Shown piece by piece: positions 1-64,000 of a DNA stretch of 64,000 nucleotides; positions within the stretch are counted from its first letter, which is position 1, and every line of letters starts with the position of its first letter. The translations under genes and the position numbers were made by a program. The stretch spans positions 1 to 64,000 of the forward strand of contig NZ_QOLC01000098.1 of NCBI RefSeq assembly GCF_003333325.1, written 5' to 3'. Origin of the DNA: Candidatus Ulvibacter alkanivorans. GTDB lineage: Bacteria > Bacteroidota > Bacteroidia > Flavobacteriales > Flavobacteriaceae. A model generated the notes under the pieces. That model did no database searches. It was not told the origin of the DNA and worked only from the letters and a program-made list of their open reading frames with translations.

Positions 1-1060
1 ATGTTGGCAGGCATGATCGCACCAACTCCTCCCTCAGCATCAGCCTGAGAGGTGTGATAGGTCAAATCTACATTGACCAACGTACCCAAAATCTCCGAAT
101 CCTTACTCGTTAAATCAAACTCCTCAACACCATCCTGATCATTGTCACAAATAAAATAATCAGAAATAGGATCTGAAATCTCAGGAGATTGGTTGACTCG
201 CAGTATAAGTTCAACGATATTAAAACAATCCGGACTGTTTATATTTTCCACACGTGCAAAAACCGAATCTTGACCGGCTACTCCATTAGTATAAGTGGTA
301 GGGTTCGCAATTGCAATTGTTCCTGCTTGTGCTAACGCAAATGTTTCGTAATAGATAACAACTGCGTTTGGATCACCACCGGTGATCTCGTTATCCTTTG
401 TGGTTAGGTCGAATTCTGCAAACCCGTCATATGGAATGTCATCACATATTTCATAAGGTGTTGGCACATTAGCATTTGGAGCCACAAAAATAGTTACGAC
501 AAAACTATCGGTCGCAAAACAAGCTCCAGGACTCATTGTATTCTCCACTCGTACGAAAATTGTTTCCGAAGGAGCCGCTACATCATAAGGTGTAGGCAAT
601 GGATTTGCTCCTGAATCAGCTTCCATTTGAGAATTATGATAGGTCACTGTAAACTGAGATGCCGGCTGTCCGTTAAGCGCTTCAGCATCCTTTAACAAAG
701 GTAAGTTTAAAGATACGAATCCGTCAGAATCTTCATCACAAAGATCATCAATGTCGGTCATTGGACCTGCGGTTGCAGGTTCAAATCTTATAAAGAACGA
801 ATTTGTATCGAAACAGTTACCCGATAAATCTTCAATTCGCACAAATATCTCTTCCTGAGGTGGTGTCGCTATTGGATACGCATTGTCGGGAGTGATAGGT
901 GCATTCCCGGTACCGGCGTCTGCTGCAGAATTGTGATACGTAATATTGAATTGCGCCGAATTCTGAGCTCCTAGAACTACAGGATTATTTAGCGTCAGAT
1001 CGAATATGCCCATATTGGTACCATCGTCACATTGGAACAGATCGTCAGGCTGATTGGCTA
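1..1060 (-). repeat. Tandem ~98-residue protein repeats (about 295 nt period)
   Basis: Four copies of an acidic Cys-Asp motif (YFICDNDQDG, YEICDDIPYDG, DLCDEDSDG, FQCDDGTNMG) are encoded with their Cys codons near 148, 445, 739 and 1030. That is a spacing of 291-297 nt. Each is followed by FDLT-like residues and, about 40 residues later, by TYHxSxxDA. The copies are diverged at DNA level, so the array is old. It continues past the window edge. Confidence 0.75.
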
Positions 1061-2297
1061 CCGGTTGTGGAAAAAAGTTGATTTCTATACTATCTGAAAT
1101 AAGACAAGTAGGATCTGCCGGATCAAAGGCTTCAACTGTATAAGTTCCCGAATTTGGAGCCGTAACCGTAAATGTAAAATCGTCTATTGTACTAGGTCCT
1201 TGCGACACTCCGTTATAGAACCACTCATAAGAAATACCCGGCATTCCGGCATCAGCGTTTAACACTATATCCGAATCGTCACAAGTATCAATGTCCGGCC
1301 CAAGATCAACGCTAAAAGGCGCCACAGAGCTCACATTCACATCATCGGTAAGTACAACAACATCTCCGTTACAAGTATTCGTATAGGTAACACGGGCAGT
1401 AAATGTTTCGGTCCCGGATACACATACATTTAATGTAGGTGAAGTACCAATAACAGTTCCCGTAGAGTCTAACCATTCAAAAACATATGTTGGAGGTCCT
1501 ACAGGACTAAAGCTCCAAGCTTCATTGTTCGTTGTCCATGGTGAATCGGAAGTGTTTCTTCCCGGTGGTACATAAGCAGTATCTCCTGCATCATTTTGGA
1601 TACCTACAGCTGCATTTCCACTATTCCAAGTCGTACATACAGGCTTATCCTGAATGTAGATCTCAATTACATTAGAAAATTCATAGAACACGGCCATATG
1701 GGTCGCGGTCAAGTTATTACAACTAAAATAGGGTACGTTAAAGTATGAAACCACTAAAACGCGGTTTGGGAAAGTCCCTAGCACTTCATACCCAATCTCT
1801 TCGGTAGTTCCCACCGATGGATCGATATCGTGCACAGGTGTAAACACATTGGCTTCTCCTAGTGTTGGATTGGTATTATTGGGAAGGTTCTCAGAGAAAG
1901 ACCAACCGTTGGAAGTATCTCCCGGATCCACGTCAAATCGAAGTACTCCGTTCGAGCCAACTTGAAATTCGGTTTCCAAGTTTCCGAAGAAACAAAAATC
2001 GAAAGGCAAATTATCGACTACCGACCAGCGATCGTCTTGATTTGGGTTCAATTGGTTCGCCAATCCGTCAAATGGAAAGGGAGGATTGTAAGGCACAGCA
2101 TCCACTGTGTAATTCGAGCCGGAAGTATCGAATGTCTCTAAAAAGGTCGCTGTAATATTTGTACAACTACCTGAAGTACAGTCGATTGTTACATCGGGTC
2201 CGGCATCAACAAAGAGTGAACCTGGACCTTGTGCCAAGGCTAGAAATGGAACAATAAGTAGGATTACTAAGGCAATGTAGGGGGAATTTTTCTTCAT
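1..2297 (-). CDS. Secreted multidomain repeat protein, cut by left window edge
   Basis: The gene runs off the left edge, so only about 765 N-terminal residues are visible. The start is the ATG read leftward from 2297, followed by a signal peptide (MKKN, then the hydrophobic stretch ILLIVPFLALA). Residues 25-320 form a Cys- and aromatic-rich region. Around 320-400 comes an Ig/PKD-like segment (LGPDIDTCDDSDIVL, then YEWFYNG). After that, four repeats of about 98 residues each carry a CDxDxDG...FDLT motif and a TYHNSxxxA motif. In flavobacteria this layout is normal for cell-surface proteins ending in a type IX secretion (type B) sorting domain, but that end is outside the window. The ligand is unknown; adhesion is a guess. 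Confidence 0.8.
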   Translation of the reverse strand, partial: MKKNSPYIALVILLIVPFLALAQGPGSLFVDAGPDVTIDCTSGSCTNITATFLETFDTSGSNYTVDAVPYNPPFPFDGLANQLNPNQDDRWSVVDNLPFDFCFFGNLETEFQVGSNGVLRFDVDPGDTSNGWSFSENLPNNTNPTLGEANVFTPVHDIDPSVGTTEEIGYEVLGTFPNRVLVVSYFNVPYFSCNNLTATHMAVFYEFSNVIEIYIQDKPVCTTWNSGNAAVGIQNDAGDTAYVPPGRNTSDSPWTTNNEAWSFSPVGPPTYVFEWLDSTGTVIGTSPTLNVCVSGTETFTARVTYTNTCNGDVVVLTDDVNVSSVAPFSVDLGPDIDTCDDSDIVLNADAGMPGISYEWFYNGVSQGPSTIDDFTFTVTAPNSGTYTVEAFDPADPTCLISDSIEINFFPQPVANQPDDLFQCDDGTNMGIFDLTLNNPVVLGAQNSAQFNITYHNSAADAGTGNAPITPDNAYPIATPPQEEIFVRIEDLSGNCFDTNSFFIRFEPATAGPMTDIDDLCDEDSDGFVSLNLPLLKDAEALNGQPASQFTVTYHNSQMEADSGANPLPTPYDVAAPSETIFVRVENTMSPGACFATDSFVVTIFVAPNANVPTPYEICDDIPYDGFAEFDLTTKDNEITGGDPNAVVIYYETFALAQAGTIAIANPTTYTNGVAGQDSVFARVENINSPDCFNIVELILRVNQSPEISDPISDYFICDNDQDGVEEFDLTSKDSEILGTLVNVDLTYHTSQADAEGGVGAIMPAN

Positions 2298-2401
2298 AAT
2301 TCATAGGTATGTGCGCGAAATTTAAGAATTTTTTATGAAATCGGTATAACATTGCCTTTAAAAATAGTGACACCATTTTTTCATGGCATATCACGAATCC
2401 G

Positions 2402-2409
2402 TATCTTTG
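2402..2409 (+). promoter_or_regulatory. Bacteroidetes -7 element (TATCTTTG) of folE
   Basis: TATCTTTG matches the TAnnTTTG -7 consensus of the Bacteroidetes primary sigma factor. Transcription would begin near 2415. That lies after the upstream in-frame ATG at 2383 and before the ATG at 2443, so it decides the folE start. No clear -33 TTG was seen. Confidence 0.6.
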
Positions 2410-2442
2410 CAGCCTGTATGTAACAATACACACTTAATAATT

Positions 2443-3120
2443 ATGGATTTAGAGAAACAATTAAAGGAAATAGAAGCATTGGGAAATGACCATGTTGGTA
2501 CTGCAACCGACACGCCCTTAAGAACAGATGCTTTTGACCTTAGCGATATAGAAAAAATTGCGAGCATCAAAGAGGATGTAAAAAGTATAATGCACACCTT
2601 AGGGCTTGACCTCACAGATGACAGTTTGAAAGGAACCCCTACACGTGTAGCCAAGATGTTCGTGCAAGAAATCTTCGGTGGTCTTCATCCCGATCGCAAA
2701 CCTAAGGCTTCTACTTTCGACAATAAATACAAGTATGGTGAGATGTTGGTAGAAAAGAACATCACACTATACTCTACTTGCGAACACCACTTATTACCTA
2801 TCGTTGGAAAGGCTCATATCGCCTATATTTCGAACGGCACGGTGGTAGGCCTTAGTAAAATGAACCGCGTGGTCGACTACTTCGCAAAAAGACCACAGGT
2901 TCAAGAACGTTTAACGATGCAGATCGTAAAAGAATTACAACAAGTATTGAATACAGACGATGTTGCCTGCGTGATCGATGCCAAGCATCTTTGCGTCAAT
3001 TCGCGAGGAATTCGCGATATAGACAGCAGCACGGTAACGAGTGAGTTTGGCGGTAAATTCAAGGAGCCTGAAACGCGCCGAGAATTTTTGGACTACATCA
3101 ATCTCGATACCGATTTTTAA
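2443..3120 (+). CDS. folE: GTP cyclohydrolase I (type I)
   Basis: The enzyme converts GTP to 7,8-dihydroneopterin triphosphate, the first step towards tetrahydrofolate and, in some bacteria, tetrahydrobiopterin or queuosine. It has 225 residues, the usual family length. The zinc site is visible: Cys113 and His116 in STCEHHLLP and Cys184 in [10 protein letters not shown]. The C-terminal SRGIRD...TSEFGG signature is complete. The ATG at 2443 was chosen because the protein then begins MDLEKQL and the -7 promoter element at 2402-2409 lies between it and the upstream in-frame ATG. cysS follows after 20 nt, so the two are probably co-transcribed. Confidence 0.95.
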
Positions 3121-3140
3121 TACTTATTTCTGAAACACTC

Positions 3141-4625
3141 ATGAAATTATTCGAACAGCAGGAACTCACGATTTATAATTCCCTTACGAAGTCTAAAGAA
3201 AAATTTACTCCTATAAATGAAGGAGCAATTGGCATGTATGTGTGTGGACCCACGGTATACAGCAACGTACACTTAGGAAACTGTCGTACATTCTTGTCGT
3301 TCGATTTGGTGTTTCGTTATCTAAAGCATTTGGGATTTAAAGTTCGCTATGTTCGGAATATTACCGATGCCGGTCATTTAGAGAATGATGGCGAGAGCGG
3401 CGATGACCCTATCTTAAAGAAAGCGCGTATCGAACAACTCGAACCTATGGAAGTGGTTCAAAAATACACGGTCGATTTCCATACAACTATGGATAAGTTC
3501 AATGCATTATCTCCAAGTATCGAACCAACAGCAACAGGACACATCTTCGAACAAATTGCTATTGTGGAGTCTATTATTGCTGAAGGATATGCCTACGTAA
3601 AAAATGGCTCGGTTTATTTTGATGTTATGAAGTTTAATGAGGATAATGCTTACGGCAAATTAAGTGGTAGGAATCTCGAAGACATGATCACCAATACACG
3701 AGAACTTGCCGCTCAAAGTGAAAAGAAGAATCCACAAGATTTTGCACTGTGGAAAAAAGCTGAGCCCCAACATATTATGCGTTGGCCTTCACCTTGGAGT
3801 GATGGTTTTCCGGGTTGGCATCTCGAATGTACTGCGATGAGCACAAAATACTTGGGCAACCAGTTCGATATTCATGGCGGTGGAATGGACCTTAAATTTC
3901 CACACCACGAATGTGAGATCGCTCAAGCAGAAGCATCTAACAAACAATCGCCGGTTAATTACTGGATGCACGCCAATATGCTAACGCTGAACGGTAAGAA
4001 AATGTCTAAATCGACCGGGAATTTTATCCTCCCAAATGAGATGTTCACCGGTGACAACAATATTCTTAGTAAGGCCTTCTCTCCTACTGTGACAAAATTC
4101 TTTATGTATCAGGCACATTACAGAAGCATACTCGATTTTTCGAATGATGCACTGGTCGCTTCAGAAAAAGGATTTAACCGACTCATGGATTCGTATAGTA
4201 GTATCGATGGTTTAATTACTTCGGAAAAAAGCACAGTAGACGTTGCGGCTTGGCGACAATCATGTTATGATGCCATGAACGACGATTTTAACAGCCCTAT
4301 TTTGATCGCGCAGTTATTTGAAGCTACCAAATGGATCAATGGGCTGAAAGAGGGTACTGAAGCAATTTCAGAAAAAGACAAAACGCTTTTAAAGACTACT
4401 ATGCATGATTTTATCTTTGAGGTGCTAGGGCTTACCGATACGATAAATGAAACTTCAGAAGACGGGAACAAACTAAGTAGTGCGGTAGAATTACTAATCG
4501 AACTTCGAGATCAGGCTCGAGCCAACAAGGACTTCACTACTAGTGATCGTATTCGCGATGCCTTGCAAGAGGTGGGTATTCAATTGAAAGACGGAAAAGA
4601 AGGGACGACCTACTCATTACATTAA
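3141..4625 (+). CDS. cysS: Cysteinyl-tRNA synthetase
   Basis: A class I aminoacyl-tRNA synthetase charging tRNA-Cys in the cytoplasm; 494 residues. The N-terminal [15 protein letters not shown] holds the zinc-binding Cys35 and the HIGH-type motif (HLGN, residues 44-47). GWHLECTAM and the HHECEIAQ segment supply the remaining zinc ligands. KMSKS is at about residues 286-290 ([10 protein letters not shown]). The C-terminal DALR-like and anticodon-binding region is intact. It sits between folE and yidD in a forward run with very short spacers. Confidence 0.97.
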
Positions 4626-4627
4626 GG

Positions 4628-4873
4628 TTGAAAAAGATACTTACATACCCTTTTATTTTGTTGGTACGTTTTTATCAAATCGTTATTTCTCCTCTTACAC
4701 CCTCCACATGTCGCTATACACCAACATGCTCACATTACACGGTTGAGGCACTTCAAAAACACGGGCTTTTTAAAGGGGGATGGTTAGCAGTAAAAAGAAT
4801 TGGCAGTTGTCATCCTTGGGGCGGTTCCGGTTACGATCCCGTACCCGAAAATGATGAAAAACCAACAAGTTAG
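4628..4873 (+). CDS. yidD: Membrane protein insertion efficiency factor YidD
   Basis: A small inner-membrane-associated protein that assists YidC-dependent membrane protein insertion. It has 81 residues and the family core: [16 protein letters not shown], then [11 protein letters not shown], then [15 protein letters not shown]. The three conserved Cys and the PWGGxGxDPVP end are present. The start is a TTG codon only 2 nt after the cysS stop; no ATG upstream keeps the conserved N-terminal hydrophobic helix. It is probably translated by coupling to cysS. Confidence 0.93.
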
Positions 4874-4967
4874 CACCTACTTTTGCATCTACTTCGGAAA
4901 AGTAAGAAAGTGGTCGATGCTCGCGGGAGGTATTTTGTTATCTTTACCTCGTCTATAAAAACACAGT

Positions 4968-5789
4968 ATGCACTATTTAAGTTTTGTTTGGGATCCTTCG
5001 GAAGGAATCGATCTTGGTTTTTTTATTATTCGTTATTACAGCTTGATGTTTGTGATCGCCTTTGTCTTAGGGTGGTTTATCATGAAACGTATCTTTAAGA
5101 ATGAAGGCGAATCCTTAGAGAAATTAGATAGTTTGTTTATTTATATGGTCGTAGCTACCTTGGTTGGGGCCCGCTTAGGACATGTGTTATTCTACCAATC
5201 GGAATTGATCACACAAGACCCACTATCCATTTTTCTACCCATACAAACCAAACCGGAATTTGAATTTACAGGCTTTCAAGGATTAGCGAGTCATGGAGCG
5301 GCTATCGCCATTATAATCGCGATGTTCATTTACAGTAAAAGGGTATTAAAGAAACCCGTACTTTGGATCTTAGACCGTATTATTATCGCTGTGGCCTGTG
5401 GCGGAATTTTCGTTCGAATTGGCAACTTTATAAATTCAGAAATCATTGGCAAACCAACAGGCAGTGATTATGGCGTCATCTTTAAACAATTAGGAGAAGA
5501 TTTTCCACGCCATCCTGCACAATTGTACGAATCGGCAGGGTATATCATCGTATTCCTTATCGTCTGGTTTATATATTGGAAAACGAACAAAAGGAACTAC
5601 TTAGGATATCTTTTTGGTGTCTTCTTGGTATTGCTTTGGCTGGTACGCTTTTTGGTAGAATTTGTAAAAGAAGCACAAGTAGAAGAACGTGCCGAATGGG
5701 CACTGAATACCGGACAGTGGCTAAGTATTCCGTTTATACTAATAGGAATTTATTTAATGGTACGTGCTTCCAAAAAACATTATGTATAA
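4968..5789 (+). CDS. lgt: Prolipoprotein diacylglyceryl transferase
   Basis: Lgt transfers diacylglycerol from phosphatidylglycerol to the lipobox Cys of prolipoproteins, the first step of lipoprotein maturation in the inner membrane. It has 273 residues and about seven membrane segments. Conserved signatures visible are GARLGHVLFY, LASHGAA, RIGNFINSEIIGKP (about residue 152) and HPAQLYES (about residue 180). The next gene, a DUF192 lipoprotein and so a probable substrate, starts directly after the stop codon. Confidence 0.96.
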   Translation: MHYLSFVWDPSEGIDLGFFIIRYYSLMFVIAFVLGWFIMKRIFKNEGESLEKLDSLFIYMVVATLVGARLGHVLFYQSELITQDPLSIFLPIQTKPEFEFTGFQGLASHGAAIAIIIAMFIYSKRVLKKPVLWILDRIIIAVACGGIFVRIGNFINSEIIGKPTGSDYGVIFKQLGEDFPRHPAQLYESAGYIIVFLIVWFIYWKTNKRNYLGYLFGVFLVLLWLVRFLVEFVKEAQVEERAEWALNTGQWLSIPFILIGIYLMVRASKKHYV

Positions 5790-6287
5790 ATGAAGAAACT
5801 AATAATTTCGGCTGCAGTCGCAGCTCTATGTTGCGGTGTTATAAGCTGTAAAGACAAGCAGCAAGAACGCCCCGTACTAACCAAAGAGGTAACTTTTACT
5901 AAAGAAGGGGAACTTACCCTTAAAAAAGCACAAACCGATTCGATCGTCGCGCAACTTGATATTGAGATCGCAGATGATGCCTATGAAACCGAAACGGGCT
6001 TGATGTATCGAAAATCGATGCCAAACAACCAAGGCATGTTATTTATTTTCGACGAGGAACTTACCCGTGGATTTTATATGAAGAACACCGAGTTTTCGAT
6101 AGATATAATTTTCTTTAACAAAGACAAGGAGATCGTAAATATTCAAAAAAATGCCAAGCCTTTCGACCCTACATCTTTACCTTCGGAAGGACCCGCGCAG
6201 TATGTATTAGAAGTTAACGCAGGCTTAAGTGATGCATGGGGCTTGGAAAAGGGTGATTATATAACTTGGACCAATACTTCAGAATAA
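5790..6287 (+). CDS. DUF192 domain lipoprotein
   Basis: Lipoprotein of 165 residues with a signal peptide ending at Cys20 (GVISC). Residues 60-160 form a DUF192 domain: ETGLMYRKSMPNNQGMLF, RGFYMKNTEFSIDIIF, then YVLEVNAG. DUF192 proteins are small beta-rich extracytoplasmic proteins whose biochemical role is not settled. The ATG follows the lgt stop with no gap, and a strong bidirectional hairpin terminator follows, so this is the last gene of the folE-lgt run. Confidence 0.88.
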   Translation: MKKLIISAAVAALCCGVISCKDKQQERPVLTKEVTFTKEGELTLKKAQTDSIVAQLDIEIADDAYETETGLMYRKSMPNNQGMLFIFDEELTRGFYMKNTEFSIDIIFFNKDKEIVNIQKNAKPFDPTSLPSEGPAQYVLEVNAGLSDAWGLEKGDYITWTNTSE

Positions 6288-6305
6288 AAATTAAAAGTTA
6301 GACAT

Positions 6306-6345
6306 AAAAAAAAACGCCGGATCAGATGACCCGGCGTTTTTTTTT
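6306..6345. terminator. Bidirectional intrinsic terminator between DUF192 gene and secDF
   Basis: A run of A, the stem ACGCCGG (6314-6320), a 10-nt loop and CCGGCGT (6331-6337) are followed by a run of T. The symmetric A/T tracts let it end both the forward lgt-DUF192 transcript and the reverse secDF transcript. Confidence 0.9.
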
Positions 6346-6361
6346 ATTTCCGAAGAACTGC

Positions 6362-9300
6362 TTATTTAACAGCTTCTTCTAATTCTTCTTCTTTCTTTTC
6401 TGAAAGATCGATTCCTCTTTTTCTAACTGTATCGTAGAACACCGGCGTTGCGATGAACAACGATGAGTAGGTACCTACAAGTACACCAACGATCAATGCG
6501 AAAATAAGTCCGCGAATCGATTCTGCACCAATAAAGAAGATACACAACAATACGATCAATGTCGTGATCGAAGTATTCAAGGTTCGACTTAAGGTGCTGT
6601 TTAATGCACTGTTGATTATACGGTTCATTTTCCAACTGCTGTGTTCGTTAAAGAATTCTCGAATCCTATCGAATACAACCACCGTATCGTTCAAGGAATA
6701 ACCAATAACGGTCAAGATCGCAGCAATAAATGACTGGTCGATCTCCATACTAAACGGCATGATATTGTGTGTAAGGGAGAAGATTCCCAATACGATCAAC
6801 ACATCGTGGAATACGGCGGCTACCGCACCCAAACTGAACTGCCATCTTCTAAATCGAAGGAGGATGTATAAGAATACCACGATTAAGGAACCTAATACGG
6901 CCCAGAACGATGCTTTTTTAATATCATCGGCAATGGTTGGACTTACTTTATAATATTCCATTCGACCAGCAACCTTGCTATCGTCATCTTCTTTAAAGTC
7001 TTCGAAGGTCATACCGGATGGCAAGTAAGGTTTTAATCCGTCATACAACATTTGTTCGATCTCATTATCAACCTCAGTTCCGCTTTCTTCAACTTTGTAT
7101 TTTGTAGTAATCTTTAATTGATTGTCCCCACCGTAGGTTTTCGCTTCGGCACTTCCATACACTTCAATTAGGTCATTTTGCACATTAAGTGCGTTTACGT
7201 CCTTGTCGAATCGAACAGTATATGTACGTCCACCAACGAAATCAACCCCTTGGTTAAGACCAACAGTAAATAAAGAACCAATACTCAATACCAATAAGAT
7301 ACCTGAAATCACGTAGGCTATTTTACGCTTTCCGAGGAAATTGATATTTACATTCTTGAACAAGTTCTTGGTAACAGCCGTAGAACATGGTAATGATTTT
7401 CCGTTTTTAGTATAGCTATCGATGAACAGACGCGTAATAAAGATCGCTGTAAACAATGAGGTTGCAATACCAATCAATAAGGTCGTTGCGAATCCTTTAA
7501 TAGGACCCGTTCCGAAGACCAATAAAATAAGACCTGTAAGACCGGTTGTAATGTTCGCATCGAGAATTGATGACAAGGCATTATTAAATCCGTCCTTGAT
7601 AGCGTCTTTTTGTGCTTTTCCTTTGGCAAGTTCTTCGCGAATTCGCTCAAAAATAAGCACGTTCGCATCGACCGAAATACCAATCGTCAATACGATACCT
7701 GCAATACCAGGTAGCGTTAATACTGCACCTAGACCAGCAAGGATTCCGAAGATAAACACAATATTCACCACAAGAGCCACATCGGCAAACAAACCGGCTC
7801 TACCGTAGTAGAAGATCATCCATATTAGCACAAAGCCTAAGGCAATTGCAAACGATAAAATACCACTATTGATCGCTTCTTGACCTAAGGTTGGTCCTAC
7901 TACTTCCGCCTGAATAATATCGGCAGAAGCAGGTAACTTACCTGCACGTAATACATTTGCAAGATCTTGACCTTCGGTAATGGTAAAATCTCCAGAGATC
8001 TGACTTCTTCCTCCGGCGATAGGACCTGTGGTCACACCAGGAGCAGAATATACGATGTCGTCAAGAACAATTGCGATCTGACTTTGGTTGTTGTAGGCCT
8101 TTCCGGTCATGTCTTCCCAGATACGTGCTCCAACTCCATTCATTTGCATATCGACTACCACGCGACCTACTTGGTCGAAGCTTTGCTGTGCATCTACAAC
8201 GACACCACCACCTAATGGCGGTTCGGCGTCACGATTTTCAACACGTAAAGCATATAGACTTGTAAGTTCTTCTTCTAATTCTTCATTGTATTCTGAAAGG
8301 CCCCATACAAACTTTGTATAGCGCTGATCGTTTGGAAGTAATGATCGTACTTCCGGCATACGTAAATAACTATTGATCTTAGCTGTGTCCTGGACCGCAA
8401 AGGTTGCCAATACAGGTTGACCCGGTGCTCCGGGTGATACCATCAACGAAAAGATCGGGTTTGCAACTTCTGCATCTAGTGACGCATCTTCTGCATCTTC
8501 TCCGTCTAACAGTGCGTTGATCTCTTCATCTTCAGTTTGCGTAGAATCTTGTGCTACTTCTTCCTGAGTTTCTTCTTTTACTAAATTTTTTAGTTTTTGG
8601 TCTGCCTCAAATAAAAAGTTTTGGATCTCATCGAACTTATACACTTCCCAAAATTCCAATTGAGCAGTACTAGTTACTAAGTTAACCACACGCTCTACAT
8701 CTTTTGCTCCAGGCAGTTCGACCAAGATACGGGCCGAATTTCCTAAACGCTGAATGTTTGGTTGTGTTACTCCAAACTTATCGATACGCTTTCTAAGCAC
8801 TTCGAAAGCCGAGGTAATAGACTCATCTATTTTTCTTGAAATAATTGGCTGTACTTCTTCATTGGTCATTGAAGAATTAATATCCTCTTCTAAATTCTTA
8901 TTAAAAAAGATATTTGAAGAAGCTAGTTTATTTTCACCCGGCAATTCTTCAAAAGCCTGAAAAAACAACTCTAGGTAGGTTTCTTGCGAATTTTTCTGAA
9001 GCTCTTCTGCATTTTGTAATGCTTGATTAAACGCAGGATCCTTGGTATTGTTTGCCAACCCTCTTAGGATGTCCTGAACAGACACCTGAAGAATCACGTT
9101 CACACCACCTTTAAGATCGAGCCCTTTGTTTAATTCTTTTTCTTTTGCAGTCTTGTAATCGATTCCCAGCAAGATTTCTTCTCCACTAATCGAATCGAGG
9201 TATCTAGCCTCGGCTGCCGCCCGCGCATCGGGCTGAGTTTCAGGATATGCATTCTTTGCAAACGCCTTTGCATCATCTTCTACCTTGTTTGCGATATATG

Positions 9301-9373
9301 TAAACGATAATTGGTACAAACTTACCAATCCGAAGAGGATCGCAAATACTGTAATGAGTCCTTTATTTTGCAT
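6362..9373 (-). CDS. secDF: Fused protein-export membrane protein SecDF
   Basis: Proton-driven accessory of the SecYEG translocon, with SecD and SecF in one chain of 1003 residues as is usual in Bacteroidota. The N-terminal SecD half has LDLKGGVNVILQV near residue 85, a large periplasmic P1 region and GISVDANVLIFERIREE. The SecF half has GVDFVGGRTYTVRF and SLNDTVVVFDRIREF. A 16-residue longer reading from 9421 is rejected, because the protein family begins at MQNKGLITVF and a promoter with -33 and -7 elements overlaps that extension. An acidic low-complexity insert (about residues 270-310) sits in the SecD periplasmic region. Confidence 0.96.
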   Translation of the reverse strand: MQNKGLITVFAILFGLVSLYQLSFTYIANKVEDDAKAFAKNAYPETQPDARAAAEARYLDSISGEEILLGIDYKTAKEKELNKGLDLKGGVNVILQVSVQDILRGLANNTKDPAFNQALQNAEELQKNSQETYLELFFQAFEELPGENKLASSNIFFNKNLEEDINSSMTNEEVQPIISRKIDESITSAFEVLRKRIDKFGVTQPNIQRLGNSARILVELPGAKDVERVVNLVTSTAQLEFWEVYKFDEIQNFLFEADQKLKNLVKEETQEEVAQDSTQTEDEEINALLDGEDAEDASLDAEVANPIFSLMVSPGAPGQPVLATFAVQDTAKINSYLRMPEVRSLLPNDQRYTKFVWGLSEYNEELEEELTSLYALRVENRDAEPPLGGGVVVDAQQSFDQVGRVVVDMQMNGVGARIWEDMTGKAYNNQSQIAIVLDDIVYSAPGVTTGPIAGGRSQISGDFTITEGQDLANVLRAGKLPASADIIQAEVVGPTLGQEAINSGILSFAIALGFVLIWMIFYYGRAGLFADVALVVNIVFIFGILAGLGAVLTLPGIAGIVLTIGISVDANVLIFERIREELAKGKAQKDAIKDGFNNALSSILDANITTGLTGLILLVFGTGPIKGFATTLLIGIATSLFTAIFITRLFIDSYTKNGKSLPCSTAVTKNLFKNVNINFLGKRKIAYVISGILLVLSIGSLFTVGLNQGVDFVGGRTYTVRFDKDVNALNVQNDLIEVYGSAEAKTYGGDNQLKITTKYKVEESGTEVDNEIEQMLYDGLKPYLPSGMTFEDFKEDDDSKVAGRMEYYKVSPTIADDIKKASFWAVLGSLIVVFLYILLRFRRWQFSLGAVAAVFHDVLIVLGIFSLTHNIMPFSMEIDQSFIAAILTVIGYSLNDTVVVFDRIREFFNEHSSWKMNRIINSALNSTLSRTLNTSITTLIVLLCIFFIGAESIRGLIFALIVGVLVGTYSSLFIATPVFYDTVRKRGIDLSEKKEEELEEAVK

Positions 9374-9404
9374 GCTAGCTTGTTTAGATAATTTTAAAAA
9401 CGTG

Positions 9405-9435
9405 CAAATATAGGTTTTCAAAAAGGAAATGACAA
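9405..9435 (-). promoter_or_regulatory. secDF promoter: -33 TTG, 20-nt spacer, -7 TATATTTG
   Basis: Read on the minus strand, TTG (9433-9435) is followed after 20 nt by TATATTTG (9405-9412). This is a full match to the Bacteroidetes primary promoter. The predicted start of transcription, near 9398, supports the ATG at 9373 as the secDF start. Confidence 0.75.
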
Positions 9436-9460
9436 TTATTTTCTTTTGAAAAGTTTAACA

Positions 9461-9488
9461 AAAAAAGGCCGCACAAGGCGGCCTTTTT
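9461..9488 (-). terminator. Intrinsic terminator after mdh
   Basis: The perfect stem GGCCGC (9467-9472) / GCGGCC (9478-9483) with a 5-nt loop is flanked by A- and T-runs. It lies between the mdh stop and the secDF promoter. Confidence 0.85.
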
Positions 9489-9508
9489 CAATATGATAAG
9501 AATGACTG

Positions 9509-10435
9509 CTATATGCTTAACAATCCATTGGTTTTACTTACCCCTTCAGCACTTTCTTTCATGTGTTCTTTTTCGGCATCGTTTAACTCGATCGCTACGA
9601 TCTTTTCTATACCGTTGCGTCCAAGTACTACAGGCACTCCAATACAAATATCGTTTAAGCCGTATTCACCCTCTAACATCGTTGAACAAGGAAATATTTT
9701 CTTTTGGTCGCAAGCGATAGCTTGCACTAAACCTGATACTGCTGCTCCGGGTGCGTACCATGCCGATGTTCCTAACAATTTCGTAAGCGTTGCACCTCCA
9801 ACTTTGGTATCTTCTTTTACTTGAGATAAACGCTCTTCGGAAATAAACTCGGTAACAGGCACACTGTTACGAGTCGCCAATCGTGTTAGGGGTACCATAC
9901 CTTTATCGCTATGTCCACCAATCACCATACCGTCAACATCACTTATTGGCGCTTCTAAGGCTTCTGCCAAACGGTATTTAAAACGAGCACTATCTAGCGC
10001 GCCGCCCATTCCAATGATTCTGTGCTTCGGAAGATCGGTTGTTTTGTGCACCAGATACGTCATGGTATCCATAGGATTACTCACGACTATGATGATTGTA
10101 TCGGGTGAATTTTTAACCAAGTTAGAAGACACTTCTTTTACAATTCCGGCATTAATACCAATGAGCTCTTCACGTGTCATTCCTGGTTTTCTTGGAATTC
10201 CACTAGTGATTACGCAAATGTCGCTGTTTGCCGTTTTCGAATAGTCTCCAGTAGTTCCAACTATACGCGTATCGAAACCATTTAACGAAGCAGTTTGCAT
10301 TAAGTCCATCGCCTTTCCTTCAGCATATCCTTCTTTAATGTCCAGTAACACTACTTCACTTGCAAAATTTTTAATAGCAATGTACTCGGCGCAACTTGCA
10401 CCTACAGCACCTGCTCCTACTACGGTAATTTTCAT
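9509..10435 (-). CDS. mdh: Malate dehydrogenase (NAD-dependent)
   Basis: TCA-cycle enzyme interconverting malate and oxaloacetate; 308 residues, of the LDH-like MDH type. The N-terminal VGAGAVGASCAEY is the Rossmann dinucleotide loop. The substrate loop GIPRKPGMTREELIGIN, the VVSNPMDTMTYL segment and the catalytic His in VIGGHSDKGMVPL are present. It has its own -7 element (10471-10478) and its own terminator, so it is probably transcribed alone. Confidence 0.95.
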   Translation of the reverse strand: MKITVVGAGAVGASCAEYIAIKNFASEVVLLDIKEGYAEGKAMDLMQTASLNGFDTRIVGTTGDYSKTANSDICVITSGIPRKPGMTREELIGINAGIVKEVSSNLVKNSPDTIIIVVSNPMDTMTYLVHKTTDLPKHRIIGMGGALDSARFKYRLAEALEAPISDVDGMVIGGHSDKGMVPLTRLATRNSVPVTEFISEERLSQVKEDTKVGGATLTKLLGTSAWYAPGAAVSGLVQAIACDQKKIFPCSTMLEGEYGLNDICIGVPVVLGRNGIEKIVAIELNDAEKEHMKESAEGVSKTNGLLSI

Positions 10436-10470
10436 TATATCTATTTTTGAATGATTAATTTTTCGAGTTG

Positions 10471-10478
10471 CAAAAATA
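10471..10478 (-). promoter_or_regulatory. Probable -7 element (TATTTTTG) of mdh
   Basis: On the minus strand TATTTTTG matches TAnnTTTG, 36 nt upstream of the mdh ATG. A -33 TTG at the right distance was not found. Confidence 0.45.
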
Positions 10479-10513
10479 CAATTATATGCATTAATTATAT
10501 GCTAATTAGCCTA

Positions 10514-11530
10514 TTAAATTCCGAAATGGACGCCCAACGAAATATTGTCGTACTCGGCTAAATTGTAATCGGCGTGCATTCCGAAGAAACCCAACGTAAG
10601 CTTTGCGCCCACGGTTCCTCTAACTCCGGATATCTTATTTCGAATTGAAAACGGATCGTTAAATTCATTGGTAGTTTCAAACAGCGGTACTCCTGCACGA
10701 ACGCGATAGGTTCCCAGTACATCAAAATCGGAAGTACCGGCCACGTACCCAATTCCACCATAGAAGTTTATAACCGGTAATTTTGTCGAGGCTTGTAATT
10801 GGAGCAAATAACTGTTTTGTCGCACATCGAACTGCTGATTTTCACCTTCTATAATCATATCGTCTGTAAAGTCGTAATTCGCAGTCAGGTTGGTATAGGC
10901 GACCACTCCTGCGATCGCTACCGGAAAGACCGATTCGGCAGGCAACCATTCAGTAAATTCCACTTTTAGTCCAACACCAAATAATCCAGTCTTTACATCT
11001 TCCTGTTCTATCTTCGGAAAGTACCTTACTTTAACTTCAGTTGCTTTAAACAAGCCTAATCTCGCTTGCAAGAAAGCCGAAGGAAGCGCATTCACATTTA
11101 CTGAAGCTAACCCCTGTGGTAAGACAAATTCAACTTCTTCATTGAACACTCCATTATTTACTTCAGAAAACACTACAATATCCGGGTCATTTTCGCCAAA
11201 GGCGGTAGCCACTTCCTTACTATTGCTACCATCGCGAAACTGTAAATTGTTATAATCGGCCGTGTTTAAGGTGAAGGATCGTTGCGAGTCGTTGATAAGG
11301 GTTGCATTACCAATTATTGAAAATTCAAATTTGAGTGGTTTCTTAACTTGTGCCGACTGTACCCAGCCATTGGCTGTGTTATACATCATTCCTTCGGCTG
11401 CCGGTGAAATATACGCTGTAGAAAAGCGCTTGGCATCTTCCACACCTGCTGCCAAGAGATCTTCAAGGTTTTCTTGGGCGGTTAATGGTAGCACTACGGC
11501 TGCCATTAAAAATAAAGATATCTTCTTCAT
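10514..11530 (-). CDS. DUF6588 family outer-membrane beta-barrel protein
   Basis: A protein of 338 residues with a cleavable signal peptide (MKKISLFLMAAVVLPLTAQ). The mature part is full of alternating-hydrophobicity strands (LKFEFSIIGNATLI, VKVRYFPKIE, FYGGIGYVAGTSDF, GAKLTLGFFGMHADYNL) ending in LGVHFGI with a terminal aromatic-hydrophobic pattern, as expected of an outer-membrane barrel. It resembles the uncharacterised DUF6588 family. The function is unknown. It lies between the terminators of gyrB and mdh and is probably its own unit. Confidence 0.8.
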   Translation of the reverse strand: MKKISLFLMAAVVLPLTAQENLEDLLAAGVEDAKRFSTAYISPAAEGMMYNTANGWVQSAQVKKPLKFEFSIIGNATLINDSQRSFTLNTADYNNLQFRDGSNSKEVATAFGENDPDIVVFSEVNNGVFNEEVEFVLPQGLASVNVNALPSAFLQARLGLFKATEVKVRYFPKIEQEDVKTGLFGVGLKVEFTEWLPAESVFPVAIAGVVAYTNLTANYDFTDDMIIEGENQQFDVRQNSYLLQLQASTKLPVINFYGGIGYVAGTSDFDVLGTYRVRAGVPLFETTNEFNDPFSIRNKISGVRGTVGAKLTLGFFGMHADYNLAEYDNISLGVHFGI

Positions 11531-11553
11531 GGGTCAATTTTTAAGGACAAAAT

Positions 11554-11584
11554 AAAAAACCCGCAACGACTGTTGCGGGTTTTT
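11554..11584 (-). terminator. Intrinsic terminator after gyrB
   Basis: The perfect 8-bp stem CCCGCAAC (11560-11567) / GTTGCGGG (11572-11579) with loop GACT is flanked by A and T runs. It lies just beyond the gyrB stop on the minus strand. Confidence 0.85.
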
Positions 11585-11606
11585 ATATAATATTTAACGA
11601 ATAATC

Positions 11607-13565
<1,959 letters not shown>

Positions 13566-13583
13566 CTATAATTTCGTAACGAA

Positions 13584-13591
13584 CAAATATA
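13584..13591 (-). promoter_or_regulatory. Probable -7 element (TATATTTG) of gyrB
   Basis: Minus-strand TATATTTG ends 37 nt upstream of the gyrB ATG and fits TAnnTTTG. No convincing -33 TTG was seen. Confidence 0.5.
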
Positions 13592-13774
13592 ACAAAACCC
13601 CTTATAAAATATAGGGTTTCGGCATTTTATAGCTGTGAAGTTATTAACAAATTTTTGTGAAAAAAATTAGGTTTTAACTCGTACTTTCGAGATTCAGTAT
13701 TCCCTTGTAAGAATAATACACTAAACGCGACCATTAATTCGTTAGTTAAGCACAATTAAGCTAAAAAATACGCT

Positions 13775-14320
13775 ATGAAAACAGTATATACTTGTATTGC
13801 AATCACCCTTACCATTCTATTATCAACCGATGCAACCTTGGCACAATCCTTCCCTACCATGGATGCAAGTCCGATGGACCTCGCGATGGCTCGAGCCGAC
13901 AGAAACACACCTCCGGTAGCTCGTGTCATTTATAGTAGACCTTCAAAAAAAGGCCGCGAGATCTTTGGCGAATTAGTTCCTTACGATCAAGTATGGCGCA
14001 CCGGTGCCAATGAAGCCACCGAACTCACTTTATACAAGCCAATGCTATTTGGCGACACCAAACTTGATCCCGGTACGTATACACTTTATACCATTCCGAA
14101 GAAAGATGAATGGGTTATAATCATAAATGGAGATACTAATGTATGGGGAAGCTACTCCTATAAAAAAGAAAAAGACATTGCACGCATGACGGTAGAAACT
14201 CGAAATGCAGCAGCACCTACCGAATCCTTATCGATGGTGTTTCGTCCCGAGAACGATGGCACCACGCTCATGATAGGATGGGACTCTACCTATGTAGAAA
14301 TCCCTTTTAAAAGCATTTAA
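13775..14320 (+). CDS. DUF2911 domain secreted protein
   Basis: A protein of 181 residues with an N-terminal signal peptide (cleavage probably after TDATLAQS). The rest is a DUF2911 domain: ARVIYSRPSKKGREIFGELVPY, VWRTGANEATELTLYK, LDPGTYTLYTIPKKDEWVIIIN. DUF2911 proteins are common, uncharacterised periplasmic or exported proteins of Bacteroidota. It stands alone, divergent from gyrB, and ends at a hairpin shared with queE. Confidence 0.88.
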   Translation: MKTVYTCIAITLTILLSTDATLAQSFPTMDASPMDLAMARADRNTPPVARVIYSRPSKKGREIFGELVPYDQVWRTGANEATELTLYKPMLFGDTKLDPGTYTLYTIPKKDEWVIIINGDTNVWGSYSYKKEKDIARMTVETRNAAAPTESLSMVFRPENDGTTLMIGWDSTYVEIPFKSI

Positions 14321-14345
14321 GCTCTTAAACATCGCAAGACTAAAT

Positions 14346-14375
14346 GGAAAAAGATGCTAAAAAGCATCTTTTTTT
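14346..14375. terminator. Bidirectional terminator between DUF2911 gene and queE
   Basis: The stem AAGATGCT (14351-14358) / AGCATCTT (14363-14370) has an AAAA loop, preceded by A-rich sequence and followed by T7. It overlaps the very end of queE, which converges on it. Confidence 0.8.
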
Positions 14376-15003
14376 ATGGGATATTCAGGTATTTATGGGT
14401 TTGTAACGAAACTTTCCACTTTGGGTTTTTCATTACATATTCCACTATCTTCGGAATGACAGTTTCTCGTTTACTCCATTCCGGTTGTAAGTATAAGATG
14501 CAATCTTTATTTACCTTTTCTGCCTGCTCTTCGGCAAATCGAAAATCATCGTTGTTGTAGACGATCACCTTTAATTCATTGGCAACCGAATAGATCTCGG
14601 GTGTTGGCAGTTTTATTTTCTTTGGTGATAGACAGATCCAATCCCAAGTTCCGGTTAGCGGATATGCTCCCGAGGTTTCAATATGCACCTGCATTCCTTT
14701 GTCTTTCAACTTGGACGTAAGAGGGCCCATATCCCACGTTAATGGTTCACCGCCTGTAATTACAATTGTTTTTGAAGATGCCGCGGCATTAGCAACAATA
14801 GCATTGGTTTCGGTGGGTGGGTGTAACTTGGCATTCCAACTTTCTTTTACGTCGCACCAATGGCAACCCACATCACAACCTCCAATTCGAACAAAGTAAG
14901 CTGCAGTGCCTTTATGATATCCTTCTCCCTGAATAGTGTAGAATTCTTCCATTAAAGGAAGCATCTCACCTTTATCCACCAACGTTTCAATCTCTTTTTG
15001 CAT
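14374..15003 (-). CDS. queE: 7-carboxy-7-deazaguanine synthase (radical SAM)
   Basis: Radical SAM enzyme making 7-carboxy-7-deazaguanine, the ring-contraction step of queuosine biosynthesis; 209 residues. The iron-sulfur cluster motif is GGCDVGCHWCD (CX3CX2C) near residue 44. EEFYTIQGEG at the N-terminus is the QueE signature, and ITGGEPLTW is the SAM-binding GGE motif. The C-terminal ILYLQPEWSK...LQTHKYLNIP is typical. No other que genes are in the window. Confidence 0.94.
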   Translation of the reverse strand: MQKEIETLVDKGEMLPLMEEFYTIQGEGYHKGTAAYFVRIGGCDVGCHWCDVKESWNAKLHPPTETNAIVANAAASSKTIVITGGEPLTWDMGPLTSKLKDKGMQVHIETSGAYPLTGTWDWICLSPKKIKLPTPEIYSVANELKVIVYNNDDFRFAEEQAEKVNKDCILYLQPEWSKRETVIPKIVEYVMKNPKWKVSLQTHKYLNIP

Positions 15004-15056
15004 AGCTGCAAAAATACAATAATTAAGTAAGTGCTGCCGTGTTCTTTTCGCTTAAT

Positions 15057-15563
15057 CTACTTAGAACGTATCGCCATTACTTCGATCTCGATCTTAGCTC
15101 CTTTTGCTAGTCCTTTAGCAGCAAAAGTAGTGCGCGCGGGTCGTTGGGGGAAATAGGTTGTATAAATCGCATTGAAGGCTTCAAAATCGGTGATACTTTC
15201 TAAGATCACAGTAGCCTTGACCACATCTCGCATGTCGAGATTGTGCTGCTGAAGCACCGACTTGATATTCTCTAAGGTTTGTCTGGTCTCTGCTTCTATG
15301 CCTCCAGTCACCAATTCTCTGGTGCTGTGATCCATACCAATTTGTCCCGATAATAGATACAGCTCCCCTATTTGAACCACATCACTAAAGGGCGCCGATT
15401 GCTTTCTCGGCTCGTGCGATCTATGAAAAATTGGTGTCTTAACAGCTGTACTATCTAGTTTATTTACTTCGGAAGCTGTTTCGGTAGTAGTAACAGTGTC
15501 GGTACAACAAATGCTTCCGAAGCAGAAAATAAAGATTACCAGGATTTTAATGAATGGTGCCAT
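15057..15563 (-). CDS. RidA-family protein with export signal
   Basis: A protein of 168 residues made of a hydrophobic leader (MAPFIKILVIFIFCFGS, with Cys19/Cys20 as possible lipidation sites), a linker of about 35 residues, and a complete YjgF/RidA domain: QIGELYLLSGQIG, GIEAETRQTLENIKSVL, VVKATVILESITDF, FPQRPARTTFAA. The Arg of PARTTF is the residue that binds carboxylates in 2-iminobutanoate deaminases. Classical RidA is about 130 residues and cytoplasmic, so an exported form is less usual. The lipobox is not canonical, so it may be a plain secreted protein instead. Confidence 0.85.
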   Translation of the reverse strand: MAPFIKILVIFIFCFGSICCTDTVTTTETASEVNKLDSTAVKTPIFHRSHEPRKQSAPFSDVVQIGELYLLSGQIGMDHSTRELVTGGIEAETRQTLENIKSVLQQHNLDMRDVVKATVILESITDFEAFNAIYTTYFPQRPARTTFAAKGLAKGAKIEIEVMAIRSK

Positions 15564-15654
15564 AAGAGATCGCCTTTAAGAGAATTACGATTTTAAAGTA
15601 CGGAATATTTCAGTAGCATTATTACAATTGTTATTTTTAGCAAAAATTTAAACG

Positions 15655-17187
15655 ATGGCAGACACCCAGGCTTTTTTCGATCATATCACTTCGGGAAACA
15701 CATTTAAAGGAGATTCTATTACCCTAGGAGCCGCTATGTTAGATGGAGAAACCATAACCGACGCGCTGGTAAAAGTTCCATTGAAAACGTTAAATCGACA
15801 CGGTCTAATTGCAGGGGCCACCGGGACGGGGAAGACAAAGACCTTACAAGTTTTGGCCGAAAACCTTTCAGAAAAAGGTGTTCCTGTGCTATTAATGGAT
15901 ATGAAAGGCGACTTGAGTGGGATCGCCCAACCCAGTCCGGGGCATCCGAAGATCGATGAGCGTCATGAAAAAATTGGAATTCCGTTTGAAGCCAAAAAAT
16001 TTCCGGTAGAAATCCTAACACTTTCAGAACAGAACGGTGTACGATTGCGAGCAACGGTTAGTGAATTTGGGCCGGTATTGCTATCGCGAATCTTAAATGT
16101 GAGTGAAACCCAAGCCGGCATTATCTCTGTCATCTTTAAATATTGTGACGATAACAAGCTTCCGTTATTGGACCTAAAAGATTTTAAAAAAGTATTACAG
16201 TATTCCACAAATGAAGGGAAAGCAGCCATAGCGAAAGAATACGGTCGCATCTCTCCTGCTTCCACAGGTGCTATTCTTAGAAGAGTGGTAGAATTAGAAC
16301 AACAAGGAGGTGATCTTTTCTTTGGCGAGAAGTCGTTCGATACAGACGACTTGCTTCGCGTAAATGATGAGGGAATGGGATATATTAATATTGTACGCCT
16401 TACCGATATTCAAGATCGACCAAAATTGTTCTCCACTTTCATGCTATCCTTGTTAGCCGAGATCTATACCACCTTTCCCGAACAAGGGGACAGCGGCCGA
16501 CCCGAGCTAGTCATCTTTATAGACGAGGCCCACCTAATATTTAAGGAAGCCAGCGATGCATTGCTCGACCAAATTGAAAGTATCGTAAAATTAATTCGTT
16601 CTAAAGGTGTGGGGCTCTATTTCGTGACTCAAAACCCTACCGATGTGCCGGACGAGGTACTAAGTCAGTTAGGATTAAAAGTTCAGCATGCGTTACGTGC
16701 GTTTACTGCCAAGGATCGAAAAGCCATTAAGCTTACCGCAGAAAATTATCCGTTATCCGATTATTATAAGACGTCAGAAGTATTAACTTCGCTCGGAATT
16801 GGAGAAGCGTTGATTACTGCCTTAAATGAAAAAGGAATTCCAACACCACTTGCGGCTACTATGTTGCGAGCGCCTATGAGCAGGATGGATGTATTAGAAG
16901 ACAAGGAACTTACCGAGCTTATTGATACCTCCAAACTTGCAAACAAATACAATGAAAACATAGATCGTGAAAGCGCCTATGAATTGTTAACCGAAAAAAT
17001 TGAAACAGCCGAAAAAGAAGAAGCAATACAAAAAGCAAAAGAAGAAAAAGAGGCCGTAAAACAGAGTAGCTCAAGAAGAACTACATCGAGAAGACGAAGA
17101 AGCAAACAGAATCCGTTTGTTAAAGCCTTATCCAGTCCAACGGTAATACGGAGTGTACTGGGCATTTTAACCAAATTAATGCGATAA
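15655..17187 (+). CDS. HerA-like helicase / DUF853 (YjgR-type) ATPase
   Basis: P-loop ATPase of 510 residues in the HerA/FtsK superfamily, DUF853 type. Walker A is GATGTGKT at residues 54-61 and Walker B is LVIFIDEAHLIF at about residues 284-295; VTQNPTDVPDEVLSQLG follows as a sensor region. The end is strongly basic (SSRRTTSRRRRSK), which may contact nucleic acid. Unlike bacterial HerA defence systems, no NurA or SIR2 neighbour is present. The gene starts after a spacer that is divergent from the RidA gene, and a lipoprotein gene follows after 8 nt. Confidence 0.88.
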   Translation: MADTQAFFDHITSGNTFKGDSITLGAAMLDGETITDALVKVPLKTLNRHGLIAGATGTGKTKTLQVLAENLSEKGVPVLLMDMKGDLSGIAQPSPGHPKIDERHEKIGIPFEAKKFPVEILTLSEQNGVRLRATVSEFGPVLLSRILNVSETQAGIISVIFKYCDDNKLPLLDLKDFKKVLQYSTNEGKAAIAKEYGRISPASTGAILRRVVELEQQGGDLFFGEKSFDTDDLLRVNDEGMGYINIVRLTDIQDRPKLFSTFMLSLLAEIYTTFPEQGDSGRPELVIFIDEAHLIFKEASDALLDQIESIVKLIRSKGVGLYFVTQNPTDVPDEVLSQLGLKVQHALRAFTAKDRKAIKLTAENYPLSDYYKTSEVLTSLGIGEALITALNEKGIPTPLAATMLRAPMSRMDVLEDKELTELIDTSKLANKYNENIDRESAYELLTEKIETAEKEEAIQKAKEEKEAVKQSSSRRTTSRRRRSKQNPFVKALSSPTVIRSVLGILTKLMR

Positions 17188-17195
17188 TAACAATT

Positions 17196-17762
17196 ATGAA
17201 AAAAACAATAGTACTAGGTGCGATTACCGCACTACTTTTTACCCAATGTGGTACCGATAGCGACCCATACCTAATTACAGATTCAAGTATTGGACCGCTC
17301 ACCAAAAAAGTTCAAATGAAACAGATCGACTCCATCTATGCAGAAGATTCAATCGTAAAATTGAATCCGATCGAAAATGCACTTGGCACTCAAGGTGAAG
17401 TGGAGATCTATGAAAAAGGAGGAAACAAACTGTTGCTTTTATCTCCAGAGGATGAAAGTGATCCCAATGCACTAATTACTAATATTCAAGTTTTTGATGA
17501 ACGTTATAAAACTGAAAAAGGGTTGCATTTAGGCAGTACCTTTAAAGATGTAAAAGCGAATTATACAATAGACGGTGTTGAATCCACGATCAACTCTATT
17601 GTAGTGTTCTTAAAAGACAGCAACATCTACCTAACCATATCTAAAAAAGAATTGCCCGAAAACCTAAGATACGACCCGAGCGCAACAATTGAAGCCACTC
17701 AAATTCCCGATGATGCCACATTCAAGTATTTTATGATTGGTTGGGATCAAGAGCTAGAGTAA
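17196..17762 (+). CDS. Lipoprotein of unknown function
   Basis: A protein of 188 residues with a lipoprotein signal peptide (MKKTIVLGAITALLF, lipid Cys at 18, LFTQC). The mature part is mixed alpha/beta with IYEKGGNKLLLLSP, LITNIQVFDERYKTEKGLHLGSTFKDVKANYTI, then SIVVFLKDSNIYLTISKKEL. The segment that starts KTEKGLHLGS and runs into a strand resembles periplasmic proteins that compare a measured with a reference state, but I cannot assign a family. It is 8 nt downstream of the HerA-like gene and probably co-transcribed. Confidence 0.8.
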   Translation: MKKTIVLGAITALLFTQCGTDSDPYLITDSSIGPLTKKVQMKQIDSIYAEDSIVKLNPIENALGTQGEVEIYEKGGNKLLLLSPEDESDPNALITNIQVFDERYKTEKGLHLGSTFKDVKANYTIDGVESTINSIVVFLKDSNIYLTISKKELPENLRYDPSATIEATQIPDDATFKYFMIGWDQELE

Positions 17763-17789
17763 TCTTATTCTCACATATTAATACATTGT

Positions 17790-17825
17790 AGATCCCGCCA
17801 TAGTGCGGGATTTATAATTTTATCA
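17790..17825 (+). terminator. Probable terminator after the 17196 lipoprotein gene
   Basis: The perfect 7-bp stem ATCCCGC (17792-17798) / GCGGGAT (17805-17811) has a 6-nt loop and is followed by a broken T-rich stretch. The U-tract is imperfect. Confidence 0.6.
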
Positions 17826-17867
17826 AAAAACTGTATCAAGGTTTTGTTAAGTGTCTCAGGATATTGA

Positions 17868-17890
17868 ACCCTATCATTTAATTTTAGGGT
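17868..17890. promoter_or_regulatory. Inverted repeat upstream of the small membrane protein
   Basis: ACCCTA (17868-17873) and TAGGGT (17885-17890) form a 6-bp dyad with an 11-nt A/T-rich centre, 26 nt before the ATG at 17916. It could be an operator or a short hairpin. This is a sequence observation only. Confidence 0.3.
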
Positions 17891-17915
17891 ACTAACAACA
17901 CTAAAAACCAGTATT

Positions 17916-18113
17916 ATGATAAAGATCTTAGGGTTTATTTTAACGATTGGAGGCGCCATCGCCTTAATTATGGGCGTATTAGGAGCCTTTGGTAGTTTTG
18001 AAATAGGATTAAGCCCATGGGCTTTAATAATTTTAGGGGTTGTGTTCTTTTTTGCAGGAATCGGCCTTCTAAAATACCGCAAAGACACAGATACAGCCGA
18101 ATCTGACGGCTAA
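17916..18113 (+). CDS. Small two-helix membrane protein
   Basis: A protein of 65 residues with two hydrophobic helices (ILGFILTIGGAIALIMGVLG and WALIILGVVFFFAGIGLL), a short Gly-Ser turn and a charged tail YRKDTDTAESDG. It looks like a small stress or envelope protein of the kind often unannotated in flavobacteria. It is followed after 22 nt by a Rho-N/SAP-like small protein gene. The function is unknown. Confidence 0.65.
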   Translation: MIKILGFILTIGGAIALIMGVLGAFGSFEIGLSPWALIILGVVFFFAGIGLLKYRKDTDTAESDG

Positions 18114-18135
18114 ATTAAACACAAAAATTACTATT

Positions 18136-18375
18136 ATGCCAGATCCAAGAATAAAAAATGAATCGCAATACGAAGCTCTTAGAGACAAAGGATATAGCAA
18201 AGAGAAGGCAGCTAGAATCGCCAATACTCCAGATTCCGGCAAAAAAGGAGGGACAGCTCCACCTTATGAAGAGTGGACCAAAGAGGAACTATACGAACAA
18301 GCAAAAAATGTTGGTATAGACGGTCGTTCTAGCATGAATAAGGATGAGCTTATTTCTGCACTGCGATCCAACTAA
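18136..18375 (+). CDS. DUF7218 / Rho N-terminal-like small protein
   Basis: A protein of 79 residues. The N-terminus MPDPRIKNESQYEALRDKGYSKEKAARIAN, followed by a GKKGG linker, matches a widespread short family (DUF7218). Residues 47-78 (WTKEELYEQAKNVGIDG, then MNKDELISALR) form a helix-extended-helix resembling the Rho N-terminal/SAP fold, which can bind nucleic acid. It probably forms an operon with the preceding small membrane protein. The role is not established. Confidence 0.8.
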   Translation: MPDPRIKNESQYEALRDKGYSKEKAARIANTPDSGKKGGTAPPYEEWTKEELYEQAKNVGIDGRSSMNKDELISALRSN

Positions 18376-18405
18376 TGATTCAAAGAAAAGCTATCATGCG
18401 AACAA

Positions 18406-18427
18406 CCGTTAATTTTTTAATTAGCGG
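18406..18427. promoter_or_regulatory. Hairpin between DUF7218 gene and SnoaL-like gene
   Basis: CCGTTAATT (18406-18414) pairs with AATTAGCGG (18419-18427) with one G-T wobble and a TTTT loop. There is no T-run after it, so it is a weak terminator at best and may be a regulatory site. The next gene starts at 18462. Confidence 0.3.
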
Positions 18428-18461
18428 AATAGTAGTATCTTAATTTTCCAAACCAACCAAA

Positions 18462-19400
18462 ATGAAAATACTAACAGTGTTCGTGTTAGCTTCCAGCTTG
18501 TTGTGCGCACAAGAGTATGTAAAATATGAACCTAATACCGAGCATCCCTTCGGAACGTTAAATCCGAAAGCACCAAAACAAGTAGCCGATTTTGCCCCCT
18601 TAATTGGGGTTTGTGATTGCATCTCTACAGCACGAAAGCCCGATCAAACTTGGGGAGAACCTCAAAAAATGACATGGACCTTCAAGTATATCATGAACGG
18701 TCATGCGGTTCAGGATGAAACACTAAAAGAAGATGGAAGCCATTCTGGAAGCATTAGACAGTTTAATGCCGATAGCAGTAAATGGTATGTTCACTATTAC
18801 TCCAACACCGGGAATACGCCTTCCCTTCCTACTTGGGAAGGAACAAAACGCGGTGACAGCATTGTCCTTTATCGAGAACAAAAAGCGCCTAATGGCACCG
18901 ATGGATACTACCGACTCACTTTCAACGACATTAGCGAGAACGGCTTCAATTGGATCGGGGAATGGGTTGATCTAGGAGAGGGCTTCAGTTACCCCACTTG
19001 GAAAATAAATTGTACCAAGCGCACATCAGATTCAGATAAAATGGAGATTATGAAAAAAGCAACGGCTTTTTCCGAAGCATATCTTCGGAAAGATGCCAAT
19101 GCTATTGCAAGCTTCTACACGAGCGACGCTAAAATCTTTCCAAACAACACTGACATTATTACCGGAACCGCCGCAATTGAAGCACGATGGACCCTACCTG
19201 AACACACGACACCCATCGCTCATACGTTTACCGCCAAAGAAATTACAATTATTGATAATTATGCCTATGACTATGGCTATTACGAAGGCAGTAACCGATC
19301 TACAGGTGAGGAGAAATCATTTAAAGGAAAATACGTTGTTATTTGGAAAAAGGTGGATGGCGATTGGAAAATATATCTCGACATTTGGAACTCATTATAA
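18462..19400 (+). CDS. Secreted DUF1579-like / SnoaL-like (DUF4440) two-domain protein
   Basis: A protein of 312 residues with a signal peptide (MKILTVFVLASSLLCAQ). Residues 40-185 look like a DUF1579-type beta domain (FAPLIGVCDC, WTFKYIMNGHAVQDETL, GSIRQFNADSSKWYVHYYS). Residues 195-312 are an NTF2/SnoaL-like DUF4440 domain (FSEAYLRKDANAIASFYTSDAKIFPNN, KGKYVVIWKKVDGDWKIYLDIWNS). Each domain usually occurs as a separate protein. It heads a forward run of closely spaced genes to 22568. The substrate is unknown. Confidence 0.8.
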   Translation: MKILTVFVLASSLLCAQEYVKYEPNTEHPFGTLNPKAPKQVADFAPLIGVCDCISTARKPDQTWGEPQKMTWTFKYIMNGHAVQDETLKEDGSHSGSIRQFNADSSKWYVHYYSNTGNTPSLPTWEGTKRGDSIVLYREQKAPNGTDGYYRLTFNDISENGFNWIGEWVDLGEGFSYPTWKINCTKRTSDSDKMEIMKKATAFSEAYLRKDANAIASFYTSDAKIFPNNTDIITGTAAIEARWTLPEHTTPIAHTFTAKEITIIDNYAYDYGYYEGSNRSTGEEKSFKGKYVVIWKKVDGDWKIYLDIWNSL

Positions 19401-19410
19401 AACACAAATT

Positions 19411-20121
19411 ATGAAAAATATACTCCTGCTTACACTTACCATTCTTCTTTGCTTTGGATGTAAAGACACCAAGTCCTCCCAAGAGACCGATAACCAATTG
19501 GTTGCTGCTAGCGATACCACAGATTGTGTAGATACGGTAGCATTTGGAGACACCACATTTTGTTTACCAAAAATAGAAGGTATGACCCAAGGCTATGACG
19601 ATCCTATTATAAAGGCCAAAGCCGATGAATTTGATGATCCTCAAAATACTATACTTGCCTATTATGTGCCAACCGCCGTTTTTAAACAACGGGATAGTCT
19701 CGCATTTATCACCTACGATAATTATTACAAGGTCTACACTTCTAATATGGCTAAAAATTACGAGATGAAACCCGTCGAGGTACAAGAGGTAATGCGTGGT
19801 ATGACCGGAGGTATGATGAACAGCACCGTAGCCGAAGTAAATGAAGATTTCAAAAACTCGAACAAACCGCTCGAAATTGGACAGCCCACATTGGTAGAAA
19901 AATACGAAGGGTACAATAACAGTAGTACAGCCATCGTCCTTATGGGTCTAACAACAGATACGGTGGATAAGGTTATGGCAATCGCAATGAACGTATTACT
20001 TGTAAAGGACCGTCTAGTCTTTATGGCACACTACTTAGACTATAACGGCCAAGCATCGATCGAACAGTTAAAAGAAAACAACAGTAACTTCCTAAAAGAA
20101 TTCTATAAAGTTAACAGCTAA
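19411..20121 (+). CDS. Lipoprotein of unknown function
   Basis: A protein of 236 residues. The ATG at 19411, 10 nt after the preceding stop, opens a lipoprotein signal peptide (LLLTLTILLCFGC, lipid Cys17) followed by a Ser/Asp-rich linker. The mature part (CLPKIEGMTQGYDDPIIKAKADEF, ILAYYVPTAVFKQRD, VLLVKDRLVFMAHYLDY) is alpha/beta with no family I recognise. A longer in-frame reading from 19093 is rejected because it overlaps the upstream gene and buries the signal peptide. Confidence 0.78.
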   Translation: MKNILLLTLTILLCFGCKDTKSSQETDNQLVAASDTTDCVDTVAFGDTTFCLPKIEGMTQGYDDPIIKAKADEFDDPQNTILAYYVPTAVFKQRDSLAFITYDNYYKVYTSNMAKNYEMKPVEVQEVMRGMTGGMMNSTVAEVNEDFKNSNKPLEIGQPTLVEKYEGYNNSSTAIVLMGLTTDTVDKVMAIAMNVLLVKDRLVFMAHYLDYNGQASIEQLKENNSNFLKEFYKVNS

Positions 20122-20127
20122 AATTAT

Positions 20128-20556
20128 ATGGAAAACAAATATCCTTTTCACCTCGCTATTCCTGTCCACGATCTTGAAAAATGTCGTGATTTTTATCGTG
20201 ATATCATTGGTTGTTCGGAAGGTCGCAGTAGCGACCACTGGGTCGATTTCGATCTTTTTGGACATCAATTGGTTATACACCTATCGGAAAATGGTGCTAC
20301 TTCCGCAAAAGCAGACGCCAACCCGGTAGATGGAAAACAAGTACCAATTCCTCATTTCGGAGTCGTTTTAGACATGGATACTTTTACAAAATTTTCAGAA
20401 AAATTAAAAAAGCAAAACGTTACCTTTATCATCGAACCTTACATTCGGTTTAAAGGACTCCCTGGCGAACAAGCCACCATGTTCTTTAAAGACCCGTCTG
20501 GAAATGCATTAGAGTTTAAGGCTTTTGCCGACCGAAATCAATTATTCGCTACCTAA
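20128..20556 (+). CDS. VOC family protein (glyoxalase-like)
   Basis: A single vicinal-oxygen-chelate domain pair in 142 residues: FHLAIPVHDLEKCRDFYRDI at the start of the first beta-alpha-beta unit, PHFGVVLDMDTF at the start of the second, and the FKDPSGNALEFKAF closing strand with its metal-ligand Glu. The family holds dioxygenases, glyoxalases and resistance proteins; the substrate cannot be told from sequence. Spacers of 6 nt upstream and 4 nt downstream suggest an operon. Confidence 0.88.
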   Translation: MENKYPFHLAIPVHDLEKCRDFYRDIIGCSEGRSSDHWVDFDLFGHQLVIHLSENGATSAKADANPVDGKQVPIPHFGVVLDMDTFTKFSEKLKKQNVTFIIEPYIRFKGLPGEQATMFFKDPSGNALEFKAFADRNQLFAT

Positions 20557-20560
20557 TTTT

Positions 20561-21580
20561 ATGAAGACCATCCCACCCAAAATAATCCGGCAAATGTTCG
20601 TGTTGCTACTCATCCTTTTAATGGGAACATTGATCTTTAGAGAAATGCTTCCGTACTTATCGGGTGTGCTTGGCGCTATCACTATTTACGTATTGATGCG
20701 AAAGTGGATGGTGAAATTGGTAAAGCGAGGTTGGAATCCTGATCTGGCTGCGGCACTGCTAATGCTGGCCTCCTTTATTGGAATACTGGTGCCAGTCACA
20801 GGAATTGTGCTTATGCTAGGCAATAAGATAGGAGCTGCGGTTCAAAATTCAGAAAAAGTAGTGAAAGCAACCAAAGATCAGTTGGGACAGATCGAGAGTG
20901 AGATAGGCTACGATCTTACATCACAAATAGATGCAGGAGCAGTTTCTAGTTGGTTGTCAAGCAATTTGCAAAGCTTTGCCGGAGGCACCTTTAATATGTT
21001 TATTGCAATTGGACTTATGTACTTTATGTTGTACTATATGTTTACCAATAGAAGAGAATTACGAGAATCACTGCAGGACTATATACCCATAGACAAAGAT
21101 AATCTAAAAATTATAGGCGACGAATCGCAAGCAATGGTTCGGTCAAATGCGTTGGGAATTCCATTAGTAGCCTTGGCGCAAGGTATCATCGCTCTTATCG
21201 GTTTCTTTATTTTTGGAATTAAAGACCCCTTCTTTTGGTTCGTCATTGTTACCATTGGGTCGATGATCCCTTTTGTGGGAACCCTCGTGGGGATCTTACC
21301 CGTTTTTATATTAACGCTTTCTGCCGGCAATACATTTCAAGCATGGGGAATACTATTGTACGGATTTGTAGTTGTTGGCTCCACCGATAATATTATACGA
21401 CTCTACGTATTAAAGAAACTCGACAATGTACATCCACTTATCACCCTTATAGGTGTGATCGTTGGTGTACCGCTGTTTGGGTTTATCGGATTGATTTTTG
21501 GGCCCTTACTAATTAGTCTCTTCTTAATCGTTTTACGCATTTATCGCAAGGAATACGGCAAAGAGAACAACAAGGTGTAA
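20561..21580 (+). CDS. AI-2E family transporter (YdiK/PerM-like membrane protein)
   Basis: Integral membrane protein of 339 residues in the AI-2E/PerM family. N-terminal helices (FVLLLILLMGTLIF, ALLMLASFIGILVPVTGIVLM) are followed by a cytoplasmic or periplasmic insert (residues 95-140) and the conserved C-terminal core GIPLVALAQGIIALIGFFIFG, IPFVGTLVGILPVF, then GVPLFGFIGLIFGPLL. Members include autoinducer-2 exporters and Na+/H+ antiporters, so the substrate is open. The ATG at 20561 was chosen over an upstream one that overlaps the VOC gene. Confidence 0.88.
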   Translation: MKTIPPKIIRQMFVLLLILLMGTLIFREMLPYLSGVLGAITIYVLMRKWMVKLVKRGWNPDLAAALLMLASFIGILVPVTGIVLMLGNKIGAAVQNSEKVVKATKDQLGQIESEIGYDLTSQIDAGAVSSWLSSNLQSFAGGTFNMFIAIGLMYFMLYYMFTNRRELRESLQDYIPIDKDNLKIIGDESQAMVRSNALGIPLVALAQGIIALIGFFIFGIKDPFFWFVIVTIGSMIPFVGTLVGILPVFILTLSAGNTFQAWGILLYGFVVVGSTDNIIRLYVLKKLDNVHPLITLIGVIVGVPLFGFIGLIFGPLLISLFLIVLRIYRKEYGKENNKV

Positions 21581-21582
21581 GG

Positions 21583-22068
21583 ATGTTCACTAAGTTCAAC
21601 AGGACCAACTACCCTCCTACCGAGAAACCAATGATGGTTTGGGATGGCGAATGTGGGTTTTGCAAATATTGGGTAACACGTTGGAAAATGTACACTGGCG
21701 ATCGCATTACCTACAAGACCTATCAAGAAGTTGCGTCCCAATTCAAGGACATTCCATTAAAAGAATTTAAAAAGGCTTCGCGACTAATTGAACCGAACGG
21801 CAGCGTCTATAGCGGTCCCGATTCGGCCTATCGCAGTTTTGCCTATTCCGAAGAAAAACATTGGCCTTGGCACGATTGGTACGAACGATTTCCCGTGTTT
21901 ACCAAGTTAAGCGATCACAGTTATAACTTTATTGCCAAACATCGCTCCTTCTTCTATAAACTCACTGTTTTTTGCTTCGGAAAGGATCCAAAAAATAGTC
22001 GACCCTATTGGTTGTACTACGTATTGCTCATTTTAGCAATACTTTGTGTGCTATGGATTGTTTTATAA
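21583..22068 (+). CDS. DCC family thiol-disulfide oxidoreductase (DUF393)
   Basis: A protein of 161 residues. DGECGFCKYW at residues 21-30 holds the CxxC of the DCC/DUF393 family, a thioredoxin-like group with presumed redox function. The usual single membrane helix is at the very C-terminus (YWLYYVLLILAILCVLWIVL), which would anchor it in the inner membrane. The ATG is 2 nt after the transporter stop, pointing to translational coupling. Confidence 0.88.
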   Translation: MFTKFNRTNYPPTEKPMMVWDGECGFCKYWVTRWKMYTGDRITYKTYQEVASQFKDIPLKEFKKASRLIEPNGSVYSGPDSAYRSFAYSEEKHWPWHDWYERFPVFTKLSDHSYNFIAKHRSFFYKLTVFCFGKDPKNSRPYWLYYVLLILAILCVLWIVL

Positions 22069-22130
22069 CAAAACTTTAAAATAATTTCTGAAGCGCTATT
22101 CCTATCTTTAAGCATCTAAAAATCTAACGC

Positions 22131-22568
22131 ATGTTCGGAAAAAAGAAAAACAAACTTCACTTTAACCCAGGAAACCGAGATACCGGTGTCTCCGAATCGT
22201 ATGCTTCCGAAGAAGTAGACAAAATAGATGAGGCCGATGTAGAAGTGGTTCTTAATAGTGAAGAAGACATCGATAAGAAATTTAGCGGCAGCAACAGTCT
22301 TTCAAAATATGTTCAGCTAGGTAAGATCATGATGCAAATGTTAAAGGACACCAAAAAAGGCAACTACAAACAAGTACCATGGTTTACCATCGCCACTATT
22401 GTAATGGCCTTCTTATATATTTTAAATCCAATGGACATTGTTCCCGATTTTATTCCGGGCATTGGGTATATAGACGATATTGCGATCCTAACGATTGGCG
22501 TTGGTTGGATAGAAAGCGATTTGCACCGCTATTTAGATTGGAAGGTCGAACAAGGTCAAGGTATTTAA
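22131..22568 (+). CDS. YkvA family protein (DUF1232)
   Basis: A protein of 145 residues. The acidic N-terminal 60 residues look disordered. They are followed by the DUF1232 core: VPWFTIATIVMAFLYILNPMDIVPDFIPGIGYIDD is the family signature, with the NPxDxxPDxIPxxGxxDD pattern across a membrane hairpin. The function is unknown; members are often near stress genes. It is the last gene of the forward run and converges on folD with 18 nt between, without a clear terminator. Confidence 0.9.
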   Translation: MFGKKKNKLHFNPGNRDTGVSESYASEEVDKIDEADVEVVLNSEEDIDKKFSGSNSLSKYVQLGKIMMQMLKDTKKGNYKQVPWFTIATIVMAFLYILNPMDIVPDFIPGIGYIDDIAILTIGVGWIESDLHRYLDWKVEQGQGI

Positions 22569-22586
22569 GAGTAACACCTAATACTA

Positions 22587-23465
22587 TTATGCCCTGCGTT
22601 GTTCGCGCGCGAGCAAGGTATTTTTTAGGAGCATAGCAATGGTCATTGGTCCAACACCTCCCGGTACAGGAGTAATGAAACTAGCTTTCTTACTAACATT
22701 TTCAAAATCTACATCTCCGGTAATCACATATCCTTTTGGATGATCTTCGTCTGTAACACGCGTAATTCCTACGTCTATGATCACAGCATCATCTTTTACC
22801 ATTTCAGCTTTTAAGAAATTTGGGACACCCAGGGCCGAAATCACAATATCGGCTTGAGAGGTGATTTGTGTTATGTTCTTAGTATTGCTGTGAGTCAAGG
22901 TTACAGTACTATTACCCGGCCATCCCTTACGACTCATCAATATGCTCATAGGTCGTCCAACGATATGGCTTCTACCAATGACCACGGTGTGTTTTCCTTT
23001 GGTATCCACATCGTATCGCTCTAATAATTCCAAGATCCCGAAAGGCGTAGCAGGAATAAAGGTGGTCATATCTAAAGCCATCTTTCCGAAGTTTTCGGGA
23101 TGAAAACCATCCACATCTTTACTTGGGTCTACGGCCATTAATACTTTTTGCGTATTTATTTGTGGGGGTAAGGGCAATTGTACGATAAATCCGTCGATAT
23201 CGTCATTGGCATTTAATTCTTTGATCTTATGGAGTAGCTCAACTTCACTCGTCGTATGAGGCAAGCGCACCATAGTAGACTCGAACCCCACACGTTCACA
23301 GGCACGAACCTTGCTCCCTACATAGGTTAGGCTCGCTCCGTCATCACCCACAATTACTGCAGCCAAATGTGGAACTTTCTCGCCACGATCTCTCATTTTA
23401 TCGACTTCCGCCTTGATCTCATTCTTAATATCGTTGCTTACTTTTTTACCGTCGAGAATTGTCAT
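22587..23465 (-). CDS. folD: Methylenetetrahydrofolate dehydrogenase / cyclohydrolase
   Basis: Bifunctional enzyme of one-carbon metabolism, converting 5,10-methylene-THF to 10-formyl-THF; 292 residues. Catalytic Lys is in LTYVGSKVRACE, and the signatures VQLPLPPQIN, KDVDGFHPENFG and VVIGRSHIVGRPMSILM (NADP loop) are complete, with PVPGGVGPMTIAML at the C-terminus. It is separated from ffh by 65 nt and probably transcribed with it. Confidence 0.96.
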   Translation of the reverse strand: MTILDGKKVSNDIKNEIKAEVDKMRDRGEKVPHLAAVIVGDDGASLTYVGSKVRACERVGFESTMVRLPHTTSEVELLHKIKELNANDDIDGFIVQLPLPPQINTQKVLMAVDPSKDVDGFHPENFGKMALDMTTFIPATPFGILELLERYDVDTKGKHTVVIGRSHIVGRPMSILMSRKGWPGNSTVTLTHSNTKNITQITSQADIVISALGVPNFLKAEMVKDDAVIIDVGITRVTDEDHPKGYVITGDVDFENVSKKASFITPVPGGVGPMTIAMLLKNTLLAREQRRA

Positions 23466-23530
23466 GTGGCTAGGTTTGTCGATTTGTGCTATTCGTTTAT
23501 TCTTGGTTTGTTGTTTTTTCTTCGGAATGA

Positions 23531-24859
23531 TTAACGCATCTTATTCATCATTTGCATCATCTTACGACCACCGCCACCTTGCATCATCTTCATCATCTTG
23601 CTCATTTGATTGAACTGTTTTAGCAACTGATTTACCTCTTGTACCGAAGTACCGCTTCCTTTGGCGATACGCTTCTTTCTGCTTCCGTTAATAACAGAGG
23701 GTTCTGATCGTTCTTGAGGCGTCATACTATGGATAATCGCTTCAATCCCTTTAAAGGCATCATCGTCAATATCAACTCCTTTTAGCGCTTTTCCGGCACC
23801 AGGGATCATTCCGACGAGATCCTTCATGCTACCCATCTTCTTAACTTGCTGGATCTGTTTTATAAAATCGTCGAACCCAAATTGGTTCTTTGCTATTTTC
23901 TTCTGAAGCTTTCGCGCCTCCTCTTCATCAAATTGTTCTTGCGCACGCTCTACTAAGGAAACCACATCCCCCATCCCAAGGATACGATCTGCCATACGAG
24001 CTGGGTGGAACACATCGATGGCGTCCATCTTCTCCCCTGTACCAATAAATTTAATGGGCTTATCTACAACACTTTTAATCGATATCGCCGCTCCACCACG
24101 AGTATCTCCATCTAATTTGGTCAGCACAACGCCTTCAAAATTAAGTCGGTCGTTAAACGCTTTTGCTGTATTCACCGCATCTTGACCCGTCATCGAATCC
24201 ACGACGAATAAGGTTTCATGAGGCTCTATTGCCGAGTGCACATTCGATATCTCGGTCATCATTTCTTCATCGACCGCAAGGCGTCCCGCTGTATCGACGA
24301 TCACCACATTATGACCATTTTCATTTGCATAAGCAATAGCATTGGTTGCGATCTCGACAGGATTCATATTCCCTTCTTCGCTATACACCTCAACATTGAT
24401 CTGGTCACCAACAACATGCAACTGATTGATCGCTGCCGGACGATATACATCACACGCAACCAATAAAGGCTTTTTCGATTTTTTACTTTTTAGGAAGTTC
24501 GCAAGTTTTCCGGAGAAGGTGGTCTTACCACTACCCTGTAGACCAGCCATTAAAATGACCGTTGGAGCACCACTTAAATTAATACCGGCAGTCTCACCTC
24601 CCATAAGCTCGGTCAATTCATCCTTGACCAATTTTACCATAAGCTGTCCAGGCTGAAGCGTGGTCAATACATCTTGACCTAAGGCTTTTTCTTTTACCGT
24701 ATTGGTAAACTCTTTGGCAATTTTAAAATTAACATCGGCATCTAAAAGTGCACGGCGCACTTCTTTTAACGTTTCTGCTACGTTTACTTCTGTTATACTA
24801 CCATGCCCCTTAAGAACATGTAACGCTTTGTCTAATTTATCGCTTAAATTATCGAACAT
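23531..24859 (-). CDS. ffh: Signal recognition particle protein Ffh
   Basis: GTPase of the signal recognition particle, 442 residues. An N-terminal four-helix bundle is followed by the G domain with GLQGSGKTTFSGKLA (G1), DTAGRLAVDEEM (G3) and TKLDGDTRGGAA (G4). The M domain ends in a Met-rich tail (MSKMMKMMQGGGG, then MMQMMNKMR) that binds signal peptides and 4.5S RNA. No 4.5S RNA gene was recognised in the window. Confidence 0.97.
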   Translation of the reverse strand: MFDNLSDKLDKALHVLKGHGSITEVNVAETLKEVRRALLDADVNFKIAKEFTNTVKEKALGQDVLTTLQPGQLMVKLVKDELTELMGGETAGINLSGAPTVILMAGLQGSGKTTFSGKLANFLKSKKSKKPLLVACDVYRPAAINQLHVVGDQINVEVYSEEGNMNPVEIATNAIAYANENGHNVVIVDTAGRLAVDEEMMTEISNVHSAIEPHETLFVVDSMTGQDAVNTAKAFNDRLNFEGVVLTKLDGDTRGGAAISIKSVVDKPIKFIGTGEKMDAIDVFHPARMADRILGMGDVVSLVERAQEQFDEEEARKLQKKIAKNQFGFDDFIKQIQQVKKMGSMKDLVGMIPGAGKALKGVDIDDDAFKGIEAIIHSMTPQERSEPSVINGSRKKRIAKGSGTSVQEVNQLLKQFNQMSKMMKMMQGGGGRKMMQMMNKMR

Positions 24860-25162
24860 ATGCTTACTACAGTTTTTTAGAATTCAGGCGTTCACGCCCA
24901 AAGCGCAAAGATACTAATTGAAGAGGGAGTAACAAAGAAGAATTTAGTGTTGAAACAACTAATAACTTTCAGAAAAAAACCTGTGAAATATCTTGTCCCA
25001 AAGCACACTTATTTTCATGATGTTTATTCACATAGATCGACTTGATCAAAACTTACTTTTATGAAAAACTTACCATTCTTTAACAAAGGCTTAAGCCGCA
25101 GTATAGGCTAAATACCGAAGTATAGCAGTACCTTTAAAAGAAAAATTAAAAATACAAGATCT
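24860..25162. other. Divergent intergenic region between ffh and old yellow enzyme gene
   Basis: This 303-bp gap holds the ffh promoter (24906-24936) and a small GGCG-TTCA-CGCC hairpin (24887-24898) in the ffh leader. Near the other side is a 16-codon ORF (25061-25111, MKNLPFFNKGLSRSIG) upstream of the ATG at 25163. I see no -33/-7 pair of good quality for the forward gene and no RNA gene. Confidence 0.5.
24906..24936 (-). promoter_or_regulatory. ffh promoter: -33 TTTG, 19-nt spacer, -7 TATCTTTG
   Basis: On the minus strand TTTG (24933-24936) and TATCTTTG (24906-24913) are 19 nt apart counted from the TTG, a very good Bacteroidetes primary promoter. The leader to the ATG would be about 40 nt. 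Confidence 0.75.
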
Positions 25163-26281
25163 ATGAAAGAACAATCCCTGCTGACCCCTTATACACTTGG
25201 TGAAATCGAATTACCAAATCGCGTTATCATGGCCCCAATGACAAGAAGTCGAGCCACGAATGCTGAAAAATCGCCTACCGCCGACATGCATGCAATATAC
25301 TACAAACAACGTGCTTCAGCCGGGCTCATCATTACTGAAGGATCGCAGGTATCGCCACGGGGTGTCGGGTATATTCATACGCCGGGAATACATAGCGAAG
25401 CTCAAGTGAACGGCTGGAAAAAAGTGACCGAGGCAGTGCATGAGGCCGGTGGACGAATATTTATACAACTTTGGCATGTTGGACGTATGTCTCATCCTTA
25501 TTTTCACGACGGAGACAAGCCGATAGGACCTTCGGCCATCAATCCGAATGCTGAATCGTTCACACCGGAAGGCATGAAAGATACTGTTACGCCAAAGGAA
25601 ATGACGCAGAAAGAAATTGACGAAACCATTGCCGAATTTGCTCGCGGAGCACGAAATGCTGTTAAGGCAGGTTTTGACGGTGTTGAGATTCACGCAAGTA
25701 ACGGCTATTTGTTTCACCAATTCTTCAATAGAACGTCAAACCAACGAACCGATAAATACGGCGGGTCTATTGAAAACAGAGGCCGATTTTTATTTGAAGT
25801 ACTCGACGCAATGAAAAAGGAAATTCCGACGAATAGAATCGGAATTCGCATGAACCCTTCGCTACATGGTATCTTCGGAATGACCCTCGATGACGAGACC
25901 ATCCCTACCTTCGATTACATAATCGAAAAGTTAAACACCTACGACCTCGCCTACCTACATCTAAGCGAACCGTTTAACGATGTGAATGATGTTCCTCATG
26001 CCGAAACAGAGATCGCAAAACGCTATCGCCCTATCTATAAAGGCACCTTGATGATAAACAGCGGATTTGATCAAGAAAAAGGAAATGCGGTCATCAACAG
26101 AGGAGATGCCGATCTTGTTGCCTTCGGAAAACTCTTTATATCAAACCCGGATCTAGTAGAGCGGTTTAAGACAGACGCCCCTATTAGTGCTTGGGATAAG
26201 GATACTTTTTACACACAAGGCAAAGAAGGGTATTTAGATTACGAACCAAAGGCTAGTGAAGCATCCGTTCCACAAGCCTAA
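25163..26281 (+). CDS. Old yellow enzyme family alkene reductase
   Basis: FMN-dependent ene-reductase of 372 residues, NemA/OYE class. LPNRVIMAPMTRSRA near the N-terminus, the QLWHVGRMSHP segment, the substrate-binding GVEIHASNGYLFHQFFNRTSNQRTD motif (His and Asn pair) and YGGSIENRGRF are all present. Typical substrates are electrophilic alkenes, nitro compounds and quinones reduced with NADPH. An aldehyde dehydrogenase gene follows after 13 nt, so both may act on reactive carbonyls. Confidence 0.93.
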   Translation: MKEQSLLTPYTLGEIELPNRVIMAPMTRSRATNAEKSPTADMHAIYYKQRASAGLIITEGSQVSPRGVGYIHTPGIHSEAQVNGWKKVTEAVHEAGGRIFIQLWHVGRMSHPYFHDGDKPIGPSAINPNAESFTPEGMKDTVTPKEMTQKEIDETIAEFARGARNAVKAGFDGVEIHASNGYLFHQFFNRTSNQRTDKYGGSIENRGRFLFEVLDAMKKEIPTNRIGIRMNPSLHGIFGMTLDDETIPTFDYIIEKLNTYDLAYLHLSEPFNDVNDVPHAETEIAKRYRPIYKGTLMINSGFDQEKGNAVINRGDADLVAFGKLFISNPDLVERFKTDAPISAWDKDTFYTQGKEGYLDYEPKASEASVPQA

Positions 26282-26294
26282 AAAATTAAAAACT

Positions 26295-27686
26295 ATGAAA
26301 ACAAAAGAAAAAGAAATAACTACGATAAATCCGACCACCGGCGAACCTATTGAAACCTATGCCTATATGACGCAAGAAGAAGCCAATACAGCGGTACGAA
26401 ATTGTCATAAAGCTTTTTTAGAATGGCGACACAAGTCGTTAAAAGATAGAGGAGAACGTATTCAAGCAGTGGGAAATGCCTTAAAAGCGAACAAAGAAGA
26501 ATTGGTACAGCTTATGACCAAAGAAATGGGAAAGCTGTTAAAACAGAGTGAACAAGAGGTTGACCTATGTGCGGGTATTTGTGATTACACAGCTCAAACA
26601 GGTGTTGAAGAATTGATCGATGAAGAACGTGAACTTCCTGACGGCGGAAAAGGTATCATTACCTATTCGCCGATTGGTGTAATTTACGGCATACAACCTT
26701 GGAACTTTCCAACCTATCAAGTAGTTCGTTATGCAATTGCCAATTTAATGGCCGGAAACGGAGTTTTATTAAAACATGCCGAAAGTGTAACAGGCTGCGC
26801 AAAATTATTAGAAAAGATCTTTAAGGAAGCTGGGCTGCCAGAACACTTGTTCACAGTACTCATTATTAGTCATGATCAATCGGATGCAATAATCGAGCAC
26901 GAGTTAGTTCGCGGAGTTACTCTTACCGGAAGTCCCGATGCAGGACGCATCATAGGTAAAAAAGCTGGAGAAAATTTAAAGAAAGCGGTATTAGAACTGG
27001 GAAGTAATGATGCCTATATCGTATTAGAAGATGCGAATATCGACAAGGCTGTAAAACAGTGCGTAACAGGACGAGTCTATAATAACGGTGAAACCTGTGT
27101 AGCCGCCAAACGCTTTATTGTGGTAGACAAGGTATTCAACGAGTTTAAGGAAGCATTTGTAAAACGGATGCAAGGCGTTACCTACGGGGATCCCACCGAC
27201 CCAAATACTCGTTTGGGCCCAATGGCGCGCGAAGACCTTCGGAAAGACCTGCATGAACAAGTAACTAAAAGCGTGGAAAAAGGTGCTACTATCTTATGCG
27301 GAGGTGAAATTCCGGATGGGAAAGGTTTCTTTTATCCGGCAACCGTACTAGCCGATGTGACCCCCGGACAACCTGCCTATGACGATGAGTTGTTTGGACC
27401 GGTAGCTTCTTTGATACGTGCTAAGGACAGTGAGGATGCGATGCGAATTGCTAATGACAGCAGGTATGGTCTTGGCGGGGGTATCTTTAGTGAAGACACC
27501 GATAAAGCCTTCGAACTGGCTCAAAAGTACTTTGACACAGGGATGGTTTTTATAAATTCATTCGGACTGGCGCAACCCAATATGCCGTTTGGAGGGGTTA
27601 AGAATTCAGGCTACGGTCGAGAGCACGGCGGTTTCGGAATTAAAGAATTCGTAAACGTAAAAGCTGTTATGGCGTTAAACGGTTAG
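26295..27686 (+). CDS. NAD(P)-dependent succinate-semialdehyde dehydrogenase-like aldehyde dehydrogenase
   Basis: Aldehyde dehydrogenase of 463 residues close to short GabD/Sad-type succinate-semialdehyde dehydrogenases. Catalytic Glu is in LELGSNDAYIV and catalytic Cys in NNGETCVAAKRF; the cofactor segment GVTLTGSPDAGR and the C-terminal GMVFINSFGLAQPNMPFGGVKNSGYGRE are present. The ATG at 26295 was chosen because an earlier in-frame start overlaps the upstream gene. The exact aldehyde is not proven by sequence; no GABA transaminase gene is nearby. Confidence 0.9.
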   Translation: MKTKEKEITTINPTTGEPIETYAYMTQEEANTAVRNCHKAFLEWRHKSLKDRGERIQAVGNALKANKEELVQLMTKEMGKLLKQSEQEVDLCAGICDYTAQTGVEELIDEERELPDGGKGIITYSPIGVIYGIQPWNFPTYQVVRYAIANLMAGNGVLLKHAESVTGCAKLLEKIFKEAGLPEHLFTVLIISHDQSDAIIEHELVRGVTLTGSPDAGRIIGKKAGENLKKAVLELGSNDAYIVLEDANIDKAVKQCVTGRVYNNGETCVAAKRFIVVDKVFNEFKEAFVKRMQGVTYGDPTDPNTRLGPMAREDLRKDLHEQVTKSVEKGATILCGGEIPDGKGFFYPATVLADVTPGQPAYDDELFGPVASLIRAKDSEDAMRIANDSRYGLGGGIFSEDTDKAFELAQKYFDTGMVFINSFGLAQPNMPFGGVKNSGYGREHGGFGIKEFVNVKAVMALNG

Positions 27687-27703
27687 TGTAAGTCTAAGGA
27701 TTT

Positions 27704-27738
27704 AAAAAAAAGCTACCTGGATGAAGGTGGCTTTTTTA
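27704..27738 (+). terminator. Intrinsic terminator after the aldehyde dehydrogenase gene
   Basis: A run of A, the stem AGCTACC (27711-27717) / GGTGGCT (27726-27732, one G-T pair) and T6 follow the stop codon by about 20 nt. Confidence 0.8.
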
Positions 27739-27812
27739 GTTTAAAAGACAGGTCAACTCTTTATTTCCTTAAAATGTTTTAATACCTTAGTAACGCTTAA
27801 ATGTTCACTAAC

Positions 27813-28163
27813 ATGGCCAAACATCGCATCTTCACAACCTCTTTTGCAAGTGTCTATCCTTATTATGTTCAGAAAGCGGAAAAAAAAGGAAAGACCAAAG
27901 CGGAAGTGGACACGATAATTTTTTGGCTTACGGGCTACGACCAACAGTCTTTTCAGAAACAATTAGACACTAAAGTAGACTTTGAAACCTTTTTTGCAGA
28001 AGCACCACAATTAAATCCGAACGTCACTAAGATCACAGGAGTTATTTGTGGCCATCGTGTGGAAGAGATCGAAGATGAGCTCATGCAAAAGATCCGATAC
28101 CTCGACAAGCTGGTTGATGAACTTGCAAGAGGTAAGGCCATGGAAAAAATTCTACGCTCGTAA
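27813..28163 (+). CDS. DUF2200 family protein
   Basis: A cytosolic protein of 116 residues matching DUF2200 over its full length: [42 protein letters not shown], then [14 protein letters not shown] and [30 protein letters not shown]. The start MAKHRI is the family start; an in-frame ATG 12 nt upstream is possible. The function is unknown. No partner gene stands out. Confidence 0.88.
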
Positions 28164-28329
28164 CAATTTCCTAATCGACTGTTTTACTTTTTAGAGCGCA
28201 AACATTTTCTTGCTGTTTTGTAAAATTCACGGGAGTTTATGTAACCCATTGATATTCATTTGCATGCGCACAGATGCGTCTTAACATATTTTTTTTACGA
28301 ACATTCCTACAAGCAATCTAATTTTTAAC

Positions 28330-28337
28330 TATATTTG
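28330..28337 (+). promoter_or_regulatory. Probable -7 element (TATATTTG) before the 28432 gene
   Basis: TATATTTG fits the -7 consensus. Transcription would start near 28344, giving a leader of about 90 nt to the GTG start at 28432. No good -33 is visible. Confidence 0.4.
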
Positions 28338-28390
28338 ATATACCCTATTGATTTCCAATCACCTACTATGTGCATGCGTTTCCTGTAAAA

Positions 28391-28410
28391 CCGGTACGGG
28401 GGAATACCGG
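28391..28410 (+). promoter_or_regulatory. Perfect hairpin in the leader of the 28432 gene
   Basis: CCGGTA (28391-28396) and TACCGG (28405-28410) form a perfect 6-bp stem with an 8-nt G-rich loop, ending 21 nt before the proposed GTG start. It could be an RNA control element or a protein-binding dyad. Confidence 0.35.
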
Positions 28411-28431
28411 TCCATTAAAAACATAGTTGGG

Positions 28432-28917
28432 GTGAAAACAAAATTACTAATCCTTTTTTTATCGGTTTTTTTCTTCGGAAGCAGTTTCGGGCAAGCAATA
28501 CATTCGTCAGATTGTGACTTGCGTGAAATGAACAAGGCTTGGATAAAAAAATACAAGAAAGCAGCAACCATGGATGATCAATTGGTGCAGATCAAGGATA
28601 AGATCCATGAAGATTCAAAATTTTTGTCGAACGCAGAAGCATCTATAACTCCCGGAACAAGCACCGATCGCAAGTTGTGCGGTTGTCCTATACAATTCGG
28701 CTTGATCTATTCTAAGACCAAATGGTTGGTGTTAGATCTAAATGAAAATCCGGATGTGGAACTGCTTATCGAGGCATTAAATGTTGACAACGTAGATCGC
28801 ATTACGCTCTATGAATATGAAGAGAACAAACGAAACACCTTCGAGCAGGAGGCCTGTTCACGTATCACTATTTACACGAGCGATAAAGAAATTCGGAAAA
28901 TGATCCGAAAATTATGA
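28432..28917 (+). CDS. Small secreted protein of unknown function
   Basis: A protein of 161 residues starting at GTG, chosen because it places a clean signal peptide at the N-terminus (KTKLLILFLSVFFFGSSFGQA). A longer reading from a TTG at 28348 would put 28 extra residues before that signal. The mature part has four or five Cys (SSDCDLREMNKAWIKKYK, KLCGCPIQFG, EACSRITIY) and a central strand KWLVLDLNENPDVELLIEAL. No family was recognised. It lies between DUF2200 and a VOC gene. Confidence 0.65.
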   Translation: MKTKLLILFLSVFFFGSSFGQAIHSSDCDLREMNKAWIKKYKKAATMDDQLVQIKDKIHEDSKFLSNAEASITPGTSTDRKLCGCPIQFGLIYSKTKWLVLDLNENPDVELLIEALNVDNVDRITLYEYEENKRNTFEQEACSRITIYTSDKEIRKMIRKL

Positions 28918-28948
28918 GATTTGAGGGCATCTACTAAAATAGAACTTT

Positions 28949-29374
28949 ATGATTGCTATACATCCTTACTTGACCTTTAACGGCAATTGTGAAACTGCCT
29001 TTAATTTTTATAAAAGCGTCTTTGGTGGCGAATTTGAAACCTTGAGTAGGTTTGGTGAGATGCCACAAAGTGCAGACTTCAACATGTCAGACTCCGATAA
29101 ACAAAAAATAATGCACGTAAGCCTACCCATTAAAAAAGGGTATACACTTATGGGTAGCGATACGAGTGAGCATTACGGAAAAGCAGTTTTCGGCACAAAT
29201 GTAACTTTAAGCATTACTGCGGAAAGTAAGGCAGAAGCAGATAAACTCTATGCTCAATTAAGCGAGGAGGGAAAAGCAACTATGCCTATGGAGAACACTT
29301 TTTGGGAATCTTACTTCGGAATGTGTACCGATCGTTTTGGAGTTCAGTGGATGGTAAGTGCAGATCCTTCGTAG
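28949..29374 (+). CDS. PhnB-like VOC family protein
   Basis: A protein of 141 residues of the PhnB/YjdN-like branch of the VOC superfamily. AIHPYLTFNGNCETAFNFYKSVFGGEFE opens the first module; LMGSDTSEHYGKAVFG and the closing WESYFGMCTDRFGVQWMVS are typical. These proteins are often annotated as ubiquinone methyltransferase-like, but lack a methyltransferase fold. The function is unknown. No operon partner is close. Confidence 0.9.
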   Translation: MIAIHPYLTFNGNCETAFNFYKSVFGGEFETLSRFGEMPQSADFNMSDSDKQKIMHVSLPIKKGYTLMGSDTSEHYGKAVFGTNVTLSITAESKAEADKLYAQLSEEGKATMPMENTFWESYFGMCTDRFGVQWMVSADPS

Positions 29375-29482
29375 TATTACGCTTGTCTGTATTGACAAAC
29401 AAATTAATTGTATTTGCGGCAAGCTTTCAGAAAAAAACAAACTACTTAACAACTAGAAACAAGGACAACGAATTCTCGTTTT

Positions 29483-29504
29483 AGTTGCTTGTGCAAAAGC
29501 AACT
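29483..29504 (+). terminator. Weak hairpin after the PhnB-like gene
   Basis: AGTTGCTT (29483-29490) and AAGCAACT (29497-29504) form a perfect 8-bp stem with a 6-nt loop. What follows is TATAATTTC rather than a clean T-run, so termination is only plausible. The rest of the 269-bp gap up to 29643 shows only a short AGGTTT-CTT-AAACCT dyad near 29578. Confidence 0.4.
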
Positions 29505-29643
29505 TATAATTTCAAATTGTACATGTCTCTATATTGAAGTGATCGCATAACATACAATTCACTAAAAGAGACTGTTCAGGTTTCTTAAACCTTTAGGAAA
29601 GAAATAGTATATTACTCGAAATTTTATTTAGATACTATTTACT

Positions 29644-30330
29644 ATGATTAAAAAGTTCACGCTACTTGTGTTATTAAGTAGTTTTTTAGGCGTTCATGCC
29701 CAGTCCTGGGATTTTGAAAAACCCGATTACAAAAAGATCGAAAAGAATATCAAAAAAGAGAGTTCAGATTTCTACTATTCCGATCTTATGGATCGATTTA
29801 CTGCGGCTGACACGACTTTGACCATGGAACAGCGCCGGCATTTGTATTATGGCTATACATTTCAGCCCGAATACGACCCATACGGTCGCTCTGGTTATGA
29901 AGACAGTCTTCGTCCCATGTGGAGCAAGGACAGTTTAAACGAAAGTGATTATCGCACTATATTGAAATTCTCTGACTCCCTATTAAAACAAGATCCATTT
30001 TCGCTTGAAGCTATGAATATGCAGCTCTTCGCCAACGACATGTTGAACAACAATGCTGCAGTTACTAATTTGAGCCAAAAAGCAGGAATGATAGTGGAAA
30101 CATTAATGAGTAGCGGTAATGGAGTGAGTAAAGAAACAGCATTTTATGTCATAAACACATCTCATGAATATCAATTATTGAATGTATTTGGTTTTCAGTT
30201 TGGTGGCGAGCAAAGTCTTATAGAACATTACGACCGACTCACACTTGCTGAGAATGAGCAAGGGGTAGAAGCACTATATTTTGATGTAACCCCCTGTCTA
30301 AATCACCTTAACCAGATGTTCGATGAGTAA
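29644..30330 (+). CDS. DUF4919 domain secreted protein
   Basis: A protein of 228 residues with a signal peptide (MIKKFTLLVLLSSFLGVHAQ). The mature helical part matches DUF4919: FEKPDYKKIEKNIKKESSDFYYSDLMDRF, LTMEQRRHLYYGYTFQPEYDPY, DPFSLEAMNMQLFANDMLN, and the late YFDVTPCLNHLNQMF. This is a family of uncharacterised periplasmic proteins from Bacteroidota. The M28 peptidase gene starts 46 nt later. Confidence 0.85.
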   Translation: MIKKFTLLVLLSSFLGVHAQSWDFEKPDYKKIEKNIKKESSDFYYSDLMDRFTAADTTLTMEQRRHLYYGYTFQPEYDPYGRSGYEDSLRPMWSKDSLNESDYRTILKFSDSLLKQDPFSLEAMNMQLFANDMLNNNAAVTNLSQKAGMIVETLMSSGNGVSKETAFYVINTSHEYQLLNVFGFQFGGEQSLIEHYDRLTLAENEQGVEALYFDVTPCLNHLNQMFDE

Positions 30331-30376
30331 TGATCACCTTCATTTATTCGTTATCTTCACACTTAAACTTAAAAAC

Positions 30377-31849
30377 ATGAAATACCTTTTTACCCTTGCA
30401 TTTTTAATAGGATGTACTACCCTATTCGGCCAATCTGATAAAGAGTTAGTAGAGGCCACCGTAGACAAAAATAACATTAAAGGTCATATTTACTTTTTAG
30501 CAGACGACCTTTTAAAAGGACGAGAAACCGGCACCCAAGAGAATAAGATCGCAGCCTCCTATTTGGCCAATACACTTCGCAGTTATGGTGTACAACCAAA
30601 TCCGGAAACAGGCACCTATTATCAAAGATTTGACCTTCAGAAAGTATCACCGGCAAAGCAATTTTCACTTTCCGTAAATGGGACTTCTTATAAGAAAAAA
30701 GTTGCATTAGAAGGACAACGCATCACTTACAAAGGCGAGGCAGTATTCCTTGGTTATGGCCTTGAGGACGATTACAATGGAAAAGAGGTAGCCAAAAAAC
30801 TAATTATTATAAAAGCAGGCGGACCGGACACAAAAGACGCACAAGCGGCGTATGCATTACGTGAGCAGAAGGCTGCCTTAGCAAAAAAAGCGGGAGCGAT
30901 CGGGATCGTTGAGCTTCTAAAAGCCGATGCGAATATTTGGAACTTTATCGATCATAATTTTAATGCAGATCGAATTGAAATAGCGTCTAACGAAAAGCAA
31001 AAATCTAACGGTTTTACCCATATCTGGGTACATGACGAATATGGAAGTTATGCAAAAGAACTAGAGACGACACGAAGCATCACCGCAGATCTTATGTCGA
31101 GTGGTGAAATGAAAACACGCACAAGTTCTCAAAATGTAATTGGAATCGTAGAAGGTACCGATCCAAAATTAAAGAACGAATACATTATATACTCCGCCCA
31201 TTACGACCACGTTGGCGTAGGACAGCCGGACGCAACGGGTGACACCATCTATAACGGCGCTCGTGACAATGCCGTAGGCGTAACCACCGTTTTAAGTATG
31301 GCAGAAAATCTAGCCAAATATCCTACCAAACGTTCGGCACTATTTATACTATTTACTGCGGAAGAAAAAGGCTTACTAGGTAGCAAATACTATGTCGAAA
31401 ACCCGGTACTTCCCCTAAAGCAGATGGTGTATTGTTTTAACAGCGACAATGCCGGCTACAACGACACCTCTTTGGCAACTATCATAGGGTTACCTCGTAC
31501 CACGGCCGAGCAGTCTATTAAGAATGCAGCCACTGCCTTCGGACTCACTGCCGTGGATGATCCTGCACCGGAACAAGGACTTTTTGACCGAAGTGATAAC
31601 GTACATTTCGCAGCCAAAGGAATTCCGGCGCCCACATTTTCGCTTGGTTTTACAGCCTTTAACGGAGATGTGACAAAATATTACCACAGGCCGGGAGATC
31701 ATGCAGATAGTATTGATTATGACTATATGCTTCAATTTTTTCGCGCCTATGTGTTGGCAGGGAGAACCATAGCCAATAATCCGGAAACACCTACTTGGAC
31801 CAAAGGAGACAAGTACGAAGCGACCGGTAAAAAATTATATAGTAACTAA
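30377..31849 (+). CDS. M28 family zinc metallopeptidase
   Basis: Secreted aminopeptidase-like protein of 490 residues. The ATG at 30377 opens a signal peptide (MKYLFTLAFLIGCTTLFGQ; it can be read as signal peptidase I or as lipobox LIGC). A PA-type insert (about residues 110-220) precedes the catalytic part, where metal ligands are seen in YSAHYDHVGVG, GARDNAVGVTTVL and FTAEEKGLLGSKYY. The late YYHRPGDHADSIDYDYM gives the final His. It ends before a strong terminator. The peptide substrate is unknown. Confidence 0.92.
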   Translation: MKYLFTLAFLIGCTTLFGQSDKELVEATVDKNNIKGHIYFLADDLLKGRETGTQENKIAASYLANTLRSYGVQPNPETGTYYQRFDLQKVSPAKQFSLSVNGTSYKKKVALEGQRITYKGEAVFLGYGLEDDYNGKEVAKKLIIIKAGGPDTKDAQAAYALREQKAALAKKAGAIGIVELLKADANIWNFIDHNFNADRIEIASNEKQKSNGFTHIWVHDEYGSYAKELETTRSITADLMSSGEMKTRTSSQNVIGIVEGTDPKLKNEYIIYSAHYDHVGVGQPDATGDTIYNGARDNAVGVTTVLSMAENLAKYPTKRSALFILFTAEEKGLLGSKYYVENPVLPLKQMVYCFNSDNAGYNDTSLATIIGLPRTTAEQSIKNAATAFGLTAVDDPAPEQGLFDRSDNVHFAAKGIPAPTFSLGFTAFNGDVTKYYHRPGDHADSIDYDYMLQFFRAYVLAGRTIANNPETPTWTKGDKYEATGKKLYSN

Positions 31850-31947
31850 TCACAAGCGCTACGAATTACCAACTATTCCCTACAGAAAAAACACAAGGAA
31901 AGTAACGACTTGCTTTTTACACGATAAGCAAGGAGTTAAACAAACAA

Positions 31948-31979
31948 AGCCGACTGAGTTATTCTCAGTCGGCTTTTTA
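31948..31979 (+). terminator. Strong intrinsic terminator after the M28 peptidase gene
   Basis: The perfect 11-bp stem AGCCGACTGAG (31948-31958) / CTCAGTCGGCT (31964-31974) has a TTATT loop and is followed by T5. It is about 100 nt after the stop codon. Confidence 0.9.
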
Positions 31980-32155
31980 TTTGGAGCAAAAGTGAATTGC
32001 TCTATTACTAACCAATCTAATTAGATAAGGCATTCAAGACAGATCTCTTCCAAGGCAGTTTATTAGTTTTTGTTAGCTATAACCGCTTTAGCGATTTATT
32101 TCAACTATGTTGAGCAACTGCAATGAATCCTTGTTGTTGAATGCCCAATACTTTG
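31980..32155. other. Non-coding spacer between two convergent units
   Basis: After the strong terminator, 176 bp remain to the end of the reverse lipoprotein gene. I see only a short dyad (GAGCAA 31984-31989 / TTGCTC 31997-32002) and no ORF, promoter or RNA gene that I can support. Confidence 0.4.
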
Positions 32156-33697
32156 TTACAATTTTTCGAATGTTAGTGAATCGGTTCCTCCGTTTCCACC
32201 ACTTATATCTTGCAATTCAACAAGCACATCGGTGAAATTGAGTACATCCCAATCATCTTCGAGTTCATCTAATGGGAAGGCCGTACCAAAGTTCAGGACC
32301 AAATTCAGTTCATTATCGTCAATGATCACGCTCCATGTTCCATTGGTCGTACCATTGCTATCAGTTGCCGTGGCAGTACCATCGGAGTTAAAATCGAAAA
32401 CGAAATCGGTGTAATCTGCCGTCTGGTCGTTACCGTCGTCTACGTAACTTGCCACTTTCCACTCACCGTCTTCCAAGGTATCCATTAGATCCTGAACATC
32501 GTTTCCTCCTCCACCGTTGCATCCTGTAACGGGTTGTCTTCCGAAGTTCAACAAATGAGTTCCACCATTACCGCCACTAATATCTCGTAGGTTAAAATGC
32601 TGCGTATCAAACTCAAGTACATCCCAATCGTCGTTCAGATCTTCAAAAGGATCATCTTGTCCGGAAAACTCGTAACTCAATACTAGTTTTAATTGATTGT
32701 CATCTATAATTGCGCTCCACGTTCCATTAACCGTATCTGTATTGCTAACTGCCGTAGTGCTTCCGTCTGCATTGAAATTAAATTCATAGGCTGCATAATC
32801 GCAGGTTTCGTCATCACCGTCGTCGTTAGATACATTTACATACCATGCACCGTCTGTGATCGTTTGGCTAAATTGATCTACGTCATTGTTTCCGCCACCC
32901 GTAGTTGGTGTACGTTCGAAGGTAAGTAGGTCTGTGGTGCCATCACCACTTATATCTTGCAATCGAATGATCTCATCGGTGGCTTCTAGGATTTCCCAAT
33001 CTTCGTCCAATTCATCGAAAGGGTCTGTTTCACCAAAGAATAGTACAAGGTCCGGTGTATCGTCATCGTTTATACTCCAATTTCCGGATACCGTGTTGGA
33101 GCCATTGGTTGCTTGGGCCGTTTGATCGGTATTAAAAGTAAATTCGTAGCCTCCAAAATTGTCGGTTTCTTCTACGTCATCAAAATAATAAGTAACATAC
33201 CAAACACCCGTCGTAAGATCGGTCTCGAGTTGTTGTGTATCTATGGTATTACTAGTTTCATCTTCGGTACAGCTAGTGATGATATTTTGCAATTCTGAAT
33301 TATCTGTCACTTCCACAGTTGTACCGTCGTTTAATATAATCGACACAGGGAACTGTAGTGAAATGGACTGGTTGTCACCAAGTCCTGATAGGAATTGAAA
33401 CAAATCCGAATCACTTATAATAGTTTCGGTACCGGTTTGGTCTCCGTTCTCATCGTAGATTAGTATAGTGATTGGATAATCGAAGCCTGCACAGTCTATC
33501 GCATTTTCATTTTCTGAAGTGTCCTGTGACACACTTACTAATAGATTGTACAACTGCGATCCTGTTGCTATGGTTTCAACAGTTTGATCTTGATCGGTAA
33601 AATCATCTTCATTTCTAGTGCAAGATGAAAGCACTATCGCGACACTTAATAGGAAGCAATATATAATGCTTTTTGTTAGTTTGGTTTTCATTTTCAT
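32156..33697 (-). CDS. Surface lipoprotein with one Cys-bounded module and three lipocalin-like repeats
   Basis: Lipoprotein of 513 residues; lipid Cys in VLSSC, followed by TRNEDDF, an acidic stretch like the lipoprotein export signal that sends flavobacterial lipoproteins to the cell surface. Residues about 65-145 form a module that starts and ends with Cys (DCAGFDYPITILIY to IITSC) and contains two similar halves. Three tandem repeats of about 105 residues follow (encoded near 33216-32905, 32870-32530, 32480-32160). Each has GxWyV, a YEFxF strand, a G-W strand and LxDDWDVL...DISG...LTFER. A paralogue of the gene at 34029. An ECF-type promoter element lies at 33717-33747. The ligand is unknown. 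Confidence 0.85.
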   Translation of the reverse strand: MKMKTKLTKSIIYCFLLSVAIVLSSCTRNEDDFTDQDQTVETIATGSQLYNLLVSVSQDTSENENAIDCAGFDYPITILIYDENGDQTGTETIISDSDLFQFLSGLGDNQSISLQFPVSIILNDGTTVEVTDNSELQNIITSCTEDETSNTIDTQQLETDLTTGVWYVTYYFDDVEETDNFGGYEFTFNTDQTAQATNGSNTVSGNWSINDDDTPDLVLFFGETDPFDELDEDWEILEATDEIIRLQDISGDGTTDLLTFERTPTTGGGNNDVDQFSQTITDGAWYVNVSNDDGDDETCDYAAYEFNFNADGSTTAVSNTDTVNGTWSAIIDDNQLKLVLSYEFSGQDDPFEDLNDDWDVLEFDTQHFNLRDISGGNGGTHLLNFGRQPVTGCNGGGGNDVQDLMDTLEDGEWKVASYVDDGNDQTADYTDFVFDFNSDGTATATDSNGTTNGTWSVIIDDNELNLVLNFGTAFPLDELEDDWDVLNFTDVLVELQDISGGNGGTDSLTFEKL

Positions 33698-33716
33698 ATT
33701 TTTTGGGTTTGTATGT

Positions 33717-33747
33717 ATAAAACAATCCAGATGTAAAAAACCCTACC
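33717..33747 (-). promoter_or_regulatory. Shared ECF-type promoter element, copy A
   Basis: On the minus strand GGTAGGG (33741-33747), 16 nt, then TGTTTTAT (33717-33724), 20 nt before the ATG of the lipoprotein gene ending at 33697. The same two boxes with the same 16-nt spacing occur at 35808-35838 and 36408-36438 next to a sigma factor gene. I infer a promoter read by that sigma factor. Confidence 0.7.
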
Positions 33748-33779
33748 TTGCCAGCGACTTTATTTAAGAAAAAGTTTCC

Positions 33780-33817
33780 GAAGAAAAAAGTCCGATATAT
33801 AGGATACATCGGACTTA
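33780..33817 (-). terminator. Intrinsic terminator after lipoprotein 2 and the pseudogene
   Basis: On the minus strand AAGTCCGAT (33808-33816) pairs with ATCGGACTT (33788-33796), followed by a T-run. It closes the transcript of the 34029-35777 gene and the decayed gene after it, and insulates the next lipoprotein gene, which has its own promoter. Confidence 0.8.
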
Positions 33818-33858
33818 CAACTAAAGATAAAATAAGGGAGTTACATTTTATTGATGCG

Positions 33859-34017
33859 CTATAATTGCGTAATTTCCCATGTGCCGCTTCTTGCAATTGC
33901 TGCAAATAATATTTGCATTCGTGTTGTTGGGTTGGGGATTAAGATTATCCACGCTAGTACACGCAGCAAAAAGCAACACACAGGTCATCAACAAAACAAC
34001 ATCATACTCTTTTTCAT
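33859..34017 (-). pseudogene. Decayed third lipoprotein gene fragment (frameshifted)
   Basis: Starts with ATG at 34017, 11 nt after the stop of the upstream lipoprotein gene, but reads only MKKSMMLFC before TGA. One base added in the TTTT run near 33990 would join MKKSMML to LLMTCVLLFAACTSVDN, a perfect lipoprotein signal peptide with lipobox FAAC. A second frame change after NTNAN would give SGTWEITQL, like the GTWxVT start of the neighbouring lipocalin-like repeats, then TAG. I infer a broken paralogue. A homopolymer sequencing error could explain the first shift but not the short end. Confidence 0.55.
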
Positions 34018-34028
34018 AGGTATGTTCT

Positions 34029-35777
34029 TTAGTTTTTCTTTATAATTAGGGTGTCTTCAATATTACCATTACTATCGCGAATGATAAAAGTGACCGAAGT
34101 ATCGTTAAACTGTAGCACCTTATAGGCATCATCATCTGCTCCGTTTAGCGGACTATCCATGTCGAACTCGAAATTGAGTTCTTCTCCTACTACGGTAACG
34201 ATCCAAATTCCCGTGACCGTCTCGCTACCATTTGTCGCACTCACTGTTTCATTTGTATTGAACGTAAAATCAAATCCGTTAAAATCGGAAGTTTCATCAT
34301 CGCCATCATCTAAAAAGGTATCTACGTACCAAGTTCCCGCTTCCATAACTGTACGCAATTCTTGTGGATCTGGCGTTGAACCACCGCCCGTTGGTTCACG
34401 TTCAAAAGTTAAAAAGTCATCGTTGTCTCGTAGCCTAATTATACTATCATTCGATTCTAACACATCCCAATCGTCATTTAGGTCTCCCAATGGATTTCCA
34501 CTACCTGAACTGTCGAAATTAAGCACCAAGGCTAAATTACCATTGTCGTTCTCCACGCTCCAAAAACCATCGATGCTGTTGTTCCCATTTTCTGCGATCG
34601 CTGTTCCATTAGCAAAGTAGGTAAACTCAAAACCTTCGTAATTTGAAGTTTCATCGTCGCCGCTATCATCAAACAGTGTTACAAACCACGTACCGGTGGT
34701 TAGATCTTGAATAAATTCGTTTACTTCTTCATTAGAACCGTCGTTATTTGGAGTGCGTTCAAAAGTTAGGAAATCGGTGCTGCCATCGCCGCTTAGATCA
34801 CGAAGTTGGAATATTTCATCGGTTGCTTCCAAGATCTCCCAGTCTTCATCCAGTTCATCGAAAGGAGCATTGTTTCCGAAGAACAGTGTTAATTCTACGG
34901 GTGTTTCCGAAGTAAACATCCACGAACCGTTCACCGTGTTCGTATCGGATGAGGCCTGAGCTGTGTTATTTGCAGCAAAACTAAATTCATACCCTTGAAA
35001 TGCATCGGTTTGGTCGGTATCGTCAAAATAATATGTGATATACCAAACACCTGTGGTTAGGTCATCTTCAAGTTGTGTGGTATCGATTGGATCATCGTCG
35101 TCTTCACAATTTGCTTCGGAAAGAACGGTAAGCAATTCGGCATTGGTTGTTACTTGAACCGACTGCTCGTTAACCAGCACTGTAATTGGAAAATCGACAG
35201 CAATAAAATCGTCATCGTCTAAATTGTTTAAAAAATCGTACAATTGTGGCTGACTATTAATCGTTACCGTACCCGTTTGTTCTTGCGCCTGATTGTAGGT
35301 GAAAAAAGTAATGGGGTAAACAAAATCGACACACGCAATGGCTTCATCAAAATCGGTTTCGCAATTCGCGATGACCGTATCCAGTTCGGTTTGAGAATTT
35401 ATTTCGACCTGAGAGAAATCGGCCAATATAACGGTAATTGGAAATTGTATTTCTAAGGTATCGGTATCATTTGGAAATTGATCGAAAATCGCTTCGACTT
35501 GCTCGATATCATCTTCATCCTGAATGAGCACCTCTTGGCCGTTCGCAAAAACGGTGATTGGAAGCACCACGGTGACACAATCGCTGCCATCTATAATATT
35601 GTCTAATTCCCCTGCTTGTAAGGCACTACGCACCAACAGGTCGCCCAAGACAGAATTTGCAGTGATCGTTTCATCATCTGTTTCGTCTATAAACTCTTCT
35701 TCTTCCTTTTGGCAACCAGCGAGTAGCACCATAAAAAAGAGCAGTAATAAAGTGATTAAGTGTCTATTTTGTTTCAT
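34029..35777 (-). CDS. Surface lipoprotein with two Cys-bounded modules and three lipocalin-like repeats
   Basis: Lipoprotein of 582 residues. The signal peptide ends VLLAGC and is followed by QKEEEEF, which closely matches the Q-K-(D/E)2 surface-export signal described for Capnocytophaga lipoproteins. Two modules of about 75 residues follow, each bounded by Cys (DCVTVVLPITVF to VIANC; ACVDFVYPITFF to SEANC), each with an internal two-fold repeat of PITV...eL. Three lipocalin-like repeats of about 105 residues come next (from about 35070 to 34032), the third being the most diverged. Repeat 1 resembles repeat 1 of the paralogue at 32156 (DEDWEILEATDEI identical) more than its own neighbours. 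Divergent to the ECF sigma gene. Confidence 0.85.
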   Translation of the reverse strand: MKQNRHLITLLLLFFMVLLAGCQKEEEEFIDETDDETITANSVLGDLLVRSALQAGELDNIIDGSDCVTVVLPITVFANGQEVLIQDEDDIEQVEAIFDQFPNDTDTLEIQFPITVILADFSQVEINSQTELDTVIANCETDFDEAIACVDFVYPITFFTYNQAQEQTGTVTINSQPQLYDFLNNLDDDDFIAVDFPITVLVNEQSVQVTTNAELLTVLSEANCEDDDDPIDTTQLEDDLTTGVWYITYYFDDTDQTDAFQGYEFSFAANNTAQASSDTNTVNGSWMFTSETPVELTLFFGNNAPFDELDEDWEILEATDEIFQLRDLSGDGSTDFLTFERTPNNDGSNEEVNEFIQDLTTGTWFVTLFDDSGDDETSNYEGFEFTYFANGTAIAENGNNSIDGFWSVENDNGNLALVLNFDSSGSGNPLGDLNDDWDVLESNDSIIRLRDNDDFLTFEREPTGGGSTPDPQELRTVMEAGTWYVDTFLDDGDDETSDFNGFDFTFNTNETVSATNGSETVTGIWIVTVVGEELNFEFDMDSPLNGADDDAYKVLQFNDTSVTFIIRDSNGNIEDTLIIKKN

Positions 35778-35807
35778 TGTAGTGGCTATTTGAAGCCTTG
35801 GTCACTA

Positions 35808-35838
35808 ATAAAACAGTTATAATTAAAAATCCCCTACC
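35808..35838 (-). promoter_or_regulatory. Shared ECF-type promoter element, copy B
   Basis: On the minus strand GGTAGGG (35832-35838), 16 nt, then TGTTTTAT (35808-35815), 31 nt before the ATG of the lipoprotein gene ending at 35777. Same boxes and spacing as copies A and C. Confidence 0.7.
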
Positions 35839-35842
35839 TAAA

Positions 35843-35870
35843 TTGATAAAAAGTTTTTCGTTTATATTTG
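35843..35870 (+). promoter_or_regulatory. Housekeeping promoter of the ECF sigma gene (TTG, 17 nt, TATATTTG)
   Basis: TTG (35843-35845) and TATATTTG (35863-35870) fit the Bacteroidetes primary promoter with a 17-nt spacer. The sigma gene ATG at 35892 lies about 15 nt after the predicted start. The sigma gene therefore seems to be made constitutively, while its likely targets carry the other element. Confidence 0.6.
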
Positions 35871-35891
35871 GACCCTGACCATTGCTAATGT

Positions 35892-36401
35892 ATGAAAGAA
35901 AAAGAAAACGTTTGCGAAGAACAAATCTTTAATAAAATTTACGACGATCACGGACAATCGTTGTGGCGTTTTATTTTCTTTAAATGTGGAAACGAAGCGC
36001 AAGCCGATGATCTGGTTCAAGATGCCTTTATAAAATTATGGCAACATTGTGCTAAGGTAACGGTTCAAAAATCGAAATCGTTTTTGTACACCATTACCAA
36101 CAATGCATTTTTAAATGAAGTAGCACACAAAAAGGTAGTGTTAAAACATGCCAAACAACAGCCCGACAAATACAACCACCAATCGCCCGAGTTTATTCTG
36201 GAAGAAAAGCAATTTCAAGATAAACTTCAGAATGCGATCGCCAATCTCACAGAAGCGCAACGCACTGCATTTTTGCTCAACAGGATTGAAGGAAAAAAAT
36301 ATCGTGAGATCGCAGAATTATTAGATATTTCGGTAAAGGCAGTGGAAAAACGAATGAGTTTAGCATTGGCCTCTCTTCGGAAAGAGATCGATTCAATTTA
36401 A
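35892..36401 (+). CDS. ECF-type RNA polymerase sigma factor
   Basis: Sigma-70 family, extracytoplasmic-function type, 169 residues. Region 2 is seen in FNKIYDDHGQSLWRFIFFKCGNEAQADDLVQDAFIKLWQ, and region 4 in LTEAQRTAFLLNRIEGKKYREIAELLDISVKAVEKRMSLALASLRKE. Followed by fecR and a TonB receptor, it is the transcription factor of a cell-surface signalling unit. The bipartite element upstream of fecR and of both nearby lipoprotein genes is the likely target; the sigma gene's own promoter is of housekeeping type. Confidence 0.93.
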   Translation: MKEKENVCEEQIFNKIYDDHGQSLWRFIFFKCGNEAQADDLVQDAFIKLWQHCAKVTVQKSKSFLYTITNNAFLNEVAHKKVVLKHAKQQPDKYNHQSPEFILEEKQFQDKLQNAIANLTEAQRTAFLLNRIEGKKYREIAELLDISVKAVEKRMSLALASLRKEIDSI

Positions 36402-36407
36402 AATAAA

Positions 36408-36438
36408 AGTAGGGTAAACAGCTATAGAACTGTTTTAA
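36408..36438 (+). promoter_or_regulatory. Shared ECF-type promoter element, copy C (fecR)
   Basis: AGTAGGG (36408-36414), 16 nt, then TGTTTTAA (36431-36438), 18 nt before the fecR ATG. It also contains the dyad AAACAG/CTGTTT. The element splits the sigma gene from fecR, so fecR and the receptor can be switched on separately from the sigma gene. Confidence 0.7.
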
Positions 36439-36456
36439 GCATGAATAGACCACATC

Positions 36457-37365
36457 ATGGAAAAAAAATACTTACTACATAGTTATTTAAACGGCAAGGC
36501 CACCAAAGACGAGATCGCTGCATTGAAAGCAGATCCCGAATACGCCGCCTATGTACGAATTGCAGATACAGCGAAAACATTCGATACACCTGCGTTCAAT
36601 TTCGAAAAAAACAAGAACAAGATCGAAGCCGGTATTGCCGGTGCAAGCAAGGTGCGCAATTTAAACCCAGTGAGAACATTCCTTAAAGTAGCTGCTGCGA
36701 TCGCCGTACTAGCTGTTGGGTATTGGTTTATAAGCACCATGGACACTTCCATGAGCACCGGGATTGGAGAAAAAATTTCTGTTTCGCTTCCAGACGCTTC
36801 CGAAGTAATTTTAAATGCAAATTCAGAGATCACCTATTCTAAGGGTAATTGGGAGAATGAGCGAAACGTTACGCTCAACGGAGAAGCATTCTTTAAAGTA
36901 AATAAGGGAAGTACATTTCAAGTAAGTACCTCGCTGGGCGATGTTCGTGTATTGGGAACTCAATTTAACGTATATTCACGAGATCGTTTTTTTAATGTAA
37001 GTTGTTACGAAGGTTTGGTAAGTGTGGCATTTAATGACACTTTGATAAAATTACCGGCCGGCACTAAACTAAAAGTGGAAGAGGGTACGTTAGTTATGTA
37101 CAATACCACCAGTAATACGGTTCCAAACTGGACCAAGAACGAAAGTTCGTTCGAAAATGCAACCTTACAAACTGTGATTAGCGAGTTGGAACACCAATAC
37201 CCAATTACAATAAACACACAATTACAAGGAACCAACAAACGATTTACAGGGAGTTTTACCCATTCCGATCTCGAGCTGGCACTCACATCGGTTTGCGACC
37301 CACTACAATTAACATATAGTATAAATGAAGGGGAAGTAACAATTTATGCAAAAGGCAGCCCGTAA
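36457..37365 (+). CDS. FecR-family anti-sigma factor
   Basis: A protein of 302 residues. Residues 1-75 are the cytoplasmic sigma-binding part, followed by one membrane helix (VAAAIAVLAVGYWFI), a FecR domain (EKISVSLPDASEVILNANSEITY, NVTLNGEAFFKVNKG, VRVLGTQFNVYSRD) and a C-terminal DUF4974 domain (about 235-300: FENATLQTVISELEHQYPITI, FTGSFTHSDLELAL). It should hold the sigma factor until the TonB receptor signals. The receptor gene begins 20 nt before its stop codon, so the two are translationally linked. Confidence 0.93.
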   Translation: MEKKYLLHSYLNGKATKDEIAALKADPEYAAYVRIADTAKTFDTPAFNFEKNKNKIEAGIAGASKVRNLNPVRTFLKVAAAIAVLAVGYWFISTMDTSMSTGIGEKISVSLPDASEVILNANSEITYSKGNWENERNVTLNGEAFFKVNKGSTFQVSTSLGDVRVLGTQFNVYSRDRFFNVSCYEGLVSVAFNDTLIKLPAGTKLKVEEGTLVMYNTTSNTVPNWTKNESSFENATLQTVISELEHQYPITINTQLQGTNKRFTGSFTHSDLELALTSVCDPLQLTYSINEGEVTIYAKGSP

Positions 37366-39901
37366 GCACGCAATTATTGCTGCGTTTCTTTTTTTCACAT
37401 TTCTTAGTGGACCGGTCTCCTATTGCCAAAATACGACTTTAGAACCTCTCATCGATATTATTAAATTGCTTGAAGACACTTATGGTGTAAGCTTTTCGTA
37501 TGCTCCTAATGATATCCAGAATGTGCTGGTAGCTACCCCGTCTGACGCCCTGTCTTTAACCGAAGCGATCGCTTACCTCAACAGCACTACGCCCTTTCAA
37601 TTTACCGCAATAGACACGCGTTATATAACCGTAGTTAAAACCCCTACAGCTAATTTGTACTGCGGAAAGATCATCGATGCCTCCACCGGATTACCAATGG
37701 TTGGAGCTACCGTAATTGCCGATACGAACGATTTTGCAACGACTACTAATACTGAAGGTGAGTTCTTTATACCTGAAGCAGCCAGGACCAAAGCCTTCAC
37801 CGTTACTTTTATTGGGTTTACGCCCCTAACTATCCCGGTGGGGACGCTAACTAAAGAGTGTACTTCCTTGCTCATGCTGCCCACCATCGCTACATTAGAC
37901 GAGGTGCTAATTACAAGCTATTTTACCAAAGGTATCGATAAGTTGAACGATGGTTCTATCGTCTTAAATAGTTCCGACTTCGGACTTATTCCCGGGCAGG
38001 TGGACAACGATATTTTACAAATTGTGCAGGCGTTGCCGGGTGTAGAAAGTGTGGATGAAACTATTTCGAACATAAACATTCGAGGGGGAACACATGCAGA
38101 AAACCTTATTCTTTGGGATGATATCAAAATGTACCAAAGCGGTCATTTCTTCGGACTTATTTCCGCATTTAATCCTGATCTAACGCAAAGCGTTTCGATC
38201 TATAAAAATGGAACACTACCCAGGTATGGAGAAAGTGTAAGCAGTGTGATCCACATGAAGTCTGATGACACCATTACGCGCGATCTTACCGCAGGAGCTG
38301 GTTTTAACTTTATAAATGGAAGCGCTTTTGTACGTATGCCCATCTCTAAGAAGGTAGGGTTGCAAATTAGTGGAAGACGCTCGTTGAACGACCTGTTAGA
38401 AACACCTGTTTACGACACCTACTCCTCACGAATTTTTCAAGATACAGAGATCTTTAACAGTTCGAACGATGCCACTATGATCACGGCCGATGAAGATTTT
38501 AGATTCTACGATTTTAGCACCAAATTGTTATGGGATGCTTCGGAAAAAGATCGAGTTCGGTTTAACTTTTTAACCATCGACAATCGCTTAGATTTTACCG
38601 AAACCATTGCAAACTCGCAGCAATCTGAAACAAGTAGTTTATCACAACGTAGCTTGGTGGGCGGAGTGAACTGGGAACGAAACTGGAATGACTCTTTTAA
38701 GAGTTACCTCATGACCTATGGAACGTATTATGCCTTAGATGCGCTCAATCGTGACATTTTTACTACTCAAGAGTTACGTCAAGAGAACGAAGTAATAGAA
38801 ACCGGAGTAAAAGTAGAAGGCTTGTATGCTATTTCTAAAAAGTTTCAGTTACGGTCGGGATATCATTTTACCGAAACAGGCATTGCCAATACCCAGGATG
38901 TGAATTTACCACGCTTTCGAAATTTTGAAAAAGACGTGTTGCGAACCCATTCCGTTTTTGGCCGAACTACTTACACTTCCGAAGAAAAGAACACGATCAT
39001 TAATGCCGGACTTCGTTTAAACTATTTCACCAAACTTGATCAGGTCTTAGTAGAACCCCGATTGAGCGTGCATCAAAAAATAAGCAACGGACTCGCCATA
39101 GAACTTCTGGGAGAATTTAAGAGTCAGACCACCACTCAACGTATCGATTTTGAAAGTGATTTCTTAGGGGTTGAAAAAAGGAGATGGGTTCTAGCTACGG
39201 GAGACGAGATACCGGTTTTACAGAGCAAACAAGGTAGTTTTGGAGTTATCTATCAACGTAAAAAGTGGTTTATTGAAACAACGGCCTATTATAAATTTGT
39301 GAACGGAATCTCCAGTAGAAATCAGGGATTTCAGAATCAATTTCAGTTTGTAGAAGCGATTGGAAGTTACACCAACTATGGACTCGAATTGGCGGTAAAC
39401 AAAAAATGGGGGGATTTTAGTTCATGGATCAGTTATACCTATGCACAAAACGATTATGAATTTCCATCTCTTGTTCCCAGTGAATTTCCAAATAACTTAG
39501 ACATTCGTCATGCAGCATCACTGGCCGGATCGTATACGCTAGACCGGTTTAAGGTGGCCTTGGGTATAAATTGGCATACCGGGAAACCATTTACGCTTCC
39601 ATTGTCTGACGGACAAAATGCTTCGAATGAACCAGCAGATCCTATCTTGTACGACACCCCAAATAGCAAACGCTTACCCGATTATTTTAGAACCGACCTC
39701 TCTGCCGAATATCGTTGGAATGTTTCAGAAAAAATAGACGCCAAGATCAACGTGGCAATTCTAAATATCCTGGATACCGACAACACCTTGAACATTCGGT
39801 ACGCGCGCTTAGAAAATGAAAACGGTTCTACACGCATCAACCAAATTGAACAAAAATCGCTTGGACTAACGCCCAACGTATCGGTTCAGGTATTGTTCTA
39901 A
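37346..39901 (+). CDS. TonB-dependent receptor with STN signalling and carboxypeptidase-like domains
   Basis: Outer-membrane transducer of 851 residues. After the signal peptide comes an STN domain (residues about 35-105: IIKLLEDTYGVSFSYAPNDIQNV, LTEAIAYLNSTTPFQF), which contacts FecR. Next are a carboxypeptidase-regulatory-like domain (GKIIDASTGLPMVGATV) and a plug (IVQALPGVESVDETISNINIRGG, ENLILWDDIKMYQSGHFFG). The 22-strand barrel ends in NVSVQVLF with a terminal Phe. It overlaps fecR by 20 nt. No SusD gene is adjacent, so it is not a standard SusCD glycan system. No siderophore or cobalamin gene is nearby, so the ligand is open. Confidence 0.92.
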   Translation: MQKAARKHAIIAAFLFFTFLSGPVSYCQNTTLEPLIDIIKLLEDTYGVSFSYAPNDIQNVLVATPSDALSLTEAIAYLNSTTPFQFTAIDTRYITVVKTPTANLYCGKIIDASTGLPMVGATVIADTNDFATTTNTEGEFFIPEAARTKAFTVTFIGFTPLTIPVGTLTKECTSLLMLPTIATLDEVLITSYFTKGIDKLNDGSIVLNSSDFGLIPGQVDNDILQIVQALPGVESVDETISNINIRGGTHAENLILWDDIKMYQSGHFFGLISAFNPDLTQSVSIYKNGTLPRYGESVSSVIHMKSDDTITRDLTAGAGFNFINGSAFVRMPISKKVGLQISGRRSLNDLLETPVYDTYSSRIFQDTEIFNSSNDATMITADEDFRFYDFSTKLLWDASEKDRVRFNFLTIDNRLDFTETIANSQQSETSSLSQRSLVGGVNWERNWNDSFKSYLMTYGTYYALDALNRDIFTTQELRQENEVIETGVKVEGLYAISKKFQLRSGYHFTETGIANTQDVNLPRFRNFEKDVLRTHSVFGRTTYTSEEKNTIINAGLRLNYFTKLDQVLVEPRLSVHQKISNGLAIELLGEFKSQTTTQRIDFESDFLGVEKRRWVLATGDEIPVLQSKQGSFGVIYQRKKWFIETTAYYKFVNGISSRNQGFQNQFQFVEAIGSYTNYGLELAVNKKWGDFSSWISYTYAQNDYEFPSLVPSEFPNNLDIRHAASLAGSYTLDRFKVALGINWHTGKPFTLPLSDGQNASNEPADPILYDTPNSKRLPDYFRTDLSAEYRWNVSEKIDAKINVAILNILDTDNTLNIRYARLENENGSTRINQIEQKSLGLTPNVSVQVLF

Positions 39902-39933
39902 TTCGCGCTTTTAATGGTAGGTAAAAATGTTGA

Positions 39934-41712
39934 TTACATACGTTCGGGCACGTCGATACCCAACAATGAAAAGGCCGTTTTAATCACTTCCCCAACTGCG
40001 CCCGATAACCGTATACGAAACTGTTTTTCTTCTTCTGTTTCTGCCGCGAAAATTGGCACATTTTGATAGAACGAATTAAATTCCTTTACAAGATCGTAGG
40101 TATAATTTGCGATCAATGCCGGGCTGTAGTTTTCGGCAGCCAGCTGTATGGTCTCCGGAAAAAGCTGCAACTGCTTTAACAGCTCCTTCTCCTTTTGATG
40201 TAGGTCTACAGCTTTATGTGTCTCAAATGAAACTGAAGTTTCATCGGCCTTACGTAAAATTGATTGAATACGTGCGTAGGTATATTGAATAAATGGACCG
40301 GTATTCCCTTGAAAGTCTACACTTTCTTCCGGGTTAAAGAGAATCCTCTTCTTTGGGTCGACCTTAAGTATATAATATTTTAAAGCCCCTAACCCAATGG
40401 TGTGGTAGAGTTTTTGTTTTTCTTCTTCGGAAAAGTCGTCGATCTTTCCAAGCTCTTCGGAAATAGCTCCGGCTGTATTCGCCATCTCGCTAATTAGATC
40501 GTCGGCATCGACCACTGTACCTTCACGGCTTTTCATTTTACCCGAAGGCAGGTCCACCATTCCATAACTAAGATGATAGAGGTGCTCGGCCCAGGCGTAG
40601 CCTAATTTTTTTAAAATCAAGAATAACACTTTAAAGTGATAATCTTGCTCGTTCCCAACGGTATAGATCATTCCCGTTACATCGGGGTGATCCTTTACGC
40701 GCTGAATGGCCGTTCCTATATCCTGTGTCATATAGACCGCAGTACCATCACTTCTTAAGACCAGTTTTTCATCCAAGCCTTCATCGGTAAGATCACACCA
40801 TACAGAACCGTCATCTTTTTTAAAGAACACACCATTGGCGAGCCCTTCTTCAATATTGTCTTTCCCTAGTAAATACGTCTGACTCTCATAGTAATAACTA
40901 TCAAAATCAACCCCTAAAGAATCGTAGGTAGTTGCGAATCCGTCGTACACCCAACTATTCATTTTGCTCCACAGCGCCACAGTTTCCGGATCTCCGGCTT
41001 CCCATTTGCGGAGCATTTCTTGAGCTTCTACTAAGGATGGTGCTGTAGTTTTGGCTTCCTCTTCGGGTGTGCCTTGCGCGATGGCTTGTGCTACTTCTTC
41101 TTTATATACTTGATCGAACTTTACATAGTAGTTTCCTACCAGCTTGTCACCTTTTAACCCGGTTGAATCTGGAGTTTCTCCGTTTCCGAAGCGTTTCCAA
41201 GCCAACATACTTTTACAGATATGGATCCCTCTATCGTTGATGATCTGAGTTTTGTACACTTTTTTACCGGCGGCTTCCACTATTTGTGAAACACTATGCC
41301 CCAGCAAAATGTTTCGAATGTGCCCTAAATGCAGTGGCTTATTCGTGTTGGGAGAGGAAAATTCGACCATAACAGCTCCATCAGCTTGCGAATGCCTTCC
41401 GAAGTGAGAAAAATCGGTTACAGAATTAAAGAATGTCAAGTAATACGCATCACTTAACACCAAGTTTAAAAATCCTTTTACTACATTAAAATCGGCTACC
41501 GCGTCCACATGTTCTACCAGATAGGCTCCAATGGTTTCACCAATCTGCACCGGATTGCCTTTCACCACTCGCAACATTGGGAAAACCACAACGGTAATAT
41601 CGCCTTCGAAGTCTTTCCGTGTCGCTTGAAACTCTACCGTTTCTAAGGTGGCATCGAATCGATCCTGTACCGCTTTAATAATTTTTTCTGAAAGCGTTTG
41701 CTGCAAATTCAT
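39934..41712 (-). CDS. argS: Arginyl-tRNA synthetase
   Basis: Class I synthetase charging tRNA-Arg, 592 residues. The N-terminal Add-1-like domain is followed by SSPNTNKPLHLGHIRN with the HIGH motif as HLGH, IINDRGIHICKSM, and KMKSREGTVV in place of KMSKS, as is usual for ArgRS. The C-terminal DALR anticodon-binding domain ends in VPERM. It converges on the TonB receptor gene with 32 nt between and no clear terminator. Confidence 0.97.
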   Translation of the reverse strand: MNLQQTLSEKIIKAVQDRFDATLETVEFQATRKDFEGDITVVVFPMLRVVKGNPVQIGETIGAYLVEHVDAVADFNVVKGFLNLVLSDAYYLTFFNSVTDFSHFGRHSQADGAVMVEFSSPNTNKPLHLGHIRNILLGHSVSQIVEAAGKKVYKTQIINDRGIHICKSMLAWKRFGNGETPDSTGLKGDKLVGNYYVKFDQVYKEEVAQAIAQGTPEEEAKTTAPSLVEAQEMLRKWEAGDPETVALWSKMNSWVYDGFATTYDSLGVDFDSYYYESQTYLLGKDNIEEGLANGVFFKKDDGSVWCDLTDEGLDEKLVLRSDGTAVYMTQDIGTAIQRVKDHPDVTGMIYTVGNEQDYHFKVLFLILKKLGYAWAEHLYHLSYGMVDLPSGKMKSREGTVVDADDLISEMANTAGAISEELGKIDDFSEEEKQKLYHTIGLGALKYYILKVDPKKRILFNPEESVDFQGNTGPFIQYTYARIQSILRKADETSVSFETHKAVDLHQKEKELLKQLQLFPETIQLAAENYSPALIANYTYDLVKEFNSFYQNVPIFAAETEEEKQFRIRLSGAVGEVIKTAFSLLGIDVPERM

Positions 41713-41761
41713 AGTAGTTTACCGGTTTTATACGTATATAATTGCTTCTGAAAAGCGTTGG

Positions 41762-41769
41762 CAAAGATA
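41762..41769 (-). promoter_or_regulatory. Probable -7 element (TATCTTTG) of argS
   Basis: Minus-strand TATCTTTG fits TAnnTTTG, 49 nt upstream of the argS ATG. A -33 TTG at 17-23 nt was not found. Confidence 0.5.
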
Positions 41770-41822
41770 CGAGAATTTTAAAGTCTGACTTCATTGCAAA
41801 TGCGTATCTTTAAAAGAAAAAA

Positions 41823-42176
41823 GTGAAACACTTAGTGCGTGCCGTTCCTGTTCTAGCCTCTTTAAATATTACTAAGACCGTTGCCTTTTATAAAGATCGA
41901 TTAGGTTTTGACAAACAAGGGTATACTGATGAAAATTACGCCATAGTAGGTCGTGACGCTATAGAACTACATTTTTGGAAATGTGATGATAAGATCCATC
42001 CCGAAAATACAAGTTGTTATATTCATGTCGAGCATATAGACGCGCTTTACAAAGAGTTGCAAAAAACCGATGTAATCCACCCTAATGGCAGTTTAGAGGA
42101 CAAACCTTGGGGTATGCGAGAATTTGCGGTATTGGATGCAGATGGCAATATGATAAAATTTGGAAAAGAACTATAA
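41823..42176 (+). CDS. VOC family protein (bleomycin-resistance-like)
   Basis: A short VOC protein of 117 residues: VRAVPVLASLNITKTVAFYKDRLGF opens it, AIELHFWKCDD and CYIHVEHIDALYKEL follow, and MREFAVLDADGNMIKFGKEL closes it with the metal-ligand Glu. It resembles bleomycin-binding proteins and their many unassigned relatives. The start is GTG; a TATCTTTA box lies just upstream near 41806. The next gene begins immediately after the stop. Confidence 0.88.
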   Translation: MKHLVRAVPVLASLNITKTVAFYKDRLGFDKQGYTDENYAIVGRDAIELHFWKCDDKIHPENTSCYIHVEHIDALYKELQKTDVIHPNGSLEDKPWGMREFAVLDADGNMIKFGKEL

Positions 42177-42608
42177 ATGCTACTGAACGTCTCGTATAAC
42201 AATAAGCAGATAAAGCAAAAAATTGATGCGGAGGTAGGTCCTCCTTTTAGTTTGGCTACACGTTTTAAGATGCGCGGCATTGGTTCGACCAAGCTAATTA
42301 TTACCGATACCAGTGTTCAGATCAATAATCTATTGATCTTAGATAACAATCGAAACCAGTGTAATATAGAAATGCGACCTAAAGGGATAATCGTAGGATT
42401 TAGATCGTTGTTAGAGTCGTATGCTCTGGTAATTCCCTATTATAAATTGGTGCTTTATAAAGGAAAGGCGGAGGAATATTCCATCTATAAAGATGATTAT
42501 TATATAAAGATCGAGGCAGGTGCTAAAGATGGTTCGATTCATAGATTCATGTCGAAAGTACTTTCGGCCAAAGCCGAGCAGACGCCTATACGACCCGAAG
42601 ATCTATAG
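42177..42608 (+). CDS. Conserved hypothetical protein
   Basis: A soluble protein of 143 residues with no signal peptide and no family I recognise. It is beta-rich (STKLIITDTSVQINNLLILD, QCNIEMRPKGIIVGF, LVIPYYKLVLYKGKAEEYSIYKDDYYIKIEA). The last 35 residues are charged and helical. The pattern of short strands with a basic N-terminal segment is reminiscent of PH-like domains, but that is only a guess. The ATG abuts the stop of the VOC gene, so the two are translated together. Confidence 0.75.
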   Translation: MLLNVSYNNKQIKQKIDAEVGPPFSLATRFKMRGIGSTKLIITDTSVQINNLLILDNNRNQCNIEMRPKGIIVGFRSLLESYALVIPYYKLVLYKGKAEEYSIYKDDYYIKIEAGAKDGSIHRFMSKVLSAKAEQTPIRPEDL

Positions 42609-42815
42609 TTATTTTCGGTTCTTTATAAATACGCCTGCTATGAGTGCAAGTACGCCAAGACCAATCATTCCTAACGTTTGATTGCTTAAACCTTCTTTAG
42701 CTGAAACTTCCACCGGACCAATATCTAATACCTGTTGTGGAACAAATGCATTGTACAAACCAACTGCAATCAAGATGACACCTACCAGCAGTAACACAAA
42801 TTTTAGAACTTTCAT
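42609..42815 (-). CDS. Small two-helix membrane protein, DUF3185-like
   Basis: A protein of 68 residues starting MKVLKF at 42815, which gives an N-terminal helix (VLLLVGVILIAVGLYNAF), a short periplasmic loop (PQQVLDIGPVEVSAKEGLSNQ) and a second helix (LGMIGLGVLALIAGVFI) ending NRK. The layout resembles DUF3185 proteins. An earlier GTG-type start would add an uncharacteristic basic extension. It converges on the 42177 gene with no gap. The function is unknown. Confidence 0.65.
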   Translation of the reverse strand: MKVLKFVLLLVGVILIAVGLYNAFVPQQVLDIGPVEVSAKEGLSNQTLGMIGLGVLALIAGVFIKNRK

Positions 42816-42931
42816 AATTTTTAAGTTTCGTTGAAATTTAAATGTAGTCAATATAACAGCAACCCCATTGAAGGATTAACGGCATTTTAACCTACGTTTA
42901 ATCTTTAATAGTTATCTTTAAACAAAAAATA

Positions 42932-44356
42932 TTGAAAGTACTACTCACCGGCGCAAACGGATATATTGGTATGCGATTGTTACCTGCTTTATTAGAGCAG
43001 GGGCATGAAGTAATTTGTTGTGTTCGAGACAAGAACCGAATTCCCTTAGACGCCGACACCTTAAAACGAGTGGAAATTGTAGAGGTCGATTTTGTCAAGG
43101 AAGTTGACACGGCTAATTTTCCTAAGGAGTTCGATGTTGCCTATTATCTTATTCACTCGATGAGTGTATCTACGAGCAATTTTGAGGAACTCGAAGCAAA
43201 AGCAGCGAAAAATTTCAACACCTACTTACAAGAAACTTCGGTTCAACAAGTAATTTATTTAAGTGGTATTGTGAATGAAGAACAGTTATCGAAACACCTA
43301 TCGTCACGCAAGAAAGTTGAAGAAATATTGTACGAGGGAGATTACAAACTTACGGTCTTACGAGCAGGAATCGTAGTTGGAAGTGGTAGTTCATCGTTTG
43401 AGATTATTCGCGACCTCTGTGAGAAACTACCAATTATGATCGCTCCTAAGTGGCTTAAAACAAAGATTCAACCAATCGCCATTCGCGACGTGATCTCATA
43501 TCTATCGGGTGTCATGCTCAACGAGCGATGTTATAACCAATCATTTGATATTGGCGGACCGGATATTCTTACCTACAAACAAATGTTACTTACCTATGCA
43601 AAGGTTCGTAAATTGAAGTTATGGATCATTTCGGTACCGGTCATGTCGCCGAGACTATCTTCTTACTGGCTGTATTTTGTCACTTCCACTACCTACAAAT
43701 TGGCGGTGAATTTAGTGGACAGCATGAAAATGGAAGTGGTTGCCAGCGATAACAGAATACAAGAGATCATTGAAATCGAGCCAATTTCGTACGAAGAATC
43801 CATACGTAAGGCTTTTATTAAGATCGAACAGAATCTCGTAACCTCTAGTTGGAAGGATTCGTTGGTAGCGGGCCGATTTTCAAATTTAAAGGGCTACATA
43901 CAGGTGCCGTCTTACGGGTGTTTAAAAGACGATAAAAAAATAAAAGTATCGAATCCAACCCAAGTAATTCAAAATGTTTGGTCAATTGGTGGTACCAAAG
44001 GCTGGTATTATGGCAATTGGCTGTGGAAACTGAGAGGATTTATGGACCAACTGGTAGGAGGGGTTGGATTAAGAAGAGGCAGAACGCATCCCGATAAGAT
44101 CTATGCAGGAGATGCCTTAGATTTTTGGCGTGTAATTTATGCCAATAAAGAGGATCGGAGACTGTTGTTATTTGCCGAAATGAAACTTCCTGGCGAGGCC
44201 TGGTTAGAATTCTGTATCGATGATAACAATGTACTACATCAAACAGCGACCTTTCGACCGCTAGGTCTATGGGGACGTATATATTGGTACACCATGTTAC
44301 CGTTTCACTATTTTATTTTTGGCGGAATGATACGGAATATTGCGAAAACAAATTAA
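42932..44356 (+). CDS. SDR / NAD(P)-binding protein with DUF2867 domain
   Basis: A protein of 474 residues starting at TTG. Residues 1-290 are an atypical short-chain dehydrogenase (VLLTGANGYIGMRLLPALLEQGHEV with the GxxGxxG loop, then VEVDFVKE, VIYLSGIV, LRAGIVVGSGSSSFE). Residues about 300-470 match DUF2867 (FWRVIYANKEDRRLLLFAEMKLPGEAWLEF, then GLWGRIYWYTMLPFHYFIFGGM). This fusion is widespread; the substrate is unknown. A TATCTTTA box at 42913-42920 would start transcription just before the TTG. Its end overlaps the end of ctlX by 4 nt. Confidence 0.88.
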   Translation: MKVLLTGANGYIGMRLLPALLEQGHEVICCVRDKNRIPLDADTLKRVEIVEVDFVKEVDTANFPKEFDVAYYLIHSMSVSTSNFEELEAKAAKNFNTYLQETSVQQVIYLSGIVNEEQLSKHLSSRKKVEEILYEGDYKLTVLRAGIVVGSGSSSFEIIRDLCEKLPIMIAPKWLKTKIQPIAIRDVISYLSGVMLNERCYNQSFDIGGPDILTYKQMLLTYAKVRKLKLWIISVPVMSPRLSSYWLYFVTSTTYKLAVNLVDSMKMEVVASDNRIQEIIEIEPISYEESIRKAFIKIEQNLVTSSWKDSLVAGRFSNLKGYIQVPSYGCLKDDKKIKVSNPTQVIQNVWSIGGTKGWYYGNWLWKLRGFMDQLVGGVGLRRGRTHPDKIYAGDALDFWRVIYANKEDRRLLLFAEMKLPGEAWLEFCIDDNNVLHQTATFRPLGLWGRIYWYTMLPFHYFIFGGMIRNIAKTN

Positions 44357-45288
44357 TTGATTCTAGGCAAGAATACCTCGGCCATCATACAGCGTGCACT
44401 ACCACCACCACAAGTTTCGATGGTCTCCAGATCGCTACTTAGGATTTTACAATGTTTTTCGATTGCCTTAGATTGATCGTTCGTCAAACTTGCATGAGCA
44501 GCCGCACTCATTACAAGATACTTCGCATCCTTGCCTTGTACTTGTAGCATATTACCGGCAAAATGATGCATTTGTCCCTCGGTGATCTTGATGATCTCCT
44601 TTCCGTCGGCTTTTAGATGTTGTACGACGTTTTGTTTTTCTTTTTTATCATCTATACTGTCCAAACAGATCACACAAAAATCTTCTGCCAAACACATCAT
44701 GACATTGGTGTGATAAATAGGCATCCGTTTTCCATTTACAGTTTGATTGGCGGTAAAGATCACCGGTGTGAATTCAAAATCTTCACAGAATTCGATCAAC
44801 AATTCTTCGTCGGCTCTTGGTGATAAGGCGCAATAGGCCTTCTGATTTACCCGATCTAACAATAAACTACCGGTCGATTCTAGAAACAACCCTTCCTCCT
44901 CAGCAGCCGTATAATCTACAATATTGGCTATTTTAAACCCTTCTTTTTCAAAACGATCTAATACTTCCTCTCTTCGTTCTTTTCGTCTGTTCTCTGCAAA
45001 TAGTGGATAGATGGCGATGTCTCCATTTTCATGCGTCGTGATCCAATTGTTAGGAAAGATCGAATCTGGGGTGTCCATCTTCTTATCGTCATTTTCAACA
45101 ATCACATTAACCCCTACTCCTCGAAGTTTCTCTACAAAGCGATCGAACTCTTCTTGAGCCTTGGCATTGATCTCTGCATTCTTTAAATTTAAGTCTTCTT
45201 GAAAATAATTATTCACGGCCGTCTCTTCGTTCATACGAAAGGCAACGGGTCGAATCATTAAAATAGTATCGGTAATTTGTCTTGTCAA
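44353..45288 (-). CDS. ctlX: Citrulline-utilisation hydrolase CtlX-like (guanidino-modifying fold)
   Basis: A protein of 311 residues in the arginine deiminase/amidinotransferase superfamily. FPNNWITTHENGDIAIYPL is the CtlX signature; FLESTGSLLLDR, the catalytic His in IYHTNVMMCL and the catalytic Cys in CGGGSARCMMAE are seen. CtlX was named from Francisella for citrulline use; the flavobacterial members may act on arginine or citrulline. A second guanidino-modifying gene is at 46321 in the same direction, with an outer-membrane protein gene between. Confidence 0.88.
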   Translation of the reverse strand: MTRQITDTILMIRPVAFRMNEETAVNNYFQEDLNLKNAEINAKAQEEFDRFVEKLRGVGVNVIVENDDKKMDTPDSIFPNNWITTHENGDIAIYPLFAENRRKERREEVLDRFEKEGFKIANIVDYTAAEEEGLFLESTGSLLLDRVNQKAYCALSPRADEELLIEFCEDFEFTPVIFTANQTVNGKRMPIYHTNVMMCLAEDFCVICLDSIDDKKEKQNVVQHLKADGKEIIKITEGQMHHFAGNMLQVQGKDAKYLVMSAAAHASLTNDQSKAIEKHCKILSSDLETIETCGGGSARCMMAEVFLPRIN

Positions 45289-45450
45289 TGTGGTTAAATT
45301 TTGGACTGTAAATGTACTGGTTTTTTTGTCTCAATAACGACTCTTGAAAGTGGAAATTTTAGGTCGAAGTTAAAGTTTATTAACAGTTTTAAAATGAATC
45401 TAAAGCGCACTATTCTTTTCATTTTTATAACTTCGGAAAGATCTTAACTT

Positions 45451-46266
45451 TTATAGATCCTGCTTCCGAAGCGAATAAACCAATCCGACGCCATATCCCG
45501 GCCCGGCAAAGACATTTCGACCTCCAAGCACGTAAGAACCGCTTACATACGCGCCAAAATCTTTAAAAAGGACGAAATAGAACGTACCTCCAATTTTGTG
45601 ATAATCAACACCAAACCTTCTAAAATTTTGAGGCGGTGGTGTTCCTAAATAATCGATCCCCCCAAAGGAATGTTGAAAGTCGTAATAAATATCGAAGTAG
45701 TATTTAGACAGGGCTTTACCTGCTTTAAACACGACAGGAATGCTGTTTGGAACTTCTTCCAATTTAAACGAAAATCCGCTTTGCAAAGTAGCGAACCATC
45801 CTGAGTCTAGTTTATAATGCGTCATCAACCGAGTTTCTATGATGGTAGCTTGTTGGCCAATGTCATTAAGACCTCCAATCGCATATTCGCTTATGGGTGT
45901 CGACATTCCAATAGCTCCCGAAAACGCCAACTGGCTGTTCGAAAAATCACGGTTAGCGAACTGGTATTTCAGAAAAACCGACAGGTCTTGAAAATTGGTA
46001 TTCTCATCACTCTTAAGGTACGGAATCGCTATTGATACCTCAACATTATCAATTATTCCATAGGCGGCATACACGCTAATATATTGCAATTGGCGTTCTA
46101 TATCGGTCTTAGTAGTGCCTGCATAATAATGATTGGTGTCTTCCTGTCCCGCACCAAGAACGAAAGTAGCAGCTCCTTTTGGGTTGTAAAATCCATCGAT
46201 CCTGCCTTGAGAATAGGATGAGAAGGTTGAAAATAAAACAGTTACTAGCGCTAGCGTGTATTTCAT
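45451..46266 (-). CDS. Outer-membrane beta-barrel protein (transporter-like)
   Basis: A protein of 271 residues with a signal peptide (MKYTLALVTVLFSTFSSYSQ) and a barrel-like pattern: GAATFVLGAGQEDTNHYYAG, LQYISVYAAYGIIDNVEVSIAIPYL, DLSVFLKYQF, then GYGVGLVYSL at the end. It is like the phenol-degradation MetA-type (channel) outer-membrane family. The ATG at 46266 gives a clean signal peptide; a GTG 9 nt upstream is possible. It sits between two guanidino-modifying enzyme genes, which suggests but does not prove a role in amino-acid passage. Confidence 0.78.
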   Translation of the reverse strand: MKYTLALVTVLFSTFSSYSQGRIDGFYNPKGAATFVLGAGQEDTNHYYAGTTKTDIERQLQYISVYAAYGIIDNVEVSIAIPYLKSDENTNFQDLSVFLKYQFANRDFSNSQLAFSGAIGMSTPISEYAIGGLNDIGQQATIIETRLMTHYKLDSGWFATLQSGFSFKLEEVPNSIPVVFKAGKALSKYYFDIYYDFQHSFGGIDYLGTPPPQNFRRFGVDYHKIGGTFYFVLFKDFGAYVSGSYVLGGRNVFAGPGYGVGLVYSLRKQDL

Positions 46267-46320
46267 TTGATCCACGAATTAGGTACATGGTTAGAACGAG
46301 AAAAGCGCATGAAACTTACA

Positions 46321-47235
46321 TTACGCACGTCGCAACGGCATCGTTGTACAACGCAACAGTCCTTCTTGTTTGGAAATTTCATAGTAAGGCACCTCCTCCA
46401 CGGTATACCCTTTTTCGCGTAGCCAATTGTTGAGTCGGGTAAAATTCTTTTCTGAAACAATGACATCTTCAGAAATAGAAAAGATATTACTGAACATATG
46501 ATACATTTCCAGTTTGCTAATATGAAAACAATTTTCTTTTCCGAAGAAATTCACCAACCATTCATATTCATCCTCATTTAAGAATCCCTCCTTGTGGATA
46601 ATCGCACGGCCATGACCAATAGGCTGAAAGCAACAATCGAGATGCAACGCATTATCTTGCGCCACTGTATTCGATTTTCGAAGGTTAAAAGACTTTACTT
46701 TCTTATTCGGAAAAAGAGATTGTAAATGACGAACTGCTTTCATATTGGTTCGCGCTGTGATAAAATTAGAGTAATCATCACCATAATACGTCCCTACAAA
46801 AATATGATCGCCATAAGGCATCACGTCACCACCCTCGATATGCGCATCTTCGGGAAAACGTATGCGTTTTTCTTTTGGAACTTGGGACCAAATATGCTCT
46901 ATGGCTTCAAATTCATTCTCGCGGTCAGGTAAGATATTTGCTTTAAAGAACTTATCCTCTATCACAAAGGCAATATCGCGTGTAAATATCTGATTGTAGT
47001 CTTCAATTATTTTAGGTCGATAGACGGTTACCCCATATTTTTCGAATACAGCGTTCACCGCGTCCATCTCTCTAATCATATCGTCTTCTAACGGATAGGT
47101 TCCGGCTTTTATGTGTTCTGCCGATTTAGGATCATAGGCGTCTTCTAATCTGGGGGTGTCACCATTGCTTTTGGCGGTTCCTAAGATTACCGCTTGAAGT
47201 TGTGAAAATTCGTCGTTGATATTCAAATTGATCAT
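46321..47235 (-). CDS. Arginine deiminase / dimethylarginine dimethylaminohydrolase family protein
   Basis: A protein of 304 residues with the five-bladed guanidino-modifying fold. The catalytic set is visible: AHIEGGDVMPYGDHIFVG (Glu/Asp), LHLDCCFQPIG (His) and LLRCTTMPL (Cys) at the C-terminus. TRDIAFVIEDKFFKAN is the substrate-loop region. It could be a hydrolase of arginine or methylated arginine, or an amidinotransferase; sequence alone does not decide. It starts almost directly behind the gltA terminator. Confidence 0.88.
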   Translation of the reverse strand: MINLNINDEFSQLQAVILGTAKSNGDTPRLEDAYDPKSAEHIKAGTYPLEDDMIREMDAVNAVFEKYGVTVYRPKIIEDYNQIFTRDIAFVIEDKFFKANILPDRENEFEAIEHIWSQVPKEKRIRFPEDAHIEGGDVMPYGDHIFVGTYYGDDYSNFITARTNMKAVRHLQSLFPNKKVKSFNLRKSNTVAQDNALHLDCCFQPIGHGRAIIHKEGFLNEDEYEWLVNFFGKENCFHISKLEMYHMFSNIFSISEDVIVSEKNFTRLNNWLREKGYTVEEVPYYEISKQEGLLRCTTMPLRRA

Positions 47236-47239
47236 ACTA

Positions 47240-47247
47240 CAAATATA
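47240..47247 (-). promoter_or_regulatory. Possible -7 element (TATATTTG) inside the gltA terminator tail
   Basis: The T-run of the gltA terminator runs straight into TATATTTG, 5 nt before the ATG at 47235. Transcription from it would be nearly leaderless. No -33 TTG is present; that place lies in the hairpin. Confidence 0.3.
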
Positions 47248-47280
47248 AAAAAAGCATCCACCTGATAGGGTGGATGCTTA
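47244..47280 (-). terminator. Intrinsic terminator after gltA
   Basis: On the minus strand AAGCATCCACC (47269-47279) pairs with GGTGGATGCTT (47252-47262), with a 6-nt loop and a T7 run after it. It lies 20 nt beyond the gltA stop. Confidence 0.88.
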
Positions 47281-47298
47281 CAAGTAATGTTTTCTAAC

Positions 47299-48585
47299 CT
47301 ATCTGTTCTCTATAGGCTTAAAAGAACGTTGCGTTTCACCAATATATACTTGACGCGGACGTCCAATTGGTTCTTTACGCAATCGCATTTCTCTCCACTG
47401 TGCGATCCATCCGGGAAGTCTACCCAATGCGAACATTGGCGTGAACATTTCTACTGGGATTCCTAATGCACGATATATAATACCCGAATAGAAGTCTACA
47501 TTTGGATATAATTTTCTGTCGACGAAGTAAGAATCTTCTAGGGCTTCTCTTTCTAAGCCCTTGGCAATGTCTAATACTTCATCTTGAATGCCCAAGCTCT
47601 CGAGTACCTCATCGGCCGATTTTTTAATAATCTTAGCACGAGGATCGAAATTTTTGTACACTCTATGCCCAAAGCCCATTAAGCGGAATGGATCCTCTTT
47701 GTCTTTAGCCTTGGCCATAAATTTCTTAGTATCTCCACCATCTTCCTTAATTGCTTCCAACATTTCGATCACTGCTTGGTTAGCACCTCCATGTAAAGGG
47801 CCCCATAGTGCATTGATCCCTGCGGAAAGTGAAGCGAATAAACCTGCATGTGATGAGCCAACGATACGCACGGTAGACGTGGAACAATTTTGCTCGTGAT
47901 CTGCGTGTAGAATCAACAGCTTGTCTAAGGCATCTACCACTTTTTTGTCTGAAGCATACTCGCCATTCGGTTTCTTGAACATCATCTTCAAGAAATTATC
48001 GACGTATCCTAATGAGTCGTCACCATAATCTAGTGGTAATCCGGCTCTCTTACGGTATGCCCATGCGGTAAGTACTGGGAATTTTGCAAGAATACGAACA
48101 ATAGCATTGTACATATCCTCTTCGCTATCTACATTTACAGACGAAGGGTTAAATGCAACCAATGCAGATGTTAGAGAAGACAACACACCCATTGGATGTG
48201 CCGATTTTGGAAATCCGTCTAATATTTTCTTCACATCCTCATCTACGTGGGACTGTGCTTTTATGTCTGAATGAAATTTATCTAATTGTGCTCTGGTAGG
48301 TAATTCACCAAAGATCAGTAAATACGCTACTTCAAGAAAATTTGCCTTCTCGGCTAGTTCTTCAATCGAATAGCCTCTGTAGCGTAACACTCCTTTTTCC
48401 CCATTTAAAAATGTGATCGCACTTTCACAAGATCCTGTGTTCTTATATCCAGGGTCCAAGGTAGTGATCCCGCCGGTGCTACCACGCAGCGATTTAATAT
48501 CAATGGCGATTTCGTTTTCTGTGCCTTCAACAATAGGAAATTCGTATTTTTTACCGTCGATCTCGAGGGTTGCTATTCTAGACAT
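47299..48585 (-). CDS. gltA: Citrate synthase (type II)
   Basis: TCA-cycle enzyme condensing oxaloacetate and acetyl-CoA; 428 residues. LDPGYKNTGSCESAITFLNGEKGVLRYRGYSIEELA is the hexameric type II N-terminus. Catalytic residues are in LHADHEQNCSTSTVRIVGSSHAGLFASL, GPLHGGANQAVIEML, MGFGHRVYKNFDPRA and FYSGIIYRALGIP. It is followed by a strong terminator. The leader carries a TATCTTAG box near 48619-48626. Confidence 0.97.
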   Translation of the reverse strand: MSRIATLEIDGKKYEFPIVEGTENEIAIDIKSLRGSTGGITTLDPGYKNTGSCESAITFLNGEKGVLRYRGYSIEELAEKANFLEVAYLLIFGELPTRAQLDKFHSDIKAQSHVDEDVKKILDGFPKSAHPMGVLSSLTSALVAFNPSSVNVDSEEDMYNAIVRILAKFPVLTAWAYRKRAGLPLDYGDDSLGYVDNFLKMMFKKPNGEYASDKKVVDALDKLLILHADHEQNCSTSTVRIVGSSHAGLFASLSAGINALWGPLHGGANQAVIEMLEAIKEDGGDTKKFMAKAKDKEDPFRLMGFGHRVYKNFDPRAKIIKKSADEVLESLGIQDEVLDIAKGLEREALEDSYFVDRKLYPNVDFYSGIIYRALGIPVEMFTPMFALGRLPGWIAQWREMRLRKEPIGRPRQVYIGETQRSFKPIENR

Positions 48586-48737
48586 ATATTCAATTTGGTT
48601 TAATAAATTTCAGGACCGCTAAGATACAAAATCTTGGACGATCTTTTAGGGAAGAACGAACGCTTGTTAGGTTAAAAAATCCTTAAATCATGCGAACGAA
48701 TAATAATACACTCTTAAAATTGTATGTACTTCGTCCT

Positions 48738-50033
<1,296 letters not shown>

Positions 50034-50105
50034 TTATGGTTGTTGCCAAGGCTATTTTTCAGTATTGTTTCTAAAAGAGCGCGTTAGCATTCATACTTAT
50101 TTTAA

Positions 50106-51230
50106 CTAATGAACTGTTTCGGTCTTATGCTTCTTTATGTTGTCGATAAAGGTGTCAAATAAATAGGTAGCATCGTGTGGACCTGGACTGGCTTCAGGGT
50201 GATACTGAACCGAAAACACAGGTTTATTCTTCATACGAATCCCAGCTGCCGTTTTATCGTTTAAGTGTAGATGTGTGATCTCGATATCGGGATGTGCTTC
50301 TGCTTCTTCTCTATTAATTGCAAACCCGTGATTTTGAGATGTGATCTCTCCTTTCCCGGTCAACAAATTCATGATAGGATGATTTATCCCTCTATGACCG
50401 TGGTGCATCTTATACGTAGAAATTCCGTTTGCCAAGGCCAATACTTGGTGCCCCAAACAAATTCCGAATAAAGGAGCTCCTTTTTCGATGATATGCTTTG
50501 TAAGGTCGATCGCATTGCTAAGCGGTTGAGGATCTCCCGGCCCATTTGACAAGAAATAGCCATCCGGTTCGAATGCTTCTAAATCTGAAAGCGATGCATC
50601 GTATGGAAATACTTTTATGTAACAATCTCTTTCAGCAAGATTGCGAAGTATATTCTTTTTGATTCCAATATCGAGTGCTGAAATTTTATAGGTAGCATTT
50701 TCATTTCCGAAGAAATAAGGCTCCTTTGTTGACACTTTTGAAGCCAACTCAAGACCATTCATATCGGGCACTGCTGCCAATTCTTTCTTAAGACCTTCGA
50801 TATCATCTACTCTTGTAGAGATCACTGCGTTCATCGCTCCATTGTCTCGAATATAGCTCACCAATGCTCTTGTGTCTACATCGCTAATGGCAAGCAGGTT
50901 GTTTCGGTCTAGAAAATCCTCTAGCGAATCATCTGCCGCCGGACGTGAATATTGATAACTGAAATTACGACAAATAAGGCCGGCAATTTTAATTCCTTCC
51001 GACTCTACCTCATCCTTATTGGTACCGTAATTTCCAATATGTGCATTGGTGGTAACCATTAGCTGTCCGTAATAAGACGGATCGGTAAAGATCTCCTGAT
51101 ATCCTGTCATTCCGGTATTGAAACACACCTCTCCAAAGGCGGACCCTTCTTTTCCTCCAACGGCCTTACCGTGGAAAATAGTACCATCTGCTAATAAAAT
51201 AAGGGCTTTCTTTCGTTTTTGATACTTCAT
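50106..51230 (-). CDS. carA: Carbamoyl phosphate synthase small subunit
   Basis: Glutamine amidotransferase subunit feeding ammonia to CarB for pyrimidine and arginine synthesis; 374 residues. The N-terminal CPSase domain has FGEVCFNTGMTGYQEIFTDPSY; the class I glutaminase has the Cys nucleophile in FGICLGHQVLALANG, the His/Glu pair in FSVQYHPEASPGP, and HGHRGINHPI. The large subunit is not in the window. The -7 element TATTTTTG lies at 51248-51255. Confidence 0.97.
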   Translation of the reverse strand: MKYQKRKKALILLADGTIFHGKAVGGKEGSAFGEVCFNTGMTGYQEIFTDPSYYGQLMVTTNAHIGNYGTNKDEVESEGIKIAGLICRNFSYQYSRPAADDSLEDFLDRNNLLAISDVDTRALVSYIRDNGAMNAVISTRVDDIEGLKKELAAVPDMNGLELASKVSTKEPYFFGNENATYKISALDIGIKKNILRNLAERDCYIKVFPYDASLSDLEAFEPDGYFLSNGPGDPQPLSNAIDLTKHIIEKGAPLFGICLGHQVLALANGISTYKMHHGHRGINHPIMNLLTGKGEITSQNHGFAINREEAEAHPDIEITHLHLNDKTAAGIRMKNKPVFSVQYHPEASPGPHDATYLFDTFIDNIKKHKTETVH

Positions 51231-51247
51231 AGTGCTGAAATGTTTGG

Positions 51248-51255
51248 CAAAAATA
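51248..51255 (-). promoter_or_regulatory. Probable -7 element (TATTTTTG) of carA
   Basis: Minus-strand TATTTTTG lies 17 nt upstream of the carA ATG and follows the rplQ terminator, so carA seems to have its own promoter. No -33 TTG was seen. Confidence 0.5.
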
Positions 51256-51331
51256 CTTTAATTGATGCGTTTATAATAATTTAGGAAAAATAAATTCTCA
51301 ACAATTTGCATCCGGTTTGTTGATGAAACTT

Positions 51332-51369
51332 CAAAAAAAAAGGGATAAACTTTAAAAGTTCATCCCTTT
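51332..51369 (-). terminator. Intrinsic terminator at the end of the ribosomal operon (after rplQ)
   Basis: On the minus strand AAAGGGAT...AACTT pairs with AAGTT...ATCCCTTT (one mismatch, TTTAAA-type loop), followed by T9. It separates rplQ from carA. Confidence 0.8.
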
Positions 51370-51393
51370 GATATTTTAGCAATAAATTTTCAT

Positions 51394-51870
51394 TTATTCT
51401 TCTTCTTTTTTCGCTTCGGTCTGTTTTGCAGGTGCAGTTGATTTAGAACCACTACCGCGTCGACTTCGACGAGTTGACTTCTTTTTGGTCGCTTTCCCGG
51501 CATTGTACAGCTCATTGTAGTCTACCAATTCGATCATTGCCATGTCGGCATTATCTCCTAAACGGTTTCCTAATTTAATGATTCGTGTATATCCTCCCGG
51601 ACGATCACCCACCTTGGCAGCTACATCACGAAACAGTTCTGCAACTGCTTCTTTTTGACGTAATTTTCTGTAGACGATACGACGATTGTGCGTTGTATCT
51701 TCTTTCGACTTAGTGATCATTGGCTCTACGAATTGCTTCAACGCTTTTGCTTTTGCAACGGTTGTATTAATTCGTTTGTGTTCGATTAGGGAACAAGCCA
51801 TATTTGCCAACATAGACTTTCTATGGGCTGTTTTTCTACCTAAGTGATTGAATTTTTTTCCGTGTCTCAT
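51394..51870 (-). CDS. rplQ: 50S ribosomal protein L17
   Basis: Large-subunit protein of 158 residues. [34 protein letters not shown] is the family N-terminus; [27 protein letters not shown] is the core end. The tail ([21 protein letters not shown], then an acidic KKEEE end) is a low-complexity extension common in Bacteroidota. Last gene of the alpha operon. Confidence 0.97.
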
Positions 51871-51954
51871 GACGTTTTGTTTTTAATCATCATCTTGCTT
51901 CGACCCTTTTTGAGGAGCAAAACCTATCTATATCGACAGGCGGGGTATGATGTA

Positions 51955-52947
51955 TTAATCTTTATCTAATTTATATTTTGAAAGATCCATACCGAAGTTC
52001 AGGCCTTTCACATTTACTAATTCTTCTAATTCGGTTAGGGATTTCTTTCCGAAGTTTCTAAACTTCATCAAGTCGTTCTTGTTATATGAAACAAGGTCTC
52101 CTAAGGTATCTACTTCTGCAGCCTTCAAACAATTTAGCGCACGTACCGAAAGGTCCATATCTACTAATTTTGTTTTAAGCAACTGTCGCATATGCAACGA
52201 TTCTTCGTCGTATGTTTCAGTTTGAGCGATCTCATCGGCTTCAAGTGTAATTCGCTCATCGCTGAACAACATGAAGTGATGGATCAACGTCTTTGCAGCT
52301 TCTGTCAAAGCGTCTTTCGGGTGAATAGAACCGTCGGTGATGATTTCGAAAACTAATTTTTCGTAATCTGTCTTTTGTTCTACACGGAAATTCTCGATGC
52401 TATACTTCACATTTTTTATTGGTGTGTAGATAGAATCTGTAAAAATCGTACCCAAAGGAGCATTTGCTTTCTTGTTTTCTTCTGCAGGAACGTAACCTCT
52501 ACCTTTTTCGATAGTGATCTCGAAGTTAAGGTTTACCTTAGCATCCATATTACAGATCACTAAGTCTGGGTTTAACACTTGAAATCCGGAAATAAATTTC
52601 TGGAAATCTCCTGCTGTTAATTGATCTGCTCCATTTACCGATACGGTTACGGTTTCGTTATCGATCTCATCAATCTGTCTCTTAAAACGTACTTGTTTTA
52701 AGTTTAGGATGATCTCGGTTACGTCTTCCACAACACCGGCGATGGTTGAAAACTCGTGGTCAACACCTTCGATACGAACCGAAGTTATTGCGAATCCTTC
52801 CAAAGAAGAAAGTAATACTCGTCTTAATGCGTTACCAACTGTTAATCCATAACCAGGTTCCAAGGGACGAAATTCGAATTTCCCCTCAAAATCGGTTGAA
52901 TTAATCATTATAACTTTATCAGGCTTTTGAAAACTAAATACTGCCAT
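51955..52947 (-). CDS. rpoA: RNA polymerase alpha subunit
   Basis: Assembly and promoter-contact subunit of RNA polymerase, 330 residues. The N-terminal dimerisation domain has [28 protein letters not shown] and [15 protein letters not shown]. The C-terminal alpha-CTD (about residues 255-325) has [22 protein letters not shown] and [13 protein letters not shown]. It lies between rpsD and rplQ as in most bacteria. Confidence 0.98.
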
Positions 52948-52968
52948 AGTGTGACTCGTGTGTTTTTA

Positions 52969-53574
52969 TTATTTAGAATATAATTCGACGATAAACTGCT
53001 CGTTGATGTTCTCAGGAATTTGGATACGTTGTGGGACAGAAACGAAGGTTCCTTCTTTCTTATCACCGTTCCAAGTGATCCATTCGTACACCTGACTTGC
53101 GTTATCTAATGAATTCTGAATAGCCTCAAGCGACTTTGATTTCTCGCGAACTGCTACCACATCTCCTGCTTTTAATTGGTAAGAAGGAATGTTAACTTTT
53201 TCACCATTTACGGTGATATGACGGTGAGACACCAACTGTCTTGCAGCAGGGCGGCTAGACGCAATACCCATACGGTATACTACGTTGTCTAGACGTGACT
53301 CACACAATTGAAGCAATACCTCACCTGTAATTCCAGGCGCTGCTGTTGCTTTTTTAAACATATTTCTGAATTGACGCTCAAGGATACCGTACGTATACTT
53401 TGCTTTTTGCTTTTCAGCTAACTGAATAGCGTATTCAGATTTCTTCCCACGACGACGGTTGTTTCCGTGCTGTCCTGGAGGGTAATTTCTTTTTTCGAAG
53501 GATTTATCCTCTCCGAAGATCGCTTCACCGAATTTACGGGCGATTTTAGTTTTTGGACCAGTATATCTTGCCAT
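52969..53574 (-). CDS. rpsD: 30S ribosomal protein S4
   Basis: Small-subunit assembly protein of 201 residues. [33 protein letters not shown] and the S4 RNA-binding domain ([32 protein letters not shown]) are clear. The zinc-binding Cys cluster of some S4 proteins is absent (C-minus type). In many bacteria S4 represses the alpha operon; no leader structure was tested here. Confidence 0.98.
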
Positions 53575-53664
53575 TTTAAATTGATTTTGAAGGGAACACT
53601 AAATTAAGGTCTTACGTTAATCCTCTAGCGTTCTATATCTCCTTCAGATTGATATTAATTATAA

Positions 53665-54075
53665 TTAAACTCTTCTTCTTTTTGGAGGTCGACATCCGTT
53701 ATGCGGCATTGGAGTAACATCGATGATCTCGGTTACTTCGATCCCTGAATTGTGGATCGATCTAATCGCAGATTCTCTTCCGTTCCCCGGACCTTTTACA
53801 TACACCTTTACTTTACGAAGACCTGCTTCATGTGCAACTTTGGCACAATCTTCAGCTGCCAGCTGTGCAGCATAAGGAGTGTTCTTTTTAGATCCTCTAA
53901 AGCCCATTTTTCCGGCTGAAGACCAAGAGATCACATCTCCATTCTTATTCGTTAACGAAATGATGATATTGTTGAAAGAGGCTGTTACGTGTGCTTCACC
54001 TACAGACTCCACATTCACTTTACGCTTTTTTGAACCTTTAGCACCTTTAGTGCCTTTTGAGCTAGTTTTTGCCAT
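53665..54075 (-). CDS. rpsK: 30S ribosomal protein S11
   Basis: Small-subunit platform protein of 136 residues. [47 protein letters not shown] and the C-terminal [18 protein letters not shown] are diagnostic. It begins 11 nt after the rpsM stop. Confidence 0.98.
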
Positions 54076-54086
54076 ATCTCTAGGTA

Positions 54087-54461
54087 TTATTTAGTTGCTT
54101 TTTTCTTGTTAGCAACAGTTTTACGTTTTCCTTTTCTAGTTCTCGAGTTATTCTTAGTACGTTGTCCTCGAAGCGGAAGACCCGATCTATGACGAATACC
54201 TCTGTAGCATCCAATGTCCATAAGACGTTTAATGCTTAATTGAACTTCACTACGTAGCTCACCTTCGATCTTGAAAGACCCAACGGCTTCACGAATTTTT
54301 CCGATTTCATCATCGTCCCATTCGTTAACCTTTTTGTCTTGATCAACTCCGGCTTTCTCAAGTATATCAGCTGCTCGGCTTTTACCGATTCCGAAGATAT
54401 ACGTTAACGCGATTACACCCCTCTTTTGTTTCGGGATATCTACACCTGCGATTCTTGCCAT
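54087..54461 (-). CDS. rpsM: 30S ribosomal protein S13
   Basis: Small-subunit head protein of 124 residues: [26 protein letters not shown], then [34 protein letters not shown], the tRNA-contacting C-terminal tail. It begins 3 nt after the rpmJ stop. Confidence 0.98.
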
Positions 54462-54464
54462 AAC

Positions 54465-54581
54465 TTATCCTTGTCTTTGTTTGAACCTTGGGTTCTTTTT
54501 GTTAATTACATATAATCTGCCTTTTCTGCGAACAATCTTGCAGTCGGCACTTCTCTTTTTTACTGAAGCTCTTACTTTCAT
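54465..54581 (-). CDS. rpmJ: 50S ribosomal protein L36
   Basis: A protein of 38 residues: [20 protein letters not shown], then [18 protein letters not shown]. It keeps a single Cys and lacks the CxxC and CxxxxH zinc ligands of the standard protein, so it is the zinc-free form usual in Bacteroidota. It lies between infA and rpsM, 5 nt from infA. Confidence 0.95.
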
Positions 54582-54586
54582 AGCTA

Positions 54587-54802
54587 TTAGTATCTGTATG
54601 TTATACGAGCCTTTGTTAAATCGTACGGGCTCATTTCCAATTTTACTTTATCTCCGGGTAATAGTTTTATATAGTGCATACGCATCTTACCCGAAATGTG
54701 CGCAGTCACAATATGACCGTTTTCCAGTTCTACACGAAACATTGCATTCGACAATGCTTCTACTATAGTTCCATCTTGTTCTATTGCGGGTTGTTTTGCC
54801 AT
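54587..54802 (-). CDS. infA: Translation initiation factor IF-1
   Basis: An S1-like OB-fold protein of 71 residues: [64 protein letters not shown] is the standard family pattern. It starts 2 nt after secY, and there is no map gene between the two. Confidence 0.97.
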
Positions 54803-54804
54803 AA

Positions 54805-56148
54805 TTATGCTACTGCTTTTCTGTTTTTACCGGACTTCATTAGACCGTCATAATGGCGGTTTAATAAGTACGAATTAATTTGTTGCATTGTATCGATAGC
54901 TACCCCTACCATAATTAATAGTGAGGTACCACCGTAAAATAGTGCCCAGCCTTGCTGAATTCCCATCAATTGAAAAACAAATGCAGGGAACACTGCGATC
55001 AATGCCAAGAAAATCGATCCGGGCAATGTGATCTGGGACAAGATTCTATCCAAAAACTCTGCCGTATCTGTTCCAGGCTTGATTCCGGGAATAAATCCGC
55101 CGCTACGTTTAAGATCATCTGCCATTTTGTTCGTTGGAACCGTAATGGCCGTATAAAAATACGTAAAGATAATAATCAAGATCGCGAATACAATATTGTA
55201 CCATAGTCCGAAGATATCACTAAAATTAGCTTGAAGCGTTTTAGCGAATTCACTATCTGATAGACCGGCTACTGCAGACGGCACAAACATAATTGCCTGC
55301 GCAAAGATAATTGGCATTACTCCAGAAGCGTTCAGCTTTAATGGAATAAACTGTCTTGCGCCAAAAATGTTCTTTTCGTACTCACCACTTGCTGTTCTAC
55401 GTGCGTATTGAACAGGGATCTTCCGAACCGCCATTACTAACAACACAGAGAGCAATATAATTACAAACCAGATGACCAATTCGATCAAGATCATGATCAA
55501 TCCTCCATTAGATTCGAATACTCTCGCCGCGAATTCTTGAATAAACGACTGTGGTAATGTTGCAATGATACCTACCATAATTAAAATAGAGATACCGTTT
55601 CCAATTCCTTTGTCGGTAATTTTTTCTCCCAACCACATCGCGAAGATACATCCTGTTACCAGGATAATGGTCGATGAAAAATAGAACATTGCGTCCTTAC
55701 CTAATATAAAGGCTTCGGCAGGAACACCTAAAGCTTCCAAACCTACGAGGTAACTTGGCGCCTGTACCAAACAGATTCCAATTGTTAACCATCGTGTTAT
55801 TTGATTGATCTTCTTTCTTCCGCTTTCTCCTTCTTTCTGTAATTTCTGAAGGTAAGGAACAGCTATTTGCATTAACTGCACCACGATCGAAGCCGAGATA
55901 TAAGGCATGATTCCCAACGCAAAAACAGAAGCATTGGCAAACGCCCCTCCTGTAAATGCATTTAGTAACGCGCCAATTCCACCGCCTTCAAATTTTCCTG
56001 CAAACTCAGCAAGTTTTGATGCATCGATACCTGGAAGTACTACTTGTGCTCCAAAACGGTACACTAATAAAAGTCCCAAGGTAACCATGATACGATTTCG
56101 CAGCTCCTCTATTTTCCAAACATTTTTTAAGGTATCAATAAACTTCAT
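54805..56148 (-). CDS. secY: Preprotein translocase subunit SecY
   Basis: Central channel of the Sec translocon, 447 residues with ten membrane helices. [11 protein letters not shown] opens it, [12 protein letters not shown] is helix 2b, [12 protein letters not shown] and [19 protein letters not shown] are the conserved cytosolic loops. It lies in the spc operon after rplO. adk and map, often placed here in other phyla, are absent. Confidence 0.98.
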
Positions 56149-56161
56149 TAGTCTGCGTGTA

Positions 56162-56614
56162 TTACAATGTTACTACTTCACCACCGGCAGCTTCAATCGC
56201 TTTTGTTGCTGAGGCAGTAAACTTGTGAGCTGAAACTTTCAATTTTGCTTTTAACTCTCCACGTCCTAAAATCTTCACCATATCGTTCTTATCTACCAAG
56301 CCTAAGCTTAACATCGTATCAAAATCGATTGCATCTTTAATTTTCTTATCGTCAACCAACTGTTGAAGCGTATCAATGTTTATACCTTGATATTCTTTAC
56401 GGTTAATGTTGGTAAACCCAAACTTAGGTACACGACGTTGCAATGGCATTTGTCCACCTTCAAATCCTAATTTCTTAGAATACCCTGAACGAGACTTTGC
56501 TCCTTTATGACCACGTGTTGCAGTTCCACCTTTTCCAGATGCCTGCCCGCGACCAACGCGCTTCCCTTTTGATTTAACCGATCCTTCGGCTGGTTTTAAG
56601 TTACTTAAATCCAT
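56162..56614 (-). CDS. rplO: 50S ribosomal protein L15
   Basis: Large-subunit protein of 150 residues. LSNLKPAEGSVKSKGKRVGRGQASGKGGTATRGHKGAKSRSG is the Gly/Lys-rich N-terminal extension, and KFGFTNINRKEYQGIN the core. It follows rpmD by 10 nt. Confidence 0.97.
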   Translation of the reverse strand: MDLSNLKPAEGSVKSKGKRVGRGQASGKGGTATRGHKGAKSRSGYSKKLGFEGGQMPLQRRVPKFGFTNINRKEYQGINIDTLQQLVDDKKIKDAIDFDTMLSLGLVDKNDMVKILGRGELKAKLKVSAHKFTASATKAIEAAGGEVVTL

Positions 56615-56624
56615 TGTGTATATC

Positions 56625-56804
56625 TTAATTGGTTTCTACAGAAACCAAATGTTTAACTTTAGTTATCATACCAAGAATGTTTGGCGTGTCTTCGTGCTCG
56701 ATTGTTTGACCAATTTTACGAAGGCCTAACGCCTCAAGCGTTCTCTTTTGGTTCTTAGAGCGGTTAATAGCACTCTTCACCTTTGTTACTTTAATCTTTG
56801 CCAT
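56625..56804 (-). CDS. rpmD: 50S ribosomal protein L30
   Basis: A protein of 59 residues: MAKIKVTKVKSAINRSKNQK, then RTLEALGLRKIGQTIEHEDT and a last strand MITKVKHLVSVETN. This is the complete short bacterial L30. It lies between rpsE and rplO, 12 nt after rpsE. Confidence 0.95.
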   Translation of the reverse strand: MAKIKVTKVKSAINRSKNQKRTLEALGLRKIGQTIEHEDTPNILGMITKVKHLVSVETN

Positions 56805-56816
56805 TTCTTACGTATT

Positions 56817-57341
56817 TTATCCTTTATACAACTTCTCTAACGAAATTCCACGTTGTTTAGCAACAGTTTGTGCACTACGCAGTTGCAATAGTGCATCAAA
56901 AGTAGCTTTTACTACGTTGTGTGGGTTCGAAGATCCTTGTGATTTTGATAATACATCGTGAACACCTACTGCTTCCAATACTGCACGAACTGCACCACCG
57001 GCAATTACTCCGGTACCAGGTGCTGCTGGCAATAAATTTACACGGGCTCCACCGTATTTTCCTTTTTGTTCGTGTGGAAGGGTTGCTTTGCTCAATGGAA
57101 TACGAACAAGGTTCTTCTTCGCATCTTCGATCGCTTTGGCGATAGCACTGGCAACATCTTTCGATTTACCTAGTCCATGACCAACAACTCCGTTTTCGTC
57201 ACCAACAACTACAATAGCTGAAAATCCGAAGGCTCTACCCCCTTTAGTTACCTTAGTAACACGTTGTACTCCTACTAGACGGTCTTTTAATTCTAGACCT
57301 CCTGGCTTTACTAATTCTACGTTTTTATAATCTTGATACAT
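56817..57341 (-). CDS. rpsE: 30S ribosomal protein S5
   Basis: Small-subunit fidelity protein of 174 residues. [43 protein letters not shown] is the double-stranded RNA-binding domain, and [41 protein letters not shown] the C-terminal domain. Confidence 0.98.
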
Positions 57342-57346
57342 ACTAC

Positions 57347-57703
57347 TTAGAATTTGAGGCCACCTTCACGTGCACCTTCAGCTAATGATTTTACTCTTCC
57401 ATGGTATAGGTAACCGCCTCGGTCGAAAGCAACAGTTTCTACCCCTGCTTTCTGTGCCTTTTCAGCAATTGCCTTACCAACTAATTTTGCAGCTTCCGAC
57501 TTATTTGCTTTGGAAGCATCAATATCTTTATCTCTTGAAGATGCAGCGGTAATGGTCTTTCCATTTACATCGTCAATAAGTTGCGCATAAATCTCTTTAT
57601 TACTTCGGAATACAGCCAAACGCGGACGTTGTTCTGTTCCTGAAATAGTTTTACGTATTCTGAAACGCAATCGATTTCTTCTATCTTGTTTTGATAATGC
57701 CAT
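57347..57703 (-). CDS. rplR: 50S ribosomal protein L18
   Basis: A 5S rRNA-binding protein of 118 residues: [37 protein letters not shown] and [28 protein letters not shown] are diagnostic. 5 nt separate it from rpsE. Confidence 0.98.
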
Positions 57704-57714
57704 AACGTTATTGC

Positions 57715-58257
57715 TTATGCAGATTTACCTGCTTTTCTTCTAATTTGTTCACCAACAAACTTGATTCCTTTTCCTTTGTAAGGTTCAGGTTTACGGAAGG
57801 CGCGAATTTTTGCGGCAACCTGTCCAACCAATTGTTTGTCGTATGAGGTTAGTTTTACGATTGGATTCTTTCCTTTTTCACTTACGGTCTCAACTTTCAC
57901 TTCAGGAGCGATATCCAACACTATATTATGAGAGAATCCAACAGCCAAGTCTAATTTTTGTCCTTGGTTGCTAGCTCGGTATCCAACTCCAACCAACTCT
58001 AGTTCTTTGGTCCATCCTTTGGATACTCCTTCAATCATATTATTAATTAACGCTCTGTACAGACCGTGTTTTGCTCTTTGATCTTTTAAATCTGAAGACC
58101 GTTCAACGATTACGCTGTTCTCTTCAGTTTTAATAGTCACGTCAGTGTATTCCTGCGTTAACTCTCCTAATTTTCCTTTTACGGTAATTACGTTGTCTTT
58201 TACATCAACTGTAACTCCTTCTGGAATTGCTACCGGGTTTTTACCTATTCTTGACAT
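57715..58257 (-). CDS. rplF: 50S ribosomal protein L6
   Basis: A protein of 180 residues with two related domains: [33 protein letters not shown], then [25 protein letters not shown] and the C-terminal [27 protein letters not shown]. Confidence 0.98.
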
Positions 58258-58272
58258 TTCTTTGTCTTTTTT

Positions 58273-58674
58273 TTAGTAAACGTAACACAATACTTCACCT
58301 CCAACATTCGCAGCCTGCGCTTGCTTTCCTGTCATTACTCCATGAGAAGTCGACACTATAGCAATACCTAGACCGTTCAAAATACGTGGAAGTTCAGATG
58401 AACTTGCATACTTACGTAAACCAGGTTTACTTATTCTTTGAATCTTTTTGATCACAGGGTCTTTAGTAAGCTTATCGTATTTCAAAGCGATTTTAATAGT
58501 TCCTTGCGGCCCATTATCGTCTTCAAATTTATAGCTCAAGATATATCCTTGATCAAATAAGATCTTTGTGATCTCTTTTTTAAGATTTGATGCTGGCACC
58601 TCTACGACGCGGTGTCCTGCTTTAATCGAATTTCTAACTCTAGTTAGAAAATCTGCGATTGGATCTGTTGTCAT
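58273..58674 (-). CDS. rpsH: 30S ribosomal protein S8
   Basis: A 16S rRNA-binding protein of 133 residues: DPIADFLTRVRNSIKAGH, SKPGLRKYASSSELPRILNGLGIAIVSTSHGVMTGKQAQAANVGGEVLCYVY. S8 is the usual spc operon repressor in other bacteria; no target site was identified here. Confidence 0.98.
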   Translation of the reverse strand: MTTDPIADFLTRVRNSIKAGHRVVEVPASNLKKEITKILFDQGYILSYKFEDDNGPQGTIKIALKYDKLTKDPVIKKIQRISKPGLRKYASSSELPRILNGLGIAIVSTSHGVMTGKQAQAANVGGEVLCYVY

Positions 58675-58745
58675 TTATTTGTATTTGCGGATGTGGTTTT
58701 CGATACATCTGTCTTGCATATCGAACCTTCAACCAGTTTATATTG

Positions 58746-59015
58746 TTACCAGCTTGCTTTTCTAACCCCTGGAATAAGACCCTTATTAGCCATCTCACGA
58801 AACATTACACGTGAAATTCCAAAAGTTCTCATATACCCTTTTGGTCTACCGGTTAATTTACAACGGTTGTGTAAACGTACCGGCGAAGAATTTTTCGGTA
58901 ATTTTTGTAGTGCTTCCCAGTCTCCAGCTTCTTTTAAAGCTTTTCGCTTGGCAGCATATTTTTTTACCAATTTTTGTCTCTTCACCTCACGGGCTTTCAT
59001 TGATTCTTTAGCCAT
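58746..59015 (-). CDS. rpsN: 30S ribosomal protein S14 (zinc-free type)
   Basis: A protein of 89 residues: [33 protein letters not shown] at the start, [43 protein letters not shown] at the end. The length and the single Cys mark the long C-minus form. Confidence 0.98.
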
Positions 59016-59018
59016 CTC

Positions 59019-59570
59019 TTAGTTCTTTTTAAAAGGTAAACCTAATTCGGTTAATAATGATTTTGCTTCCTTATCGGTTTCAGCAGTCGTAACGAATGTA
59101 ATATTCATTCCTTCTATCTTCTTCACTTTGTCGATATCGATTTCAGGGAAGATGATTTGTTCGGTAATACCCAAAGAGTAATTACCTCTACCATCGAAAC
59201 CAGTTGCGTTAATTCCGTTGAAATCACGCACATTTGGAAGTGCCGTAGTGATAAGTCTGTCTAAAAATTCGTACATACGCTCACCACGCAATGTCACTTT
59301 CGCACCAATTGGCATACCTTTACGTAATTTAAAGGTTGCAACATCCTTTTTTGAGATCGTTGCTACAGCTCTTTGGCCAGTAATGTGAGATAATTCATCA
59401 ACTGAATTCTCAATTAACTTTTTATCTGCTACTGCAGCACCAACTCCTCTAGAGACAACAATACGCTCTAGTTTTGGTACTTGCATTACATTTGTGTAAC
59501 CAAATTCTTCGGTAAGAGCCCCTAATACGCGGTTCTTATATTCTTCTTTAAGTCTTGGTGTATATCCCAT
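59019..59570 (-). CDS. rplE: 50S ribosomal protein L5
   Basis: A 5S rRNA-binding protein of 183 residues: [42 protein letters not shown], then [27 protein letters not shown] and [15 protein letters not shown]. The ATG at 59570 is preceded by an in-frame GTG inside the rplX stop region; the ATG is preferred. Confidence 0.97.
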
Positions 59571-59572
59571 CA

Positions 59573-59887
59573 CTATAATACTTGATTCGATTTTTTAGAA
59601 AATCGTACTTTTTTACCATCTTCCATTCTGTACCCTACTCGTGTTGCTTCTCCAGATTTTGGATCGATTAACGAGAGGTTAGAAATATGAATTGGAGCTT
59701 CTTTTTCAGTAATTCCACCTTGAGGATTAGCAGCACTAGGCTTCTCGTGTTTCTTTACTGTATTTACTCCCTCTACTATTGCTTTGTTCTTGTCAAGAAG
59801 TACCTTCATTACTTTACCTTCGGAACCTTTGTGTTCTCCGGCTGTAACTACTACAGTATCTCCTGATTTTATTTTAAGCTTTGCCAT
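59573..59887 (-). CDS. rplX: 50S ribosomal protein L24
   Basis: A KOW-domain assembly protein of 104 residues: [45 protein letters not shown] and the late [20 protein letters not shown]. Adjacent to rplE with no gap. Confidence 0.98.
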
Positions 59888-59899
59888 CTTAGTTTCGTA

Positions 59900-60268
59900 T
59901 TAAAGCACCTCTGGTGCCAATGATACTATTTTCATAAATTGTTTGTCACGAAGTTCTCTGGCAACCGGTCCAAACACACGTGTTCCTCTCATTTCCCCTT
60001 GTGGGTTCAAAAGGACACATGCATTATCGTCAAAACGGATATAGGATCCATCTGGTCGACGAACTTCTTTTACGGTACGTACCACTACAGCAGTAGAAAC
60101 GGCACCTTTTTTAATGTTTCCATTGGGTGTAGCTTCCTTTACAGTTACTACGATTTTGTCTCCAATAGAAGCATATCTCTTTTTTGTACCACCTAACACA
60201 CGAATTGTAAGCACTTCTTTTGCTCCCGTGTTGTCGGCCACTCTAAGTCTTGATTCTTGTTGTACCAT
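59900..60268 (-). CDS. rplN: 50S ribosomal protein L14
   Basis: A protein of 122 residues: [27 protein letters not shown], then [48 protein letters not shown], the standard C-terminus. Confidence 0.98.
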
Positions 60269-60270
60269 AA

Positions 60271-60528
60271 TTACTTCGCTCTTTCAATTACTTCTACTAA
60301 TCTCCAACACTTGGTTTTACTTAAAGGTCTTGTTTCCATGATCTTTACTGTATCACCTTCGTTGCAGTCGTTTGTCTCGTCGTGCGCAACGTATTTTTTC
60401 GTTTTTAACACGAACTTTCCGTATATAGGGTGTTTTACTTTTTTTACTTCCGCAACAACGATAGATTTCTCCATTTTGTTACTAGTAACTACACCGATAC
60501 GCTCTTTTCTTAAGTTTCTTTTTTCCAT
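60271..60528 (-). CDS. rpsQ: 30S ribosomal protein S17
   Basis: An OB-fold 16S rRNA-binding protein of 85 residues: [68 protein letters not shown]. Confidence 0.98.
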
Positions 60529-60542
60529 CTTTCAGCTTCGTA

Positions 60543-60734
60543 CTATTGCACTTCTCTTTTAGTTAGTTCGGTCGCAATTCTAGCGATGCTTCTTCTATGA
60601 GATCGCAATTGAATTGGATTTTCCAACGGTGAAATGGTGTGTGCCATTTTCAGGTCTGAATACGCCTTTTTTGTATCGGCTAATCTTTCCTGTAGTTCCG
60701 CTGTGGATGCTTCGTTTATTTCTGATTGTTTCAT
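60543..60734 (-). CDS. rpmC: 50S ribosomal protein L29
   Basis: A two-helix protein of 63 residues at the exit tunnel: INEASTAELQERLADTKKAYSDLKMAHTISPLENPIQLRSHRRSIARIATEL. It lies between rplP and rpsQ in the canonical order. Confidence 0.97.
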   Translation of the reverse strand: MKQSEINEASTAELQERLADTKKAYSDLKMAHTISPLENPIQLRSHRRSIARIATELTKREVQ

Positions 60735-60745
60735 CGTTCAAAAAA

Positions 60746-61165
60746 TTAAGCTTGATAGTCTCTAGACATGATAAATTTTGTTCGTACCGGAAGCTTTTGT
60801 GCAGCTAAGCGTAGTGCTTCTTTGGCAGTTTCAACAGATACTCCAGAAACTTCAAACAATACTCTACCAGGTTTTACTACAGCAGCCCAATACTCTACAG
60901 CCCCTTTACCTTTACCCATACGTACCTCTAAAGGTTTCTTTGTAATTGGCTTATCTGGAAATATCATAATCCAGATAGACCCTTCTCTCTTCATATATCG
61001 GGTAGCGGCAATACGTGCTGCTTCAATTTGACGCGCTGTCAAAAAATTTGAATCTAAAGACTTAATACCAAACGTACCGTATGCCAATTGGTTACCACGA
61101 CCGGCATTACCTTTCATGCGGCCTTTTTGTTGTTTACGGTATTTTGTTCTCTTAGGTTGTAACAT
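60746..61165 (-). CDS. rplP: 50S ribosomal protein L16
   Basis: A protein of 139 residues near the A-site: [80 protein letters not shown]. Confidence 0.98.
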
Positions 61166-61183
61166 TTTCTTCTATTTAAAAAA

Positions 61184-61903
61184 TTACTTTCTACGACGTG
61201 GTTTGTTATTTCCACCTCGTCCGGAACCGCCTTTACCACCTTTTTTGGATAAACCAACTAAGGGAGAAAGTTCTCTTTTTCCATATACTTCACCTTTCAT
61301 AATCCATACTTTAACACCCAATCTACCATAAGTAGTGTGTGCCTCAACTAAAGCATAGTCTATATCGGCTCTAAATGTAGATAAAGGGATACGTCCATCT
61401 TTGTACGCCTCAGAACGTGCCATTTCAGCACCATTAAGTCGTCCAGAAATCTGAATCTTAATACCTTCTGCGTTCATACGCATAGCAGCAGCAATCGCCA
61501 TTTTAATTGCACGACGGTATGAAATTCTGTTTTCAATTTGTCTTGCAACACTGGCAGCTACCAAATGAGCATCTAATTCAGGTCTCTTGATCTCGTGGAT
61601 ATTAATCTGTACCTCTTTACCAGTAATCTTCTTAAGCTCTTCTTTTAACTTGTCTACCTCTTGCCCCCCTTTTCCGATAATAATTCCCGGACGAGCGGTA
61701 GTGATAGTAACGGTTACAAGTTTAAGTGTGCGCTCAATGATTACTCTAGACACACTAGCTTTACTTAAACGAGCGTGAATATACTTTCTAATCTTGTCGT
61801 CTTCGGCTAATTTATCACCGTAGTCGTTACCTCCGTACCAGTTGGATTCCCATCCTCTGATAATTCCAAGGCGATTCCCGATTGGATTTGTTTTCTGTCC
61901 CAT
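61184..61903 (-). CDS. rpsC: 30S ribosomal protein S3
   Basis: A protein of 239 residues with a KH domain: [65 protein letters not shown] ([23 protein letters not shown]). The C-terminal [18 protein letters not shown] tail is basic and low-complexity. Confidence 0.98.
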
Positions 61904-61907
61904 TTAA

Positions 61908-62318
61908 TTAATTACTTTGTGTGTTATCGTTAGCTCCTAATATCACAGTTACGTGATTGGAACGTTTTCTAATTCTATGTGCACGACCCTGTGGCGCAGG
62001 ACGAAGTCGCTTTAACATCGTTCCACTATCTACACGGATCTCCTTAATAAATAGGTCTGCATCTTCTAAAGAAGCATCTTCGTTCTTTGCTTGCCAGTTA
62101 GCTATAGCCGACAAAACCAATTTTTCTAAACGACGTGATGACTCTTTTGAGCTGAACTTTAAAATATTAAGCGCCTTGTCTACTTTCTCACCTCGAATTA
62201 AATCCGCCATCAAGCGCATTTTTCTAGGTGATGTAGGACAATTGTTCAATTTAGCAAAGTATTGTGTCTTCTTTGCTTCCTTGATCTGCTCTGCTCTTTC
62301 TCTTTTACGAACTCCCAT
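61908..62318 (-). CDS. rplV: 50S ribosomal protein L22
   Basis: An exit-tunnel protein of 136 residues: [78 protein letters not shown]. Confidence 0.98.
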
Positions 62319-62324
62319 GGCCTA

Positions 62325-62603
62325 TTATTTTTTTCCTTTGTTTTTTGCACCTGCGTGACCACGGAAGGATCTCGTTGGTGAAAATTCTCCTAATTTATGT
62401 CCTACCATATTCTCAGTAACATATACCGGCACGAATTGTCGTCCGTTATGTACCGCAATGGTTTGTCCAACGAAATCGGGAGTAATCATAGATGCACGTG
62501 ACCAAGTCTTGATCACAGTCTTTTTGTTAGACTCCACATTTTGTTGAACTTTCTGTTCTAACTTATAGTGAACGTAAGGTCCTTTTTTTAACGATCTTGC
62601 CAT
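62325..62603 (-). CDS. rpsS: 30S ribosomal protein S19
   Basis: A small-subunit head protein of 92 residues: [72 protein letters not shown]. Confidence 0.98.
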
Positions 62604-62606
62604 AGC

Positions 62607-63431
<825 letters not shown>

Positions 63432-63457
63432 TGTTGTCTAATTAAATCTAAGCGAAC

Positions 63458-63748
63458 TTAGATGTTACTGTAAAAATCTATTGTATCACCTTCCGCCACC
63501 TGTACAATCGCTTTTTTGTAAGCGTTTGTTTTACCAGTTTGGATCCCCGTTTTTGTATAACGAGTTTTACGATCCGGGCGGACATTCATTGTGCGAACTT
63601 TTTCAACAGAAACGCCGTAAGCAGACTCAACTGCTTTCTTGATTTCTACCTTATTCGCCTGAGGGTTTACTACAAATCCGTAACGGTTATTTACTTCCGC
63701 ATCTGTTGTAGCTTTTTCCGTAATTATAGGTTTAATTAAGATACTCAT
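63458..63748 (-). CDS. rplW: 50S ribosomal protein L23
   Basis: An exit-site protein of 96 residues that docks SRP and trigger factor: ILIKPIITEKATTDAEVNNRYGFVVNPQANKVEIKKAVESAYGVSVEKVRTMNVRPDRKTRYTK. Confidence 0.97.
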   Translation of the reverse strand: MSILIKPIITEKATTDAEVNNRYGFVVNPQANKVEIKKAVESAYGVSVEKVRTMNVRPDRKTRYTKTGIQTGKTNAYKKAIVQVAEGDTIDFYSNI

Positions 63749-63755
63749 CTCGTTT

Positions 63756-64000
63756 CTATTTACTTAAGTTTGTTTCAATTCCTTCCAAAGAACCTTCAAA
63801 CAACACTAGGCTGTTCGCATTCATAATTTTGTAAGTACTTAATTCTGAGTTAGTTATAACTTCTGTACTTTTCAAATTACGAGACGACAAATATACGTTA
63901 TTATTTGACTCTCCCAACACAAACAAGGATTTTTTGTTTTCAAGGCCTAAAGTCTTTAAAACAGAAGTGAATTCCTTGGTTTTTGGTGCATCAAAAGAAA
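63756..64000 (-). CDS. rplD: 50S ribosomal protein L4, N-terminal part cut by right window edge
   Basis: Only the C-terminal 81 residues are in the window. They read FDAPKTKEFTSVLKTLGL, LENKKSLFVLGESNNNVYLSSRNLKSTEV, then MNANSLVLFEGSLEGIETNLSK and TAG. This fits the end of L4 (TLGL, followed by the VYLSSRNL and VLFEGSLE strands). It is 7 nt upstream of rplW, the standard S10 operon order. Confidence 0.93.
   Translation of the reverse strand, partial: SFDAPKTKEFTSVLKTLGLENKKSLFVLGESNNNVYLSSRNLKSTEVITNSELSTYKIMNANSLVLFEGSLEGIETNLSK

Follow-up and report, generated by a model that had tools for sequence, protein, structure and literature searches.

A gene for an ECF sigma factor of the FecI type lies in the analysed stretch of Candidatus Ulvibacter alkanivorans DNA (termed the window, 64,000 nt in full), and it raises the question of which promoters this sigma factor recognises and which genes are thereby placed under its control. 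A preliminary description of the window had proposed that a split element, RGTAGGG-N16-TGTTTTAW, which recurs three times around the sigma gene, is the promoter of a single regulon comprising a receptor operon and two lipoprotein genes. The answer reached here draws on the placement, conservation, fixed spacing and low copy number established for the element, together with its covariation with the sigma factor; on this basis, the three elements are very probably promoters read by the product of the ECF sigma gene at 35892.

The sigma gene (35892..36401, plus strand) encodes a protein of 169 aa, which is constructed of Sigma70_r2 (residues 16-80) and Sigma70_r4_2 (residues 110-162) with no other conserved region found in Pfam, and its best NCBIfam match was TIGR02985, at 123.7 bits against a curated cut-off of 126.4. 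It is followed on the same strand by fecR (36457..37365), the 302-aa product of which is presumed to be an anti-sigma factor or a co-activator and matches the Pfam models FecR (71.3 bits) and FecR_C (38.7 bits), both above the cut-offs. The open reading frame (ORF) of a TonB-dependent receptor of 851 aa (37346..39901, plus strand) overlaps fecR by 20 nt, and its product combines an N-terminal FecR_C match with CarbopepD_reg_2, plug and barrel domains. This FecR_C match, at receptor residues 33-96, scores above the cut-off in the window and in the related locus L004 and below it in L062. FecR_C and STN have a common fold, and the receptor N-terminus, seen here through the FecR_C model, may represent an STN-like signalling domain.

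On the minus strand lie the genes for lipoprotein 2 (34029..35777, 582 aa) and lipoprotein 1 (32156..33697, 513 aa). The former was modelled as small alpha/beta units followed by three lipocalin-like barrels; in a fold search, whole-chain matches were poor, while the single barrels resembled lipocalin-like proteins. Transferrin-binding protein B was also among the Foldseek matches of lipoprotein 2, with low TM-scores. Lipoprotein 1 contains lipocalin-like repeats, and its weak Pfam matches to DUF4923 and GH43_C both scored barely above the cut-offs.

The core GTAGGG-N16-TGTTTTA is present in three exact copies in the window, each upstream of a gene start, and a pattern search located RGTAGGG-N16-TGTTTTAW at the coordinates and on the strands given in the preliminary description. 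Putative element 1 (33717..33747, minus strand; GGTAGGG-N16-TGTTTTAT) is separated by 19 nt from the ATG of lipoprotein 1 at 33697. Putative element 2 (35808..35838, minus strand; GGTAGGG-N16-TGTTTTAT), which is divergent from the sigma gene, lies 30 nt from the ATG of lipoprotein 2 at 35777, and putative element 3 (36408..36438, plus strand; AGTAGGG-N16-TGTTTTAA) lies after the sigma stop codon, 18 nt ahead of the fecR ATG at 36457. These gaps agree with the claimed distance of 18-31 nt to a start codon, and the window also holds no other copy, as had been noted: the 15-base pattern gave no further match at up to two mismatches. For the shorter 13-base core, two more places at gap 16 were found with two mismatches, starting at 6144 and 43456.

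How much such a triple means was estimated from randomised sequence. With up to two mismatches allowed, the 15-base pattern had a chance mean of 0.77, and 5 of 100 shuffles reached three matches, while the expectation for exact matches was 0.0 in 400 first-order simulated windows. There were two 13-base split words seen three times at gap 16 in the real window, and ten simulated windows yielded zero to three such words each. Triples of a 13-base split word at gap 16 are thus fairly common, so the triple is weak evidence when the window is taken by itself, and its significance has to come from where the copies lie and from the comparison with relatives. This weakness had been overlooked in the preliminary description, although the regulon reading itself is largely supported.

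Homologues of the sigma factor were therefore examined in relatives, with an alignment of 22 sequences and the best 80 of 419 genome loci, which together with the window made 81 loci. Most of the 80 are labelled as Flavobacteriaceae or its genera, one (L060) is labelled as Saprospiraceae, and the element is common to many genera; this spread, like the copies outside the locus discussed below, is absent from the earlier account. A strict form, GTAGGG-N16-TGT[TC], was searched for in the 170 nt that follow the sigma stop codon and, in divergent orientation, in the 320 nt upstream. Of the 81 loci, 78 have it after the stop codon and 59 on the divergent upstream side (22 being without it there), with both places occupied in 58 and at least one in 79, against 0 of 6370 random 178-nt windows from the same loci. 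By these counts, most relatives with the sigma gene have kept the element as well, and the loss in relatives that would have spoken against the regulon reading was not seen. The spacing is equally strict, in that a gap of 16 gave 142 matches in the relatives' loci and every other gap tested, from 8 to 26, gave two at most. Among the downstream misses, L033 and L051 carry GTAGGG with a GGTT-type -10, and in L073 no convincing element was seen on either side of the sigma gene.

The order sigma-fecR-receptor recurs in the ten loci that were read, where the divergent upstream gene is mostly lipoprotein-like. A distant copy like that of lipoprotein 1, 2.0-2.7 kb from the sigma gene (2.2 kb in the window), was found in only 9 of the 80 relatives (L001, L002, L003, L005, L006, L007, L009, L011 and L078), and in two of these, L003 and L006, the copy is followed instead by a gene for a small cytochrome-c-like lipoprotein. 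A profile of 137 sites from the 81 loci, in which GTAGGG and TGTY were fixed by the search, reads R-GTAGGG-T(95%)-A(86%)-A(67%)...TGT-Y-T-T-A. The flanking R of the consensus first proposed is well supported (A or G in 97% of the sites), but its final W is not, with C found there in 36%. A T-R-A-A bias at profile positions 34-37 suggests that the transcription start site may be situated there.

These comparisons bear directly on two explanations other than recognition by the sigma factor. A chance repeat, which could appeal to the zero to three split triples at one gap in each of the ten simulated windows, is scarcely credible when an element at the homologous place in 78 of 81 loci is set against none in 6370 control windows. 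For elements 2 and 3, it is the relatives and not the window that refute chance; for element 1, the case depends on the 9 relatives among 80 with a like-placed copy. Equally implausible is the idea that the three copies are relics of a local duplication of a lipoprotein promoter, devoid of regulatory meaning; the lipocalin-like make-up of both lipoproteins would accord with it, but the copies lie on both strands with spacers unlike one another, and conservation across 81 loci contradicts it. The -35 and -10 blocks recur among relatives, as the search required, while most spacer positions vary, and for this reason simple duplication is rejected, in line with the earlier argument from the differing spacers in the window.

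The sigma gene itself appears to be served by a promoter of another kind. Its probable housekeeping promoter (35843..35870, plus strand; TTG-N17-TATATTTG) is present in the window as the preliminary description had it, but is conserved only in part among relatives: TAnnTTTG occurs within 80 nt upstream of 49 of 82 sigma genes, compared with 4% of shuffles, and TTG at the matching spacing before it in only 7 of 82. TAnnTTTG is given as the sigma-A consensus of Flavobacterium psychrophilum in the promoter description of PMC9723704. In the spacing scan of the 80 relatives, no element stood before the sigma gene on the sigma strand among the matches listed, all of which followed the sigma stop codon. 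Autoregulation of the sigma factor, considered as a candidate, gained no support from these listed matches or from the 49 of 82 genes with TAnnTTTG; the sigma gene is apparently not autoregulated and would rely on a housekeeping-type promoter instead.

The link between element and sigma factor is strengthened by paralogous systems, in which both positions, downstream of the sigma gene and divergently upstream, are taken by altered forms of the element. A diverged sigma factor of L018 was searched in 40 genomes, which contained one to six related sigmas each at E <= 1e-15, and the neighbouring stretches were examined. The paralogous clades were found with GTAGGA-TGTT, TCAGGA-TGTT and ATAGGG-TGTC, and with types such as TTGGGA and TCGGGA. 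In L018, two systems lie about 6 kb apart, with GTAGGG beside one sigma gene and GTAGGA beside the other, and a single organism has both L045, with TGTC, and L074, with TGTT. Of the 82 sigmas in the first set, 20 that form one clade use TGTC.

Altogether, 127 sigma sequences were compared, representing 126 genes (L051 and L217 are the same gene read from two starts), and an accepted element was assigned to 120 of them, the exceptions being L033, L073, L205, L212, L213, L214 and L216. No element was found beside L205, with 46% identity to the second sigma of L018, or beside L212-L216, with 30-32%. An element was accepted only if it had GG at -35 positions 4-5, and G or A was favoured at position 6, so that these preferences reflect the criterion itself. 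Where elements were scored on both sides (n=96), the -35 hexamer was identical in 85 and the fourth -10 base in 95.

Two residues in the recognition helix of the sigma factor were found to follow the -35 sequence. Serine or histidine at residue 156 goes with G at -35 base 6 (95 of 95) and tyrosine with A (25 of 25), whereas residue 153 is lysine with GTA in 102 of 106 cases, arginine with ATA in 5 of 5 and tyrosine with TCA in 6 of 6, histidine being found with three other -35 forms. Residues 97-162 of the sigma factor match residues 119-184 of Escherichia coli SigE over equal lengths (E 0.003). Residues 153 and 156 would correspond to SigE S172 and F175, a placement that relies on this equal-length match, on a deduced tag length and on what we take to be the chain length of SigE. 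In the SigE work of PMC6713349, S172 and F175 are reported to contact the -35 DNA. The changes needed on the tree are few, namely one for -35 base 6, three for residue 153 and seven for -35 bases 1-2, and the covariation therefore counts as consistent support and not as many independent trials.

Other candidate residues were set aside. Residue 155 (M/I) as the reader of -35 base 6 met one exception (I with G, seen by eye in L197), against none for residue 156. For the -10 T/C switch, no single responsible residue emerged: within the first set (2 of 82 set aside), columns 68, 76 and 78 distinguish the 20 sigmas with TGTC from the 60 with TGTT, but other clades break the pattern. On balance, we favour the view that the Flavobacteriaceae possess a set of diverged, non-autoregulated FecI-type sigmas, each with its own split-promoter variant, in which residues 153 and 156 would read the -35. 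The variants in the proposed set are GTAGGG-TGTT, GTAGGG-TGTC, GTAGGA-TGTT, TCAGGA-TGTT and ATAGGG-TGTC, always with a spacer of 16 nt.

The same data weigh on the alternative that some other regulator of the locus, whether an activator, a repressor or another sigma factor, acts at the element. Many genomes do encode more than one related sigma, as the one to six matches in the 40 genomes illustrate, but the two-block shape with its fixed 16-nt spacer, the position just upstream of start codons, the -35 changes that track the recognition helix in the neighbouring sigma factor and the separate forms kept by L045 and L074 within one organism all speak against such a regulator, which we consider improbable. 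The sigma-driven regulon first proposed is well supported for elements 2 and 3, on the strength of their conservation and of the altered elements of the paralogous sigmas, and more weakly for lipoprotein 1, with its 9 of 80 relatives.

Copies were counted genome-wide in 68 genomes, representing 68 of the 80 relatives' loci, with the exact pattern GTAGGG-N16-TGTYNTA and a mirrored pattern as control. There were 238 exact copies against 64 mirrored ones, composed of 68 in 19 genomes and 170 in 49 more (19 and 45 in the control). The exact copies amount to 1-11 per genome and are thus few, where the preliminary description had taken many copies at random positions as an argument against its reading; according to the mirrored count, about a quarter of the matches may be due to chance, and in 8 of the 49 and 2 of the 19 genomes the matches did not exceed those of the control.

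In the first set (19 genomes), which is free of hand-choice bias, a manual count over the full list placed 36 of the 68 matches outside the sigma locus, and 6 of 34 remote sites examined fall inside ORFs of 388-1075 aa. In the second set, 60 remote sites were hand-chosen among the matches listed, with some coding-looking ones skipped, and the 3 of 60 found inside ORFs of at least 150 aa are accordingly biased toward the result; in the relatives' loci, about 84% of the sequence lies within ORFs of at least 90 aa. An ORF of at least 60 aa starts within about 320 nt of 45 of these 60 sites, and within 120 nt of 35 of them. By a crude signal test, 34 of the 35 ORFs within 120 nt of the hand-chosen sites looked exported and 15 had a lipobox, compared with 180 and 40 of 426 control ORFs (at least 90 aa). 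Recurrent remote targets in both sets were DGYY-repeat lipoproteins, small cytochrome-c-like lipoproteins (one of them below the Pfam cut-off), YHYH proteins, and plastocyanin-like and propeller proteins with T9SS tails; a VTC-domain protein was met once, and some remote sites had no nearby ORF or lay ahead of unrelated genes. Remote copies thus appear often to precede genes for exported proteins.

In the circuit that we propose, the promoter would consist of a -35 RGTAGGG(T), the fixed 16-nt spacer and a -10 TGTTTTA, to which we infer direct binding of the sigma factor, with transcription expected to begin some 6-8 nt downstream of the -10. The sigma gene would be transcribed from the housekeeping-type promoter, and, while the signal is absent, FecR would keep its product inactive. 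Ligand on the TonB-dependent receptor would cause the receptor N-terminal domain to act on FecR and free the sigma factor, which would then transcribe fecR-receptor and the divergent surface lipoprotein genes and, in relatives, also some remote genes with exported products. The output would be more receptor and lipoproteins, plus FecR as a brake.

In layout, this circuit seems nearest to the Has circuit of Serratia marcescens (HasI, HasS and HasR), where, as the Has account in PMC9249621 describes, the FecI-type sigma is likewise not autoregulated, and the anti-sigma and receptor genes are sigma targets with a common -35 sequence. The corresponding feature is seen at sequence level, with an element before fecR in 78 of the 81 loci and, among the matches listed on the sigma strand, none before the sigma gene. 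Has differs in serving heme uptake with a hemophore, whereas the divergent lipocalin-like lipoproteins are predicted as further targets at the window locus, and the Has promoter sequence is unlike the window element. FecR probably restrains the sigma factor instead of being needed for its activity. A variant that does not exclude the proposed circuit, in which the sigma factor reads the element, FecR is mainly a required co-activator, as in the Fec system of E. coli, and the fecR promoter gives pure positive feedback, is possible but less probable: pro- and anti-sigma roles are both described for FecR-type proteins, while Has, the nearest in layout, uses the anti-sigma HasS (both as set out in PMC9249621).

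The FecI/FecR/FecA system of E. coli also unites an ECF sigma, FecR and a TonB receptor with an N-terminal signalling domain, but its fecIR is described as one unit without FecI control (PMC9249621), whereas in the window an element separates the sigma gene from fecR. Flavobacterial ECF-type promoters are likewise represented by class SM6 in the start-site map of F. psychrophilum (Guerin et al. 2021; PMC9723704), which, compared here by its description, is marked by a CGT box in its -10 region and controls T9SS genes among others; against that description, no CGT box was found in the window or its relatives, the -10 of which is TGTT or TGTC. The authors of that map remarked that further ECF-controlled starts may await discovery (PMC9723704). 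Sigma subgroups were paired with subgroup promoters, as here, by Rhodius et al. (2013), who tested orthogonality; in the sections of that paper on promoter motifs, six FecI-like subgroups were left out of the analysis owing to their lack of autoregulation, and a figure legend names one model for subgroups 5-10 (PMC3817407).

Among the titles and opening lines of abstracts in the open-licence PMC literature, no description of this element was found. Mining for promoters upstream of sigma genes misses FecI-like sigmas because they are not autoregulated, as the motif analysis in PMC3817407 indicates, and the location found here, in the sigma-fecR interval and ahead of the divergent lipoprotein gene, offers a simple rule for reading their regulons. 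Meanwhile, uncharacterised surface lipoproteins are tied to a sensing receptor, and the covariation provides natural data on how ECF sigmas distinguish -35 elements. If the proposed set of sigmas in the Flavobacteriaceae is true, the DNA code and the regulons of a FecI-type sigma group would be readable from genome sequence, and the sigma-promoter set would constitute a natural series of insulated pairs.

In the window, a small lipocalin-type lipoprotein remnant with a broken reading frame (33850-34020, minus strand) is located between the two large lipoprotein genes, whereas in the counterpart locus of a related genome (L004) an intact small lipoprotein adjoins the large one. Past the TonB-dependent receptor, on the opposite strand, lies a gene at 39934-41712, which we take to be argS-like, and a similar gene likewise comes next in L016, L018, L029 and L049.

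Two sigma-fecR systems, separated by about 6 kb, are harbored by a single contig in L018 (816-3025 and 6110-9457), one of which carries GTAGGA elements and the other GTAGGG. For a Tenacibaculum sigma factor of the same family (L073, 8000-8516), inspection of both flanks revealed no convincing element, and its region 2 is likewise unusual.

In five stretches from relatives' genomes (L091, L108, L111, L222 and L253), the GTAGGG-type element precedes genes for proteins with long DGYY repeats, whose N-termini were judged by eye to be Tat-like, and those of L091 and L108 possess a lipocalin-like module after the repeats. In stretches from Flavicella genomes and from that of the L033 host (L114, L090, L223, L226 and L228), the genes downstream of the element encode YHYH proteins and, in one case, a VTC-domain protein; the targets were checked with Pfam in L114 and L090 and judged by eye in the other three. 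These observations hint that the regulon is a different one in these hosts.
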